Assembly (NCBI GenBank): GCA_030674875.1
Contig: JASXSU010000003.1
Span: 598,076 to 662,075, forward strand
DNA from: Candidatus Endonucleibacter sp. (ex Gigantidas childressi)
GTDB taxonomy: Bacteria; Pseudomonadota; Gammaproteobacteria; Pseudomonadales; Endozoicomonadaceae
Length of the DNA: 64,000 nucleotides
Reading direction: 5' to 3'
Made by a program: the position numbers and the translations under genes. Positions 1-64,000 of this stretch are shown here, one piece after another; within the stretch, counting starts at the first letter, position 1, and each line of letters starts with the position of its first letter. Below the pieces are notes generated by a model. That model was not told where the DNA came from. It worked only from the letters and a program-made list of their open reading frames with translations, and did no database searches.

Positions 1-843
1 AGCCAATTGATCTATGCGAGATAATTGAAAATACGCTTCTGCTAAAAACTCAAAAACTGAGTCTTTTTCTAAAGTTTCTTCCTGAACAAACCAACCTTGT
101 GAACTTAACTCACTTTTCAATACGTTATTTTTTTCCACGGATGAAGTAAGTGGTTCTTTGGGAGATAATAATATCACCTGCGAAATTTGTTCAACCCCGC
201 CTTCAGTATTCTTTTCCTCCTCCAGTATTGCAGTGCGTTGAATTAGTGCAAAAGGCGTTGTCTCATACTCCAAAGCCTGTGTTGCATGACCGGGGCTGGC
301 CATCATTACTGTAGAGCTATCTAGAAGTAGTGATATTGTGCCAGGGACGGAGCTAACCAACTGACATTCTGAATAAATTCGGTCTGGCGAAAAACCTACT
401 TCCTCAAAAATGGTAAGAATAGCTTGGATGCTTTCATGGGAAATAGCAACCAACGAAGCGGTATCTTTTTTTCGATGCAAAACGTTAGCAAAATGAATGC
501 TTTCTACATCCACAGCCAGGTCTTCTTCTATCAAGTAAGGTAAAGTTGTCTCAATATGTTTTTTTTGTCCTTTGGTCAGCACCAGTTGGCGATTTACAGT
601 AAAATCACCTGGTAATAGCAGGATTATTTTGTCAGGATCAGTTTTTTCATTTGCGATAACTGTCGTATCCGTATCCACTTCCTTCTTCAGCGCGCACCAC
701 TCATTCTTGAGCTGTCCTAGTTCTGATAAGTGCACTTTCCCGGACAGTTCGCAAGCTTCGGAGAAAATGCCCCATTGAATCTTGCATTCAAGATTTAGTG
801 ACGCTGTATCAGGTAATATCCGAACCAGCAAAATATCTTTCAT
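1..843 (-). CDS. gspL: Type II secretion protein GspL, N-terminal part (cut by window edge)
   Basis: Open minus-strand frame beginning with ATG at 843 and running off the left edge, so about 280 N-terminal residues are visible. The start is MKDILLVRILPD, and the ATG overlaps the gspK stop as TGATG, indicating translational coupling. This part matches the cytoplasmic actin-like domain of GspL, which docks the GspE ATPase to the inner-membrane platform of the type II secretion system. The transmembrane helix and periplasmic domain would lie outside the window. The assignment rests mainly on position directly after gspK in the canonical order G-H-I-J-K-L, with a supporting LPGDFTVNRQL-type stretch near residue 75. 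GspM and GspN would be expected farther left. Confidence 0.85.
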   Translation of the reverse strand, partial: MKDILLVRILPDTASLNLECKIQWGIFSEACELSGKVHLSELGQLKNEWCALKKEVDTDTTVIANEKTDPDKIILLLPGDFTVNRQLVLTKGQKKHIETTLPYLIEEDLAVDVESIHFANVLHRKKDTASLVAISHESIQAILTIFEEVGFSPDRIYSECQLVSSVPGTISLLLDSSTVMMASPGHATQALEYETTPFALIQRTAILEEEKNTEGGVEQISQVILLSPKEPLTSSVEKNNVLKSELSSQGWFVQEETLEKDSVFEFLAEAYFQLSRIDQLA

Positions 844-1862
844 CAGTTTGCCTCAGGAGCCATTTTATCTGTAATCCAATAACTATTCGGGCCGATTTCT
901 CTTCCCGCTATTTGCACTTGTCCTTCATTATTACGAAATAATAAGGTTTTCATATAAAAGGATGTATCGCGATAAGTAGCTTTAATGTAAGTAGAAAAGT
1001 ACTGGCTAGAAAACACCAATTTCGCTGACTTTAAATCTGCCATTTTATCTATAACTTCAGTAACATTGCTAAGCTCGTCAATTTTTGCAAATCCATCATG
1101 TCCTCGCCCCTCGATTATTGCCTCAGCATCATTTTCGGTTATTTTATCGGAAATAGAACAAATAACTTCTGGTAATGCTGTGTTTATATTTATTTTCGAG
1201 GCCTTCGGTAATGCCGATAGCAGAGGAGCCAAACGCTCAAAGTATTCAGCGGTCATACCTTCGACTAATTTTAGCTCAGAAACTGAGCTTATTTCTGTAT
1301 TAGCCGCACGCATAGGAGGATCAAGCATTAGATAAAGAGTATCTGCAGCCGGCCCATTCGCAGGGGCAGGAGCCGCTCCCAACCAAGTTTGAATCCAATC
1401 AGCTAACTCAATATTTATTTTCTGAGTCTGCAGTAAATTTTTAAACATTGACATGAATTTTTCCCCTGCCTTGCCCTCAAGTGTAAGCCAGTTAATATTA
1501 AATCGACCTTGCTCATCAACCACAACCAAGTCAATGCTACCCTGATCTACATAGTAGTCTACTTGTCTAATATTCCAACGTTCATTTTCATGGTCAACTA
1601 ATCTTCTCTTCTTCTGGTCTTCCACAAAATCTTCTTCCAATAGATACGCAACATATTGCTCGGCCCCCAAGGCATAATGCCTTGCTTGAATTCTCTCGAT
1701 AAAGCGTGCATTTTTTTCCGTATGTAACAACATAGTTGTTACCATCTGGCTAGCCATAATCGATATTATCGAAAAAATGAGCAGTACATAAATCAACGCC
1801 ACGCCCTGCTGATGGCGACAAACATACTGAAAACACTTACTATTCCTGCTCAATGCTCCCAC
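843..1862 (-). CDS. gspK: Type II secretion minor pseudopilin GspK
   Basis: 339 residues. The N-terminus carries a prepilin-like leader ending QQG followed by VALIYVLLIFS, a hydrophobic helix. The +5 glutamate of ordinary pseudopilins is missing, as is characteristic of GspK, the pseudopilin that caps the pilus tip. The large periplasmic domain contains a helix-hairpin-helix-like stretch (KININTALPEVI) typical of GspK. It overlaps gspJ by 13 bp upstream and gspL by one base downstream, so it belongs to one operon. PilD/GspO-type peptidase processing is known for the family; the peptidase gene is not in this window. Confidence 0.93.
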   Translation of the reverse strand: MGALSRNSKCFQYVCRHQQGVALIYVLLIFSIISIMASQMVTTMLLHTEKNARFIERIQARHYALGAEQYVAYLLEEDFVEDQKKRRLVDHENERWNIRQVDYYVDQGSIDLVVVDEQGRFNINWLTLEGKAGEKFMSMFKNLLQTQKINIELADWIQTWLGAAPAPANGPAADTLYLMLDPPMRAANTEISSVSELKLVEGMTAEYFERLAPLLSALPKASKININTALPEVICSISDKITENDAEAIIEGRGHDGFAKIDELSNVTEVIDKMADLKSAKLVFSSQYFSTYIKATYRDTSFYMKTLLFRNNEGQVQIAGREIGPNSYWITDKMAPEAN

Positions 1863-2704
1863 CCATCGCTTCTTCTTAATTGCTTCGAATTATCTCCCAT
1901 ACCCCAACCTTTGTTTCCAGCCACATCATTACTAGTAGATTTTATGGTTATAAGTGGATATGAAAACTCCAGCAATCCGTAAGTATCATGCTTAATTGCT
2001 ATTTCTACTCCCGCAGGCATAGGTATCGGCGTTTGCTGATCTTTATTTTTGTTGCTTTCGTTATCTTCGTCCTTCCTATCCTTCCTATCTTTCCTATCCT
2101 TCCTATCTTTCCTATCATCCATATCATCCATATCATCCCTAGCATACCTATTGTTCCTGCCATCACCTCCATTTTGCTTTACAGCTGGAGGCCAATAGGG
2201 TTTCCATACTTTTTTTTCATTCATAAATTTTATTTTAACATCCAGCACATTGTGCAATAAGATTTGTTTAATTCGCACTGGCTCTGGCGCTCGATCCAAT
2301 ACAGGCCAGTAATAACGAATTAACATCCCTTCTTCGAGTGCATATGCCACTCTCTGTAAATCACTTCTCATCACGCCCAGCGGATTTTTCCATCCAGTTC
2401 TGGTAAATTCAATCAAATATCCCTTTTCAGCAGGATATAGCGCTGCAGTATCAGGTGGAGTTAATACTGCAGGTTGCTTCTCACCAAATTCATCCCTGAT
2501 GGATCGGCCGATTATCTGAGATAAATCCTTCTCTACTATTACGTAGCTTCTCTGTAATTCATCCAAGCTATTGAGCATACCATCAGTAATCTGCTTAGCA
2601 TGAGTGACAGAGTCTAGCAACTTATAGGCTGCTGTGCTGATGATTGTAAAAATGAAAATAGCGATCATCAGCTCAAGAAGAGTAAAACCTTTATTGATGG
2701 ACAC
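1850..2704 (-). CDS. gspJ: Type II secretion minor pseudopilin GspJ with a charged repeat insertion
   Basis: 284 residues, starting with a short leader and the prepilin processing site G|FTLLELMIA followed by a hydrophobic helix. GspJ forms the tip complex with GspI and GspK. The gene overlaps gspI by 14 bp and gspK by 13 bp. GspJ proteins usually have about 200-230 residues; this one is longer because of a low-complexity charged segment at about residues 188-218 that consists of repeated Asp-Met-Asp and Asp-Arg-Lys units encoded by 9-bp tandem repeats (see the repeat entry). The rest of the protein, including a C-terminal beta-rich region, looks intact. Whether the insertion is a tolerated surface loop is inference. 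Confidence 0.92.
   Translation of the reverse strand: MSINKGFTLLELMIAIFIFTIISTAAYKLLDSVTHAKQITDGMLNSLDELQRSYVIVEKDLSQIIGRSIRDEFGEKQPAVLTPPDTAALYPAEKGYLIEFTRTGWKNPLGVMRSDLQRVAYALEEGMLIRYYWPVLDRAPEPVRIKQILLHNVLDVKIKFMNEKKVWKPYWPPAVKQNGGDGRNNRYARDDMDDMDDRKDRKDRKDRKDRKDEDNESNKNKDQQTPIPMPAGVEIAIKHDTYGLLEFSYPLITIKSTSNDVAGNKGWGMGDNSKQLRRSDGWEH
2070..2137 (-). repeat. 9-bp tandem repeats inside gspJ
   Basis: On the plus strand the unit reads cYttcctat about five times, followed by two to three units of catccatat. On the coding strand this gives Asp-Arg-Lys and Asp-Met-Asp repeats. Nine-base units keep the reading frame whatever the copy number, so length variation would change only the charged loop of GspJ. 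Confidence 0.9.
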
Positions 2705-3116
2705 TCTTTAACCTCCTCAGGTAAGAGGTCAGTGTCAATATGGGCACGTCATTCTTACTAGGGAGCTCAACACTCGAACCCAAAAATATATCAACAACAA
2801 TCTGCTGGAAATCTTTTTTTCGTGTGTCACGGACGACTTCACGAACATACCAATCATAGCCAGCATATTTTTGCACATGACCTTTAGTACCATTTTTCAG
2901 CTGACGCTGATTAGTATAGATTTTATTCAAATGTTGGTCTGCCACTTGAACAGAAAGTATTTTGTTTTTCATGTGATGGGTTTGGCTGATACTATTTCCA
3001 TCTGAAATAATTAGCATGGCTGCAGCAGCTGCAAAAATAGCCAGTGCTACCATCACTTCAACTAATGTAAATCCATGCATTTTAGAGCCTGGACTATTCG
3101 CTAGATATTTCAACAT
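2691..3116 (-). CDS. gspI: Type II secretion minor pseudopilin GspI
   Basis: About 141 residues, with the prepilin motif MHG|FTLVEVMVALAIF and a hydrophobic helix, typical of GspI, the core of the pseudopilus tip complex. Three starts are possible: ATG at 3128, 3116 or 3080. The 3116 start gives a 15-residue leader before the cleavage glycine. The 3080 start would leave only Met-His-Gly, which is unusually short, and 3128 lies deeper in gspH. The gene overlaps gspH upstream and gspJ downstream, as in other gsp operons. Confidence 0.9.
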   Translation of the reverse strand: MLKYLANSPGSKMHGFTLVEVMVALAIFAAAAAMLIISDGNSISQTHHMKNKILSVQVADQHLNKIYTNQRQLKNGTKGHVQKYAGYDWYVREVVRDTRKKDFQQIVVDIFLGSSVELPSKNDVPILTLTSYLRRLKSVHQ

Positions 3117-3603
3117 CAGACAATCCATCCGAGCGCAAAGTCACTGATAATTTTGGGTCATTGGCAGGAATAATGGTAAGTTTAAAAGGAGTTGATTCAC
3201 GATCAGAAAAAAACACCACTGATGGATGACTTTCCTCATCAATTTCATCAGAACCATAACTGTTTTGCCCACCCGTCTCCAACGCAACGTCATAACCTTC
3301 CGGCATCTGGAAGGGATGAAAGGGTTTTTCTTCAATCATAACCCAGTTTTTTCCTTCAATAGGGAGCACCCACCAGCGATACATTCCAGAATTGTCAACC
3401 GAGAAACCAAAATCAGCATTCTCTAGCAGAGCTTTATCCTGAGCTTGAGAAAAAAGAACTTGAAGTCGAGTGGCTTGTTCCTTGGCAATCCTATGAGGAC
3501 TTCCTGTCATCGGAGTTAGAAGCGTTATACCCAGTAACACGCCAATAATCAGGACAACAACTAACATTTCTACTAGCGTGAATCCATGGCAGCTCCGCCT
3601 CAT
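3094..3603 (-). CDS. gspH: Type II secretion minor pseudopilin GspH
   Basis: 169 residues with a short basic leader, cleavage site G|FTLVEMLVVVLIIG and a periplasmic domain. GspH links the minor pseudopilin tip to the GspG filament. The start ATG overlaps the gspG stop (ATGA arrangement at 3600-3603), supporting this start. Length and order are normal for the family. Confidence 0.92.
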   Translation of the reverse strand: MRRSCHGFTLVEMLVVVLIIGVLLGITLLTPMTGSPHRIAKEQATRLQVLFSQAQDKALLENADFGFSVDNSGMYRWWVLPIEGKNWVMIEEKPFHPFQMPEGYDVALETGGQNSYGSDEIDEESHPSVVFFSDRESTPFKLTIIPANDPKLSVTLRSDGLSDVEISSE

Positions 3604-4031
3604 TGTTCATCCCAGTTGGTAATCATGGCATTAGCACCATCTCCTTCTTCTCGCCCATCAAGTCCAAGCGAATAAATATCATACTTTCCATGATTCCCAG
3701 GCTGAATATACAGGTAAGGACGCCCCCATGGATCCATAGGTGTTTTTTTCAAATAACCTTCCGGATTCCACTGTCTGGGCTCAGGGCTCATGGTTGGCCT
3801 TTCAATAAGTGCCTCTAACCCTTGGTCAGTTGATGGATAAAAACCATTATCAAGACGATAAAGCTCAAGTGCTTGAGAAACAGTTCCAATATCCGAACGT
3901 GCCACTGTAATTTTGGCCTGGTCAGGTCTATTTAGTAGTTTTGGCGCAACCATTGCCGCCAAAATACCGAGTATTACGACTACAATCATGATTTCAATTA
4001 GGGTAAAACCACCCTGGATACACTTTTTCAT
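3600..4031 (-). CDS. gspG: Type II secretion major pseudopilin GspG
   Basis: 143 residues, matching the usual GspG length of 140-150. It has a leader MKKCIQG, the motif G|FTLIEIMIVVVILG and the conserved C-terminal block with NPWG-like DPWGRPY and a GLDG turn that forms the calcium-binding site in the family. GspG polymerises into the pseudopilus that pushes substrates through GspD. It is separated from gspF by about 285 bp, unlike most gsp operons in which F and G are adjacent, so it may have its own promoter. Confidence 0.95.
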   Translation of the reverse strand: MKKCIQGGFTLIEIMIVVVILGILAAMVAPKLLNRPDQAKITVARSDIGTVSQALELYRLDNGFYPSTDQGLEALIERPTMSPEPRQWNPEGYLKKTPMDPWGRPYLYIQPGNHGKYDIYSLGLDGREEGDGANAMITNWDEQ

Positions 4032-4316
4032 TTTTAACTTTCTCGCTTGGATTAAGATCCTTTTTTCTAATAAAAAGCCTTTGTATGAGAAACCGATGTA
4101 ACGGAATTGTTCATAAAAGGATCGTTTAAAAAAGAGGGTATCAGATTTATCGTTAAAATCTTGTCAACTCTCTAATAAACTAGCTCTAGTCTTGCTAGGT
4201 ATATGCAAGGTTTTGTTGTTCGCCATCTGTTTCTTCATTCCTTTACCGCTATTATCTCATAAAATCAAGTTTCTGCTTCGTGTAAAGGGTGCTACAAGCA
4301 TATTCATGTTAGCTTT
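4032..4316. other. Intergenic gap between gspF and gspG
   Basis: About 285 bp of AT-rich sequence without a supportable ORF. It interrupts the otherwise tightly packed gsp operon. An internal promoter for gspG-L (transcribed leftwards) would be a reasonable role, but I do not see a convincing -35/-10 pair. Confidence 0.5.
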
Positions 4317-5528
4317 TTAACCCAATAACTGATTCATATTAAGAATAGGCAGTAGTATAGCTAAAACGATGACCATAACGACGCCACCCATGACAACAAG
4401 CATCAAAGGCTCAAATAAACCCATCAGTAACGCTAGCCTACCATCCAACTCCTGTTGTTGGTTTACTGCTGTTTTATCGAGCATTTCATCCAACTCACCG
4501 CTTGACTCGCCACTAGCAATCATATGCAGCATCATTGGTGGGAAGTGCCCTGTCTCACTCAGGGAGCGATTCAGGCTGGTTCCTTCACTAACCCGCTTTG
4601 CTACATTTGTAATCGCTAGCTTAATAGCCTCATTGCTCACTACTTGCCCGGCAATAGTTAACGCTTCAACAAGAGACACTCCACTCCGAGTCAGAATGCT
4701 TAATGTGCTGGCGAATCTAGCTGCGTTAAGGGTGCGGCTAAATCGCCCAATCAAAGGTAATTTTAAAAGGTAACCATCCCATATCAGTCTTACTTCCGGT
4801 TTTCTAAGCAGATATTTCACCGTAATCACAGCTGCGATAATACCTACCATAATCACCGGCCACCAACTCTGAAACCCCTCACTTATCGAAATAAGAATCA
4901 CGGTTATCAATGGTAAATCCTGGCCAGTATCGACAAAGACCTTCACAATATCAGGCACTACATAGCCCAATAGAAAGCTGACAATGCCTAGTGACGCAAG
5001 CATGAGGATTACTGGATAAAGTAATGCTTGCTGAACCTTCTGCATTGACTGCATCCTAGATTCGGTATAATCAGCTAAACGGTTCAGAACTTTATCAAGA
5101 TAACCAGCATGCTCTCCTGCAGCAACCGTTGCTCGATACATCTGGGGGAAGGCTTGAGGGAAGGCGTCAAGGCTTCGAGCTAGAGTGCAGCCCTCCACAA
5201 CCTTTGAACGAATAGCTATTAACATATTTTTCAGGCGGCTTTTTTCTTGATGAGCTGCAACCCCTTGCAAAGCTTCTTCAATAGGCATGGCAGCCTGGAT
5301 AAGAGTGGCCAATTGTCGAGTCAGAGTCGCCAGCTCAACTGCCGATACACCTCGTCGAAAAAGACCAAGCCCATCTTCTTTTTTTTGTTCTTTTACTACA
5401 TTAACGCTAAGAGGTGTTAATGATTTGTCGCGCAGCAGCTGTCTTACCTGGCGACTACTGTCTGCCTCTAAAGAACCTTTATGTTGTTTGCTCTGCTGAT
5501 CTAGAGCAATGTATTCAAATGCAGCCAT
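4317..5528 (-). CDS. gspF: Type II secretion inner-membrane platform protein GspF
   Basis: 403 residues, the standard GspF length. It starts MAAFEYIALDQQSKQHKG, typical for the family, and contains two T2SSF domains (about residues 70-195 and 270-393), each followed by hydrophobic helices. The second domain ends in a long transmembrane segment near the C-terminus. GspF is the polytopic core of the assembly platform and contacts GspE and GspL. It lies 27 bp downstream of gspE, so E and F are co-transcribed. Confidence 0.95.
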   Translation of the reverse strand: MAAFEYIALDQQSKQHKGSLEADSSRQVRQLLRDKSLTPLSVNVVKEQKKEDGLGLFRRGVSAVELATLTRQLATLIQAAMPIEEALQGVAAHQEKSRLKNMLIAIRSKVVEGCTLARSLDAFPQAFPQMYRATVAAGEHAGYLDKVLNRLADYTESRMQSMQKVQQALLYPVILMLASLGIVSFLLGYVVPDIVKVFVDTGQDLPLITVILISISEGFQSWWPVIMVGIIAAVITVKYLLRKPEVRLIWDGYLLKLPLIGRFSRTLNAARFASTLSILTRSGVSLVEALTIAGQVVSNEAIKLAITNVAKRVSEGTSLNRSLSETGHFPPMMLHMIASGESSGELDEMLDKTAVNQQQELDGRLALLMGLFEPLMLVVMGGVVMVIVLAILLPILNMNQLLG

Positions 5529-5555
5529 AATCCTGTCTCATTGCTTTCATTAGTA

Positions 5556-7082
5556 TCAATCTCCTTGGGTCACTCTCAGCACTTCTTCCAAGGTTGTTAA
5601 TCCTTCAAGCACCTTTCGGGCACCATCACATCTGATGCCAGAATTATACTGTCGAACATGGGCGGTAACATCTTGTTCTCCCTTGCCACTATGGATCATT
5701 CTGCGAATATCTTCATCAACAATAACCACTTCATAGATGCCGGTACGACCCTTGTAGCCGTTGAAATTACATTCTTTGCAGCCTTTTGCATGATAAATAA
5801 CATGACCAGAAGTCGAGTTAATATTCAGTTGCGCACGTTCGGCTTCATCAGGTTCACAGGGCTCTTTGCAATGATCACAAAGCGTTCGCACTAAACGTTG
5901 GGCAATCACCCCAAGCAAGCTTGATGCCAATAAAAAAGGCTCAACACCCATATCCTGCAAGCGAGTTAAAGCTCCTATGGCAGTGTTAGTATGCAAGGTA
6001 GACAGAACAAGGTGTCCTGTCAAACTGGCCTGAACTGCAATTTCAGCCGTTTCTTTGTCGCGTATCTCTCCTACCATTACTACATCAGGATCTTGACGTA
6101 GGATAGCTCTCAACCCTCTTGCAAAAGTCATTTCAACTTTAGTGTTTACTTGGGTTTGTCCAATCCCGTGGAGGTTATACTCAATAGGGTCCTCTACCGT
6201 CAAAATATTTCTGCATTTGTCATTGAGGGCACTCAAACATGCGTACAGGGATGTTGTTTTACCGGACCCGGTAGGGCCTGTAACCAGAATAATGCCGTAG
6301 GATTTACTCAATAAACTTTCAATACGCTCCTTGTCTGCTGCTGCCATACCTAAGTGCTCAAGATCAAGGCGACCTGAGGCCTTATCAAGTAGTCGCAACA
6401 CAACACGCTCACCATTACTCGAGGGGAGTGTCGATACTCTAACATCTACGTCTTTGCCGGCAACTCTCAAAGATATTCTGCCATCCTGAGGAATTCGTTT
6501 TTCTGCAATATCTAGCCGAGCCATAACTTTAATACGAGAGACTAATAGCGAAGCAAGCATGCGCTGTAGCTGAAGAACCTCTCTTAAAAGTCCGTCAACA
6601 CGAATACGTACTATCAAGTTGCTTTCAAAAGTTTCTATATGTATATCAGAGGCACCTTCCTTAACAGCCTCGGTCAACAGAGCATTGATAAGCCTGATAA
6701 CAGGGGCGTCATCACTCTGCTCTAGAAGATCCTCTGTAATTGGCACCGCATCAGCAATACTGCTGAGGTCAATGTCTCCACTCAGGCCTGCAGCATCCTG
6801 AAGCGCCTCAGAACTATCCTTATGATAGCTTTCTGAAACTACTTCATTGAAGGCATCTTCACTTACAGATTTACAGCTTGTCGGTTGCCCAATGAATCGC
6901 CTAACCTCTGCCAATATTTTCGCGGGCGGAGGTTGGCAAAAGTACAGCAAAGGGTCGGAACCGTTCCAGCTAACGACTACACCATGACGTTTAGCAAAAG
7001 AAAATGGGAGCCTTAAATCAGACTGCGTTTTACTGGACATCTCTTCTTTACTCATGTTCTCTTTAAGACTAGTCAAAGGCAT
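5556..7082 (-). CDS. gspE: Type II secretion ATPase GspE
   Basis: 508 residues. An N-terminal region is followed by the type II/IV secretion ATPase core. Walker A GPTGSGKT lies near residue 268, and Asp-box/Walker B (DPDVVMVGEIRD) and His-box residues follow. A zinc-binding tetracysteine element (CDHC and CKEC separated by about 30 residues) is present, as expected for GspE but not for most PilB or PilT. It powers pseudopilus assembly at the cytoplasmic face. The start has a good ribosome binding site (GAGAAGGAT just upstream). It is the first gene of the leftward gsp operon, divergent from gspC. Confidence 0.95.
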   Translation of the reverse strand: MPLTSLKENMSKEEMSSKTQSDLRLPFSFAKRHGVVVSWNGSDPLLYFCQPPPAKILAEVRRFIGQPTSCKSVSEDAFNEVVSESYHKDSSEALQDAAGLSGDIDLSSIADAVPITEDLLEQSDDAPVIRLINALLTEAVKEGASDIHIETFESNLIVRIRVDGLLREVLQLQRMLASLLVSRIKVMARLDIAEKRIPQDGRISLRVAGKDVDVRVSTLPSSNGERVVLRLLDKASGRLDLEHLGMAAADKERIESLLSKSYGIILVTGPTGSGKTTSLYACLSALNDKCRNILTVEDPIEYNLHGIGQTQVNTKVEMTFARGLRAILRQDPDVVMVGEIRDKETAEIAVQASLTGHLVLSTLHTNTAIGALTRLQDMGVEPFLLASSLLGVIAQRLVRTLCDHCKEPCEPDEAERAQLNINSTSGHVIYHAKGCKECNFNGYKGRTGIYEVVIVDEDIRRMIHSGKGEQDVTAHVRQYNSGIRCDGARKVLEGLTTLEEVLRVTQGD

Positions 7083-7445
7083 ATCCTTCTCACTTAAATA
7101 TAAAAAATAATTAGCATCATATCTATTCTAAATAATTCAACAATTCCTTGATTGTCTTGATTTAAACTTTAAACTAAAGCTATCTTATTGAAAAAACTAA
7201 TAAAACAATTTTTGTCACCACTCGGTAGACAAGTTATCCGTAGCTCATTCTGCTATTAAATCCAGCAGCTGGCTGTTGCATATATAACTTAGGCTTTTTT
7301 GTTTTTCTTGTAAAATAGAATATTATTTATTTAAAAAAAACTCAACCCTGATGCTTTTGTTATACTAGACATAGTAACTCAAAATAAAAGCACTGCTTAT
7401 GATTAATTAGCTTACATCTTACACCCTTTGATTGAAGAGACGCTT
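7083..7445. promoter_or_regulatory. Divergent gspE / gspC promoter region
   Basis: 363 bp of AT-rich intergenic DNA between the leftward gspE operon and rightward gspCD. A plausible sigma-70 -10 box for gspC is TATACT at 7361-7366; a matching -35 box is weak. No operator is recognisable. Both operons must start transcription from here, so the function as a regulatory region follows from gene layout. Confidence 0.55.
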
Positions 7446-8072
7446 ATGAAAGCCGAGGTAATATCATCATCCATTAAATGGGCACGAAAGCGTAATAGAC
7501 CGCTTATCACTGCCGCTCTATGCTCTACTATGCTAGTCATGCTTGGTACCCAGCTTTATAGAATTCATGATGAAGTAGATAGGCGTGGAAGTATATCTGC
7601 TTTAGATGGTACGGCATCTTCATCGATTAGTTCCGAAAAAAAACTCAACCCTGGCGACTTTCAGTTGCTGTTCGGTTCCAATGAGCGTAATGATAGCCTA
7701 CGTACCCCAATTGAGATACCAAAAACCAAGCTTAATTTAACATTGCATGGCTCTCTTGCCGATTTACAGCAGGACAAATCTGAAAGCAGTGCTATTATTC
7801 AAGGAAGTAATCAAGAAAAACTTTACAGAATTGGTGACAACCTGCCTGGAGGGGCAATTCTGACAGAAGTAAATGCAGATCATGTTGTATTAAAAAGGAA
7901 CGGGCAGTTTGAGATATTATCCTTTCCTGACTTTACCAAAGGGGATAATGGGTTGAACCCAGTATATGGCCAAGAAAATGAGCATAACCCTGATATGCAC
8001 ACTAGATCTGAGCATACAACACAAGTGGACAGTGACTCACTTGAAGAGCGAATGCGTAAGCTGAAAGAATAG
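7446..8072 (+). CDS. gspC: Type II secretion protein GspC (short form)
   Basis: 208 residues from the ATG at 7446, which is preceded by GAAGAGA at good spacing; an upstream TTG at 7428 is less likely. It has an N-terminal cytoplasmic stretch, one transmembrane helix (about residues 22-43) and a periplasmic homology region (about residues 95-165, LHGSLAD...YRIGDNLPGGAIL...FEILSFPD). No PDZ or coiled-coil domain of normal size follows; the C-terminus is only a short polar tail. GspC connects the inner-membrane platform to the GspD secretin. It is followed 61 bp downstream by gspD. Confidence 0.88.
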   Translation: MKAEVISSSIKWARKRNRPLITAALCSTMLVMLGTQLYRIHDEVDRRGSISALDGTASSSISSEKKLNPGDFQLLFGSNERNDSLRTPIEIPKTKLNLTLHGSLADLQQDKSESSAIIQGSNQEKLYRIGDNLPGGAILTEVNADHVVLKRNGQFEILSFPDFTKGDNGLNPVYGQENEHNPDMHTRSEHTTQVDSDSLEERMRKLKE

Positions 8073-8133
8073 CTACAGCAAGTTAATCAAGAAAACCCAT
8101 AAAAATTACAATTCTTTACTAAATGGCTTTGAA

Positions 8134-10275
8134 ATGAATACCAACTTTTACACAAGTAAGAATGCAGCAAAAAAACTCTTTCCACTGTTATTTCCAGTAT
8201 TACTACTACATGGTTATGGTTTTACAGAGTTTGCCAGTGGAGCCACACAGGCAAGAGAAATTATTTCTTCAGGTCCGACACTTAAGTCTAACGATAAGCA
8301 CTCTATTTTGGGTGAGGCTGGGCAGAAAAATAAAAGTCAGCAGGAGGCTGCATCAGAAGGTGTTTCAAAAAATAGTGTCTCTTCGGAACAACGCTGGAGC
8401 TTGAATCAGCAAAATGCTGATATTCGAGAATTTATCACTCAGATAGCAAAAATCACTGGAGAAACCTTTGTTATTGATCCCAGAATTAAGGGTGGAAACA
8501 CAGTAACCGTTATTTCTAGCAAGCCGTTGACTAAAAATCAAGTTTATGATGTTTTTTTGGAGGTTTTAACAACTAATGGTTACACAGTAATACCCAAGGG
8601 GAAAGTAATCAATATTGTTCCAAGTACGACAGCTAAAACTGCTGGTCAGGAGCAAGATAATCCGCATAAATCAATCATGACAACCAGGGTCATTGAGCTT
8701 CATAGTGTTTCTGCGATAGAAGTTATCCCTATTATAAGACCGTTAATTGCTCAGTATGGACATGCCGCTGCATCAGCTTCCAGTAACGCTGTTATTGTTA
8801 GTGATCTAGCGGATAATGTTGATCGCATAGCAAATCTGATCAAAGAGCTAGATGATACCAGTAACAATGACTATGAGGTTCTTCAGCTTCAACATGCTTG
8901 GGTGGGTGATGTCGCAAAAATCATTCAGGAAACCTTGCATATTGGAAAAGGGCAGTTTCCTAGTGGACTTCAAGTAATTTCAGATGAACGCAGCAATAGA
9001 CTTATAATAAAGGGTAGTGCTAGCAAAAGAAGTCGAGTTCGTAAGCTGGTTGTTACGCTAGACAAAGAAGGCACTAGGAAGTCAACAACCAAAGTTATGT
9101 TTATTAGTTATGGTGATGCAAAAAATCTTGCAGAAATACTTTCGGAAGCATCAGACGCTCTTCAAGATACTCAGGGCAGAAAGGGAATAAATCCAAGCTC
9201 ATCAAATTCTCCTATGGGTCAACATAGACTTCCGCACCAGTTAGCATCTGACGATAAAAGCAGGCCATCTCAGAATGTTTTTGTTAAGGCAGATGAATCC
9301 CAGAATGCCTTGATAATGATTGCAGCCCCTGAGACCCTGCAAGCTATGGAACAGATTGTCCGTCAGCTTGATCGACCTAGGGCGCAAGTATTATTAGAGG
9401 CGGCTATTGTTGAAGTAATAGGTGATATTAACGACGCACTTGGTATCCAGTGGGGCATTGATGGAAGGAGCACTGTAGCTGCGAGAGGTGATCATGGTTT
9501 AAGTCTGAGTAGTCTCACTGGTAATTTGTTAGATAACAAAAGCATAGGTTTGGGTTCTTTGGCCTTCAGGGGTAATGATTTCGGTGTTCTCGTTCATGCT
9601 CTTAGCAAAAAAACTAATAGCAATATCCTTTCAACACCTAGTATTTTGACAATCGATAATCAGGAGGCAGAGTTTCTAGTGGGTGAAAATATACCTATTA
9701 AAACTGGCGCTTACCAGACTGCTAGTCAGAAAGACAGTACAAACCCTTTTACCACGACAGAGCGAAAAGATATTGGCATCAAGCTAAAGTTGACACCGCA
9801 TATTGGAGAAGGAAGCAGTATGAGATTGGAGCTCGAACAAGAAATTTCTTCTCGCCGTGCTACTGCTGACTCTAGTGCAGGTGACATTATCTATGATAAT
9901 AGAACACTGAAAACAGCAGTTATTGTTGATGATGGTAATACCGTGGTGATTGGTGGGTTAATCCAGGATGATCGGCAATCATCTAAAAATAAAGTTCCTT
10001 TGTTTGGTGATATCCCAGCATTAGGAAATCTCTTTAAGTACAACAATCATGAATCAAAGAAGCGAAATCTAATGTTATTTATTCGCCCAACAGTGATGAG
10101 AAGTTCTGAAACCTTGGTAAGGGCATCACAAGACCGCTTTACAAAACTCAAAGTTTTAGGAGCTGGAGGGAAAAATACTGCACCTAGTCACAATCTTCCT
10201 ACAACACCAGAAAAACTATTTGACGTAGAGGCCTTTGATCTAAGGAAGTCAGACAAGGCTCCCTGGGTACCTTAA
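8134..10275 (+). CDS. gspD: Type II secretion outer-membrane secretin GspD
   Basis: 713 residues. A hydrophobic export signal spans roughly residues 13-38. Then come the N0 domain (about 88-170), N1-N3 domains (about 185-400) with the low-complexity linker typical of N3, and the C-terminal secretin domain (about 415-665) containing VGENIPI and the VPLFGDIPALGNLF motif. It forms the outer-membrane gate of the type II system. A short C-terminal tail (S domain-like) could bind a pilotin, but none is seen here. It is expressed with gspC and ends at a clear intrinsic terminator. Confidence 0.96.
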   Translation: MNTNFYTSKNAAKKLFPLLFPVLLLHGYGFTEFASGATQAREIISSGPTLKSNDKHSILGEAGQKNKSQQEAASEGVSKNSVSSEQRWSLNQQNADIREFITQIAKITGETFVIDPRIKGGNTVTVISSKPLTKNQVYDVFLEVLTTNGYTVIPKGKVINIVPSTTAKTAGQEQDNPHKSIMTTRVIELHSVSAIEVIPIIRPLIAQYGHAAASASSNAVIVSDLADNVDRIANLIKELDDTSNNDYEVLQLQHAWVGDVAKIIQETLHIGKGQFPSGLQVISDERSNRLIIKGSASKRSRVRKLVVTLDKEGTRKSTTKVMFISYGDAKNLAEILSEASDALQDTQGRKGINPSSSNSPMGQHRLPHQLASDDKSRPSQNVFVKADESQNALIMIAAPETLQAMEQIVRQLDRPRAQVLLEAAIVEVIGDINDALGIQWGIDGRSTVAARGDHGLSLSSLTGNLLDNKSIGLGSLAFRGNDFGVLVHALSKKTNSNILSTPSILTIDNQEAEFLVGENIPIKTGAYQTASQKDSTNPFTTTERKDIGIKLKLTPHIGEGSSMRLELEQEISSRRATADSSAGDIIYDNRTLKTAVIVDDGNTVVIGGLIQDDRQSSKNKVPLFGDIPALGNLFKYNNHESKKRNLMLFIRPTVMRSSETLVRASQDRFTKLKVLGAGGKNTAPSHNLPTTPEKLFDVEAFDLRKSDKAPWVP

Positions 10276-10287
10276 AATCATCGTAGC

Positions 10288-10328
10288 AAAAAACAGGGGT
10301 ATGTTGCCATTCTTGCCCTGTTTTTTGT
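10288..10328 (+). terminator. Intrinsic terminator after gspD
   Basis: The arms AAAAACAGGG and CCCTGTTTTTT can pair over about 10 bp around a 17-18 nt loop, ending in a run of six T. It sits 13 bp after the gspD stop, where a rho-independent terminator is expected. Confidence 0.88.
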
Positions 10329-10375
10329 AAAAATCTTCTTTTTGTCGAGCAGATTAAAGCCTGAATTGTGTAATC

Positions 10376-10530
10376 TAATCAAGTGAATGAAGTAGGTGGC
10401 TGAAGATGTGTTCCTGCTTTGTTGTCATCGTTTGCTCATTGCAGTCACTTAGTACTCCTGAATTTTTGTAGTCTCGCTTACTTGCCTGCGTGCAGGTAAC
10501 TCCAAGTTCTTTTGGTCTACGCTCATTGAT
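10376..10530. repeat. Decayed copy of the ~125-bp interspersed element
   Basis: Between gspD and pdxA the sequence contains fragments such as tttgttgtcatcgtttgctc and gtctcgcttacttgcc that match the interior of the full-length elements found inside the IS30 copies. The ends are too decayed to place exactly. Confidence 0.5.
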
Positions 10531-10542
10531 TTAGCTATGTTT

Positions 10543-11535
10543 CTAATTTCTTTTGTTGTAGACCATTGTAATTGCCGTGTTTATGGCAGCGATCAGGCTT
10601 CCATTGAGAGCATTGCCGCTACCAGCAATATTTAGAGCGGTACCGTGATCAACAGAGGTGCGAATGATTGACAGACCAAGGGTGATATTTACGGCATTAC
10701 CAAAGCTTTTGTATTTTAGTACGGGTAAGCCTTGGTCATGGTACATGGCGAGTATTGCATCACATTGTTTTATATTGTTAGGACAAAATAATGTATCTGC
10801 TGGTAAGGGGCCGACCAGATGCATACCTTGACTATTAAGAGCGCGAATGACGGGAGAAATTATTTCTATTTCCTCCATACCCAAGTATCCTCCTTCTCCC
10901 GCATGGGGGTTGAGAGCGGATACTAAGATTTTTGGTGAGGGGATGGAGAATTTGTTTTGCAGGTCGTTGTTAAGGATTTGTAGCACATCGGTTAATGATG
11001 ATTGGTTAATAGCTCCAGGCACTTGAGAAAGCGGAAGGTGATTTGTGGCTAAAGCTACACGAAGTCCTTCTGTGGCAAGCATCATGACCACTTTTTCTCC
11101 GGTCTGTGCTGCCAAGAATTCAGTATGCCCTTGGAATGATACTCCAGCCTCATTAATGATTTGTTTATTAACAGGTGTAGTGATCATGCCATCAAAAAGA
11201 CCAGAAAGGCATCCTTGAATAGCCACTTTCAGCGTGTCAAGAACGTAGTGGCTATTCATAGGATCAGCTTGGCCAGCTTTGCAAGGAGAGTTAAGGGTTA
11301 CTGGGTGCACCAGAAGCCTTCCTGGAGTGGCTGGTGTGGAATCGTCTGGATTAAACTGAGTAAACTGAACACATAAATTCAACTGTTTAGCCCTGTCGGC
11401 TAGCAACCCTGGGTCAGCAATGATGACTAGTTGGGAGTCAAACTTTTCCTGAGTAATCATTAGGCAAAGGTCTGGACCAATACCAGCAGGTTCACCAGCA
11501 GTAATTGCTAATCTAGGGAGTGGGCTGCATTTCAT
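10543..11535 (-). CDS. pdxA: 4-hydroxythreonine-4-phosphate dehydrogenase PdxA
   Basis: 330 residues, normal for PdxA. It oxidises 4-phosphohydroxy-L-threonine with NAD(P)+ in the DXP-dependent pathway of pyridoxal phosphate synthesis. Family motifs are present: GEPAGIGPD near the N-terminus, GHTEFLA, NPHAGEGG and YHDQGLPVLK, with metal-binding His residues in the last three. The start ATG overlaps the surA stop (ATGA), matching the classic lptD-surA-pdxA order. The next genes of the usual cluster, rsmA and apaH, are not downstream here but at 21.5-23.2 kb on the other strand. Confidence 0.96.
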   Translation of the reverse strand: MKCSPLPRLAITAGEPAGIGPDLCLMITQEKFDSQLVIIADPGLLADRAKQLNLCVQFTQFNPDDSTPATPGRLLVHPVTLNSPCKAGQADPMNSHYVLDTLKVAIQGCLSGLFDGMITTPVNKQIINEAGVSFQGHTEFLAAQTGEKVVMMLATEGLRVALATNHLPLSQVPGAINQSSLTDVLQILNNDLQNKFSIPSPKILVSALNPHAGEGGYLGMEEIEIISPVIRALNSQGMHLVGPLPADTLFCPNNIKQCDAILAMYHDQGLPVLKYKSFGNAVNITLGLSIIRTSVDHGTALNIAGSGNALNGSLIAAINTAITMVYNKRN

Positions 11536-12839
11536 TGCTTTAGTTTGATCTCAACGTAGGTTCGAGCGCGTAATTCACGTAGCCATACGGCTAGTTCTTC
11601 TTCAAACTTACGGTTGCCCAGTAATTCTTTTGCTTGGCTGCGACGTACTTGGTGGCTAATATCATGCTGTCGTTTCCCTAATACTTCCAGAATATGCCAG
11701 CCATCATTCGTTTTGAATGGTTCGCTAACGGTTTTGGATGGAGTAATGTTTATCACTGTTTTAAATTCGTCTGGTAGTAAGCTGAGTCTTGTCCAGTCAA
11801 TAGTACCGCCATTTAGAGCTGATCCAGTATCATCTGAGTGAGCTTTGGCCAGCTTATCAAAGTTTTCACCTTTTTGAATGCGTGCGTAGAGGTTTCTTGC
11901 TTTCATTTGAGCCTCTAGATTGGTGCGAATACTGGTAGGTTTGACTAATATGTGACGAACATGTACCTGTTCTTGTAGATGCTTTTTATTACCTCGAACG
12001 TCCAGTTGCTTAATAATATGGAAGCCCCCAGAATTCCGAAGGGGAGCCGATATATCACCCTTTTTCATCTTCGTAGCCTCCTCTGCGAAAAGGCTAGGTA
12101 GTTCGTCTGCTTTGTGCCAGCCAAGATCACCGCCATTTAGTGCATGACGACCTTTAGAGTGGGTGATAGCCATTTCTGAGAAACTAGCACCTTTTTCTAA
12201 CTTTTCTTTAATAGTCTGGGCCGACATCTTTGCGGCGTTTATTTCTTTGGAGCTGGCATTCTCAGGAATAGCAATCAATATATGTTCTAATCGATACTCA
12301 GTCTCAGCCTCGGGCTGGCCTTCTCGTGACTTCAGAAAATTATTAATTTCCGAATCACTGATGTGAATCCGCTCTGCCACAAAACGTTGACGAACTAGAT
12401 TGATGATCATTTCGTGACGAATTTCCTCTCGAGCCGAAGCAAAAGATAGGCCGTCGGCCTCTATGCTCTTCTTGAAACCTTCAATGCTTAAGTTGTTCCC
12501 TGTGGCTATTCTACTAATGGCATTGTTTAGTGCCCAGTCATCAATACTGGCACCGATCTTTTTCCCCAGTTGTAATTGAGCGTTTTCAAGTATTAGTTGC
12601 TCCAACACTTGCTCTTGAAGTATGTGTTCGCTGGGTAAGGTAATGTTTCTGGACATTAACTGATGACGTACTATTTTAATACGACTTTTGAGTTCGCTGG
12701 CCATAACTGCGTCCCCGTCGACAACAGCTACAATATGGTCCAGTTTAACTATCTCAGCGCTCACAGGTTCGCTAGGGCCATGGATTAGTGCTAGTAAGTA
12801 CGTGGCGGTTAACGTTAGTTTTTTTAATCCCTTCATCAT
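11532..12839 (-). CDS. surA: Periplasmic chaperone / peptidyl-prolyl isomerase SurA
   Basis: 435 residues with an N-terminal signal sequence (about residues 1-28), a chaperone domain (DHIVAVVDGDAVMASEL...), and two parvulin-type PPIase domains at about 180-280 and 290-390, recognisable from the repeated VRHILVK / LEHILIA, GG-LGW and F-GWHI-type motifs. It escorts unfolded outer-membrane proteins to the BAM complex, and LptD encoded just upstream is one of its best-known clients. Its ATG follows the lptD stop with no gap, so translation is probably coupled. Confidence 0.96.
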   Translation of the reverse strand: MMKGLKKLTLTATYLLALIHGPSEPVSAEIVKLDHIVAVVDGDAVMASELKSRIKIVRHQLMSRNITLPSEHILQEQVLEQLILENAQLQLGKKIGASIDDWALNNAISRIATGNNLSIEGFKKSIEADGLSFASAREEIRHEMIINLVRQRFVAERIHISDSEINNFLKSREGQPEAETEYRLEHILIAIPENASSKEINAAKMSAQTIKEKLEKGASFSEMAITHSKGRHALNGGDLGWHKADELPSLFAEEATKMKKGDISAPLRNSGGFHIIKQLDVRGNKKHLQEQVHVRHILVKPTSIRTNLEAQMKARNLYARIQKGENFDKLAKAHSDDTGSALNGGTIDWTRLSLLPDEFKTVINITPSKTVSEPFKTNDGWHILEVLGKRQHDISHQVRRSQAKELLGNRKFEEELAVWLRELRARTYVEIKLKQ

Positions 12840-15770
12840 TTATTTCTCACGTTGTGTGTAGCCATGAATGCCATTTAGGTAATCCCTGCTTGTGCTGTTA
12901 GAAAAATCCCCCAATCCCATAAGGACAAACTGTAGGAGCAAAGCTCTTTTTATGCTTGGGTGATCAATGTTGTTATTTGCTTCTGTCCATGTACGCCATA
13001 GTAAGCGAATTTGATAACAGCAGCTGTTGTATTCTACTCCAGAAAGTTCTTCAAGGTTTCTATTATTAGTTAAATCATACTGCCAGCGGCCTAAGATTGA
13101 CCAGTTATTGGTGATGGGCCAAGCAAAAGACATGTCACTATGACTAGCATTGTTTGATGTCATTTTATAGCCCTGATTCGGGTTGTTGGGGTCAACTAGA
13201 ATGTTTTCATCATTGTTGGTTTTTATGAACCGGTCAACCTGACTCTGATAGATATAGCCTATATTGATAACTTTGCGTGCTTCAGGCTGATAATGATAGT
13301 GTGCCCCATAACTTTCTAACTGATTGGTATTAGTATCCCATGTTAGGTCCTGCTTCAAGTTCATGGAGCGGTTAAAGTTATAAGTCAGCTCTGTAGCTAG
13401 TATAGATGCTGGCTCATTTAGCCTATCTACCCGTTGCTTTCGTAATAATGTTAGATTTTCATCCCAGCTGGCTGCGTCACCATAAACTTTTTGTCCTGTA
13501 GTTGGATCAATGTAAACTTCTCGGTTTTTAAAATAAATTATCTGCCCTGCACCAAAACGCATCCGTTCAAAACCATCATCGTCATTCGTCAGTCTAGTTG
13601 TGAAGCCTAAGGCAAGATGATTGCTATCGGCTAAACGGTCATAACCACTAAACCGGTTGTCTCGCCAGAGCGAAGCATAGCTGAAACCCATTTCTGCGGC
13701 ATCAAAGACAGGGTTCATTTCTTGGTTTTTAGCACTGGGTGCGTACAAATACTTCATGCGTGGCTCAAAGGTATGGGTGTACTGAGTTGATGCGATGGAG
13801 GTCTGTCGGTCAAAATACAGGCCACCATCCAAGCTAAATGATGGTACCGTTGTTCTGGGTGACTCAGTATAATCATCTGAAGTAAATGATCCATAGGCGC
13901 TGTTTAAGTCGTTGATAACCTCATTTTTGTCTAGGTTTTTGAGTTTGTATTGAACATGTTTAATTTTTATTGTCGGGGTAAGGAAGGCGTAGCTCCACTT
14001 TAGAGGAAGGCTCACTCCTGTTTCTAAGTATGCTCTTTCACCATCAGCGCTATTGATGCCGAAACCGTGATTATAGATACTACGAGTTACTTTATCAGCA
14101 GGGTCAAAATTAGGATCAGTCTCTTCACGCAAAAATTGCCAATTCTCATTTCGAGAAAATTGGGTGTAGTCTGCAATATAATCTACGGTCAGGTTGTCGT
14201 TGGCGAACCAACTACCTTTTAACTCAAGTTGAGGTAGTTTGTTGTAAGGATCGTTAGAGAAGTTACTTATGTTTTTATGCTTGAGGGCGAGAACGCTGAG
14301 TTGCCAGTCGTGATGCTCATCACCGCCAGTATAGCTAGTCTTTATTTTTTGATTTACAGAAGTAGTGTTGGAAAGGTGCAACGATGAAGTGAAATCTTCA
14401 AAGTAGTTCTTGTCGCTGGCATCAGTATAGTCAATCTCCATATCCCAGTTAGTGGTAAGCTGTGTTTTATGGAGCCAGCGCACCATCCACCGTTCTGTAT
14501 TTTGATAGGGGTTTTCAAGTTTTAGTTTGTCTTTGCCTACTGTTCCGGCAAGCGTTAGCTCACCTTTATTCTTTTCTGTCAGATAGCGGGCTTCTGATTC
14601 CAGTAATTTTCCACGGTTGGCAATTAGTCGTGGTGCAATTGTGGCATCATAATTAGGCGCCAGATTCAAGTAGTAGGGTATGGTAATATCTGAACCATTA
14701 TCAAGATCCAAAGTCAATGTTGGGGATATAAATCCGGACTGGCGGCGTTTATCAATTGGGAAGCGGATATAGGGCGTATATAAAATCGGTAACCCTTGGA
14801 ACTCGATGATAGCACGATGCGCAATGCCAAAACCTGCTGCTGGATCTATGTGAAGGTCTTTACTTGACAGTAGCCAGCCATTATCACCTGGAGGGCAGCT
14901 AGTATAGGTGGCGTTGGTTAAATCCATAGTTTCATCTTCATTACGAACAATTGTGCTGGCATGACCCCTTAGGTTGCTATGGTAAATGACATAAGTTGCA
15001 TTTTCAATCCGAGCTTTATTCGTGTTCAGTTGGGCGTCCCCGTGTTCACCGATAATAAGAACACCTAGCTTCCTTATACGAACGTTTCCTTCAAATTGCG
15101 CATAATTATTTTGTTTGTTGAAGGTGGCTTTATCGCTTTCAAACTGTCTACCAGCGTGCTGAATAAGGACGTTACCTTCCATTGATGCAGTGGCATTCTC
15201 ATCATAGTTTGATTTATCTGCTTCTGCTATAATGGGTTGAGCCTTAGCATCACCTTTAAAATGTTTGCCTGGGCGCTCTGGTTCAATGTATGCCCCGCAG
15301 GTGAAAGAAGGCTGACTGGCTAGTTGCTTGGGAGTTAAGCCTGAGGCTGGAATCCAGTTCAGTGTTGTTCTTAACGGGGTTGGTGTCAAGGTCTGTGGTA
15401 TATTGGTTATTGATGATGTTTTTTGACTGGTATCGTCAGTATCGTCAGTATAATTGGTGGCCTTGACAGGTTTTGATCTCTTTGTGTTTGTTTTTATTTT
15501 TGTTGGAGCTGTAGTAGAGGTGGAAGATGCTAAGTAGACTGTTTTTATTACATTTTTCGTCTTTGGGACCGAGATGAACTCTTCTCCATTATTCTTGGCT
15601 CCAGGTTGGCAGTGCCAGGTGCTTTCTGGTAAATAGTTAGCAGAAGCCTTCGATTCTAGTAGACCTCCAATCAGACTAGCCGCAATGGCTAAAGCTAGAG
15701 TTCTAATCTTAAAGAGTAGATGGTGGTGCTCTATAAGCTCGATAATTCTGATGCGATGTTTTGTGCTCAC
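12840..15770 (-). CDS. lptD: LPS assembly outer-membrane protein LptD
   Basis: 976 residues. The best-supported start is a GTG at 15770; the nearby ATG is out of frame. A signal segment (about residues 22-43) is followed by an OstA/LptA-like periplasmic domain (about 180-290, with KATFNKQNNYAQFEGNVRI) and a long beta-barrel of LptD_C type to the C-terminus. Four cysteines near residues 53, 157, 291 and 931-932 could form the rearranged disulphides known from the family. It inserts lipopolysaccharide into the outer leaflet together with LptE. A Ser/Thr-rich linker between the signal and the OstA domain (about 70-135) is longer than usual. Confidence 0.96.
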   Translation of the reverse strand: MSTKHRIRIIELIEHHHLLFKIRTLALAIAASLIGGLLESKASANYLPESTWHCQPGAKNNGEEFISVPKTKNVIKTVYLASSTSTTAPTKIKTNTKRSKPVKATNYTDDTDDTSQKTSSITNIPQTLTPTPLRTTLNWIPASGLTPKQLASQPSFTCGAYIEPERPGKHFKGDAKAQPIIAEADKSNYDENATASMEGNVLIQHAGRQFESDKATFNKQNNYAQFEGNVRIRKLGVLIIGEHGDAQLNTNKARIENATYVIYHSNLRGHASTIVRNEDETMDLTNATYTSCPPGDNGWLLSSKDLHIDPAAGFGIAHRAIIEFQGLPILYTPYIRFPIDKRRQSGFISPTLTLDLDNGSDITIPYYLNLAPNYDATIAPRLIANRGKLLESEARYLTEKNKGELTLAGTVGKDKLKLENPYQNTERWMVRWLHKTQLTTNWDMEIDYTDASDKNYFEDFTSSLHLSNTTSVNQKIKTSYTGGDEHHDWQLSVLALKHKNISNFSNDPYNKLPQLELKGSWFANDNLTVDYIADYTQFSRNENWQFLREETDPNFDPADKVTRSIYNHGFGINSADGERAYLETGVSLPLKWSYAFLTPTIKIKHVQYKLKNLDKNEVINDLNSAYGSFTSDDYTESPRTTVPSFSLDGGLYFDRQTSIASTQYTHTFEPRMKYLYAPSAKNQEMNPVFDAAEMGFSYASLWRDNRFSGYDRLADSNHLALGFTTRLTNDDDGFERMRFGAGQIIYFKNREVYIDPTTGQKVYGDAASWDENLTLLRKQRVDRLNEPASILATELTYNFNRSMNLKQDLTWDTNTNQLESYGAHYHYQPEARKVINIGYIYQSQVDRFIKTNNDENILVDPNNPNQGYKMTSNNASHSDMSFAWPITNNWSILGRWQYDLTNNRNLEELSGVEYNSCCYQIRLLWRTWTEANNNIDHPSIKRALLLQFVLMGLGDFSNSTSRDYLNGIHGYTQREK

Positions 15771-16344
15771 TGTCCATGCCTTTGATTTAAGTGGCTGAGG
15801 GCGTGTAAAGGACAGCTCTCATAATCAGTGGGAAGATAGTATATGGGTGTCATTCTACAATATTCTTCGCTTGATGGGTATGTTATTAGTCTGGAGTAAT
15901 CTTCGTATCGATATTAATTAAGTAGGGTGGATTCAAATCTGAAGTGCATCACTTGACTAGGTAGAAGAAAGGGCCAGCTGAAGGTAAGATCCTACCCTTT
16001 TCTCCGGCAAGAGATGAAGTGATGACGATAACTTACCAACAACTGGCTTACGAATAAAGATGCCATATTTCCGCACTAAAGAAAAGCGGTTGCAGCCAAA
16101 GGGAGATAGCGGAGATCATTGGCGCCAGCCAATCCACTGCGATCCGTGAGTTGGCAAGGAATACTGGCGAACGTGGATATAGGCATAGGCAAGCACAAGG
16201 CCGAACAGATAGGCGGCGTACAGAGTCGGCTCGGGCGAGTAGAATGACGCCAAAAATGATCGCGGTGATTGAATCAAAGCTGCGTGTAGAATGGAGCCCA
16301 GAGCAGATTTCAGGTTGGTTGCCGAATGATAAGGAACGACTGAT

Positions 16345-16471
16345 TATACCCGTCGCCTTTCAAATTGCTACGTTGTTGGCTGCGCTCGCTCACCCCGACC
16401 ACCTACTACTCGTAGGCTCACGGAGCTTCGCTTACTTGCCACCTAGTAGCAACTTGAAATGCTTGGGTATA
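16345..16471 (+). repeat. Full-length ~127-bp MITE-like element, copy 1
   Basis: Begins TATACCC and ends GGGTATA. The inner ends form imperfect inverted repeats of about 28 bp (the left end includes TTTCAAATTGCTAC; the right end is its near complement). It is flanked by TATA on both sides, consistent with a TA or TATA target duplication. It lies within the type A IS30 transposase remnant. Confidence 0.85.
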
Positions 16472-16597
16472 TACCAATCGCCTTTCAATCTGCTACGTTG
16501 TTGGCTGCGCTCGCTCACCCCGACCACCTACTATTCGTAGGCTCATGGGGCTTCGCTTACTTGCCACCTAGTAGCAACTTGAAATCCTTTGGGCATA
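16470..16597 (+). repeat. Full-length MITE-like element, copy 2 (abuts copy 1)
   Basis: Nearly identical in its interior to copy 1 and sharing the TATA at 16470-16471 with it. The right end reads GGGCATA, one change from GGGTATA. The two copies stand head to tail. Confidence 0.85.
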
Positions 16598-16803
16598 AAT
16601 GAGAACACCAATGGCTTGCTACGACAATATTTCCCAAAGAATACAGACTTCAAGAAGGTCGGTCAAATAGAGGTGAAGCGAGCATTAATGCGGCTTAATT
16701 TTCGGCCAAGAAAAGATTTGAATTTCAAAACACCCGACTTGATAATGGGTGAACACAGGGCTGCGTTAGTGCTTAAGCTGTGATGCACTTGGAATTTGAA
16801 TCC

Positions 16804-17272
16804 GCATAGTATTAATAGTACTGCATAAATGGTAATGAGGTAGTACATTTACGTTTGAGCACCACTTCTCTGGGTGAGAAGTGGTTTGATGAAAAATATA
16901 TACTAGTTTCCAATGACTACTAGGGTTGTCAGCAGTCTAGCACCTTCAAATGGTATGGGTATAGAATATAGTCATTGAAAATGCAGAAAATATATGAATT
17001 CCAGAGTATGAGGGTATAGCAACACTGAGTTGTTGCTGAGATACTCCTAAAGTCATCTGAGATACAGAGAGGCAGTAAAGAGGCTAAGCTCTACAGGCTA
17101 AATAGTTAAGAGATTGAGATGAGCTAAGACAGTTAGTCTCTCCACTGCATCTTCAATAATGATGAGTATATCTCTATTGGAGATATCAGTGATTATGCTT
17201 AGCAAGATTAGTGAAGTAGGGTATTGACTTGCTTTTCAATAGTTAATTAATGAGACAGGTGTAATTAACCTT
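16804..17272. other. Intergenic region upstream of amgK
   Basis: 469 bp without a supportable gene. It holds a strong hairpin (separate entry) and, at about 16905-16965, a decayed half of the interspersed element ending gcaccttcaaatggtatggg. The rest is AT-rich; an amgK promoter should lie near the 3' end but no clear boxes are visible. Confidence 0.6.
16861..16885 (+). terminator. Perfect 10-bp hairpin, terminator-like
   Basis: ACCACTTCTC and GAGAAGTGGT are perfectly complementary around a 5-nt loop (tgggt), followed by TTTGATG. The T run is short, so it could end transcripts leaving the IS copy or be a bidirectional terminator. The structure is certain; its function is inferred. Confidence 0.55.
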
Positions 17273-19014
<1,742 letters not shown>

Positions 19015-19089
19015 TAAATTCTACTATATTTGTTATACGAGAATGCTGCGTGCAGATGGGGCTTAGTCTCAAGTTTGAAGTGCGACAAA

Positions 19090-20164
19090 AGTAATTATTC
19101 ATAAAAGCATTCCTCCGGTGTTTTATAAGCTAACCGCTTCCTTGGTCTTGTATTTAATTTGTCCGAGATGATATTGCATCGTTGCTGAGTTAGTCCTGCC
19201 ATTAATGTACCCTCAGCTAAGTATTGTCTGAGCAAACCATTGGTATTTTCATTCGTACCACGTTCCCATGAGTCTTATGGGTTGGCAAAGTAATAAGGGC
19301 AATTAGTCACTTCTTCAGCTTTCTTATATTGGTGAAACTCGGTGCCGTTATCTGATGTAATGGTTTTAAATTGCTCAGGCATTTTGCTCATTAATTTTAT
19401 CGTTCGCCTGTTGGTTGACTTGGTCGTTCTATCGTTTAACTGGCCTATCAAAGTGTAACAAGTTTTTCGCTCAACCAGTGTGACTACGCAGTGTTTATAC
19501 CCAAACATTTCAAATTGCTACTAGGCAGCAAGTAAGCGAAGCCCCGTGAGCCTACGAGTAGTAGGTGATCGGGGGTGAGGGAACGCAGCCAAAAACGTAG
19601 CAACGTGAAAGGCGACGGGTATAGACCCTTTACCCATCACGGTATCTATTTCCCAATGACCTAGTGTTTCACGCATTTCTACTTCAGCTGGTCGGTCTGC
19701 TATATTGCGCTTATTGGCAATCCTGCCTAGACTATCATAAGCCTTGTAGCTTTTACGTCTTCGCTTTTGAGCACAACGCAAGTGCGTCCATAGTAAGCCG
19801 CCTTTCTTTTTATCACGCCAAATATATCGATAAATAGTTTCAGGGCTATGGCAACGTACACCTATCCGTTTTAAGTAACCCGTAATCTGTTCAGGATTCC
19901 ATTGTTTATGTAAGAGTTGCCTAATGATCACGTAATCCTTTTCTGTAAAATGTTGGTTTTTCCTTGAACGTCGACGTCGAGCTCTTGTTCTTTGCTGTGC
20001 CCTGATGGATCGACATGAGGCATCCTTATGCCAACAAGTATTGCGTTGAAAATGGTACTTCGGTATTTTCCGATAGCTGTGGCAATGTCCGTAAAACTTA
20101 ATCCTTGCCATTTTAGCGCTACTATCATATATCTATCACCCTCGGTGAGCTGTTGATACTTCAT
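19090..20164 (-). pseudogene. IS30 transposase, broken (type B)
   Basis: The N-terminus MKYQQLTEGDRYMIVALKWQ begins at 20164 and carries the IS30 helix-turn-helix. It shifts frame near 20045 into a segment with RRSRKNQHFTEKDYVIIRQL and the first catalytic region (LGHWEIDTVMGKGS). It is interrupted by the MITE at 19496-19623, resumes at 19508 with HCVVTLVERKT...TITSDNGTEFHQY, then meets TAA after FANP. Past that stop the sequence still encodes the catalytic Glu region ERGTNENTNGLL. Compared with the copy at 35364 it has more lesions. Confidence 0.88.
19496..19623 (-). repeat. Full-length MITE-like element inside IS30 type B
   Basis: Flanked by TATA at 19496-19499 and 19620-19623, with the same inverted ends as the other full copies. 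It sits at exactly the same transposase position (after GKGS, before KHCVVTL) as the copy at 35915-36042, so the two IS copies descend from one that already carried the insertion. Confidence 0.88.
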
Positions 20165-20407
20165 AGGCTTTTACTTCGTGATTGGAGCAAAAAACTAAGG
20201 GTATCGCAGTTCATCGTTTTTATTAAATTGGGTGTCGCACTTAGTATATGAATTCGGTGGGTGTAAGAGAGCTAAGGTTGTGGCTCGACACTTTCTCCTT
20301 GGGTAGAAAAGGCTCTCAGGGCAAAAGGTGATAAAGAAAGGTGATGGCAGTGAATCACTCTAGTCAAATGATGAAAGAGTTGAATTGCAGAGGTAGAGTG
20401 ATATTTC

Positions 20408-21214
20408 ATGACCATAATATTAACTGGTATGTTTCTGGGGCTAATGTTTGGAGGGTTCTACGGTGCGGTACTTGGTGGTTTTTTGGGGGCGTGGATCAAT
20501 AAAAGTCGTCTTCATCTAAGTGCAGGCAGCACGCAGTACTCGGGGTTTAATCGCCAGCGGGTACAAAGTGTGTTTTTTGATGCTACATTTCTTGTGATGG
20601 GGCGCTTGGCGAAAGCTGACGGAAGGGTTAGTGAGAATGAAATTAAAACAGCGTCGTCGATAATGAATGACATGCGCCTTTCGGCAGGCCAGAGACGTGT
20701 TGCAATTGAATTATTTAACAGAGGCAAAGAGTCAAATGTTGATATTGAAGGGCCTCTCCAATCTTTGTTGCAGGTGTCGAGCTCTAGCACCTTAATACCT
20801 ATGTTTTTGGAGATACAGCTTCAGGCGGCTTATGCAGATGGTAGTATGACCCCGGCTAAGCGAGCAGTATTTAGGCAAATATGTGGAGTGCTGAATGTCA
20901 GTAGTATTGGCTTTGAGCTGCTGCATAAACGTTTTCTTGCACAAAAAACATTTTACCAAAGAGGGCACCGCACACATTTTCGACAGGCAGACTCAATAGA
21001 TGAGCTTAGACATGCTTATGGTGTACTTGGTGTAGAAAAAACAGCTACAGACAATGAAATAAAAAAAGCATATCGTAAACTCATGAACCAGCATCATCCT
21101 GATAAACTTGTTGCTAAAGGATTGCCTGAAGAAATGATGCAAGTAGCCAAGCAGAAAACCCAAGAAATACGTGGGGCTTATGATAAAATTAAACAACACA
21201 GGAAGGACAGGTAG
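20408..21214 (+). CDS. djlA: Membrane-anchored J-domain protein DjlA
   Basis: 268 residues. The N-terminal hydrophobic segment with many glycines (about residues 3-30, GMFLGLMFGGFYGAVLGG) is the unusual dimerising transmembrane helix of DjlA. A TerB-like central domain (about 55-170) follows, then a C-terminal J domain (about 200-265) with the HPD tripeptide in NQHHPDKL. DjlA works with DnaK at the inner membrane and influences envelope-stress signalling. It stands alone, with IS and repeat sequence on the left. Confidence 0.94.
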   Translation: MTIILTGMFLGLMFGGFYGAVLGGFLGAWINKSRLHLSAGSTQYSGFNRQRVQSVFFDATFLVMGRLAKADGRVSENEIKTASSIMNDMRLSAGQRRVAIELFNRGKESNVDIEGPLQSLLQVSSSSTLIPMFLEIQLQAAYADGSMTPAKRAVFRQICGVLNVSSIGFELLHKRFLAQKTFYQRGHRTHFRQADSIDELRHAYGVLGVEKTATDNEIKKAYRKLMNQHHPDKLVAKGLPEEMMQVAKQKTQEIRGAYDKIKQHRKDR

Positions 21215-21379
21215 ATATTAAGTTAACCTTATGTCTTTGTTCTCATCTCAAACATTTTTATATTTGTTATCCTTATGATACAAGATTTTCTGATTAATTG
21301 GTGATTGTGGTTTTGAGCTCTTAGGCTTACTATCCCCTTTATTTTCAGATGTTATGGATATATACCGGCTACTATTAGT

Positions 21380-21486
21380 GAGCAGTTGTTAGACGAGCGA
21401 AGCCCCGTGAACTTATGAATAGTAAGTGGCTGGTGGTTATGAGGGTAGGAGGCAGTCTCACACCTTCAAGGGAGCTTGGGTATACA
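21380..21486. repeat. Decayed MITE-like copy upstream of rsmA
   Basis: Contains gcgaagccccgtgaacttatg, agtaagtggctgg and caccttcaagg, followed by gcttgggtata. This matches the reverse-oriented interior and the GGGTATA end of the full-length elements. The surrounding 21215-21524 gap (310 bp) holds nothing else I recognise apart from the likely rsmA promoter zone. Confidence 0.7.
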
Positions 21487-21524
21487 ATAGTTGCTTTTTT
21501 TATGCATGCCTTTTGTAGAGACTT

Positions 21525-22343
21525 ATGCCTTACTCACGCACCACTTTTCATAAACCCAGAAAACGTTTTGGTCAGAATTTTCTTCATGATCAAATTGTTA
21601 TTCATCGAATCATTCGTTCTGTTAACCCCAGAGAAGGTGACCGGGTTATTGAAATTGGGCCAGGTCATGGGGCGTTAACTGAAGGTTTGCTGGATGGAGC
21701 TAAAGCTCTTGATATTATTGAAATTGACAGAAACCTTATTCCAGAATTGACATTGCGGTTTGGTTTAAATCCTAGAGTGCGTATTTATGAGGCTGACGCG
21801 CTTAAATTTGACTTTTGCTCTCTGAAAACCGATGCCCGGTTACTGCGTTTGGTGGGAAACCTTCCTTATAATATTTCTACGCCATTGATTTTTCATCTGC
21901 TGAGTTTTAATGAGTTAATTAGAGATATGCACTTTATGTTGCAACATGAAGTGGTTCAGCGTCTAGTGGCAACACCAGGGGGGAAGAATTATGGTAGGTT
22001 GAGTATTATGACTCAGTATTACTGTAGCGCCGAGTATTTGTTTACTGTTGGTCCAGAGTCCTTTAAGCCAGCACCTAAAGTGAAGTCAGCGATTGTTCGC
22101 TTGATGCCGCATGTAACATTGCCATATCCATGTAAAAATATTTCAACATTGGAAATGGTTGTCCGTGATGCATTTGGCCAGCGCCGTAAAACTTTAGCAA
22201 ATAGCTTAAAAAATTATCTGCGAGCAGATGACTTTCAGGAGCTTGGGATCGATGCTAGCGATCGGCCAGAAAGATTGCATCTTGCTGATTTTGTCAAGAT
22301 CACGGATTATCTAGAGCATAATAGCAGTCAGGATAAAAAATAA
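21525..22343 (+). CDS. rsmA: 16S rRNA dimethyladenosine transferase RsmA (KsgA)
   Basis: 272 residues. N-terminal RKRFGQNFL and the SAM-binding VIEIGPGHGALTE motif are present, with the catalytic NLPYNIS and the C-terminal FGQRRKTLANS motif. It dimethylates two adjacent adenines near the 3' end of 16S rRNA during small-subunit assembly. The stop overlaps the apaH start (TAATG). The apaG gene that commonly lies between rsmA and apaH is absent here. Confidence 0.97.
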   Translation: MPYSRTTFHKPRKRFGQNFLHDQIVIHRIIRSVNPREGDRVIEIGPGHGALTEGLLDGAKALDIIEIDRNLIPELTLRFGLNPRVRIYEADALKFDFCSLKTDARLLRLVGNLPYNISTPLIFHLLSFNELIRDMHFMLQHEVVQRLVATPGGKNYGRLSIMTQYYCSAEYLFTVGPESFKPAPKVKSAIVRLMPHVTLPYPCKNISTLEMVVRDAFGQRRKTLANSLKNYLRADDFQELGIDASDRPERLHLADFVKITDYLEHNSSQDKK

Positions 22344-23155
22344 TGACAGTTTATGCTGTGGGAGACATACAGGGATGTTACGACCCTCTAAGACGTTTGC
22401 TGGATAAAATGGTTTTTGATCCAGAGAATGATGTTCTGTGGGTTGCAGGTGATATGGTTAATAGAGGGCCAGAATCTCTGGCCACGATTAGATTCCTTAA
22501 AAGTCTTGGTACTTCCTGTATTGCTATACTTGGGAACCACGATTTGCATTTATTAGCTATCGATGCTGGTATCAGAAAACAAAAAAAGCATGATACGTTA
22601 GAGCAGATACTGGTAGCGCCTGACAAGGATGATCTTCTTCATTGGCTGAGGCACAGACCTTTTTTACATCACAATAAAAAAATGAATGTAACTATGGTTC
22701 ACGCTGGTATCCCACCTATATGGGATTTAAAGCAGGCGGAATTTTATGCTCAAGAACTAGAAAAAAGACTTCAGGCTGATAATTATAATAAATTTCTGGA
22801 GGTGCTATTTAAATCAGAAAAGCCTACTGCTTGGGAGGCGACTTTAGGGCAAGAACAAAAACTGATGCTGGCTGCATCCTATTTTACCCGTATGCGTTTT
22901 TGTGATAGTAAGGGGCGGGTAGAGCTGAAAAATAAGACTGCTACCTCTAGTGATGGTATTGCTCCTTGGTATACTTTTGTATGTGCGCCCATGTATGAAG
23001 AGGTCATTCTATTTGGCCATTGGGCCGCCCTAGAGGGGGAGACTGGTAGGCGCAATATTCATGCTCTGGATACAGGTTGTGTGTGGGGGCGCTATCTGAC
23101 AGCCATAAATATTCAGACGTTTAAGAGGATCAAGGTTAAAAATCATAACTGTTGA
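22343..23155 (+). CDS. apaH: Bis(5'-nucleosyl)-tetraphosphatase ApaH (symmetrical)
   Basis: 270 residues. Calcineurin-like metallophosphatase motifs are GDIQGC near residue 8, GDMVNRGP near 36 and GNHDLH near 67, with a later LFGHWAA. It cleaves Ap4A and also acts on NpnN caps. It is translationally coupled to rsmA. Confidence 0.96.
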   Translation: MTVYAVGDIQGCYDPLRRLLDKMVFDPENDVLWVAGDMVNRGPESLATIRFLKSLGTSCIAILGNHDLHLLAIDAGIRKQKKHDTLEQILVAPDKDDLLHWLRHRPFLHHNKKMNVTMVHAGIPPIWDLKQAEFYAQELEKRLQADNYNKFLEVLFKSEKPTAWEATLGQEQKLMLAASYFTRMRFCDSKGRVELKNKTATSSDGIAPWYTFVCAPMYEEVILFGHWAALEGETGRRNIHALDTGCVWGRYLTAINIQTFKRIKVKNHNC

Positions 23156-23213
23156 TTGTATAAATCGTTTCAAGTTTGACTATCTATGGTCGTATTTAAA
23201 GCTTCTTGTATTT

Positions 23214-23338
23214 ATACCCATTACCTTTGAAGGTGTGAGGTTGTACTACTCTCATTCACCTTAGTCACCCACTGTTGGTGGGATAATATGGTTTAGCTAG
23301 TTTGTTACCTACCATACCTTGAATGGTAACAGTATATA
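23214..23338. repeat. Nearly full-length but diverged MITE-like element
   Basis: Starts tatacccattacctttgaag and ends cttgaatggtaacagtatata. The ends are inverted repeats of each other, about 125 bp apart, matching the size of the full copies although the interior is diverged. Confidence 0.7.
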
Positions 23339-23689
23339 ATCTGTAACACTGGGGGCGCTAATCAATGCTGATTCGATCTTTTATCTGACCCACACCCTTT
23401 TTTTTCAACCTCGTTAGATGCACGCATTAGGCTTAAATCTGTGAGGAAAAAGCATTGGAACTAATTTGTTATATAATTGTCTTATGATTAGATAGGCTAT
23501 TTGGCCGTTTTTTTATTTAAAAAGTCAGTACGGTTCATAAACCTTTGACTAATCTAGTTATGTTTGTAATGTACTGGAGTTTATTGGATGGTAAGACTTT
23601 TTAATATACCGATTTTTTTTTGAAAAACAGTAATTATTGATGTTTTTTTATGCCAATTTAGATTGAAGGTATGATGAGTTGATAGTCTA

Positions 23690-23785
23690 GAAAAGCCCCA
23701 TGAGTCTATGAGTAGTAGGTGGTTGGGGTGAGTGAGGTCCGTCAACAACTTCACGCCTTCAATAGAAGCTGGTATCGATGTAAAT
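23690..23785. repeat. Decayed MITE-like copy upstream of cpxR-like gene
   Basis: Contains aaaagccccatgagtctatg, gtagtaggtggttgggg, and tgagtgaggtc, matching the reversed interior of the full copies, then cacgccttcaatagaagc from the inverted end. Confidence 0.7.
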
Positions 23786-23807
23786 ATTCCTGATACTGGG
23801 TAACCAA

Positions 23808-24518
23808 ATGATGAGTGAGAATATTAAACTACTGCTGGTGGATGATGATATCGAGCTTTGTGACCTATTAATTGAGTTTTTGGGTACAGAGGGCTTTCGT
23901 GTGAAGGGAGTCTATGATTGTGAGGCTGGGGTGGAAGAGGCTTTGTCTGGCAATTATGCTCTTGTTTTGCTGGATGTTACGCTACCTAATGGTAGTGGTT
24001 TTGATGTACTAAAAACCATAAGACGAAATTCGAACGTGCCAGTGTTAATGTTGACGGCCCGCGGGGATGACGTAGATAGAGTAATTGGTTTAGAGTGTGG
24101 CGCAGATGATTATTTATCTAAACCTTATAATCATAGAGAGTTAGTAGCTCGCATTAAAGCTATTCTCCGTCGTGGGTGCCCTGCATTAGTGGAAGGGGCT
24201 GCGCAGATCTTACGACTAGATGATATTAGCTTGAATTTGTCTAATCGTGAAGCATTTATTGACAATAAATCTTTGGATTTAACTGCAACTGAGTTTCAGG
24301 TGTTGAAATTGTTGATTGAAAAAGCAGGTGAATTGGTTTCCAGGAGCGAATTGACTCAGTACGCATTGAATCGTCGTTTAGTCCCCTATGATAGGGCTAT
24401 TGATATGCATGTCAGTAATGTTCGAAAGAAAATAGGACCCAGAAAAAATGATTACCCTCGAATAAAAACCGTACGTGCATCTGGTTACTTTTACACCTTG
24501 CCAGGAGGTTTTTGTTGA
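23808..24518 (+). CDS. cpxR: CpxR-like response regulator (OmpR/PhoB family)
   Basis: 236 residues. Receiver domain with acidic pocket LLLVDDD (residues 8-14), phospho-acceptor Asp56 in LLDVTLPNGSG, and the conserved Lys in YLSKPYN. The C-terminal winged-helix domain contains DLTATEFQVLKLL and DMHVSNVRKKIG. CpxR-type regulators control envelope-stress genes. The name follows similarity of both this protein and its partner kinase; an unrelated OmpR-family pair cannot be fully excluded. The sensor kinase starts at the base after this gene's stop. Confidence 0.85.
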   Translation: MMSENIKLLLVDDDIELCDLLIEFLGTEGFRVKGVYDCEAGVEEALSGNYALVLLDVTLPNGSGFDVLKTIRRNSNVPVLMLTARGDDVDRVIGLECGADDYLSKPYNHRELVARIKAILRRGCPALVEGAAQILRLDDISLNLSNREAFIDNKSLDLTATEFQVLKLLIEKAGELVSRSELTQYALNRRLVPYDRAIDMHVSNVRKKIGPRKNDYPRIKTVRASGYFYTLPGGFC

Positions 24519-25901
24519 ATGGAATATAAAGTTCCTCGTCTGGTTATTTGGCCTTGGCGTAGTTTATTTTGGAGGATTTTTCTCTGGTTTTGGTTGGCTA
24601 TGTTGGCAATGCTGATTACATTGTTTATTAGTTTTGCCGCAACAGTTGATCCTTCTGATTTTGTATCTGAGCGAAGAGAATTATTTAGCGAGCTAGAAGT
24701 TGTTTCAAGGAGAATAGAAGGGTTAACGCAATGCCTAGTTCACCTTCAAAACTTCCAAATTCCTGGGAGCGGTTATTTTCTATTTGATCTGAAAGGCGAT
24801 CTTCTAGGTAATTCCATCATATCTAAAGAATTATTGCAGGCCTATCAAAAAACCGTTTCTGCATTAGATCCGATCATCGTTTTCAAACAGGGAGTACTTG
24901 TTGTTGGTCCTCATCGTGTAATACTTAATGATCAGCTCTATCAGTTGTATCTAACGAAAGAAATACCTCGTCTTATTCACTGGAGAGTGCAGCAGATTCT
25001 AGCTCGGCATTGGCATTTGGTTATTATCGCACTAGGAGTTAGTTTTTTACTGTGCATTATTTTGGCGAGGTATCTTGTGGGTCCAATTAGGCAGCTTCAG
25101 AGTGCATCTCGTAAGTTGGCAAAAGGAGATCTTACTACCAGAGTGGATAGTAAAGTTGCTCAAAGGAAAGATGAGTTAGGGGAGTTAGGTCGGGATTTTG
25201 ATGTTATGGCAGAGCAGCTGGAATTTTTATTAAATAGCAAGGAGAGATTGTTAAGAGATGTTTCTCATGAGCTTCGTTCACCATTGACCCGTCTTCAGTT
25301 GTCATTGGCGCTTGCTCGCCGGAAAACCCCTGAAGCCTGTGTTGAGCATAACCGGATAGAGTGTGAAGTGGAGAGGCTGGATCAGCTTATCGGTCAAATT
25401 ATTCGTTTCTCTAGAATTCAGCATGGAGTATTAGAGCATGGTATGGAGCAGGTTGATCTTCAAGAGTTAGTCAGGCAGTTGGTTAATGATGGCGATTTTG
25501 AAGCACAGTCATGTCATAAATCTGTTATTTTAATTCGCAGTTCTGAAATAAAAATATGGGCTGTCCGTGATTTTACTTCAAGTGCTATTGAGAACATTAT
25601 TCGTAATGCTATTCGTTTTACACCTAAAGAAAGTAATGTTGAAGTGAGTCTTGAAGAGGAAGCTCAGCAAGCAGTTATTAAGGTCAGAGATTACGGCCCC
25701 GGAGTTCCAGAGGAAACCTTGAAATCATTGTTTGAGCCATTTTTTAGGGTTGATGAAACCAGAGGAAAAGAAAACAATGGCATGGGCTTGGGTATGGCTA
25801 TTGCCCAGAGTGCGATATCTTTTCATAAAGGTAGCATCACAGTCAATAATGCTGCGCCGGGACTGCAGGTGGAGATTAGAATGAATTTACTGGAATTATG
25901 A
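24519..25901 (+). CDS. cpxA: CpxA-like sensor histidine kinase
   Basis: 460 residues. Two transmembrane helices (about 14-42 and 165-190) enclose a periplasmic sensor domain. HAMP follows (about 190-240), then the H-box LRDVSHELRSPLTRLQLSLA with the phosphorylated His near residue 250. N box (NIIRNAIRF), G1 (VRDYGPGVP), F box (LFEPFFRVD) and G2 (GMGLGMAI) are all present, so the ATPase is intact. It should phosphorylate the regulator encoded directly upstream. No cpxP-like gene is seen beside it. Confidence 0.86.
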   Translation: MEYKVPRLVIWPWRSLFWRIFLWFWLAMLAMLITLFISFAATVDPSDFVSERRELFSELEVVSRRIEGLTQCLVHLQNFQIPGSGYFLFDLKGDLLGNSIISKELLQAYQKTVSALDPIIVFKQGVLVVGPHRVILNDQLYQLYLTKEIPRLIHWRVQQILARHWHLVIIALGVSFLLCIILARYLVGPIRQLQSASRKLAKGDLTTRVDSKVAQRKDELGELGRDFDVMAEQLEFLLNSKERLLRDVSHELRSPLTRLQLSLALARRKTPEACVEHNRIECEVERLDQLIGQIIRFSRIQHGVLEHGMEQVDLQELVRQLVNDGDFEAQSCHKSVILIRSSEIKIWAVRDFTSSAIENIIRNAIRFTPKESNVEVSLEEEAQQAVIKVRDYGPGVPEETLKSLFEPFFRVDETRGKENNGMGLGMAIAQSAISFHKGSITVNNAAPGLQVEIRMNLLEL

Positions 25902-26869
25902 GCTAAGAGTTGGTTCATAGTCTTTTTGAAAAAAATCGATTTATTGAGGTCTCGGTATAACTCAATAATGACGATTATGTTTTGGTAGAATATATAATTT
26001 CAAAATATCTCATGACAAGCCTAAGCTTGTTTGTTGGATATAATAGAGTTCCTCTGACGTTTACTGTGAGTGGTTGTATATATGCAGACGTATTGGTGAA
26101 GTCATGGTGTGGCACTTTCTTGTGGCTATTTCAGGTGCAGTCAATTTTGTTTATGAAGATGAAAATTCTGCTTTTTATTTTCGCAATACGAGGCTGGTGG
26201 AAGTATAGATTGATTTCTTCTTGCTTTTTTTGAAGTGTTGGTGATGGAAAATATGATAAAAGGACTAGTTAATAAGGTAATCGGTCTGATAATGATCCAG
26301 CCGGAAAATAGCGTTTCTATGACGAAAAAAGTTAATTGTCAGAATCTGGATGTAGTTGCGGCTGTGGCTATCCTGCAGCTGAGTTATTTGCCTATGTTTC
26401 AGAGTCAATAACTTATTGATACTCATTGCCATTGCGGGTGAAGGAAGGGTGAAGGCTCGCTAAGCCCCTTGAGCCTATTTTCGTATTTGGTCAGATTCAT
26501 TAGGGTACGATCGTTACTTAGTGAAAAATGTATTGAATGCGTAGAGCATGTATTTTATCGGACGTAGTTGAAACCCTATGTCTCAGGCTTCTTTTCCTTC
26601 CTCGGAAATGTTCTTTTTTTTCGTTCAGGCAATCAACTCTGGCATCTGTGTCAAAGCCGTGCTTACAATAGGGTGTGTTGCTAAGGTGTCATTCAATGGA
26701 TTATGAAGCAAGCGTGTTCTTTGTGTTGTATTTATTTCGGTCGGGTTGCATACTCTTCCGCCCAGAACTTAGGCACGTATTGATAACAACATAGGGCAGA
26801 ACAACTGCCCTGAATTTACCAGTATGTTGTAGGTAGACCGAAATCGGGAAGGCAGATATTGTGGAGTTT
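25902..26869. other. 968-bp gap between cpxA-like and dnaT-like genes
   Basis: No convincing gene. Short frames (for example 25982-26233 and a 55-codon frame near 26244-26411) lack a good ribosome binding site or recognisable product. A weak piece of the interspersed repeat lies near 26440-26500 (ctaagccccttgagcc). The right end should hold the promoter of the dnaT-like gene. Confidence 0.55.
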
Positions 26870-27316
26870 ATGACAGACAAGGATCAGAAGCGTTACATTC
26901 GTCAGCTTAATGCGGGAGCGTTACCGTGGGAGATTGAGAAGTTAAATACGGTAAGCGACGAAAACCCTATTTTCAGCCCAGAGGGCTCATCTACTGTTAA
27001 AGATCATGACAGCGGAGCTAGGACGCAACCGTTGCCGCAGGATTTTGCTCCAGATGCAGTTTATGTAGAGTTCTTGGAGCAGCACCATGGGATACCCTGT
27101 GAGTTCACTCTAGGACAATTGCCAGAGTTTAGGCTTTACTGGCTAGAAACCGGTGAAGCTAGGAAAGCTTGGCAAAATAAGTTTAAAAACCATGTAATTT
27201 ATCAATGGAAGCGCAAAAAAAGTGAAACAGGGAAAAGATCTCAGCGCTCAACTGCTGAACAACTTACAGATACCAGGTGGCAGGATGACGACTGGTTCGA
27301 GGAGTTTAAGGACTAA
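26870..27316 (+). CDS. DnaT-like primosomal protein
   Basis: 148 residues from ATG at 26870, which has GTGGAG as ribosome binding site; the GTG at 26861 is less likely because it overlaps that site. The C-terminal half (about 60-115: GIPCEFTLGQLPEFRLYW, then WQNKFKNHVIYQWKR) matches the single-stranded DNA-binding domain of DnaT. DnaT helps load the replicative helicase at restart sites with PriA, PriB and DnaC. The N-terminal half is divergent. The next gene overlaps by 32 bp, and together they mirror a dnaT-dnaC-type helicase-loading pair. Confidence 0.82.
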   Translation: MTDKDQKRYIRQLNAGALPWEIEKLNTVSDENPIFSPEGSSTVKDHDSGARTQPLPQDFAPDAVYVEFLEQHHGIPCEFTLGQLPEFRLYWLETGEARKAWQNKFKNHVIYQWKRKKSETGKRSQRSTAEQLTDTRWQDDDWFEEFKD

Positions 27317-27998
27317 TTGTGAGGCTGATAATCAGGATGGGTCGCTGACATCTGATGAGAAAAAGGCATTAGGACAGGCTGTTAATGGTTTGTTCAGATT
27401 GCTGGAGGACGCTTATCCGCATAGGTTTAGAAGTGCATTTCCAAAGGATGAAGACTTTGTTAGGGCGAAGCGAGTATGGGCAAAAATATTAAAGGGGTAT
27501 AGTCCACGGCGCATAATGTTAGCAGCAGAAAAAGCGCTGTCAGCATCTAAATATATGCCTGATTTAGCTACGATTCGTGATTACTGTAAGCTGAATTATA
27601 ACGAGCTAGGTTTGAAAGAGCCCTTGCAGGCGTATTATGAAGCATGTCAAGCACCAGTCCATACACTAAAATACCCTTGGTCACATATTGCGATCTACTT
27701 TGCTGCAAAAGAAACAGGCTGGTTAACATTGAGAAGCGAGGAACAGAGAGTTGCTTATCCGATTTTTGAACGAAATTACAGTATTCTTTGTAACCGGGTG
27801 ATAGATGGTGAGGATTTGGAAGAAACGATTCTAAAAGGAATTGAAGATAATCGTACCAAAGAGCGGGCGAGACAGGCGGAAGAAGTAGCGGATCAGATTC
27901 AGCGCAAGCTGATGGCTGAGCAGGGAATTGACCCTTCTTGCGGAAATGATGCCCATGAACGTTTAAAAAAAGTGCTGTATCCAAAATTGAAGATATAG
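27285..27998 (+). CDS. Replication protein P-like (helicase loader partner) protein
   Basis: 237 residues from ATG at 27285 (AGGTGG just upstream); an upstream ATG at 27222 would add 21 residues inside dnaT. The region ALGQAVNGLFRLLEDAYPHRF...WAKILKGYSPRRIMLAAEKAL...YMPDLATIRDYC fits the phage lambda P / replication P family, which delivers DnaB to an origin. There is no Walker A motif, so it is not DnaC. The pair could be a chromosomal restart module or be of phage origin. No other phage gene is near. Family assignment is moderately sure; cellular role is inference. Confidence 0.72.
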   Translation: MTTGSRSLRTNCEADNQDGSLTSDEKKALGQAVNGLFRLLEDAYPHRFRSAFPKDEDFVRAKRVWAKILKGYSPRRIMLAAEKALSASKYMPDLATIRDYCKLNYNELGLKEPLQAYYEACQAPVHTLKYPWSHIAIYFAAKETGWLTLRSEEQRVAYPIFERNYSILCNRVIDGEDLEETILKGIEDNRTKERARQAEEVADQIQRKLMAEQGIDPSCGNDAHERLKKVLYPKLKI

Positions 27999-28359
27999 AT
28001 AAGTAATAAGAGAGCGAAGCTCAATGATCTTATATCCATTTCTTTTGAATGCGTGAGGTTATTGTCTGCTCTCACTCACCCAGATAAACACTACTCGTAG
28101 TCTCGTGGCGTGTCTTCCTCGTTTGTTAACTACTCGCTACTCCAATGAAAACTGGTATACAGGCGCGAGATTGTTGACTGTTTTCAACTCAATCACATAT
28201 TACTGTTAGGCTCATTGGGATTAGTTTGTTTGTCTGCTACCCACATCTTTAATGGTAAATTGTATATAAATAACTAAGTGATTAAACACAATACCTCTGT
28301 ATCTTCAAACGCCGAGGGTATCTTCAAGAAGGCTTTTGCCGTTTTCAGGAATGCGACAT
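27999..28359. repeat. Intergenic region with two decayed MITE-like copies
   Basis: First copy about 28027-28160 (ttatatccatttcttttgaa ... actactcgtagtctcgtggc ... atgaaaactggtata); second, weaker, about 28170-28268 ending aatggtaaattgtatata. No gene is seen in these 361 bp. Confidence 0.65.
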
Positions 28360-29454
28360 ATGAATAACCCAAACCCCAAGGATGTGGATGCAGTAATAAA
28401 ATCGTATCAGGATCCTTATCTTAAGACTGATTTATTCGTTGCCAATCGTATAAAAGAAATTGTTATAGAAGGTGCTTATGTTCGGGTTGTAATTGAACTT
28501 GGTTATCCGGCAGAAGGACTTTGTAAGGGTATTGAGCAGCTGTTGATCAGCAAAATTGAAGATGTTCCTGGAGTTGAGAAAGCTGATGTAAAGGTTGGGT
28601 GGTCGGTCAGTATAGGCCCGATTCAGGGGCAGCTTGAAGCGATGGCCGAAGTTAAAAATATCATCGCCATAGCGTCTGGGAAAGGTGGTGTTGGTAAATC
28701 AACGACAGCAGCAAATATTGCTCTTGCTTTGGCCGCTGAGGGTGCGAGGGTGGGGGTTCTTGACGCCGATATTTATGGCCCTAGTATGGGTAAAATGTTT
28801 GGAATTGCTGATGAGCGGAGACCTGAAGTTAAAAATGAAAAGTTTTTCCTTCCTATTGAAGCCTATGGAATTCAACTGATGTCCATGGCTTTTTTGGTGA
28901 CGGAAGATACGCCGGTAGTATGGCGTGGCCCTATGGTTAGCGGCGCATTACAACAGTTATTAACGCAAACTATTTGGAGTAAATTGGACTATTTGATCGT
29001 TGACATGCCTCCAGGTACTGGTGATATTCAGTTGACTCTAGCGCAAAAAGTACCGGTGACTGGTAGTGTTATAGTTACCACGCCGCAGGACTTGGCACTC
29101 ATTGATGGGAAGAAAGGTATAGAAATGTTTCGTAAAGTTGATATTCCTGTCTTGGGTGTGATTGAGAATATGGCGATTCATATTTGTTCTAGCTGTGGTC
29201 ATAGTGAGCATTTGTTTGGTGAGGGTGGCGGTAGTCGCATGGCTGAAACCTATGATGTTGAGCTACTGGGTTCTTTACCGCTATCTAAGATGATAGGAGT
29301 GCAGGCTGATAGTGGTAAACCCACAGTTGTTGCGGAACCAGAATCCCAAATAACTATGATTTATCGAGATATAGCGCGTCACTTGTCTGCGCAGTTGTCT
29401 CTGCGTAATAACAGCCATTCTTCAGTACCAACGGTGTCGATGAGTAATGATTGA
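28360..29454 (+). CDS. apbC: Iron-sulfur cluster carrier protein Mrp/ApbC
   Basis: 364 residues from ATG at 28360 (MNNPNPKDVDAV); upstream in-frame ATGs at 28336 and 28351 are possible. An N-terminal MIP18/DUF59 domain (about 1-80) is followed by a P-loop NTPase with deviant Walker A ASGKGGVGKST near residue 106 and Asp motif DADIYGPSMG. CSSCGH in the C-terminal half provides the cluster-binding CxxC pair. It transfers 4Fe-4S clusters to apoproteins. It is monocistronic here, with repeats on both sides. Confidence 0.95.
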   Translation: MNNPNPKDVDAVIKSYQDPYLKTDLFVANRIKEIVIEGAYVRVVIELGYPAEGLCKGIEQLLISKIEDVPGVEKADVKVGWSVSIGPIQGQLEAMAEVKNIIAIASGKGGVGKSTTAANIALALAAEGARVGVLDADIYGPSMGKMFGIADERRPEVKNEKFFLPIEAYGIQLMSMAFLVTEDTPVVWRGPMVSGALQQLLTQTIWSKLDYLIVDMPPGTGDIQLTLAQKVPVTGSVIVTTPQDLALIDGKKGIEMFRKVDIPVLGVIENMAIHICSSCGHSEHLFGEGGGSRMAETYDVELLGSLPLSKMIGVQADSGKPTVVAEPESQITMIYRDIARHLSAQLSLRNNSHSSVPTVSMSND

Positions 29455-29871
29455 AAAATGAAATATTCTTGTAAGGGATGCAGTCGTGCTCTTCATTGGG
29501 ATATGACTGTATTAGAAGAGTTGACGACAGTGGTGTGGTAATATATGCCTAAAGGATTTGGAGTGGCTACGCGGTGGCAAGTGACTGGGGTGAGCGAACG
29601 CTGGTAGCAACCCCCACACATTCAAAGGGGGTGGGCATATAATTAGTTTTCTTAAGATTTATATTGACTGCTTATATTGCAATTGGTTACTTTTTTGAAG
29701 TGCGCCTTGATTTTGTCTAGGGTATTGTATTTACACGCAAACTATTTGAAGATGCTTGGGTGCTGATATCACTTTTTTTTACATAGCAGCATCTCAAGCT
29801 ACTTTGACTATATAAATGAAGTAAAACTGGCCGGTACGAAAGGTATTGGCCTTGAGTGGCGAGGTTATTGC
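29455..29871. repeat. Intergenic region with a MITE-like copy
   Basis: A diverged element about 29543-29642 begins tatatgcctaaagga and ends ggggtgggcatata, with ggcaagtgactggggtgag in the middle, matching the reversed interior. The rest of the 417 bp is AT-rich and should contain the yebC promoter. Confidence 0.65.
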
Positions 29872-30621
29872 ATGGCAGGTCACAGCAAATGGGCCAATAT
29901 TAAACACCGCAAGGCTGCTCAAGATGCTAAACGCGGTAAACTATTCACCAAAATCATTAGGGAGTTGGTGGTTGCCGCCAAACAAGGAGGGCCTAATGTT
30001 GAAGATAATCCAGCTTTACGTGCTGTTGTAGACAAGGCATTGTCTGTAAATATGACCAGAGATACTATCAACCGTGCTATTGCTCGCGGTGCCGGTGATG
30101 AGGATGATAGTAATATGGAGTCTGTAACCTATGAAGGCTACGGAAGTGCTGGTATTGCGGTTCTTGTTGAGTGTCTGACTGATAATCGAAACCGAACTGT
30201 TGCAGACGTGCGTCATGCTTTTTCCAAGCACGGTGGTAACTTAGGTACTGATGGTTCTGTTGCTTACTTGTTCAGTAAAAAAGGTCAAATTTACTTCGAA
30301 GAAGGCATAGACGAAGATTTTCTTATGATTGCTGCGCTGGAAGCCGGTGCAGAAGATGTTATTAGTCACAACGACGGTTCGGTTGAAGTTATTACTGAGT
30401 GGACTGATTTTATTGATGTAAAGGATGCGCTGGAAACAGCCGGATTGAAACCAGCTGGTGGTGAAGTGGCAATGATTGCATCTATCCAGACTCAGCTGGA
30501 TATTGATAGTGCAGAAAAAGTGATACGGTTAGTCGATAGGCTAGAAGAGCTTGATGACGTTCAGAGTGTTTATACTAATGCTGACATAGAGGAAGACATT
30601 CTGGAAAAGTTAAGCTTATAG
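29872..30621 (+). CDS. yebC: YebC/TACO1-family transcriptional/translational regulator
   Basis: 249 residues. It starts with the family hallmark [20 protein letters not shown] and contains the typical [19 protein letters not shown] region. The family binds DNA, and some members assist translation of proline-rich stretches. It normally precedes ruvC in gammaproteobacteria, but ruvC is not here; instead a repeat-filled gap follows. Confidence 0.95.
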
Positions 30622-31340
30622 CAATTAGTTACTCTCTTATCGCTAATATAATATCCGTTATCTTGACGGTGTGAGTGAAGACAGCAAACAAGCCTATGAG
30701 TAGTAAGTGATGATGGTGGAGTCAGCAACCCCGCACATTAAAGGGCGGGATGAGTATATACTGGTTATTATGACAAGTGCAGAAGTACTTACTGAGCGCG
30801 CTCATTTGGGTTGCTTTATCAGGGGGTGGAGCTCTCTTGGTTTTTATTTGTCCCCTTAATTTCTACGAATAACTCGTGACCATGGAGGATGCTTGATTTT
30901 TTAGTGCTTTTCCGACATTCTACCGTCATGCTGAAAAATATTCATATTGAGTATCAAAAAAATAATTTAGAACTACTCTATAAAAAATTGCAAGAGGATC
31001 AGAAATGTGACCGTATTCAAGGGCTTTTGCTCAGTTTTAAAGGATGGTCATCGTTTTTTATACCCTTCGTCTTTGAAGTGTCTACTTTATGGTCAGTATT
31101 ATCTCTCTATAGTCGCTTAGTGCGTTTCATCTTTTGTGGTATTGTGCACTTGCCGCTGCGTAGCGCCTCCAGATCCGTTGGGTATATATACTTACCTTGA
31201 AAACTTGAGATTGTTGATGGCTCTCACTCGTTCAAACATATTACCTGTGACTCGTAGACTCGTAAGAGTTTCGTTGGGTTGTCGTTTACTCTCTCAGCCA
31301 TTGATAGCTGATATAGCTTACAGTTGAAAGCGGCCAGAGT
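30622..31340. repeat. 719-bp gap with several decayed MITE-like copies
   Basis: Pieces are seen at about 30650-30757 (ends gggcgggatgagtatata), about 31060-31150, and about 31178-31300 (gtatatatacttaccttgaa ... gtgactcgtagactcgtaag). The frame at 30889-31200 lies across these repeats and has no recognisable product, so it is not called a gene. Confidence 0.6.
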
Positions 31341-34268
31341 ATGGAAAAAATTACGTTAAAATTAGATCACTTTTGCTGCAGCCTAACATTATCTGCATGG
31401 ATTGGTATTGCTGTTTTCATTTTTTCACCTTCGACTTTGGCTCACCAAGTATTGTTACAAGAGGCTTATCGAGAACTACAGCAGTTATTAAAGCCAGCTG
31501 ATACATCTCCATCTCCTGCCACAGGCTCTGAACAAGCTACAGATAAAATAACTCTGGATGAACAGAATGCGAAGATAGAAAAACAGATTCTCACATTAAA
31601 ACAAAAACTATCGGAGGTTCGTAGTCATAAGGCGGTTGATAGCTCTCGCTTAAAGATTGGTGAAGCAAAAAGAATGCTGGCTGAACAGAAGCTTCAGCTT
31701 CTTTCTTGGCAAAATAATAAAGCCCTTTCTCAAGAAGCGTCAATCAAGCTTAACCGGAAAAGACTGACATGCTTGGAAGAAATAAGTTACTACAAGAATG
31801 CTAGCACAATTCCAGAGAACATCTCTGAGAAAAAAAAATGTGAGCAGATCTTGAGCTCCATTTCTTTGAAAATTCGTTTTGCCGAGCAATTCCAGTTATT
31901 AGCCAGTCAGCAGGTAGTATCATTGAACGCATCTACTCTTGCGTTGGTGAAGCGAGTTGGCACGCTGTCAGGGATGGGAGATTTTGATAACCAGAATGAA
32001 TCATATCAGGATATGTCTTATGCCAAAGAGCTCAAAAATCGCTTGAGCCAAGCAAGAACAGACTTGGTTCAATTGCAGGATCTCCATTATGAAGTACAGT
32101 ATCAACTCGACCAGCTTGATAACGCAGCACTGTTATATCAAGTACTGGAACGGCAAAAAAAGCGCCTTTATGGTCTTTCCGATTCATTGACACCCCAAGC
32201 TATTCGTCAGGAGTTAAAGTTAAATCGTTATCTTTTGTTCGATGAAAAGGCTGAACTTAAGTCACTACCTAATGTGGACACCACTGATGAATTACGGAAG
32301 ACCAATGACTCCTTGGAGCAGCTTGAAGAGCTTATTCGTCAGGCAGACGAGCTGCAAAATAGGGAAGAAGAGCTAAAAAACCTGCAACAAAAATTAAAGG
32401 CATTACTTGAACAGCGACAATTATGGATGAAAAGTGCTCCATCTCTTGATTTGGAGGGGTGGCTATCTATGGTCGAAAATCTTTTAGAGCAAATTCCTAT
32501 TTTTTTTCACCATGCAAAAAACCTACTATTTGAAGAGTGGTGGTGGTTGCTATTCCTGATACCGGCTCTCATATTCTACCGTATGACAGATAAAATAAAA
32601 CAAGAGCGATTAGGTGCTCTTGATAAGCCATCAGATCTCACTCTGGTAAAGTCCATCTGGATAGTAGGTATGCTATTTTTTAGACCTACTCCTTTTCTTA
32701 TTATCCTCTTTCTGGGACTGCGCGGCATCTTGGATTCTGATGATATTAACCATTTTGATGGGTTGTTGTTTTCTACATTTGCTTGGCTTGTTCTGCTGGA
32801 TGCTACAAAGAAAAATGGTTTTTTTGAAAAATACCTTAAACAAAATGTAAAAACATTACCTTGGACCAGACTTTTAGCTTGTGCATCTCTATCGGCTCTG
32901 TGGATAACAGGTTTTACATTCCACTGGTATGGGAATTCTTTGGGTAATCGCTTGGGCCAGATAGCTCTGCTAGGAAGTAGTCTCTGGCAATTATGTTTAT
33001 GCTACCTGTGGAAGACACAGTTTACCCTTTCAGATTGGCGAGGCGTTAGCCTGCGTATTTGTACGATTATTTTGTTTTGCTTAATATTTTTTGCAGCATG
33101 GCAGGGTTATATTCAAGTTGCATGGTTATTATTTAGTCACTTACAAAGTTTGATCTTAACGGGTGGGTTCCTATTCTTCGGTTATTTGTTAGCTTGTCAG
33201 TGGGTTTCTATAAGAACCAATCAGTTGATTATTCAGCAAGCGATGAAAATGCGACAAAATCAGAGTAAGCAACCAACAACTAGGCAAGCTATTACAACAT
33301 CAAGAAATGCTGTTAAGGAGTTTGAAAACCAGGGTCGAGTTATACTGTCATTGTTTTTCACGGCCTTATCCCTAGTGTTTGTTGCTTTTATTTGGCAAAA
33401 TGTTAGCCCAATATTAACGTTAGTAGCAAAAACCCGTATATTCACTGTTTCTGCAGGACAGACAGCGTTGACTTTGGCTCTTGGTTCAATAATTGGTTTT
33501 TTTGCTATTTTGTTTGTTACATGGCTAATAGGGAGAAATTTACCTGGGTTGCTTCAGATACTATTGCCTACGAGTTTTCAAAATCGTCCAGGATATTCAT
33601 ACAATATACACCGGATTTTCACTTATTTTATTTGGGCAACAGGTATTATGCTTGCCTTAAGTCAAATGGGAATGCCTTGGGAAAAATTACAATGGGCAAT
33701 CTTAGCAATCAGCGTAGGAGCGGGAATAGGGCTTCAAGATATCGTAGCCAATTTTTTTTCAGGTTTGATTATTTTAGTTGAAAGACCGTTCAGGATTGGT
33801 GATACCATTACTATTGGAGACATAGATGGAACCGTGTGCAGCATTTCTGTCCGAGCTACTGTGATAGAGTGTTTTGACCGAAAAGAGCTTATTATACCGA
33901 ATAAAATATTAGTTTCAGGGCAGCTAACCAATTGGTCTTTAAGCTCCCCTATTCTGCGCATAATACTGTGGTATTCCTTAGAGCATGGAAGCGATAACGA
34001 TTTGATTTACCAACTGTTGCAACAAGCTGCAGATGAGTCTCAAAAAGTTCTTAAGTCACCTTCTCCTGAAATCTATTTTGTAGAGTATACTGAGCAAGCT
34101 GAGCGTTATGAAGTACGTCTATTTGTTAATCATGTAGATGATAGGCTCCCGGCCAAAAATCAAGTTAACAAGCGAGTGAAAGCTTTATTTGCAGAGCATG
34201 GAATAAAAGTCGCCCACCTTAAATATGCGATAAACATCGAAAAGAATGCATATAGCCAGCCTCCTTGA
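31341..34268 (+). CDS. Large mechanosensitive channel, MscK (KefA)/MscM type
   Basis: 975 residues, somewhat shorter than E. coli MscK or MscM (about 1100). A signal sequence (about 15-36) leads a long periplasmic region with coiled coils (about 40-370). About eight to nine hydrophobic helices follow between 390 and 720. The C-terminal MscS core includes the pore-lining helix region and the MscS beta domain (GAGIGLQDIVANFFSGLIIL, then RPFRIGDTITIGDIDGTV, then IPNKILVSGQLTNWS). It relieves osmotic pressure at the inner membrane. Which of the two subfamilies it belongs to is not decidable by eye. Confidence 0.9.
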   Translation: MEKITLKLDHFCCSLTLSAWIGIAVFIFSPSTLAHQVLLQEAYRELQQLLKPADTSPSPATGSEQATDKITLDEQNAKIEKQILTLKQKLSEVRSHKAVDSSRLKIGEAKRMLAEQKLQLLSWQNNKALSQEASIKLNRKRLTCLEEISYYKNASTIPENISEKKKCEQILSSISLKIRFAEQFQLLASQQVVSLNASTLALVKRVGTLSGMGDFDNQNESYQDMSYAKELKNRLSQARTDLVQLQDLHYEVQYQLDQLDNAALLYQVLERQKKRLYGLSDSLTPQAIRQELKLNRYLLFDEKAELKSLPNVDTTDELRKTNDSLEQLEELIRQADELQNREEELKNLQQKLKALLEQRQLWMKSAPSLDLEGWLSMVENLLEQIPIFFHHAKNLLFEEWWWLLFLIPALIFYRMTDKIKQERLGALDKPSDLTLVKSIWIVGMLFFRPTPFLIILFLGLRGILDSDDINHFDGLLFSTFAWLVLLDATKKNGFFEKYLKQNVKTLPWTRLLACASLSALWITGFTFHWYGNSLGNRLGQIALLGSSLWQLCLCYLWKTQFTLSDWRGVSLRICTIILFCLIFFAAWQGYIQVAWLLFSHLQSLILTGGFLFFGYLLACQWVSIRTNQLIIQQAMKMRQNQSKQPTTRQAITTSRNAVKEFENQGRVILSLFFTALSLVFVAFIWQNVSPILTLVAKTRIFTVSAGQTALTLALGSIIGFFAILFVTWLIGRNLPGLLQILLPTSFQNRPGYSYNIHRIFTYFIWATGIMLALSQMGMPWEKLQWAILAISVGAGIGLQDIVANFFSGLIILVERPFRIGDTITIGDIDGTVCSISVRATVIECFDRKELIIPNKILVSGQLTNWSLSSPILRIILWYSLEHGSDNDLIYQLLQQAADESQKVLKSPSPEIYFVEYTEQAERYEVRLFVNHVDDRLPAKNQVNKRVKALFAEHGIKVAHLKYAINIEKNAYSQPP

Positions 34269-35271
34269 AGCTGTGAGAATATAGTTGTAGTAACAGGGTT
34301 TTGCTAATTTGTTGGTGTATTGTGGTTCTCTATCGCTATGAAGCACAAGTCACTTAGTTGGCTGTCGAAGATTGTAAGCCATTATCATCGCACTACTAAT
34401 TAAACCGGTTGTCATGCGTTTGTCTGTTGCCCCGCCAATATGCGGAGTGAGTAAAGGTCCAGTACTGGGATATACCTAGCCTTTGAAAGTCTTCAAAGAC
34501 GTTATACACTGGCCAACATTTGACCTTACCATACAGGTTAAAGTTTTTATTCAATAAATTAGTTGCAATATCTCCGTTATCCCCGTATTACGCCATAGTT
34601 GTCGCCTATTCTGATTTTTCCATCTTAATCATGGGTGGTCAGAGAGTGATCAATGCCGCGCTATTCAAAAGAGTTCAAATAGTTCAAAGAGTCCATAGTT
34701 CAGAAAATGCTTCTAGAGAGATCGGGTGTTGTGTTTTATTATAATGGTGGGTATAGTGATTCTGGAATATCAAACAGATAGGCTTGTATAGTCGTTTTAA
34801 ATAGATTAAGTTTTTTATGTTATGTTGCGCATAAGACCCAGCTTGCGCTGTCGGTATTAATTATTGGTTATAGTAATCCTGATGGTTTGTTTGCCTGTAG
34901 TGATATATATATTACCACTGCATCTGTGATCATCTGATGATTTGGGTGAGTGAAAATAGTTCATTTCTTCAAAGGTAATGGGTATATATTGGTGACATTA
35001 ACTGCTGACAAGAAGGTATATGATATTCCATATTATCTTTTATTAGTCTGTAGATAGACTGGGTTACCTCATGGTTATGGATTTGTTTGTAGGTTATTTA
35101 TCTGTTGTTGTTGGTAAAAACTTAATGTGTTTATAGGTGTGTCGTCGTATGATTAATATATTTATTATGGTAGTTTTTGAAGTTTCTTCTTTGTTGTCAG
35201 CGTTCGCTTATCGTAGTTGCTTAGTGCCTTCATCTTCTGTGGTGCCTCTCAATTGTCGACGTATAGCAAGC
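34269..35271. other. 1-kb gap with IS debris and repeats
   Basis: No intact gene. It holds a short transposase remnant at about 34653 (separate entry) and decayed interspersed repeats at about 34925-34992 (ends ggtaatgggtatata) and 35160-35245 (tcagcgttcgcttatcgtag). The frame 34520-34744 overlaps the remnant in another frame and is not supported. Confidence 0.6.
34653..34745 (+). pseudogene. Transposase N-terminal fragment (IS3/IS66-type HTH protein)
   Basis: ATG at 34653 reads MPRYSKEFK, a stop (TAG), then FKESIVQKMLLERSGV. This resembles the first residues of small helix-turn-helix transposase proteins that start MPRYS-EFK and continue K-SI-QKML. Only about 30 codons survive. Family is a guess from this short match. 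Confidence 0.45.
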
Positions 35272-35363
35272 CTAATTCATATACTAAGTGCTACACCCAA
35301 TTTAATAAAAACGATGAACTGCGATACCCTTGGTTTTTTGCTCCAATCACGAAGTAAAAACCT

Positions 35364-36448
35364 ATGAAGTATCAACAGCTCACCGAGGGTGATAGATATA
35401 TGATAGTCGCGCTAAAATGGCAAGGATTAAGTTTTACGGACATTGGCACAGCTATCGGAAAACACCGAAGTACCATATATCGAGAATTACAACGCAATAC
35501 TTGTTGGCATAAGGATGGCTCATATCGACCCATCAGGGCACAGCAAAGGACAAGAGCTAGACGCCGACGTTCAAGGATAAACCAACATTTTACAGAAAAT
35601 GATTACGTGATCATTAGGCAACTCTTACATAAACAATGGAGTCCTGAACAAATTACGGGTTACTTAAAATGGATAGGTGTACGTTGCTTTAGCCATGAAA
35701 CTATTTATCGATATATTTGGCGTGATAAAAAGAAAGGCGGCTTGCTATGGAAGCACTTGCGTTGTGCTCAAAAGCGTAGAGGTAAACTCTACAAGGCTTA
35801 TGATAGTCGAGGTAGGATTGCCAATAAGCGCAATATAGCAGACCGACCAGCTGAAGTAGAAACGCGTGAAACACTAGGTCATTGGGAAATAGATACCGTG
35901 ATGGGTAAAGGGTCTATATCCGTCGCCTTTCAAGTTGCTACGTTGTTGGCTGCGTTCGCTCACCCAGATCACCTACTACTCGTAGGTTCACGGGGCTTCG
36001 CTTACTTGCTGCCTAGTAGCAATTTGAAATGTTTTGGGTCTAAACACTGCGTAGTCACACTGGTTGAGCGAAAAACTGGTTACACATTGATAGGCCAGTT
36101 AAACGATAGAACGACCAAGTCAAGCAACAGGCGAACGATAAAATTAATGCGTAAAATGCCTGAGCAATTTAAAACCATTACATCAGATAACGACACCAAG
36201 TTTCACCAATATAAGAAAGTTGAAGAAGTGACTAATTGCCCTTATTACTTTGCCAACCCATAACACTCATGGGAACGTGGTACGAATGAAAATACCACTG
36301 GTTTGATCAGACAATGCTTAGTTAAGGGAACATCAATGGCAGAACTAACTCAGCAACGATGTAATATCATCTCGGCCAAATTAAATACAAGACCAAGGAA
36401 GCGGTTAACTTATAAAACACCTGAGGAATGCTTTTATGAATAACTATT
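35364..36448 (+). pseudogene. IS30 transposase with in-frame MITE and premature stop (type C)
   Basis: MKYQQLTEGDRYMIVALKWQ opens the HTH domain (residues 1-60). The first catalytic Asp lies in LGHWEIDTVMGKGS (about 185). The MITE then contributes about 41 residues (SVAFQVATLLAAFAHPDH...SSNLKCFG). KHCVVTLVERKTG follows, with the second Asp region SDNDTKF near 280. TAA stops the frame after FANP (300). Beyond it the reading frame continues with HSWERGTNENT, containing the third catalytic residue (Glu), to 36440. So the protein lacks the DDE Glu and is predicted inactive. The type B copy has the same stop. Confidence 0.88.
35915..36042 (+). repeat. Full-length MITE-like element read in frame in IS30 type C
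   Basis: Left end tatatccgtcgcctttcaag, right end ttgaaatgttttgggtcta. Net insertion is 124 bp plus the duplicated flank; the transposase frame stays open through it. Position is identical to that in the type B copy. Confidence 0.88.
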
Positions 36449-39400
36449 TTTGTCGCACTTCAAGCTTGATGCTAAGCAACGCCAAAGCATTTTGGGGTAC
36501 ACTGGTTACCATTGATGTTGTGCGGTTGTTGGTTGCTTTCACTGACATCATCCACCTAAGGCCCTTAGTGTCATCTGATTTCGCTCGTTTGTCGCCGATT
36601 TTCCCCTTCAAGTGTGGAGGTTGCGAGTTTGATTGTTATTCGATTTCTTTCTATTGCAAACATTTGATTAGCGTATTTGCCCTGTTAACTTTGATATGTA
36701 GTTTTAATGTAATTGCATATCAAAATCATACATCACAGGCAGATCAGTTGCATCAAGAGATAATCGATCAGCCAACTAAACAGAACTGGTTTTGTCGGCA
36801 ATTTGATAGAGCTACAAGCTTAATTGGAAGATGTTTTGATAAAGCTAATTTATCAGAAGGTTCTGAGTGTGGCAGAAGCAAGGGTCATAGCATTCGTCAT
36901 TTACAACATATGCTTGACGGAAATGATCTTTATAGAAAGCTAGAAGCATTTAAAGAAAAGCCTGTATTTGAAGTTCTTGCTATGGTTTATGTGTATATTT
37001 TGCTAGAAGTTGACGGGCTTGAGCAAGATATCATTGCAGCTGGGTTAGAGCCACCTTGCTGGCTAGGAGATTTTAGCGATATCACACAAGAAATAAAGAA
37101 GAAAGTTGGTGGTTGCCTGCCAAAAAGTAAAGAAACTCAGTTTACACTGTCAACTGAAAAAGAACAAAGAGCCGCTGAAAAGTGGTTAAATGCTAGAGCA
37201 AATCAATGTTTTTCTATGCTTCAAACCTTGCTGCAATATCAGGTTAATACGAATAAAACCAGTTCATTGGTTCATGTTAAGTTAAATGAGCAAGTAAGTC
37301 TATTGATGTCAATGGCAAAAAATAATACGGCCTTCTTCAATGAAGTTATCTTGAAGAGCCCGTATGACGTAGTGCATATATTGTTAAGCCATTATGTAGT
37401 AATGACAACAAGTGTCCAGCCAGTGGCGCCAGAGTTTCCAGTGTTAGAAGCGTTAGTTAGTTGGGCTATGAGTAATGCTGATAGTAAAATAAGTAAATTA
37501 TTAGCTGATAGCAAAGCTTGGTCTGAGACACAACATTCTACCGTAATAGAAGGATTTCAAAAAAGTGGAGTAAGCGAAAGTGATCAGGTTTTTTTCTGCT
37601 ATTTGAATAACCGTTTAACAACTAAAAGGTGTAATGCAGAGCAGTATTTATTTGACTTGGAGACAGAAGAAATTGCTGCAGAGATATTGGGTAGAGATAT
37701 TATTAAAAGTGTGATTTACGAATTTAAAACAGTAAAGCAATTGGCTGCCGTTTGTCAAAAAGGGCATGATAGTTTAAGTGCCATGCATAGCAATAGAGAG
37801 CAACAAGAAACCCTTAGTCCCTATGGTAAAATAAAAAAACAAAAAGAAGAGTTTAACCAAGAAGATATGGATGAGTATCTGCAACAGGGTATAAAGGAGA
37901 ATATAAAAAATAGTGTTTTTGGGAAAATTGCATCTAGTTTATCTTATGCATTTAATGCTATCAAAAGTAATTTTATTGCAACACCTACTAAGGAAGAGAA
38001 AAGCACAAGGGTCATGGTTGACTGGGTTAGGTTTGTACAAAAAAATGCTTCAAAATTAAAAAATGGAGACAAGGATGGAGGCGTAAAATTAGTCATGAGA
38101 GAGCTGGTGAAGCTAGATATCCAGCATGCGGGGGGTATATCTATATCAGATGCTTTAGTTGCACTAGTTAAGCAGAGGCTTGATACAGGTACGCAAGGGG
38201 ATGCATTCGCCCTGATAGCAGGGTTGGAGTGTAAATTAAATGAAAAGCAGAAAGAATGTTTTTCTAATTCGGCTACTCCTTACAGTGAGTATGTAGATCA
38301 AAATGTGAATAATGAATATGTAAATGCAAAAGACGAATTGGGTGCATCAGAAAGAGACGGTGTATTGCATGATCCTGATTTTGCGCAACAAGGCTGTAAT
38401 ATTGACTCTCTAGCTGAGCAGTGTGATCAATCATACTTACATCAGGACTGGTGTTTTATTAAAGAAGAAGATGAGGGTTCGGATAAAGATCTGTGCGGGG
38501 AAAGCAGAACGTTTTATTTAGGTTCTAGTAAGGGCCTGTGGTCTATGTTTGGCACGCTAATTACTATAGCATTGCCGGTATTTTTTATAGCTAATGTCAT
38601 TCCTGGTAATTATGCATATTCAGAACCTTCTTCGATGAGCGGCTATAATGCAACAGGGGTTATTGACATCACTAATTCCAAAGAATTGAGTATGATTGGT
38701 AATAACGTAATGTATCCTAGCTTTGGTAACTATAGGTTTATTAATAGCTTTAATGCTAGTAATTTCACTACACCAATAATGTCGTTTAGTGGTAAAATAA
38801 ATGGAAATAATCATACTATTTGTGATCTGCCCATCTGTTTAATACAGACCATTGAGGGTAATGGTACCGTTCAAAATCTAACTATCCGTAATGCTAATAT
38901 TACTTCTAAAGACTGTTCTGCGGTAGTTGCCGAAGTAATTAAAGATAATGCGCTTGTGCGCTTAGTTGATATTAAGAATAGCTATTTTTATGTGCAATAT
39001 GACGGCAGTATTGCTACTCCTGAGATGGGTGTTGTGGCCGAGAAAATGACTGGCTCATCTATAATTGAGAGGATAACTTTAATAGATACTAATATAATTT
39101 ATGCTATTAGTAGAAACATTTCAAGTGAAAATATTTTCACCGTCGGTGGTGTGGTAGGAGTAATGGCTGACTATTCAAAGATGAGCGATATTGCTGCAAT
39201 AAACACAAGCATTTGTACTGAAGGAAAAGCGCATAATTATATAGCAAAGGTTGGAGGTGCAGTAGGCTCTATACAAGACTCCGCTGTAATGAAAAACATT
39301 GTTTTTATAGATACTTATATAAAGGTTGGTGAGGGTCGATTATGGTTAGGTGGGGTGGTGGGAGAGCTCGTTGACTATACTGGCAGCATTTCCAATACTG

Positions 39401-40341
39401 TTAGTATTAACACGAGCCTGATAGTAGAAAATCCTGGTTCCTCATGTATTGCTTTGGGGGTGGGGATGGTTAGGGTTGGAGAAGCAAATATGCATCATAA
39501 CCTAGTTATTAATGGAACTATCAAGGTGGTAACTGACCTTCAAACAGCAATCGATAATATTATGGTAGACGTCGGTGCTGCGGTAGGGTCATACGGTTCG
39601 CAGGGCAATATAACGATGCTTAGATCCATTGATAATATCATAATCAACAGCAAAATAGAGAGAATAAGTCTAGGTAATTACAGTCATAGTGTCGTCGGTT
39701 CCTGTGCTGGGGCTGCTGACGAAATTTTCAAGAGCTTTTGCTCAATAGCTGATAATATTGACGTTTTAGCTATCTCCAGTAAAACTAAAGCTGACACAGC
39801 TCAGTCCTATGGTTATGAAAGTGGCACGACTTTGATGAATAGCTATAAAAAAACATCAAACGTGGTTGATCAATGCAAGTGGGTTAGGCTTTTTTTTATA
39901 AATGACGAATGTAACTTGGGAGAGGACAAACTTGATATTTTTAAGGAGCGTGTAAGAGATGTTAATTTGTATAGTGTATTTGAAGACAGTGTTAAATCAT
40001 CATCTACAGTGAAGACTGCATCGTCAAAAACAGCAATACTTGTTGCTGCTATTGGTTCTGGATCTACTATAGCCGTTGCTGTTATTTCTGGTGGTTGTTA
40101 TTGTAATAAAAAAAGTAAAAGTAACAGTAACGGTAACAGTAGCGGTAATGGTAACAGAGCTGAAAGGGTGGACTGTTCTTTAAATTGTTGTTCTTTAAAT
40201 TGTAATTATTCGTCTGTACGTGAGGTAACTTCTACAGACGAAGTAGTAACTCTAGACACAGGCGCTACAGAGAATATTATCCTAATAGACGTAGTAAAGA
40301 AGGGAGACGCTAAAGAAAGTGATCATATGCTGGGTCAGTGA
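36436..40341 (+). CDS. Large putative membrane-anchored surface protein with beta-solenoid-like repeats
   Basis: Open for 1301 codons. The first ATG lies in the right end of the IS30 copy, and residues 1-65 look like translated IS/repeat DNA. A more natural start may be TTG at 36664, which gives a signal-like MISVFALLTLICSFNVIAYQ. Visible parts: an alpha-helical, cysteine-containing region (about 100-680); a hydrophobic helix (about 700-722); GLUG-like repeats (about 740-1120) such as FSGKINGNNHTI and VGGVVGVMADY; a Ser/Thr linker; a transmembrane helix with Gly/Ala/Val (about 1195-1220); and a Ser/Asn/Gly- and Cys-rich tail. No catalytic motif is seen. Architecture suggests an exported, host- or surface-interacting protein; function unknown. 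Confidence 0.75.
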   Translation: MNNYFCRTSSLMLSNAKAFWGTLVTIDVVRLLVAFTDIIHLRPLVSSDFARLSPIFPFKCGGCEFDCYSISFYCKHLISVFALLTLICSFNVIAYQNHTSQADQLHQEIIDQPTKQNWFCRQFDRATSLIGRCFDKANLSEGSECGRSKGHSIRHLQHMLDGNDLYRKLEAFKEKPVFEVLAMVYVYILLEVDGLEQDIIAAGLEPPCWLGDFSDITQEIKKKVGGCLPKSKETQFTLSTEKEQRAAEKWLNARANQCFSMLQTLLQYQVNTNKTSSLVHVKLNEQVSLLMSMAKNNTAFFNEVILKSPYDVVHILLSHYVVMTTSVQPVAPEFPVLEALVSWAMSNADSKISKLLADSKAWSETQHSTVIEGFQKSGVSESDQVFFCYLNNRLTTKRCNAEQYLFDLETEEIAAEILGRDIIKSVIYEFKTVKQLAAVCQKGHDSLSAMHSNREQQETLSPYGKIKKQKEEFNQEDMDEYLQQGIKENIKNSVFGKIASSLSYAFNAIKSNFIATPTKEEKSTRVMVDWVRFVQKNASKLKNGDKDGGVKLVMRELVKLDIQHAGGISISDALVALVKQRLDTGTQGDAFALIAGLECKLNEKQKECFSNSATPYSEYVDQNVNNEYVNAKDELGASERDGVLHDPDFAQQGCNIDSLAEQCDQSYLHQDWCFIKEEDEGSDKDLCGESRTFYLGSSKGLWSMFGTLITIALPVFFIANVIPGNYAYSEPSSMSGYNATGVIDITNSKELSMIGNNVMYPSFGNYRFINSFNASNFTTPIMSFSGKINGNNHTICDLPICLIQTIEGNGTVQNLTIRNANITSKDCSAVVAEVIKDNALVRLVDIKNSYFYVQYDGSIATPEMGVVAEKMTGSSIIERITLIDTNIIYAISRNISSENIFTVGGVVGVMADYSKMSDIAAINTSICTEGKAHNYIAKVGGAVGSIQDSAVMKNIVFIDTYIKVGEGRLWLGGVVGELVDYTGSISNTVSINTSLIVENPGSSCIALGVGMVRVGEANMHHNLVINGTIKVVTDLQTAIDNIMVDVGAAVGSYGSQGNITMLRSIDNIIINSKIERISLGNYSHSVVGSCAGAADEIFKSFCSIADNIDVLAISSKTKADTAQSYGYESGTTLMNSYKKTSNVVDQCKWVRLFFINDECNLGEDKLDIFKERVRDVNLYSVFEDSVKSSSTVKTASSKTAILVAAIGSGSTIAVAVISGGCYCNKKSKSNSNGNSSGNGNRAERVDCSLNCCSLNCNYSSVREVTSTDEVVTLDTGATENIILIDVVKKGDAKESDHMLGQ

Positions 40342-41146
40342 TCTGTACCAGTGTGAGGTTGTTGATTGCTTTTCGGTGGTATGGTAGATACCAGTAGACT
40401 TTGAAATTTATACTTTATTGTCAGCATTCGCTCACCACAGAAGCCTATCTACGGGACAAAAAAACCTGAAGCTCTTGATTTTCAAAATTTAATTAGTATG
40501 AGGTGGCTTCCAGATAGGCAACCTGCACGGTCTTTTACCACGGAAGAGGTTATGGTTGTTAAACATGAAAGACGTAAATTCATTGGCCGAAAAGCTTAAA
40601 AGTTATCTGCCCCTGCATCAAGCTCTAATCAGTTTGTACTGGCGCTAACTTGTACCGTGTATCCGAAGGGTTTCAAGCGAGACCAGTTATCGCCGTATAA
40701 AGCGATTTTTAGTTGACTATGACTACAGTTTTGAACAGCTAGGAGAGCTGATTCTGAGTTGTTGGTATCAATAGCTTGGAAAGGGGTCTCAATTTTCATT
40801 GTTTGAGGTGTATTAACAAAAAAGGAGGAAGCTAGGAACGCATAGCGGTGATGGAGTATGTACTAAATCTCATGCCGATAAAATGAATTAATAACCTTTT
40901 GGAAGGTCGTGAATTTATAGGCCACAAATGGTTTGACTAGCTACGCTAAAACAAACTGTCATGCAGGATTTTGGTTAAAATCAGCAACGTTTGTTCTGTA
41001 CATAGTATAGAGCTTATAGCTCCTAATCTTCTGTGGTTCAGCTGATTTGTTGCTGCGTAGCAACCCCAAATTATTTGAGTATATAATAACTATCGTTAGC
41101 GTTTCTTGATCACTTATGACTACAATGTAAATAGACTATAGGGTTC
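40342..41146. other. 805-bp gap after the large surface-protein gene
   Basis: Decayed interspersed repeats at about 40350-40445 (ttgtcagcattcgctcaccac) and 41035-41085 (ttgttgctgcgtagcaaccc ... gagtatata). The middle has only short frames with stops. No gene is supportable. The downstream coiled-coil gene probably has its promoter near 41090-41140. Confidence 0.55.
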
Positions 41147-42409
41147 ATGGATGGAGAGATAGATATGACGTCAGGAATGGATGGTGTAAGTGGGAATTCA
41201 TCGATTAAATCTATGAATCAGCCAAATTCTTCTCCAGTAACTTCTAAGCAGACTGGAGATTTGAACGGATTGAAAGTGTCTGTGGAGGATGCTGCTGCTA
41301 CCAAAGGGTTAAAGAGCGGTCTTGTGGATGGGGAGTCTAAGGCTAAGCCTACTATAAAAAGCATTATATTGAGGAAAGTTGCAAAAGTAAAACAGGACGT
41401 AACTGCCAAGGTTAAGAGTACGGGCACTCGCATAGGAAGAGGGGCAGCCAAAGAAATAGTGCATGGATTATCTGTAGTTAAGCGCTTTATCTTGAATGAA
41501 AGCTTCAGCAAGATTAATTCAGAATCATTTGGAAAGTGCTCTGCGGGTACGCAAAAAAAAATAAGTTTGGTACGTGATTCTTACAATGAAAAGTGTGATG
41601 AATCAAAAGAATTAAAAAAAGAAATGGTTGGTTTGCAAAAGAGTGGGGTATCATTTAAAGATCAACATTCTACTAGTATGAGTGTTATAGATAAGCCTTC
41701 TGTTGCAGAGAATGCAAAGACTATTCTGATTCTTACTATGCCTGACGGTGCTGATAATATTATAATTCCAGCCCCTAGCCTTAGAAATGGAGGCACGAGG
41801 CAGAAGGAAATTGAAAAGTTTGCTACAAATTTTAAAAATAGCGATGATTTCAAAAAATATGAGAATGATCAGGAGCGAATTGCCATTATTAAGGAAGAAA
41901 GGTCAGTATTAAAGTCAGCTATGAAAAACTCAAAAGAACGCATGCTAAAAGCATTTAAGAAAGATCTTAGTGGGAGATCTAAGGAGGCTGGCTATGTTCA
42001 TTCAGGGCAATCTACTGAAACTAGCAAGCGAGTGCATGGTGATAATAAAGTATTGAATGAAAATATAAAAGAGGCGCGGCAAGAGTTGAAAAGTGTGGAA
42101 GATGAGGTGATTAGTTTGGATATAAGGATTGTAGAGATTGATGAAAATATCGAGAACGCTAAGAGTAATATCAGAGGTGGTGTAGATGGTGAGATTGCCG
42201 ATCTATCAAAACAATTAAAGGGTACCAGAAAATTACTGAAGTCTACTTTGTTAGACGTGGATAATAAAAAAGCTGAGTTAAAAAAAGTTATAGCAAGTGA
42301 GATAAAAAAAGAAAAAGAGAAAGAAGTGTCTGAATTTAAGAAGTTAATTAGTTATGATAGGGGGAGTTTAACCAAGAGGATATGGATGAATATTGGCAAC
42401 AAGGTATAA
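41147..42409 (+). CDS. Coiled-coil protein of unknown function, C-terminus altered
   Basis: 420 residues; ATG at 41147 or 41165. The protein is hydrophilic and Lys/Glu-rich, without signal peptide or membrane helix. The N-terminal 60 residues are Ser/Gly/Asn-rich and disordered-looking. Long heptad-like helices cover about 230-400 (for example LNENIKEARQELKSVEDEVI). It ends after a frame change: in the +1 frame the DNA continues with a segment nearly identical to residues about 475-515 of the large protein upstream (EFNQEDMDEYWQQGIKEN). Thus the natural protein probably extended further. Features are compatible with a secreted effector, but no secretion signal is provable. Confidence 0.65.
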   Translation: MDGEIDMTSGMDGVSGNSSIKSMNQPNSSPVTSKQTGDLNGLKVSVEDAAATKGLKSGLVDGESKAKPTIKSIILRKVAKVKQDVTAKVKSTGTRIGRGAAKEIVHGLSVVKRFILNESFSKINSESFGKCSAGTQKKISLVRDSYNEKCDESKELKKEMVGLQKSGVSFKDQHSTSMSVIDKPSVAENAKTILILTMPDGADNIIIPAPSLRNGGTRQKEIEKFATNFKNSDDFKKYENDQERIAIIKEERSVLKSAMKNSKERMLKAFKKDLSGRSKEAGYVHSGQSTETSKRVHGDNKVLNENIKEARQELKSVEDEVISLDIRIVEIDENIENAKSNIRGGVDGEIADLSKQLKGTRKLLKSTLLDVDNKKAELKKVIASEIKKEKEKEVSEFKKLISYDRGSLTKRIWMNIGNKV

Positions 42410-42497
42410 AGGAGAATATAAAAAATAGCGTTTTTGGTAAAATTGCATCTATTTTATCTTATGCATTTAATGAGATCAAAAGTAATTTTATTACAAT
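42360..42497 (+). repeat. Duplicated ~135-bp coding module (copy of 37850-37985)
   Basis: Nucleotides 42364-42496 match 37850-37982 at nearly every position. Both encode FNQEDMDEY-QQGIKEN followed by IKNSVFGKIAS-LSYAFN. The match ends exactly where the IS30 type A fragment begins at about 42499. The downstream half of the host gene is therefore missing, through IS insertion or recombination. Confidence 0.88.
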
Positions 42498-42498
42498 C

Positions 42499-42682
42499 GC
42501 GGATTCAAATTCCAAGTGCATCACAGCCTATGCTGCTAACGCAGCCCTGTGTTCACCTATTATCAGGGCGGATGTTTTGAAATTCAACTCTTTTCTTGGC
42601 CGAGAATTAAGCCGCATCAATGCTCGATTCACCTCTATCTGACCGACCTTCTGGAAGTCTGTATTCTTTGGAAAATATTAGA
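42499..42682 (-). mobile_element. Fragment of IS30 type A (right end, inverted)
   Basis: Starts gcggattcaaattccaagtg, the terminal repeat of the element at 15929-16803, and contains the transposase C-terminal region (LNFRPRKDLNF-like) in reverse orientation up to ccaaagaatacagacttc. Only the last ~185 bp are present. It truncates the upstream reading frame. Confidence 0.88.
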
Positions 42683-42896
42683 AAATAAAACCATCACATT
42701 GGATGAGTTTTATGCCAATGAAGGCGGATGGTCGAAACCATGCGAGGAGTATCGCGACATCAAAAAAATAAAAAAACACCTTGAATCACTGTCCATTGTT
42801 GCTGCAGTATCAGAGATTGTCGACAACGCAAGTCGGAATCCTATTGCCAGAAAAAGAAAGTTTTCTGCTCGTTGCGCTGACAAACATTTGAAATAG
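42683..42896 (+). pseudogene. 3' fragment of an unknown gene
   Basis: After the IS fragment a frame reads KILENKTITLDEFYANEGGW...KKHLESLSIVAAVSEIVDN and ends LK at TAG 42894. It has regular amino-acid use and no start of its own. It could be the C-terminal tail of the gene interrupted by the IS30 fragment. No family recognised. Confidence 0.45.
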
Positions 42897-43071
42897 TTAT
42901 TTTATTCTGGCCTTGCTAAGCACAAAAAATGCACTATGCCTAACTTTGGCGAGGTTATTGGAGGTTTCTTTGGATAAAATTAAAGTGTCTGCCAGTTATT
43001 TTCATGTGCCAGCGTAGTTTACTTGCGTTAGAATGTCGATTATTTCTACCTTACATCGACAGGGGATATTG
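42897..43071. promoter_or_regulatory. Upstream region of glyA
   Basis: 175 bp between the fragment and glyA. A possible -10 box is TTAGAAT at about 43029; no good -35 and no PurR-like operator or riboswitch is evident. The ribosome binding site is CAGGGGATA before the ATG at 43072. Confidence 0.4.
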
Positions 43072-44331
43072 ATGTTTACCACGGACATGACCATTGCGGC
43101 GTTTGATTCGGAGCTGAAGGCTGCCATCGACGCTGAAGCGACACGTCAGGAAGAACATATCGAACTGATTGCCTCCGAGAACTACGCCAGCCCTCGGGTG
43201 ATGGAGGCTCAGGGCACGGTACTGACGAATAAGTATGCGGAAGGTTATCCTGGAAAGCGTTATTACGGCGGTTGCGAGTACGTTGATGTGGTGGAAAAGT
43301 TAGCGATTGAGCGCGCGAAAAAACTGTTCAGCGCGACCTATGCCAATGTGCAGCCTCACTCTGGCTCACAGGCTAATGCTGCGGTTTTCATGGCGCTGGT
43401 GAAGCCGGGTGAAAAGGTGCTGGGTATGAGTCTGGCTCATGGCGGTCACTTGACCCATGGCGCCAGCGTTAGTTTTTCTGGTCGCATCTATGACGCAGTG
43501 CAATACGGTTTGCATCCGGAAACCGGCGAAATTGATTACGATGAGATTGAGCGATTGGCGCTTGAGCACAAGCCGAAGATGATCATCGCTGGTTTCTCCG
43601 CCTATTCCAAGGTGGTGGATTGGCAGAGGTTTCGTAAGATAGCTGATAAGGTTGGCACTTACTTACTGGTGGATATGGCGCATGTTGCCGGCTTGATAGC
43701 GGCGGATGTTTATCCTTCTCCTATGCCGTTTGCGGATGTTGTCACGACAACGACGCATAAAACACTGGGTGGCCCACGCGGTGGCTTGATCCTCTCCGCT
43801 CGTGCCGATGAAGATCTACAGAAAAAACTGAATTTTGCGGTATTTCCGGAATCTCAGGGTGGCCCGCTGTGCCATGTGATTGCTGCCAAGGCGGTCTGTT
43901 TCAAGGAAGCCATGTGCGATGACTTTAAAGTCTACCAGACGCAGGTCGTCAAAAATGCTCAGGCGATGACCCGGGTGATGATGAAGCGAGGCATTAAAAT
44001 AGTCTCCAATGGCACGGATAATCATTTGTTCCTCGTGGATCTAATCGGCAAGGAATATACAGGTAAAGAGGCTGAGGCGGCCTTAGGTTGCGCTAATATC
44101 ACTGTGAACAAGAATGCGGTGCCGAATGATCCTCGGTCACCTTTCGTGACCAGTGGCTTGCGTCTTGGTTCTCCGGCGATTACCCGCCGTGGCTTTACCG
44201 AGCATGATTCAGAGGAACTGGCCAGCTGGATCTGCGATGTTCTCGAAGGCATCAATGATGAGCGGGTAATATCGTTAGTGAAAGAAAAAGTACTAACGAT
44301 TTGCAATCGTTTACCCGTATACCAAAGTTAA
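43072..44331 (+). CDS. glyA: Serine hydroxymethyltransferase GlyA
   Basis: 419 residues from ATG at 43072; the longer frame from 43033 adds 13 residues not found in the family. Hallmarks are [30 protein letters not shown], and the PLP lysine in [14 protein letters not shown]. It interconverts serine and glycine with tetrahydrofolate, the main source of one-carbon units. It is intact in a region full of IS debris, and its GC content is visibly higher than that of the neighbours. Confidence 0.97.
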
Positions 44332-44796
44332 TGTGAGATTGTTTGGATGAGTTAATGGGGAAGGGTGCTGTTTGCTCTCTTCCTTCGTTTGCACAGACTG
44401 GGTGAGAAAGCGTTTGATGACATGGTCTGGGTCAGTGCGCCTAGGGAAGGTGCGATTAAGTCCCAATTGACACATTGCGGTAGATTCGCAGGTTAACAGC
44501 CCAAGACAAGTGAAGGCTTTGATTATAATGCTGTATGATAAATATGACGTAGCATTAAGAGCGTTAATCGGAATAAAGGATAAACTCACTATCGTTATTG
44601 TCGGGGCTAATGATGGCAAAGCAGCCGGTCCCATCTATGACTTTGTCATGCGAGGCTCAGGTGAAGGTCATGCGAAGGTCAGGTGAAACTAACATATTAC
44701 TCATTGAGCCCAACAAATCGTTACTTCCATATCTACAAAGTAATTATTAGTTGCACCCCTCTCACAGATCGCAAATTGTGCCATTGGTAAGGAAGG
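44332..44796. other. Gap between glyA and IS30 debris
   Basis: 465 bp. The first ~190 bp show nothing recognised; the frame on the minus strand at 44311-44634 is a shadow. From about 44530 there is a methyltransferase-like gene remnant (separate entry). The end, 44755-44796, is plain sequence next to an IS30-type end. Confidence 0.55.
44530..44748 (+). pseudogene. N-terminal fragment of an FkbM-type methyltransferase-like gene
   Basis: ATG at 44530 reads MLYDKYDVALRALIGIKDKL then TIVIVGANDGKAAGPIYDFVM. After an imperfect local duplication (gctcaggtgaaggtcatgcg repeated in part) another frame reads TNILLIEPNKSLLPYLQSNY and stops. VGANDG followed at about 30 residues by IEPNKSLLPYL is the pattern of motif I and II in SAM-dependent methyltransferases of the FkbM kind. 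Only about 70 codons remain, so it is a pseudogene. Confidence 0.6.
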
Positions 44797-45160
44797 GCTG
44801 GATTAATATAATAAGTGCAATTGACTAAAATTTTATAGGTGAGCCAGCTGCCGGTATATTTGTAGCTATCACCCTAAAAATGGAAGCCAAGAATGAGTAC
44901 TCAAACTAGGCAATACAAGCAGCTGACTCAAGGGCAACGGTATCAGATTGAGCTCTTCTTAGAACAGACTACATGCAGAAAGAAATCGCAGTGTCAGTAG
45001 GTATCAGTGAGAGTGCTTTATCACGAGAGTTGAGTCACAATGCCAATGATGATGGCTACGGTGCTGAAAGCGCCCACGCACTAGCCAGTCAGCGTAGAGT
45101 GACAGCTACAAAGTTTAGCAAAACAGATGAACGACACATGCCCATAATAAAGAAGAAGAA
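44797..45160 (+). pseudogene. IS30-family transposase fragment (third IS30 type) with its left end
   Basis: The terminal repeat gctggattaatataataagt occurs at 44797-44816. ATG at 44893 reads MSTQTRQYKQLTQGQRYQIE; a frameshift near 44960 leads to MQKEIAVSVGISESALSREL, the IS30 helix-turn-helix. It stops resembling a transposase at about 45150. The same terminal repeat occurs again at 53637. Confidence 0.75.
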
Positions 45161-45235
45161 AAAGAAGCGTGGGGATTGTTCTGTTCTGCTCAAAATATTA
45201 CCAGCGCGGGGATGCTAAGAAAGCTAATAATTCAT

Positions 45236-45463
45236 GTGACAAAAGGAGCGATACCTTTTAATCGTAAAGAAAAACCAGTGAATAAAAACACTATTATTTC
45301 ACTGCGATTTGATAATAAGGACGTTAAGGTAATTGAAGCAAGAGCTAAAGAAGAGGGTTTTGAAAACAGAAGTCAATGGGGAAGGGCATTAATTTTAAAT
45401 ATGATTGATAAACACCCGACCTTTACGGCTGATGAAATAAAAGTTCATTGCATGGGTTCTTAG
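45236..45463 (+). CDS. Small ribbon-helix-helix-like hypothetical protein
   Basis: Frame open from 45176, but the first part overlaps IS debris; GTG codons at 45236 and about 45278 are possible starts. The segment NKNTIISLRFDNKDVKVIEARAKEEGFENRSQWGRALI has the beta-strand plus two helices of a ribbon-helix-helix or antitoxin-like DNA-binding fold. No toxin gene is adjacent. Lying just before the hsd operon on the opposite strand, it might be a stray antitoxin or regulator. Function is a guess. Confidence 0.5.
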   Translation: MTKGAIPFNRKEKPVNKNTIISLRFDNKDVKVIEARAKEEGFENRSQWGRALILNMIDKHPTFTADEIKVHCMGS

Positions 45464-45490
45464 AAGACCCTGCACTGCTTTGTTTCTTTA

Positions 45491-48400
45491 TTAAACTTTC
45501 CCACCCACACCTTTAAACTTCTCCACAAACGCGGCGATCTTTTGAAACACGCTCTGTTTCTTGGTGAGGTATTGCGGATTTAACGGGCTCATCTTGGGCA
45601 GAATGGCATTGAGCTCTGTTCCTGCGTCGCTGGCGTACTCCCGCTTGAGTGAGGTGGTGATATAACGCTTCGCGGCTTCTTGATTCAGGTTCTCAGAATT
45701 AATTAGCTCTTTTGCCTCCCGCTGTTGCTCAACTTGCGCAAAGGAAAAGAAGGCCTCAATCACGCTGGACTTTTCGCCAATCTGATCCAGAGTCGGTTTG
45801 ATTAATAAAGTCCACCACCAGGCTTTCCTTAGCACGGTTGCCCAGGCTTGCACGAATCACCCGGCGCACTTCGTCAACCAAATCGTCTTTACTTTTGGTT
45901 TTTTTGTTGTGTTCGAAAATTAGTTCCAGAATATAATCGAGGTTGATCTCCTGAGATTTCAGCAAGTCTATCTCAAACACCACGTCATCCCAGTCGATGG
46001 TGGATTTTTCTTTTTCTGCTACTGATTTTTGTTGGCGCAGCCAATCGCGGATATCGTTGTAGTTAGAACGGTAATCCTGAATCTTACGTTCGGCTGGCAG
46101 GCGTATGGTCTGTAACTCAGCCAGTTTTTCATCATCTAAATAATGCTCTGCTTTAAACGCTTCAACCGCATCTGGATCGCTCATGTCCACGTTTTGAAGG
46201 GCTTTCAAACTGGCAAACTCATCATAGTTTTGCAGCACGTTCTCTACGCGCAGGTATTCGCCGAAGAGTTTGGCAAAGTCTTTTTTATCGGATTCTTTTT
46301 CTATGGCGGTCGGATCAGGAAAGCGTTGCTCCAGCTCGCTCACCACATCCATAAAACCACGCCTTGCTTCGCCGGTCACTACATCGGTAAAGCCATCCAT
46401 GTATTCCATATAGCTCTTTTCTAGCACCACGTTTTTTGTGTTGTTATCGCCAAATAGAGTGATAGCATCCACGGTTGCCATTTCCAGATCTCGGAATGTG
46501 ACAATATTACCAAAGGTTTTGGTGACGTCATAAATACGGTTAGTGCGTGAAAAGGCTTGCATCAAACCGTGGTAACGCAGGTTTTTGTCCACAAACAGCG
46601 TATTGAGCGTAGGGGCATCAAAGCCGGTGAGGAACATTCCCACCACTATCAGCAAATCGATTTCCTTGGTTTTTACCCGCTTTGCCAAATCGCGGTAGTA
46701 ATTTTGGAAGCCATTGCTATCGACACTGAAATTGGTTTTAAAGAAGGCGTTATAATCGCCTATCGCCGCTTTTAAAAACTCTTTGGCACTGCTGTTCATG
46801 GCTGAAACATCAAAGCTTTCATCCAGAATATCACCCACTGCATCCTGCTCTTCATTGGCAGCAAAGGAGAATATGGTGGCGATTTTCAGCGGCTTTTCGC
46901 TGCTTTTATTTGAAGGGTCAGCCTGCAAACTATTCAGCGACTCATAATAGAGCTTAGCGGCATCCACACTACTCACGGCGAACATGGCATTAAAGCCCTT
47001 GGCGTTCGCCTGAAATCGGTGAGTCTTTTGGCGGTAGTTGTTCAGAATGTACTGGGAAATTTCGCGAATACGCTCTGGGTGCAACAGAGCCTCTTTGTTT
47101 TCAGCAGCAGATAGTTTTTTCTCATCCTGTTCAGTTTCAATGGCTTTAAATTTGTGGCGCACATCGTTGTAGTCCACCTTGAACTTGAGCACTTTCTCAT
47201 CGCGTATCGCGTCAGTAATCACATAAGAATGCAACTCCCGGCCAAATACGCTGGCGGTGGTTTCCGCACCTAAAGCATTTAGCGGGAAGATGGGCGTGCC
47301 GGTAAAGCCAAACTGATAGAACCGTTTGAATTTCTTGTTCAGGTTTTTCTGAGCTTCACCAAACTGGCTGCGATGACACTCATCAAATATAAACACCACC
47401 TGCTTATTGTAGATGGGCAGATCGCCTTCGTTTTTCATCAGGTTGTTGAGCTTCTGGATGGTGGTGACGACGATCTTGTCATCATCTTTATCCAGATTAC
47501 GCTTTAAGCCTGCGGTACTGTCAGAGCCGTTCACGCTATCGGGCGAAAAGCGCTGGTATTCTTTCATGGTTTGAAAATCTAAATCTTTTCGATCCACCAC
47601 AAAAAATACTTTGTCGATAAACTCAAGCTCAGTGGCTAAGCGTGCCGCTTTAAAGCTGGTTAAAGTTTTACCGGAGCCGGTGGTATGCCAGATAAAACCG
47701 CCGCTTTCTGGCTTGCTCCAGGTTTTAGCGTTATAAGAGCTTTTCACCTTCCACAAAATGCGCTCGGTGGCAGCAATTTGGTAGGGGCGCATCACCAGTA
47801 ATGTGTCACTCACATCAAACACCGAATAATGCAGCAATACATTGAGCAGGGTGTGCTTCTGAAAGAAAGTCGCGGTAAAGTCTTTCAGGTCTTTAATCAG
47901 GCTGTTATCTGCCTTCGCCCAGTTCATGCTGAAGTCGAAGCTGTTTTTATTGCGCGTTGTGGTATTAGCGAAATAGCGGCTATCGGTGCCGTTAGAGATC
48001 ACAAACAACTGCAAGTACTTATAAAGCGATTCCTCGCTGTTAAAGCTCTCTTTGCTGTAACGATGCACTTGGTTAAAAGCTTCACGAATGGCTACACCAC
48101 GCTTTTTCAGCTCAATTTGCACCAGCGGTAAGCCGTTCACCAGAATAGTCACATCGTAACGGTTAGCATGGCTGCCGGTTTGTTCAAACTGCTTGATCAC
48201 CTGCACTTTGTTGCGGGTAATGTTATTTTTATCCAGCAGATAAATATTTTTAATGCGGCCATCGTCAAACACAAAGTCGTGAATATAGTCATCATGGATC
48301 TTGCGGGTTTTATCCAGAATGGTGTCGCTAGGCTTATCCAGATAAGTTTCCACAAAACGCAGCCACTCACCTTCGGCAAATTGCACATTATTTAACGTTT

Positions 48401-48605
48401 GCAACTGCTCGCGCACATTGGCCAGCATAGCTTGCGGGTTATTCAAGCCCGGCAGGTACTCATAGCCCTGATTTTGCAAATCTTGAATAAGCTCGCGCTC
48501 TAACGCATCTTCGCTTTGGTAGCTTTCTGGCACTTTCCAATCTTTGCTGTATTTATCCAGAACGATAAAGTTGTTCGATTCTGCAATGGTTTTATAGTCT
48601 GTCAT
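45491..48605 (-). pseudogene. hsdR: Type I restriction enzyme R subunit HsdR, frameshifted near the C-terminus
   Basis: The main frame (949 residues) contains the nuclease region with D-E-x-K arrangement ([20 protein letters not shown]), helicase Walker [10 protein letters not shown] near residue 305, DECHRSQ, and GFTGTPIF. It ends early at 45756. The remaining 95-100 C-terminal residues ([16 protein letters not shown]...) are in another frame to 45491. An extra base at about 45791 (coding GAC-T-CTGGAT) explains the shift. The truncated protein keeps nuclease and motor but lacks the C-terminal domain needed to bind HsdM/HsdS, so activity is doubtful. A sequencing error is the main alternative. 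The start overlaps the rhuM-like stop (ATGA). Confidence 0.88.
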
Positions 48606-49651
48606 TTGTCTGAATCCTTTTCCTTTTTATCTTCCATTAGCAGTTTTTTTACTTCGCGGTCAAAATCAGACTCTATTTTTAGTTGCTTATTAAATTGCTC
48701 ATATTCGGCAAACGCCTTTTGTTCTGCGGCTTTACGAGACACGCCGCCGAAACCTTCTAAGATTTGGTATTCGTTAAAGGCTAAAAACTTATTCACACTC
48801 TCGGTAAAGGCTTCCATGGTGAAGGTTTGGCGACGTTCGATAATGCCCTCGATATAATCAAAAAAAGCGGAAACAGCACGTTCCAGTTTTTTAATCTCGT
48901 CTTCACTCAAGTAATTTTTAGCAACAACCGTATCCGATTTTAAAACTCGACCTTCCGGTGCGTTTTTGTGGGTCGCCATACCCATTAAAGGTTTATTGGC
49001 ATCGGCTTTCAGCGAAATAATTTCGGCAGCAGTATGGCCGGTAATAGCAAAGTGAAACTTGTCTTGCACATGAGCGTAAAACAGCCGAGTGGCTTCTGCT
49101 TTAGGGTCGTAATTGATGCTGCACTCGGCAAAAATATCAGTAATCTGCTGATAAATACGCCGCTCGCTGGCACGAATGGAGCGCACCCGCTCCAGCAGTT
49201 CGCGGAAATAGTCCTTGCCAAAAAAGTGGCCATTTTTTAAACGCTCATCATCCATGGCAAAGCCCTTGATGATGTACTCTTTGATGAGTGCAGTCGCCCA
49301 GATCCGGAATTGAGTGGCCTGCGCGGAATTGACCCGATAGCCCACCGAGATCACCGCATCCAGGTTGTAGTACTTGACCTTGCCGGTCTGGGTAAGCCCC
49401 GCAACAGCGCCATGCTCAGTGGTATTTTCCAAAATGGAAACAACCAGTTGTTCCTGTAATTCACCACTTTCAAAGATGTTTTTTAGATGCTTCGAAATGG
49501 CCGGTACACCTACGCCAAACAGCTCGGCCATACGTTTCTGAGTTAGCCACAGGGTTTCGCCACTGAGCAGCACCTCGACTTTTACCGCCCCACTGGGCGC
49601 GGTGTAAAGCAGGAACTCCGTGGTTTGGTCTTGCAGGCTTAGATCAGGCAT
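48602..49651 (-). CDS. RhuM-family protein
   Basis: 349 residues. N-terminal region with [20 protein letters not shown] and [35 protein letters not shown] is diagnostic of the RhuM (virulence RhuM / Fic-like N-terminal) family found often inside type I restriction operons. Its function is not established; it is not a subunit of the enzyme. The stop overlaps hsdR by 4 bp, so it is part of the operon. The start lies just beyond the left copy of the GC-rich repeat. Confidence 0.85.
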
Positions 49652-50049
49652 TTATTCCCCTCCTTTGGAGGGGTGCCCGTCAGGGTGGGGTGGTCCTTTA
49701 AAAATACCACAACCCCATCCATATTCTGCAATACATCTTTTACTAACAGGCGAATCACAGAAAGCCCCAAACTTTTTAAATAGTGGTCGCGCTCAGCATC
49801 TTGTTGCTGCTTGTTATTATGAGAGCTGCCATCAACCTCAATCACAACCGCTTTTTCTGCACAGTAAAAATCAACAATATAATTACCGATGATTTTTTGA
49901 CGATCAAAATCTAGCCCGTTTAACTTTTTGCCTTTTAACTGGAGCCAAAGTAACGCTTCGTGCAACATTCCGGCTTTGCGCAGGGCTTTAGCCTTGTCTT
50001 TTAATGCCGGATTGTAGGGGAGTGATTTGTAGGCTTTTGTTTTTCTCAT
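49639..50049 (-). CDS. DUF559 (Vsr-like) endonuclease-domain protein in a repeat-flanked cassette
   Basis: 136 residues from ATG at 50049 ([17 protein letters not shown]); a further ATG 15 bp upstream is inside the repeat. The core matches DUF559: [20 protein letters not shown], then [17 protein letters not shown] and [10 protein letters not shown], the acidic and Gln/Lys residues of a PD-(D/E)xK-like nuclease fold. Its last residues ([13 protein letters not shown]) are encoded by the left GC-rich repeat, and its start lies beside the right copy. So the gene and its inverted repeats form a 438-bp unit placed between hsdS and rhuM. Probably an intact gene; biochemical role unknown. Confidence 0.82.
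49654..49698 (+). repeat. GC-rich palindromic repeat, copy 1 (left of DUF559)
   Basis: Reads tcccctcctttggaggggtg followed by cccgtcagggtggggtggtc. It contains an inner hairpin (cccctcc/ggagggg). Inverted relative to copy 2. Confidence 0.88.
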
Positions 50050-50053
50050 AAAG

Positions 50054-50091
50054 CACCACCCCACCCTACGGGCACCCCTCCGGAGGAGGGG
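50054..50091 (-). repeat. GC-rich palindromic repeat, copy 2 (right of DUF559)
   Basis: Same sequence as copy 1 in reverse orientation (ccaccccaccctacgggcac then ccctccggaggagggg). Together with copy 1 it encloses the DUF559 gene with outward-facing TCCCCTCC ends. Confidence 0.88.
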
Positions 50092-50639
50092 AATTGGGGG
50101 AAGCTCAGCAGCAAATCGCGGTAATATTCGTATTGCTGCTGGCGCAGTTCGATTTCGTGGGGTAAGCCTTCGGTGATGGAGCTGGTTAGAGTGTCGAATT
50201 TATCCAAGATGGCGACGATGCGGGCTTGTTCTTCGGCAGAGGATCTGGGATCAGTGTATTGTGACTTGTGAATTTTAACTCTGCTAGGTTGAATTGTAGC
50301 AACTTTATCCAATAGATTCTAAATTTGCGTAAAAGTAAGAAAAGTATTTATTAATACTTTTTGTCATTATTTTCAATCCATATTATGTACTATCTGTAAA
50401 ATATGCTCTGCCGTCAAATAGCACTGCCACACATAGTTCCGCTGCAGTTATAAGAATCACCACTCTTTGGGTAACTATATTTTCATATTATTTCTCATAT
50501 AACTCTTGCGCAATTAAAGCATTACGTGAATTTTTTCCGAATGTCCCAATGATATAATCTCGCTTCATCAGATGGTCTGGTGTTATTACCTTCATATCTG
50601 ACTTATCCAACGTCACGCAACGTCACACTCAACTTCACA

Positions 50640-50680
50640 TTCCCCTCCTCCGGAGGGGTGCCCGAAGGGTGGGGTGGTCG
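50640..50680 (+). repeat. GC-rich palindromic repeat, copy 3 (within hsdS)
   Basis: tcccctcctccggaggggtg followed by cccgaagggtggggtggtcg, without a DUF559 gene beside it. It interrupts the hsdS coding sequence right after the YYRDQLLSF-coding stretch. Confidence 0.88.
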
Positions 50681-50727
50681 AAACTCAACAACTGGTCGCG
50701 GTAGTAGTTGTATTGTTTTTTGCGAGC

Positions 50728-50775
50728 GGTCAGCTCGGTGGTCAGCTCGGTGGTCAGCTCGGTGGTCAGCTCGGT
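50728..50775 (-). repeat. Four 12-bp tandem repeats in the hsdS central spacer
   Basis: Unit ggtcagctcggt on the plus strand, four times in a row, encoding Thr-Glu-Leu-Thr repeats. In EcoR124I-type enzymes similar TAEL-type repeats set the distance between the two half-sites of the DNA target, so copy number would have changed specificity when the gene was intact. Confidence 0.92.
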
Positions 50776-51269
50776 AAAGGTGTCCAAAATGCGGACGATT
50801 TCGGCTTGGATTTCTAGCGATTTTTTTGGGTTTTCTGGGCAGGGAATGGGGATTTGTAATTTTCGCCATTATCTTATGACACATGCACTAACTTTCCTCC
50901 TTTAGAACTCTGTTTACTTTCCGCTTCGATTAGAAGTAATAAAATACTTACTATAATTATTTTGCTTGCGTTTAATAGATTAATATGCACATGTGCTGTT
51001 GCTCGACAATCGCACAATGCATTTTCACAACATCCTGTCAAAATAATTCACTTTACGTGGTCCATGCCTTATACCTTTTTAACAGTCTTCAGCGACAAAG
51101 TATTCTTGTTGAATCATATAATCTATTGGTAATATTCTGGCCTAAGAATAGCGAACTCCGATTTCGTAATTTGCTTTCGGTGCCATTTCCGCATAATTCA
51201 CCTACTTCCCAAGCGTCTTCCACTCAACCTCAACCCCATCCAGCAACTTTTCCATATAACTTAAGGTGC

Positions 51270-52842
51270 TCATGCCTCAACCTCCTCGCCTTCAATCTCG
51301 GCCACAATCGCATCAATATCGGTACGAAGTTGGTCGATCTTAGCTACAGTGGTTTTTAGCTCCGCATTAAGCTCGCTAATATTCACCACTTCGCGGTTGT
51401 CTTTGGCCTCCACATAGCTACTCACCGACAGGTTGTAGTCGTTAGCGGCGACCTGATCAAAGGGTACGGATTTGGCGAAGTGATCGACGGTTTCCTTGCT
51501 ATCAAATACCGTCATGATTTGCTGGATGTGATCATCGGTCAGGGTGTTGGTATTGGTCTCTTTTTTAAATAAACCACTGGCATCAATAAACTGAGTAGTG
51601 GTGTCGGTTTTGTGTTTAGACAGCACCAGAATGGTCACCGCAATGGTGGTGCCAAAAAACAGGTTGGGCGCAAGTGAAATCACCGTTTCCACATAGTTGT
51701 TATCTACGAGATATTTACGGATTTTCTGCTCTGCACCGCCACGGTAAAAAATACCGGGAAAGCAGACAATGGCAGCACGGCCTTTACTGGATAGGTAACT
51801 GAGCGCATGCAGCACAAAGGCAAAGTCGGCTTTGGATTTGGGCGCGAGCACACCGGCGGGGGCAAAGCGATCATCGTTGATTAGTGTTGGGTCATCACTG
51901 CCTATCCACTTCACCGAATACGGTGGGTTGGAGACGATGGCATCAAAGGGTTTGTCATCAAGAAAGTGCGGATCTGTTAAGGTATTACCCAGCTGCATAT
52001 TGAACTTGTCGTAGTTGATGTTGTGCAAAAACATGTTCATACGGGCAAGGTTGTAGGTGGTGTGGTTAATCTCCTGACCGAAGAAGCCATCTTCAATGAT
52101 GTGGTTATCAAAGTGTTTTTTGGCTTGCAGCAGCAGCGAGCCGGAACCGGCAGCCGGGTCATAAATTTTATTGACGCTGGTTTGTTTATGCATGGCCAAG
52201 CTGGGCAATCAGCTTAGAAACGTGCTGTGGTGTAAAAAATTCACCACCGGATTTACCGGCATTGGCGGCATAGTTGGAGATGAGGAATTCGTAAGCATCG
52301 CCGAACAGGTCAATTTGAGCGGCATCACTCTTTTCATAAAAATCATGACCAAAATCCAAACCTGCCACGCCTTTCAAAACCGCCGCTAAACGCAGGTTTT
52401 TGTCTTTAACGGTATTACCGAGTCGGTTACTGGTGGTATCGAAATCGGCAAACAGACCCTTGATGTCACCTTCGGACGGGTAACCACTGGCCGAGGCTTC
52501 GATAGCGGTAAAGATAGCAGCCAAGTCGGTATTCAGGCTTTCGTTGTTGTTGGCGTTTTTAGCCACAGTGGCAAACAGCTGGCTGGGGTAGATGAAATAA
52601 CCCTTAGTTTTAATGGCATCGTCTTTGATGTCTGGCGTGATCACCTCATCGCCAAGCGCGGCGTAATGAATACTATCGTCGTCTGCTTCAATATAGAGGG
52701 CAAAGTTTTCGCTGATGAAGCGGTAAAATAGGGTGCCGAGGACATATTGTTTAAAGTCCCAGCCGTCTACCGAGCCTCTTACATCATTGGCAATGGACCA
52801 GATTTGGCGTTGCAGGGCGGCACGTTGCTGGGTGCTTGTCAT
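51270..52842 (-). pseudogene. hsdM: Type I R-M methyltransferase HsdM, frameshifted
   Basis: The first frame (52842-52186) gives 218 residues with the HsdM N-terminal domain and ends [19 protein letters not shown] then GHA-stop. The second frame (52208-51270) resumes with [20 protein letters not shown] (motif I of SAM binding) and [11 protein letters not shown] (motif IV, NPPY). An extra G at about 52199 (CTTGGCCATG instead of CTTGCCATG) causes the shift. All motifs of an N6-adenine methylase are otherwise present. The stop of the second frame overlaps the hsdS ATG. Either a real lesion or a sequencing error; the HsdR frameshift and hsdS decay favour a real one. Confidence 0.88.
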
Positions 52843-52938
52843 GCTGTTGTTCCTGTTGTATTTCTTGGTATTAGTCTTTTACTGGGTGTCGTTAAACATC
52901 TTATTAAATGATCTTTATCTTTTAACGGGCAACCCTGT

Positions 52939-53142
52939 TTATTGTGGTGTCAGCTCAAGTAGGTCGCCTACCTGGCACTCAAACAGTCGGCACAGCTTCT
53001 CAATGGATTCAATATCCACTTTCTGGGCCGTTTCTTTGTAGAGCAGCGTTATCGTAGCGCGGCTGAGCCCGGTTTCTCTGGCAACGTCGGCAATACGCAT
53101 CTTGTGTTCGCCCATCATGCGGGCGAGATGGCAGCGGATCAT
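52939..53142 (-). CDS. Small XRE-family transcriptional regulator of the hsd locus
   Basis: 67 residues consisting only of a Cro/CI-type helix-turn-helix (MRIADVARETGLSRATITLL) and a short tail ECQVGDLLEL, similar to YozG-type regulators. It is located 97 bp upstream of hsdM on the same strand, a frequent position for regulators of type I systems. Intact. Confidence 0.85.
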   Translation of the reverse strand: MIRCHLARMMGEHKMRIADVARETGLSRATITLLYKETAQKVDIESIEKLCRLFECQVGDLLELTPQ

Positions 53143-53311
53143 GGCTGTGCCTCTAGCATTTGGTTTTAGAAGTAACTCTGGAGCATATCATTAATTATAG
53201 TTTTGCCTAGTATTTTGTGAGTTCAAGTTAAATTATTGGGGAATGGGGGTTCTAAGCCCAAACCCCGGAAATTTTGGAAATCTATAAATTTCAATAGCCT
53301 AGAATTTAAAT

Positions 53312-53587
53312 TCAAATTTTCAGAAATCTACTGATTATTGAATCTAAGAATTTAATACCGTTATTTGCTACGTGGGCTTCCCGTCTAAAGCGGGAAGCCA
53401 AATAACCGATTTGCAACATGCATAGAATTTGTTCAGGAATGCCGTTACGTCTCTGAGCAAGGGTTCGCTCTTCATCCGTTAGGGAAAAATATTCGGCACG
53501 TTGAAAATCATCGAAATCAGGCAGGCCATACAAGGTCTCTCTTTCAGCATCTGAAAGAACGGTAATATTTTTGTCACTAGCTCGCAT
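53312..53587 (-). pseudogene. Tn3-family transposase N-terminal fragment (DUF4158)
   Basis: Residues LSDAERETLYGLPDFDDFQRA then EYFSLTDEERTLAQRR and IPEQILCMLQIGYLAS are the DUF4158 start of Tn3-type transposases (normally about 1000 residues). It ends after 91 residues in AT-rich DNA, so it is a remnant. The ATG is near a short hairpin at 53597-53620. Confidence 0.82.
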
Positions 53588-53596
53588 CAGTCAACA

Positions 53597-53620
53597 TGCG
53601 AGATGTATATATATCTCGCA
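53597..53620. repeat. Short perfect hairpin upstream of the Tn3 fragment
   Basis: tgcgagat and atctcgca pair perfectly (8 bp) around gtatatat. Could be an operator or part of a resolution site of the lost Tn3-type element; no more can be said. Confidence 0.5.
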
Positions 53621-53634
53621 TTTCGTCCTTAGTA

Positions 53635-53686
53635 ATGCTGGATTAATATAATAAGTGCAATTGCACTTATTGCTTGAATCCAGCAT
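53635..53686. repeat. 52-bp palindrome made of two IS30-type ends
   Basis: The left half (gctggattaatataataagt, then gcaattg) is identical to the IS end at 44797-44823. The right half is its near complement, meeting at AAGTGCAATTGCACTT. It looks like two abutted terminal repeats with the body of the element gone. Confidence 0.8.
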
Positions 53687-53783
53687 AACTCAACTGAACA
53701 TCCTTGCTGGAATCAAATATTTTTTAAAAAACCTCATATTATAAGGCACAAACAATAGCAGAAAATCTAAGTACACATGTAAA

Positions 53784-54344
53784 TTAACGAACGGCATCAC
53801 CACAACCACGACCTGTTACAGTTTTAATGATATACATCAAATACTTTTTTATTGTTAGGTTATTAATCATTTTATGATCTATTTCAGCTAATAGCTCAGG
53901 TGTTGACATATCAATATTACTAACTTGTGCGAGACCTGTAATACCAGGCAATACATCGTAAACACCTCTACTATCCCTCTCTTTGATTAACTCTACTTGA
54001 TTAAATAAATTAGGCCTCGGCCCCACAAAACTCATCTCACCTTTTAGAATGTTAATTAACTGAGGTAACTCATCAATTTTAGTTCTTCGCAAAAAAACGC
54101 CCAGTTTAGTGATTGAAGCAGTGCTAGCTAAGTGGCTTGCTACCGACTTTGTATCAAGAGACATAGTACGAAATTTTATCAAATTAAACGATTTTTTATT
54201 TTTCCCAACTCGCTGCTGGATAAAAATAGGTGAGCCAGTATCAAAATAACCTACAATAGTGACAACCAGTAAAATCGGAAATATGACAATTAGGCCAAAA
54301 AAAGCCATAAGAAAGTCTAGGGTGCGGATGAAAAAACTGTTCAT
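53784..54344 (-). CDS. Undecaprenyl-phosphate sugar transferase (initiating glycosyltransferase)
   Basis: 186 residues, the short bacterial sugar-transferase family (WbpL-independent, WcaJ C-terminal-like). An N-terminal transmembrane helix (about 10-32) precedes QQRVGKNKKSF, KFRTMS, RRTKIDELPQLINILKGEMS and FVGPRP, which are signature motifs. It attaches the first sugar-1-phosphate to the lipid carrier for O-antigen or exopolysaccharide synthesis. The natural partner genes are missing apart from the epimerase gene next to it. Substrate unknown. Confidence 0.9.
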   Translation of the reverse strand: MNSFFIRTLDFLMAFFGLIVIFPILLVVTIVGYFDTGSPIFIQQRVGKNKKSFNLIKFRTMSLDTKSVASHLASTASITKLGVFLRRTKIDELPQLINILKGEMSFVGPRPNLFNQVELIKERDSRGVYDVLPGITGLAQVSNIDMSTPELLAEIDHKMINNLTIKKYLMYIIKTVTGRGCGDAVR

Positions 54345-54633
54345 TCAGTACTCCTTATTAATCAGATAAGAAGAAAAGCTAAAAATTTAATTAGTTTCTT
54401 ACCTTAGCATAAATAGCAAACAGAAAGTTACAGATCATAATCATGTCACTCAAGACAACATAAGTTAGAACGGATTATCTTAAAATAAGAAATCTTCTTA
54501 TATATTTTTATGTTGGGATATTCCGAGACAGTATGAAACTAGCGAAATCAATAACAGAATCTTTCATTATTGAAGTTAATAGAGACTTTATTACATTCTA
54601 AGTAATAATAAATAATTACAATGGCTATTGTCA
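54345..54633. other. AT-rich intergenic DNA between the polysaccharide genes
   Basis: 289 bp, very AT-rich, no ORF or recognised repeat. Its size suggests separate promoters for the two genes, both read leftwards. Confidence 0.5.
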
Positions 54634-55551
54634 TCACTTTAATTTTTTAAACGTATCTTCCATAGTAAAAGGAGGATGCCACCCAAGCAGCTCCCTAGCT
54701 TTACTTGAATCAACTTGAAGATCACCAGTTAACTGCTCTATCTGATCTGCTTTACCGGTTATTTTACCTAACAGATTGAAAGCAAAATTAGGGACAGGTA
54801 ACTGTAACAATCTTTTACCCAAACCTTTAGCAATGGCATTGGTAAACTCTTTTATTGACACATCCACACCGTCTGAAATACAAAAGATCTCATTTTTAGC
54901 TTTAGGGTGAGCAATGCATACAGAAATAAAATCAGCCAAATTATCTATCGAAAGAAAGCTACGTTTGTTTTTACACACCCCAAATGGTAAAGCAGGGATC
55001 TTCTTAACAAGATCAACTAGTTTACCAAAATTACCAATGGGGGCGTTAGGCCCATATACTAAAACAGGTCTAATAATCACAACTTCTAACTTTATTTCTT
55101 TTGCTATCTTCAATAGCTCTACTTCTGCCTTTGCTTTTGACTTTGTGTATTCAGATTTCGCTGTAATTTGAGAAAGCTCATTAAGTAATAGCCCATTTTT
55201 AGTTTTATTACCTAAAACACCAATTGAGCTAATAAAAATAAAACGCTTTACACCACTGTTAACAGCCTGCACTGCTAAGTTAACAGTTCCTTTCACATTC
55301 ACGCTATCTATGTAGCTGAGGTCGTTAGATTTGTTGTGAGCAACAGCAGCAAGGTGAATAATTGCATCTGTATCGGGTAACAATTCAGACCAGTCAGTTC
55401 CTCCCTTAATATCCACTTGAAATATTTTATTGACTTTACTTTCTGGTGATTCAATTTTCCTTACAACTTCAACAACTTTATGATGCTTAGATAAACAACA
55501 TATTAACCCTTTGCCAATAAATCCAGCACTACCTGTAATTAAAATATTCAT
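54634..55551 (-). CDS. NAD-dependent sugar epimerase/dehydratase (extended SDR)
   Basis: 305 residues. The nucleotide-binding GSAGFIGKGL lies at residues 7-16. DAIIHLAAVAH, FISSIGVLG, and the active-site YTKSKAKAE (YxxxK) follow. C-terminal half includes ELLGWHPPFTMEDTFKK. The family covers UDP-sugar 4-epimerases such as those acting on UDP-GlcNAc or UDP-quinovosamine derivatives, and pairing with a small sugar transferase is common in O-antigen loci. Exact substrate cannot be read from the sequence. Confidence 0.88.
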   Translation of the reverse strand: MNILITGSAGFIGKGLICCLSKHHKVVEVVRKIESPESKVNKIFQVDIKGGTDWSELLPDTDAIIHLAAVAHNKSNDLSYIDSVNVKGTVNLAVQAVNSGVKRFIFISSIGVLGNKTKNGLLLNELSQITAKSEYTKSKAKAEVELLKIAKEIKLEVVIIRPVLVYGPNAPIGNFGKLVDLVKKIPALPFGVCKNKRSFLSIDNLADFISVCIAHPKAKNEIFCISDGVDVSIKEFTNAIAKGLGKRLLQLPVPNFAFNLLGKITGKADQIEQLTGDLQVDSSKARELLGWHPPFTMEDTFKKLK

Positions 55552-56120
55552 ATTTGTATTTTCACTATTCGGTGTTTATCAACAGGGTTATCGTCTCAAC
55601 TCAAGCTGTTTTCAATTGGGTAAGCAGTTGTCAAAGAGATATTTGCTAGTTCGGCTAACAGGCTACATGCTGCCGCATACAGACATGCCCGCCTTAGTTG
55701 AGTATAATGTCGTAGAAGAGGCTTTGTTCTACCTATTAGGTTTAATAGACCTATAATACTTTACTTGCCCATCTCTTGAAAGCTTGGGATTGCTGACCTA
55801 TATCACTTTTCTCAATTACAACTACCCCTAGTATCATGGGGTCTTCGCCCGCTTGTCACCTACCCATACCTTCAATGGTAACTACTACGCTAAAGAACTT
55901 TATGATTTATTTTTGGCACGCTACCGCCCCCGTCTTTAGTTTCCTATCGTCGAAATATCTGCACCCCTACCCGCTCTCCCTTGAAGAGATGAGGTTGCTG
56001 GCCGCTCTCACCACAATCACTATTTTTAGTAGGTCACTTGGCTTCACTCGTTTACCTCCTCACACCTTAAATGGAGACAGACGGGTAAAATAAACTCTTT
56101 ATAAACAAAACTTACTTGCG

Positions 56121-56354
56121 ATGAATAATCCTGCAACCATCACCGATATTGCTGATATTGCTGATATTGCTGATATTGCTGATATTGATGCCATATTATG
56201 CGACACTCCAAACATAATACAAGTAAATCATAAAGCGTATGACACTACGCTTAATTATACTGAAATATTTTGGCCGGTCAGTATACCCACATCCCTTGCA
56301 GGCGTGGAAGTTATCAGCTTAGATCATTATACACGTGATACTCAGAGGGCGTAA
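56121..56354 (+). CDS. Possible small protein with Asp-Ile-Ala repeats
   Basis: 77 codons, ATG at 56121 without a strong ribosome binding site. Residues 9-22 are an Asp-Ile-Ala repeat. The rest has no recognised motif, signal or membrane helix. It may be non-coding; it is listed because the repeat keeps the frame and the gap is otherwise empty. Confidence 0.3.
   Translation: MNNPATITDIADIADIADIADIDAILCDTPNIIQVNHKAYDTTLNYTEIFWPVSIPTSLAGVEVISLDHYTRDTQRA
56146..56190 (+). repeat. 9-bp tandem repeat gatattgct
   Basis: About four to five exact units of gatattgct in direct repeat. Similar unit length to the gspJ repeats but unrelated in sequence. Confidence 0.9.
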
Positions 56355-56410
56355 ATATACAAAGATATGGACAGGTTTCATAAAAGATACTTCAGTTATG
56401 CTGAGGTACC

Positions 56411-57769
56411 CTAGTAATAAAAAAGAGATGCAAGCCCAAGAAATGATAAAAAGCCAACAACGTCTGATACGGTAGTAAGCATAATAGTACCAGCAAGAGC
56501 TGGATCAATATTCATAGCTTTTAGCAAAACTGGAAGGCTAGCACCAACCATAACAGCTACTGTTATATTGATGACCATAGCACAACCAATTACCAGCGAA
56601 ATAATCGGATCATGAAACCAAAGCCAAGCAGCCGCAGCAACCAATACTGCCCAGAGCACACCATTCATAAAACCAGCTACCAACTCTCTACTTAACAACC
56701 ATTTTAGATTAGTTGTGCTAACCTGGCCCAGCGCCATGCCTCGAATAACAAGGGTTAGAGCCTGTCCACCTGCGTTGCCACCCATACCAGCAACGATAGG
56801 CATTAATACGGCCAAGGCAACGACTTTATCAATGGTTGTTTGAAACATACCAATCACTGATGCCGCAATAAATGCAGTAACTAGGTTAATACCCAGCCAT
56901 AAAGCTCTTCTCCTAGCCGTTTTAAATGCTGGGGCGAAGGTGTCTTCATCATTGTCCAAACCAGCCATACTCATCATGGAACGTTCGCCTTCTTCCCTAA
57001 TAACATCTACAACATCATCAATAGTTATCCGACCCATCAGTTTTTGATTGTCACCAACAACAGGGGCAGAAACAAGATCTTGTCTTTCAAACATCTGAGC
57101 AACTTGTGAGGCAGGTGTATTTGCCTCAATAGGCTCCAGATCAGTGAGCATAACATCCTGTATTATTGCTGAAGGGTCTGTTGTCAAAAGCAAGGTAAGA
57201 GGAAGTCGGCCAATATACTCATCTCTGCGATTAACAACCAACAGACTATCAGTCATTTCAGGAATTTCTTCATGCCTGCGAAGATATCGAAGAACCACAT
57301 CAACAGTGTTGCAGGGGCGGATGGTGATGGTATCCGTATTCATCAGACCACCAGCAGAATCTTCAGAGTAAGATAAGACTGCTTCTACTCGCTGGCGATC
57401 CTGACCATCCATAGAATCCAATACTTTCCGTGTGATAGTATCTGGTAGCTGTTGTAGTAGGTCTGCAATGTCATCAACATCTTGTCCTTCGGTGATGGCT
57501 TTCAGTTCAGTGATATTCATCCGATCCAGAAAGAATTGCCGCACCTCATCACTCAACTCCTGAAGAACACCCCCTTCTTGCTCCCTATCAATCAAACGCC
57601 ACAATAGGCTTCTAAGCTTGGGAGGCGATGACTCAAGCAAATGGGCAGTATCAGCAGGTGGCAAACTATTGAGCATCTCACGTAACTCCTGTGAGACACC
57701 GTTTTCAAGGGCGTCATTCAGCTCCTTGAGCTCTTTATCACCAATACTTAGTTGTAGCTGCTTGGCCAT
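56411..57769 (-). CDS. mgtE: Magnesium transporter MgtE
   Basis: 452 residues, standard length. The N-terminal MgtE domain (about 25-130, superhelical) is followed by two CBS domains (about 135-255), a plug helix, and five transmembrane helices (about 285-450) with GNAGGQALTLVIRG and the C-terminal pore region. It imports Mg2+, gated by cytoplasmic Mg2+ binding in the N/CBS part. In related genomes it lies after ptsN-rapZ-ptsO, which are partly missing here. Confidence 0.95.
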   Translation of the reverse strand: MAKQLQLSIGDKELKELNDALENGVSQELREMLNSLPPADTAHLLESSPPKLRSLLWRLIDREQEGGVLQELSDEVRQFFLDRMNITELKAITEGQDVDDIADLLQQLPDTITRKVLDSMDGQDRQRVEAVLSYSEDSAGGLMNTDTITIRPCNTVDVVLRYLRRHEEIPEMTDSLLVVNRRDEYIGRLPLTLLLTTDPSAIIQDVMLTDLEPIEANTPASQVAQMFERQDLVSAPVVGDNQKLMGRITIDDVVDVIREEGERSMMSMAGLDNDEDTFAPAFKTARRRALWLGINLVTAFIAASVIGMFQTTIDKVVALAVLMPIVAGMGGNAGGQALTLVIRGMALGQVSTTNLKWLLSRELVAGFMNGVLWAVLVAAAAWLWFHDPIISLVIGCAMVINITVAVMVGASLPVLLKAMNIDPALAGTIMLTTVSDVVGFLSFLGLASLFYY

Positions 57770-58274
57770 ATTGCTCGCCTAAAGGTCTAGTGGTACTGGT
57801 AATATAAGGTAATGCCCCCATTGATTAACTCAAGTTACACAGTAATGAATAACCTTAGCTGTTCAAATGATGCTCACAGTGCGATCATATAAATCATTGG
57901 CCTTCAGCTTCAAAAGCAAGGCTTTCAGCCTTAAAACTGAGTAAACGATAGATGACTGGATAGATTCATCAAAGATTAATACACCATCTGGCTTCTCATC
58001 TTTTGAGTTTATTTGTGGAGAGCAGCGGGACCATATAATGCCTATAACCATCGTTCAACAGATTGTACCAGCCACCTTTGAAGCTGCGTCTTTGTTGTCA
58101 ACGTTAGTTCATCACAGTAGCTTAGTACTCCTAAACTTCTATGCCTCACTCCCCCACATCTTTACAACTTCAAACCATTTTGATATATACATGACATTTG
58201 AAATATCAGCGCTAGATTACCTAGCTGTCGTCTACCATAGACTTTCATGATTTTACTATAAAAAGACATTCTTT
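57770..58274. other. Gap between ptsN and mgtE where rapZ and ptsO would be expected
   Basis: 505 bp. It holds a decayed interspersed repeat at about 58040-58165 (gtaccagccacctttgaagc; cgttagttcatcacagtagc). Nothing resembles RapZ or the phosphocarrier NPr. The short frame at 57863-58051 on the minus strand has no known relative. Confidence 0.6.
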
Positions 58275-58742
58275 CTAAGAAGTAATGCAGTGATACAACT
58301 CTGCTCGATTATCTGCTTCTCGCATTTTATTAAGCAAGTATTCTGACTTGAATCGGTTAGCCAGAATTTTTAATATTTCCATATGCTTTTCTGAATTGCC
58401 TTCTGGAACAATCAAGGCAAATATTAAATCCACTGGTTTTTGGTCCATAGACTCAAAATCTACTGGCTCCGTAAGACGGAGAAATAATCCGGTAGGAGCT
58501 ATGCATGCTTTGCTCCTACAACGAGGCAAAGCTACGCCCCCACCAATTCCAGTGGCTCCTAATCGTTCTCGAGAAATTAGGGCTGTCAGTAAATGCTTGG
58601 CGTTAATAGAGGGCAACTCCTCACTAATTAATCCTGCAATCACTTCCAGAATTTTTTTCTTACTAACTCCGTGCACACTACAAAGTGTGCGTGCTGGAGT
58701 TAATATATCACTAATAATCATACGATCTGTAATCATACTCAA
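58275..58742 (-). CDS. ptsN: Nitrogen-PTS EIIA-like protein PtsN with Arg in place of the active-site His
   Basis: 155 residues of the PTS EIIA (fructose/mannitol type) fold. Around the active site it reads RERLGATGIGGGVALPRCRS. Relatives have IPH or LPH where this has LPR, so residue 74, the phosphorylated His, is Arg (CGT instead of CAT). The protein therefore cannot accept phosphate from NPr but could still bind partners such as potassium transport regulators or KdpD. It overlaps hpf by 4 bp and follows the classic rpoN-hpf-ptsN order. Confidence 0.9.
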   Translation of the reverse strand: MSMITDRMIISDILTPARTLCSVHGVSKKKILEVIAGLISEELPSINAKHLLTALISRERLGATGIGGGVALPRCRSKACIAPTGLFLRLTEPVDFESMDQKPVDLIFALIVPEGNSEKHMEILKILANRFKSEYLLNKMREADNRAELYHCITS

Positions 58743-59050
58743 AACTTGCCGTTTGCACCTTGCTGGCGGTTCAGCGTTTTTCCTTTATGTTTCTTTAATT
58801 GACGATCCAGCTTGTCAGAAACTTGGTCAATAGCCGCATACATATCTTCAGACTCAGAGGTGGCATTGATATCTGCACCTTTCGTGTGCAGGCTAGCTTC
58901 TACCTTATGGATGAGCTTTTCTACACTCAGTGTAACTTGCACATTGGTTATACTGCCAAAGTGTGCGTCCAACTTCTCTATCTTTTTGCTCACGTAGTCA
59001 CGCAGAGCATCGGTGACTTCGATATGATGCCCACTAATTTTGACTTGCAT
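58739..59050 (-). CDS. hpf: Short ribosome hibernation promoting factor HPF
   Basis: 103 residues. MQVKISGHHIEVTDALRDYV opens the S30AE domain (about 1-95). The short form without a C-terminal dimerisation domain acts with RMF to form 100S ribosomes in stationary phase. It is between rpoN and ptsN as in most gammaproteobacteria. Confidence 0.94.
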   Translation of the reverse strand: MQVKISGHHIEVTDALRDYVSKKIEKLDAHFGSITNVQVTLSVEKLIHKVEASLHTKGADINATSESEDMYAAIDQVSDKLDRQLKKHKGKTLNRQQGANGKF

Positions 59051-59181
59051 GCAATCTCTCCTGCTCCTGAATTTTGTGGATTACCAAATACCAGCCTTTG
59101 ATGTTTTTCAGGCAAGTATATAGTATATTCTATCACTTATAAAAACCTTGCTATGTTTTGAAGCGAAAAACCACAACACAA

Positions 59182-60639
59182 TTATGCAAGGCTCTTTCGT
59201 TCATTTGAGGGTGGAATATGCAGGGATTCTCGATATTTGGCAATAGTCCTTCTAGCAACCTTAATACCTTTCTCACTCAACAGTGAAGATATCCTATTAT
59301 CACTCAAAGGTTTTCGTGAACTTTCTTGAGTAACTATCTTTTTAATCAATGCTCTGATCGCTATAGATGAACACGCGTCACCTTCTGCCGTGCTAAGATG
59401 ACTGGAAAAAAAGTACTTCAGTTCAAAAAGACCCTTGGGCGTATGCATATATTTTCGAGTTGTTACTCTGGAAATAGTAGATTCATGCATACCTACTGCC
59501 TCGGCGATATCAGCTAATATCAAAGGTTTCATAGCTTCCTCACCATCAATAAAAAAACTCTGCTGATATTCGACGATTTTTCTAGCTACCTTGAGCAAAG
59601 TCTCATTTCTGTTTTGCAGGTTTTTCAAAAACCATTTTGCTTCCTGAAGACTATTCTTCATAAAAACATTGTCTACGGAGTTATTAGCTCTTTGTACCAG
59701 CGAAGCATATTTATTATTAATCCCCAATCTTGGCAGTGCTTCAGAGTTTAACTCAGCTTGCCATATATGGTTGTGTTTGCGCACGGTGATATCAGGAGTA
59801 ACATACTCTGATTGAGATTGCTCTATTGCTGAGCCAGGACGAGGATTCAGGCTTTTGATGAGATGAAGAGCCTCACTGAGTTCGCATTCTTTCAACTTCG
59901 TTTTTTTCATTATGCCGATATAATCATGGGCACCAAGGGCTTTTAGATAATCATTGGTCAGCGTTAGAGCCATTCCTTTCAAACCATCAGATACTTGTTG
60001 CTGAACTAGCTGCACATATAAACACTGACTTAAGCTTTCACTGGCGCATCCTATAGGATCAAACTGCTGAATACGATGTTGCACCATCACTACTTCATTT
60101 CTGTCAAGATCTTCCAAATAATCTACCAAGGTCAAGAAAATAGTATCTATATCACTTGTTAGATAACCATCAGAGCTAACAGATTCAATAAGAGCCAGAC
60201 CAATTAAACGGTCCCTGTTGTTCATAGGTGTTAGATGGAGCTGCCATTCCAGGTGATCTTGAAGAGTCTCTGCGGCAACTGACCTAGCATGGGGGTCGCT
60301 GTCATCACCGGGGGACGGTGGAAGGTTTGAAGAAATGTTATCCCACTTAGAGTCAAGAGGCAGTTCAGCAGGAATTGTTTCAGACCAATCAGGCTCATCT
60401 TGAGCGGACTCTTGCGGTGGTTGTTCGCTAGATTCTGCAGACAACTCCCCAGCCAATTGCTCCTCATTTGGTGTTGTCGAGGAATTTTCTTCTTCCTCAA
60501 GCATTGGGTTAGACTCCAACACTTCCTGAATTTCCTGTTGCAAATCCTGAGCAGACAACTGCAGCAAACGTATTGCTTGCTGTAGCTGAGGAGTCATTAT
60601 CAGATGCTGACCCATCGTTAGTTGTAAAGATGGCTTCAT
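59182..60639 (-). CDS. rpoN: RNA polymerase sigma-54 factor RpoN
   Basis: 485 residues. N-terminal region I MKPSLQLTMGQHLIMTPQLQQAIRLLQLS is typical. An acidic, Ser/Gln-rich region II follows (about 50-110). The core-binding domain runs to about 310, the DNA-binding region follows, and the RpoN box ARRTIAKYRE is at the C-terminus (residues about 466-475). It requires activators with AAA+ ATPase. The upstream lptB gene of the usual cluster is not adjacent; rpe lies there instead. Confidence 0.97.
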   Translation of the reverse strand: MKPSLQLTMGQHLIMTPQLQQAIRLLQLSAQDLQQEIQEVLESNPMLEEEENSSTTPNEEQLAGELSAESSEQPPQESAQDEPDWSETIPAELPLDSKWDNISSNLPPSPGDDSDPHARSVAAETLQDHLEWQLHLTPMNNRDRLIGLALIESVSSDGYLTSDIDTIFLTLVDYLEDLDRNEVVMVQHRIQQFDPIGCASESLSQCLYVQLVQQQVSDGLKGMALTLTNDYLKALGAHDYIGIMKKTKLKECELSEALHLIKSLNPRPGSAIEQSQSEYVTPDITVRKHNHIWQAELNSEALPRLGINNKYASLVQRANNSVDNVFMKNSLQEAKWFLKNLQNRNETLLKVARKIVEYQQSFFIDGEEAMKPLILADIAEAVGMHESTISRVTTRKYMHTPKGLFELKYFFSSHLSTAEGDACSSIAIRALIKKIVTQESSRKPLSDNRISSLLSEKGIKVARRTIAKYRESLHIPPSNERKSLA

Positions 60640-61096
60640 AGGGCAACCGTATACCTTTACTTTATCTTGATGCTAGTAAAATTAGGCATTTCTAGTAAAG
60701 GCATGTACGTGAGTTATATTACACACGTCGCATATTAAGATGAGTCAGGATAATATCGTTCGCTTACTACAATCAGCTGGTTGTTTATGCTTCCTGACTT
60801 CCTTTCCTACTCCCCCTGCCTTCCAAAATATAAGAGATGTCCATTACAACCATATCGTTTCTGCTAGCAAAAGCAACTGCTTTTTTGATTATATTGAAGC
60901 TGTGAAAAAGAAAGCTGCAATGCTTGCCGATTGCCGTTAATTTTAGCGCAAATGGAGATGGCTCCTTACATCCATCTCCCTTGAAATAGCGCAACTGTTA
61001 ACTACTCTCACCCATCCACTTACTACTCACAGGCGCATGAAATATTTTTGCAACCTTGCATTCAAGAGAGAACACAACAAGGCACGCTAGCAACTC
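60640..61096. repeat. Gap upstream of rpoN with a decayed MITE-like copy
   Basis: 457 bp. A weak copy of the interspersed element at about 60965-61075 (catccatctcccttgaaata; actactcacaggcgcatgaa). The frame 60740-60940 has no recognised product. The rpoN promoter should lie at the left end. Confidence 0.55.
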
Positions 61097-61774
61097 TTAT
61101 AATGCGTTTACTTTCTTTAGCTCGGCTCTCATCTCGCTGATTACGGAATCATAGTCATTGGCTTTGAAAATAGCTGACCCTGCAACAAAAGTGTCCGCTC
61201 CAGCCTCTGCAATTTGGCGAATATTTTGAACGCCAACGCCTCCATCCACCTCAAGCCTTATAACAAGACCGCTATTGCTTATTATTTTGCGGACATGACA
61301 TAATTTTCTCAAAACAGACTGAATTAATTTTTGACCTTCAAACCCAGGATTGACAGACATAAGTAACACCATATCCAGCTTATCAATTACATACTCGATG
61401 ATATCTGGGCTAGTTGCAGGGTTTAGAGCCAAGCCTGCTTTGCAACCTCCTTCACGGATCAGTTGCAAGCTACGATCTATATGCTTGGATGCTTCCGGGT
61501 GAAAAGTGATCATAGAGGCACCGGCTTTGATAAAATCGCAAATTAGCTGATCAACCGGTGTTGCCATCAAGTGTACATCAATAGGTGCTGTTATACCGTG
61601 ATTTCGTAGAGCTTTGCAGACTGCAGGACCAATGGTCAAGTTAGGAACGTAGTGATTATCCATCACATCAAAATGAATCCAGTCAGCATCCGCTTTAAGG
61701 ACTCTATCGACTTCTTCGCCAAGACGAGCAAAATCAGCAGAAAGAATACTAGGGGATATAATAAAATCACGCAT
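61097..61774 (-). CDS. rpe: Ribulose-phosphate 3-epimerase
   Basis: 225 residues from ATG at 61774, with GGAAG as ribosome binding site; the longer frame from 61810 adds 12 residues unlike the family. TIM-barrel with [16 protein letters not shown], the metal-binding His/Asp in [30 protein letters not shown], and LEVDGGV. It interconverts ribulose-5-phosphate and xylulose-5-phosphate in the pentose phosphate pathway. The usual partner gph is not in the window. Confidence 0.96.
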
Positions 61775-62025
61775 ATTCGGACTTCCGATAAACATTAACA
61801 GGGGGTACAAACTTTCGCTGTATACCCATTAATCTGAAGGATGCAAGATTGCTAATCACTCCAAGAGACCTCAGTATAACTCAACAAAGACGATTATATT
61901 CTGGTAAAATATCGGCATGCAACAATCCTTCACAACACAGCCCAAGCTCTTCGTTTCAGTCAGCCCTAAATCATCCAACTCTTCGTAGTCTGGATGATAC
62001 AAAAGCGCTGCTGAAATAGTCAGAG
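61775..62025. other. Gap upstream of rpe
   Basis: A short piece of the interspersed repeat (ctgtatacccattaatctga) near 61818-61860; after that the sequence leads into the IS5 remnant. A stretch at about 61867-61920 (cctcagtataactcaacaaagacgatta) resembles 25950-25985, so a second kind of short repeat may be present. Confidence 0.5.
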
Positions 62026-62530
62026 GTGAAAAGTTATTATCCTCAATCTACGCATCTAACACCGGTCGCCCCAGCTTCCTCTGCTGACCTTGTTTCGAGC
62101 CTTATTGCTTGGAACTTGGTATCGCTTATCCGATGTACAGTTGGCTCAGAGATAGAGGCAGCGCGATCAGGTTCGGCCACAACAAAAGCGGAAAACCGAC
62201 AAAGGATCCTGAAGCGGGCTGGCACGTTAAGAATGACAGTCGTGGTAACAAAAAAAGCACCTATGCTTTTTTTGTTCATACAGGTGTCAATGAAGATGGC
62301 TTTATTCATAGGCAAAGCGTAACGCCTGGCAATGTTCATGATTCTCAGGAGCGTGATACCCTGCTACTGGGGGATGAAACGGCACTGTATGCGGATTACG
62401 CTTACAGTTCTGAGCAGACCCGAAAGAAATTAGCGCAGCTAGGTATTAAAGATCAAGTTCAACGTAAGGACTACAGAGGAAAGCCTCTATCGAAAGAAGA
62501 TAGAGCTCGTAACAAAGAAATAGCCTTAGT
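62026..62530 (+). pseudogene. IS5-family transposase remnant
   Basis: In three successive frames the DNA encodes SIYASNTGRPSF, then LLTLFRALLLGTWYRLSDVQ, and GWHVKNDSRGNKKSTYAFFV followed by HTGVNEDGFIHRQSVTPGNVHDS. These are N-terminal and catalytic-domain segments of IS5-type transposases, but at least two frameshifts or deletions separate them. The right part is cut by the IS30 element at 62531. Length is about half of an intact gene. Confidence 0.82.
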
Positions 62531-63050
62531 ATCAAGTTTGAAGTGCGACAAAAGTAGTTATTCATAAAAGCATTCCTCCGGTGTTTTATAAGCTAACCGC
62601 TTCCTTGGTTTTGTATTTAATTTGGCCGCGATGATATTACATCGTTGCTGAGTTGGCCCTGCCATTGATCCTTCCTTAACTAAGTATTGTCTGATCAAGC
62701 CATTGGTATTTTCATTCGTACCATGCTCCCATGAGTGATGTGGGTTGGCAAAGTAATAAGGGTAATTAGTCACTTCTTCAACTTTCTTATATTGGTGAAA
62801 CTCGATGCCGTTATCTGATGTAATGGTTTTAAATTGCTCAGGCATTTTACTCATTAATTTTATCGTTCGCCTGGTGGCAATGTCCGTAAAACTTAATCCT
62901 TGCCATTTTAGCGCGACTATCATATATCTATCCCTCTGTGAGCTGTTGATACTTCATAGGTTTTTACTTCGTGATTGGAGCAAAAAACTAAGGGTATCGC
63001 AGTTCATCATTTTTATTAAATTGGGTGCCGCACTTAGTATATGAATTCGG
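62531..63050 (-). mobile_element. Internally deleted IS30 element (type D), inserted in IS5 remnant
   Basis: Same ends as types B and C, but only 520 bp. The frame (reading leftwards) has the N-terminus with a 2-bp loss (stop after MKYQQLTEG) then SFTDIAT joined directly to RRTIKLMSKMPEQFK, so the middle of the gene is deleted. The third catalytic region (GTNENTNGLIRQYL) is intact here and lacks the stop seen in types B and C. It has both ends and could in principle be mobilised in trans. Confidence 0.85.
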
Positions 63051-63159
63051 CCATGCAAAGACTCCGTTATTATGTCATCAACATAATTGGAGATTGCAGC
63101 AAGGACGCAAGTAAACAAAATTAATTTTTAAGAACAGCGTCAATTACACAGGAAATTAT

Positions 63160-64000
63160 ATGATCAAGCTACGCAGTTATCATTTTAATGGCACGCCGGA
63201 ACAAATTGGACATGCTCATGGTGAAGAGTTAAAAGAAAGTATTCTGAGTTTTATCCAGACCCGTCTTGATGCTGCAGTTAAATACTTTCTGGATCAAGGT
63301 ATTAAAGACGATTCACTGATAAGTAATTTACGTAATGCCGGCCGTGAGTGTTACAATATTTTTGCTAACTGGGATCCAGAAGGTTTTATTGAACATAATG
63401 CTATTGCCAGGGCTGCAGGAGTTGATGCTGCTGATCTTTACACTGTTAGTAATTACACAGATATTCGTGATGCATATATGCTAACTGGCTCTCAGCCTGA
63501 CTCTGAGGGCTGCTCGGCAGTGATGATTCCTGCCACCCACACCTTAGACAACACCATACTGGCCGGTCAAACTTGGGATCTTAACCCGGAAGATATAGAC
63601 TATGTGGTCGCCATCCACACTAAGCCAAAAAAAGGCCCTGCTCGTTGGAGTATTCAGCTTGCAGGCAGTCTAAGTCTTATGGGAATGAACAGCAAAGGCT
63701 TGGCCATTGGCACAACCAACCTGAAAACTTGGGGTTCAAAGCTCGGTGTTGGCTATATCAATATTATTCATAGAGCTATGCGCTGCAATACCATAGAAGA
63801 AGCGGCTCAGGTCATCGATCAAGCTCCAAAATCAGGTGCCCATAGCTATTTTCTATCAACCGCTAGTAAAGCTATGCATTTTGAGGTTACCGGCTTTAGC
63901 CACAACAACCAAGTACTCTCCAGCACTCCCATGGGTTGGACAAACCATTGTCTGTATCCTGAGCATAAAGTCAGAGAATATGACAAGCCATCTTCATCAA
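63160..64000 (+). CDS. C45-family peptidase / acyl-CoA:6-aminopenicillanate acyltransferase-like protein (cut by window edge)
   Basis: 280 visible residues, ATG at 63160 preceded by CACAGGAAA. Hydrolase of the N-terminal-nucleophile type: the segment SEGCSAVMIPATHTLDNTIL contains the Cys at about residue 118 that becomes the nucleophile after self-cleavage. GQTWDL and LAGSLSLMGMNSKGLAIGTT are family features. Substrate unknown (C45 members include amidases and acyltransferases for small amides). The gene continues beyond the window. Confidence 0.85.
   Translation, partial: MIKLRSYHFNGTPEQIGHAHGEELKESILSFIQTRLDAAVKYFLDQGIKDDSLISNLRNAGRECYNIFANWDPEGFIEHNAIARAAGVDAADLYTVSNYTDIRDAYMLTGSQPDSEGCSAVMIPATHTLDNTILAGQTWDLNPEDIDYVVAIHTKPKKGPARWSIQLAGSLSLMGMNSKGLAIGTTNLKTWGSKLGVGYINIIHRAMRCNTIEEAAQVIDQAPKSGAHSYFLSTASKAMHFEVTGFSHNNQVLSSTPMGWTNHCLYPEHKVREYDKPSSS

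Follow-up and report, generated by a model that had tools for sequence, protein, structure and literature searches.

The long open reading frame (ORF) of this stretch is a diverged member of a large protein family that, by the searches described below, is restricted to its own lineage, and its normal start has been replaced by an IS30-type element. We consider it rather probable that the family is a repertoire of variable proteins, presumably exposed and presumably binding a ligand, which arises through duplication, recombination and diversifying selection. The original prediction had described a lone giant protein of a eukaryotic type; the ORF instead belongs to a set of 43 paralogous loci, and proteins of bacteria are the nearest match to its solenoid. 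The family, its arrays, the mosaicism of its copies and the diversifying selection lie beyond the single window and had been missed. Throughout, "the window" is the whole stretch of 64,000 nucleotides that was analysed.

Organization of the window ORF

The features of the region are compiled in Table 1. The limits of the ORF and its length in codons agree with the original prediction, and the nearest upstream in-frame stop is at 36406. The helical part and the C-terminal membrane helix that had been proposed are also recovered, so that the membrane-anchored layout holds. With a Kyte-Doolittle threshold of 1.6, hydrophobic segments are found at residues 18-36 (weak, in the foreign part), 70-88, 177-195 (within the helical domain), 704-722 and 1199-1217, and the strong internal segment 704-722 is an addition to the earlier description. 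The N-terminal signal, the positive charges that follow the last segment and the two membrane segments do not appear simply reconcilable in one membrane topology. The structure model of the N-terminal part is poor (mean pLDDT 47.4, pTM 0.31) and unfit for a fold search of the helical domain. The proposed beta-solenoid is borne out by structure prediction, with block-mean pLDDT values of 69-97 over residues 738-1037; judged by comparison with the paralogs, these residues are the part of the protein that diversifies within the family. Its repeats had been called GLUG-like: GG-rich solenoid repeats are indeed visible in the sequence, but neither the window ORF nor any of five paralogs has the family GLUG among its Pfam matches at E<=1.

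Table 1. Positions of the features of the region in the window.
Feature	Position	Strand	Basis or remark
IS30-type element, transposase frame broken (ORF 35364-36263, 299 aa)	35270..36476	+	Pfam domains, genome copies
Insert of ~120 bp within the IS30-type copy	35915-36044 (approx.)		sequence
ORF under study	36436..40341	+	1301 codons
Right IS end, read as ORF residues 1-13 and part of codon 14	36436..36476	+	
Degenerate dispersed repeat, read as ORF residues ~21-60	36498..36614	.	sequence matches in own genome
Codon 61 (GGA, no start codon), position of the paralogs' ATG	36616..36618	+	
Residues 70-88, hydrophobic, in place of the paralogs' signal-peptide-like N-terminus	36643..36699	+	
Residues 96-631, family-specific helical domain, no confident fold	36721..38328	+	
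Residues 704-722, first strong membrane segment	38545..38601	+	Kyte-Doolittle
Residues 738-1037, predicted right-handed-type parallel beta-solenoid, M26 IgA1 protease-like	38647..39546	+	
Residues 1199-1217, C-terminal membrane segment, followed by a Lys/Ser/Asn-rich tail	40030..40086	+	
Remnant of a second family copy, 133 bp, 92% identical to window 37849-37981	42364..42496	+	4.5 kb downstream

Residues 736-1115 of the window ORF contain 13 N-x-S/T sites, compared with 5.7 in shuffled sequences (p = 0.001), and the solenoid of a copy on contig C2 has a weak excess (10 vs 5.8 in shuffles, p = 0.047). A host-type glycoprotein was considered and rejected, the excess being absent in an array copy (6 vs 4.8, p = 0.34).

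The IS30-type element and the start of the ORF

The element upstream of the ORF, which we take to be of the IS30 family from its HTH_38/rve domain pair, has a match to HTH_38 (5.9e-13), inverted ends and further copies in the genome; the rve match in its broken transposase frame reaches 18.7 bits in Pfam, below the cut-off. Six near-full-length copies elsewhere in the genome are 93-95% identical to window 35270-36476. The insert carried by the window copy also stands alone elsewhere in the genome, and several IS copies are without it. Five of the six right ends compared stop at 36476, and the sixth stops at 36469; the ATG at 36436 therefore lies inside the element, within its last 41 bp and adjoining the terminal repeat, in which the original prediction had placed it.

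The foreign DNA extends further than the element. The bases from 36477 to ~36627 are foreign to the family, and the dispersed repeat among them has many short, degenerate matches across the genome, with 67-100% identity. Family homology begins at residue 64-65 of the window ORF, and the start codons of the paralogs align with residue 61. The foreign beginning, estimated before at ~65 residues, thus measures ~63, and the segment at residues 70-88 is already native and signal-like. It had been reasoned that conservation of the N-terminal 76 residues in relatives without the IS would speak against a start made by the insertion; residues 1-63 are not conserved, but those from 64 onward are. The family upstream element, TATAATCAGGAGT, is absent from window 34269-36700. 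Since the paralogs start at residue 61 and IS or repeat DNA stands there instead, the native start codon and the upstream region are gone, and by this alignment the IS and the repeat DNA occupy the site of both. For a comparison with an empty site, the closest relative is G001 (GlyA 82%), in which the two gene neighbours lie far apart.

The original prediction left two outcomes side by side, a new start given by the IS or a displaced promoter. The loss of the paralog-type start and of the upstream element agrees with the displacement, and the start of the ORF does lie in the IS. The window copy would then be cut off from its own control by the element, and it may be silent or transcribed from the IS side, in the latter case perhaps with a translation re-start at the ATG overlapping the end of the transposase frame. 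An explanation confined to this one copy, that the IS end now provides a functional start from which a chimeric protein is produced, is in our estimate unlikely: a GAGGAA precedes ATG 36436 at the usual distance, this ATG lies across the end of the transposase frame, and 1237 native codons are still open, but the native signal-like segment would begin only at about residue 70 of the chimera, and the transposase frame upstream is broken. That so long a frame is still open points either to a start lost only recently or to use that has continued from the IS side. The locus shows an IS severing a family member from its control region while more than 1200 codons stay open.

Size, arrangement and distribution of the family

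The genome assembly (3,679,278 bases, 12 contigs) contains 43 places with more than 300 residues of the N-terminal domain, and two further pieces of 117 and 51 residues. Three arrays hold 28 of the 43 loci (C1:141-191 kb, with 11; C3:1314-1356 kb, with 9; contig C6, with 8), and the remaining 15 are pairs, contig ends and single copies. The summed family ORFs amount to 159,673 bases, or 4.3% of the 3.68-Mb assembly. ORFs of at least 1200 aa number 28: 24 with a paralog-type start, one of which runs into a contig end, two 5'-truncated, one with a late start, and the window ORF. A complete paralog-type ORF of at least 1200 aa is lacking at 19 of the 43 loci, and eight copies have one common 5' truncation, with 520 bp upstream that are 99.0-100% identical among them. 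Arrays run up to the ends of contigs, so that the copy number is uncertain in both directions; some of the near-identical array units may be duplicates from the assembly (99.56% identity between C6:30199-33358 and C1:1339-4497).

A complete member comprises a signal-peptide-like start, a helical domain of ~570 residues, a membrane segment, the beta-solenoid, a second membrane segment and a short tail, frequently with a Pro/Thr-rich linker between the solenoid and the second membrane segment. Two members among the 19 loci mentioned above (C3_467621 and C3_201895) carry this N-terminal domain with different C-terminal modules, Glu/Arg-rich in one and Cys-rich in the other, which suggests that this domain may serve as a modular carrier. 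The N-terminal domain with Glu/Arg-rich or Cys-rich modules is seen at L062:4625-7231 (-) and L065:3899-7051 (-).

The window copy forms a diverged branch, with 46% identity to its nearest paralogs, the tandem pair on C2. The 133-bp remnant downstream is 92% identical to part of the ORF, so a second family copy once stood there. Between the two, the intergenic stretch 40342-41146 is 68-85% related to stretches near several other family copies and is probably a dispersed element. It is followed by a 420-aa coiled-coil ORF (41147-42409), single-copy in the genome and with a weak Pfam match to SNARE (16.3 bits, cut-off 26.8), whose 3' end runs out of frame into the remnant.

The N-terminal profile (A2) matches one of 37 genomes of the taxonomic family and one of 369 of the class, both times the organism's own genome. 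A search with the single sequence found matches in 8 of 93 other Endozoicomonadaceae-like relatives (at most 7 candidates scored per genome), confined to the solenoid region and with 22-40% identity over it, and at the thresholds used the N-terminal domain is absent from all eight. Viral contigs gave no match to profile A2, plasmids gave none by tblastn, and a scan of a contig collection with part of the window protein gave 11 pattern matches, none confirmed. The one PDB match of profile A2, monalysin (E 0.26), is not credible, and the scan of five family members against NCBIfam yielded no credible match. Our literature searches found no published description of this protein family, and the accessible part of the main text of the Endonucleobacter paper (PMC11521996) nowhere speaks of a paralog, a surface protein or a membrane protein.

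Upstream regions

The element TATAATCAGGAGT stands shortly before the ATG in 26 of the 26 array-type copies aligned, a set of ORFs of at least 690 aa selected by their first three residues, which favours array-type copies. We infer a putative promoter function for it. Further upstream, an 11-bp imperfect repeat occurs in 0-3 copies at up to one mismatch: one of the 26 regions has no unit, 12 have one, 9 have two and 4 have three.

Recombination and selection

Recombination is clear from the incompatibility test, which additionally left out C1_4452, and from conflicting trees: among the 23 array-type ORFs the segment trees conflict, and the copies are therefore mosaic. The N-terminal halves of the array copies are nearly identical.

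Ka/Ks was averaged over the 23 array-type ORFs of at least 1200 aa, including the two 5'-truncated ones and the late-start one and leaving out ORFs below 1200 aa and the five diverged long ones (the window ORF, the C2 pair, C1_472091 and C3_1252816). The means, taken over pairs that are not independent, are 1.37 for the signal part (190 pairs), 0.60 and 0.45 for the helical domain, 0.71 for the linker, 0.52 for the first membrane segment, 1.78 for the solenoid, and 1.21 and 2.12 for the C-terminal parts. With gap-guarded, 60-column windows, values of 0.2-0.5 prevail in the helical part, four of its twelve windows being above 1 (1.22, 1.97, 1.13, 2.00), and the solenoid has 0.80 in its first window and 1.28 to 3.00 in the others. 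Across seven close array pairs, the ratio of nonsynonymous to synonymous changes is 2.1-8.7 in the solenoid, 4.5-11 in the following part and 1.3-2.8 in the N-terminal part; the solenoid value is not always above the neutral ~3.6. Variability is higher where the window residue is not V, I, L, A, G, M or F (entropy 0.66 vs 0.39, p = 8e-4).

The C2 tandem pair stems from a recent duplication of ~7 kb that also copied a serC-like gene and an aroA-like piece (L061:690-8500 and 8480-16500, approx.). Over the first 700 codons, 4 synonymous and 4 nonsynonymous changes separate the two copies; over codons 701-1090 the counts are 3.67 synonymous vs 38.33 nonsynonymous. In the noncoding flanks, 583/586 and 446/450 positions agree (~99%); the nonsynonymous sites of the solenoid changed 6 times faster than these flanks, and the excess of the solenoid over them is strong (p = 1.9e-7). 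The test within the solenoid against synonymous sites is modest (binomial p = 0.036; Fisher test vs the N-terminal part, p = 0.016). Across the family, there is a nonsynonymous excess in the solenoid and the C-terminal part. Within the L061 duplication as a whole, the family solenoid is the fastest changing part. The variable sites of the pair are not enriched in loops (19/174 strand and 11/96 other positions). A retroelement-driven diversifier (DGR target) was also considered and rejected, the C2 substitutions in codons 701-1090 not being adenine-biased (AG 12, CT 11, AC 7, GT 7, CG 3, AT 2).

The fold of the solenoid

In fold comparison the window solenoid is closest to bacterial M26 IgA1 proteases (PDB 7uvk, 7uvl, 6xja and 6xjb), and the N-terminal beta-helix fold of these enzymes is present in it; the structure alignment (A3) used 24 of 27 available rows. 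The fold matches also include phage tailspike and bacterial surface protein types. Pfam places Peptidase_M26_N, its sole match to the window ORF at E<=1, on residues 784-844 with 23.1 bits, compared with a cut-off of 27.7, and does not list it at E<=1 for the five paralogs scanned. HExxH is the zinc-binding motif of the M26 IgA1 protease. It occurs in none of the 28 ORFs of at least 1200 aa, and no M26 catalytic family is matched at E<=1 in the window ORF or five paralogs (Pfam). We therefore reject an active IgA1-type protease; the family differs from the M26 metalloproteases in having neither HExxH nor catalytic domains and an M26_N match only below the cut-off.

Interpretation of the family

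If the family is a repertoire of variable exposed proteins, the solenoid would face a changing partner, such as immune or receptor molecules of the host or some other antagonist, and the N-terminal half would keep a constant task in export, assembly or anchoring. Variants could arise by tandem duplication and by gene conversion on the identical N-terminal halves, which together with the conserved upstream regions may act as exchange anchors, and the 5'-truncated copies would be possible donors, by analogy with vlhA. Against this reading, a protein of the Gram-negative inner membrane would not be turned towards the host, and the window copy itself gives no indication of being used. A host-interface role, already suggested by the original prediction, is indirectly strengthened by the diversifying selection and stays a proposal.

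The agent of selection could be another than the immune system. Adhesin-like proteins may bind a conserved host ligand that itself drives the change, which we hold to be somewhat doubtful; this explanation differs from the main reading only in the agent of selection and meets the same counterpoints. It is quite improbable that the family diversifies against bacteria or phages, as a polymorphic kin-recognition system or a phage-driven set of receptors. The same pattern of selection would be equally expected there, and phage tailspikes and bacterial surface proteins often have a beta-solenoid, such proteins being among the fold matches; yet the family ORFs scanned bear no toxin domain, immunity gene or secretion partner (Pfam for the window ORF and five members, NCBIfam for five members), and no small partner gene alternates with the array copies. 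Quite improbable as well, in our view, is that tandem amplification and IS activity under relaxed constraint left the arrays as a by-product, with many copies, the window ORF among them, being pseudogenes. The 19 of 43 loci that lack a complete ORF, the eight copies sharing one 5' truncation and the lost start of the window copy speak for it, but relaxed constraint would bring Ka/Ks near 1 rather than 1.8 and would not spare the N-terminal half, 24 complete ORFs would not be kept, and the nonsynonymous sites of the C2 solenoids would not outpace the noncoding flanks sixfold.

The repertoire reading can be set beside known systems. According to the accessible part of PMC4534519, the Mycoplasma gallisepticum vlhA family, which would be the nearest functional parallel, consists of complete tandem genes, each with a promoter under a variable repeat, and Anaplasma msp2 has a single expression site with donor pseudogenes. 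The present family resembles vlhA in its many tandem complete copies, each with its own upstream element, a variable short repeat nearby and diverging products. It differs in that the vlhA products are lipoproteins and their repeat is a trinucleotide, whereas the present proteins have membrane segments and a solenoid and the repeat is an imperfect one of 11 bp. With msp2 it shares promoterless truncated copies beside complete ones and mosaic sequences; unlike msp2, it has 24 complete copies with paralog-type starts, and no single expression site was recognised. As far as the accessible text on them goes, mycobacterial PE/PPE proteins and Leishmania PSA likewise form expanded families that have a conserved N-terminal part or show positive selection and recombination; the proteins are unrelated. 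The solenoid proteins of the eight relatives differ in being without the N-terminal domain.

Biological context and significance

BIR domains are typical of apoptosis inhibitors. There are 28 of them in the organism's own genome (12 in open frames), 11 and 9 in two congeners and none in 14 control genomes. BIR-domain genes flank the largest array (G000 C1:138657-139193 and C1:199218-199424). The bacterium that carries the family probably lives with marine animals, as a parasite or a symbiont. The accessible text of PMC11521996 describes Ca. Endonucleobacter as an intranuclear parasite of deep-sea mussels, with 7 and 13 BIR-type genes. The genome therefore probably belongs to this genus or to a close relation of it.

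We put forward only tentatively, as something less than an even chance, that a bacterium probably living within cells of an invertebrate, a host without antibodies, directs at least 43 mosaic, promoter-bearing solenoid genes, in a VSG- or vlhA-like manner, against host recognition molecules; the genes, about 4% of the genome, would share an N-terminal domain seen so far only there and vary in the solenoid. It is in parasites of animals with adaptive immunity that hypervariable multigene families are best known. If the family is expressed at the host interface, it would offer a case from a lineage with apoptosis-inhibitor domains of host origin, probably Ca. Endonucleobacter or a near relative, in which the selecting agent must be something else. 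Infection-stage RNA and protein data have been published for a relative (PRIDE PXD020317 is named in PMC11521996), which makes the question of expression directly testable. If the proposal is true, the family would amount to a large system akin to antigenic variation, with innate immunity or variable receptors of the host as its target.
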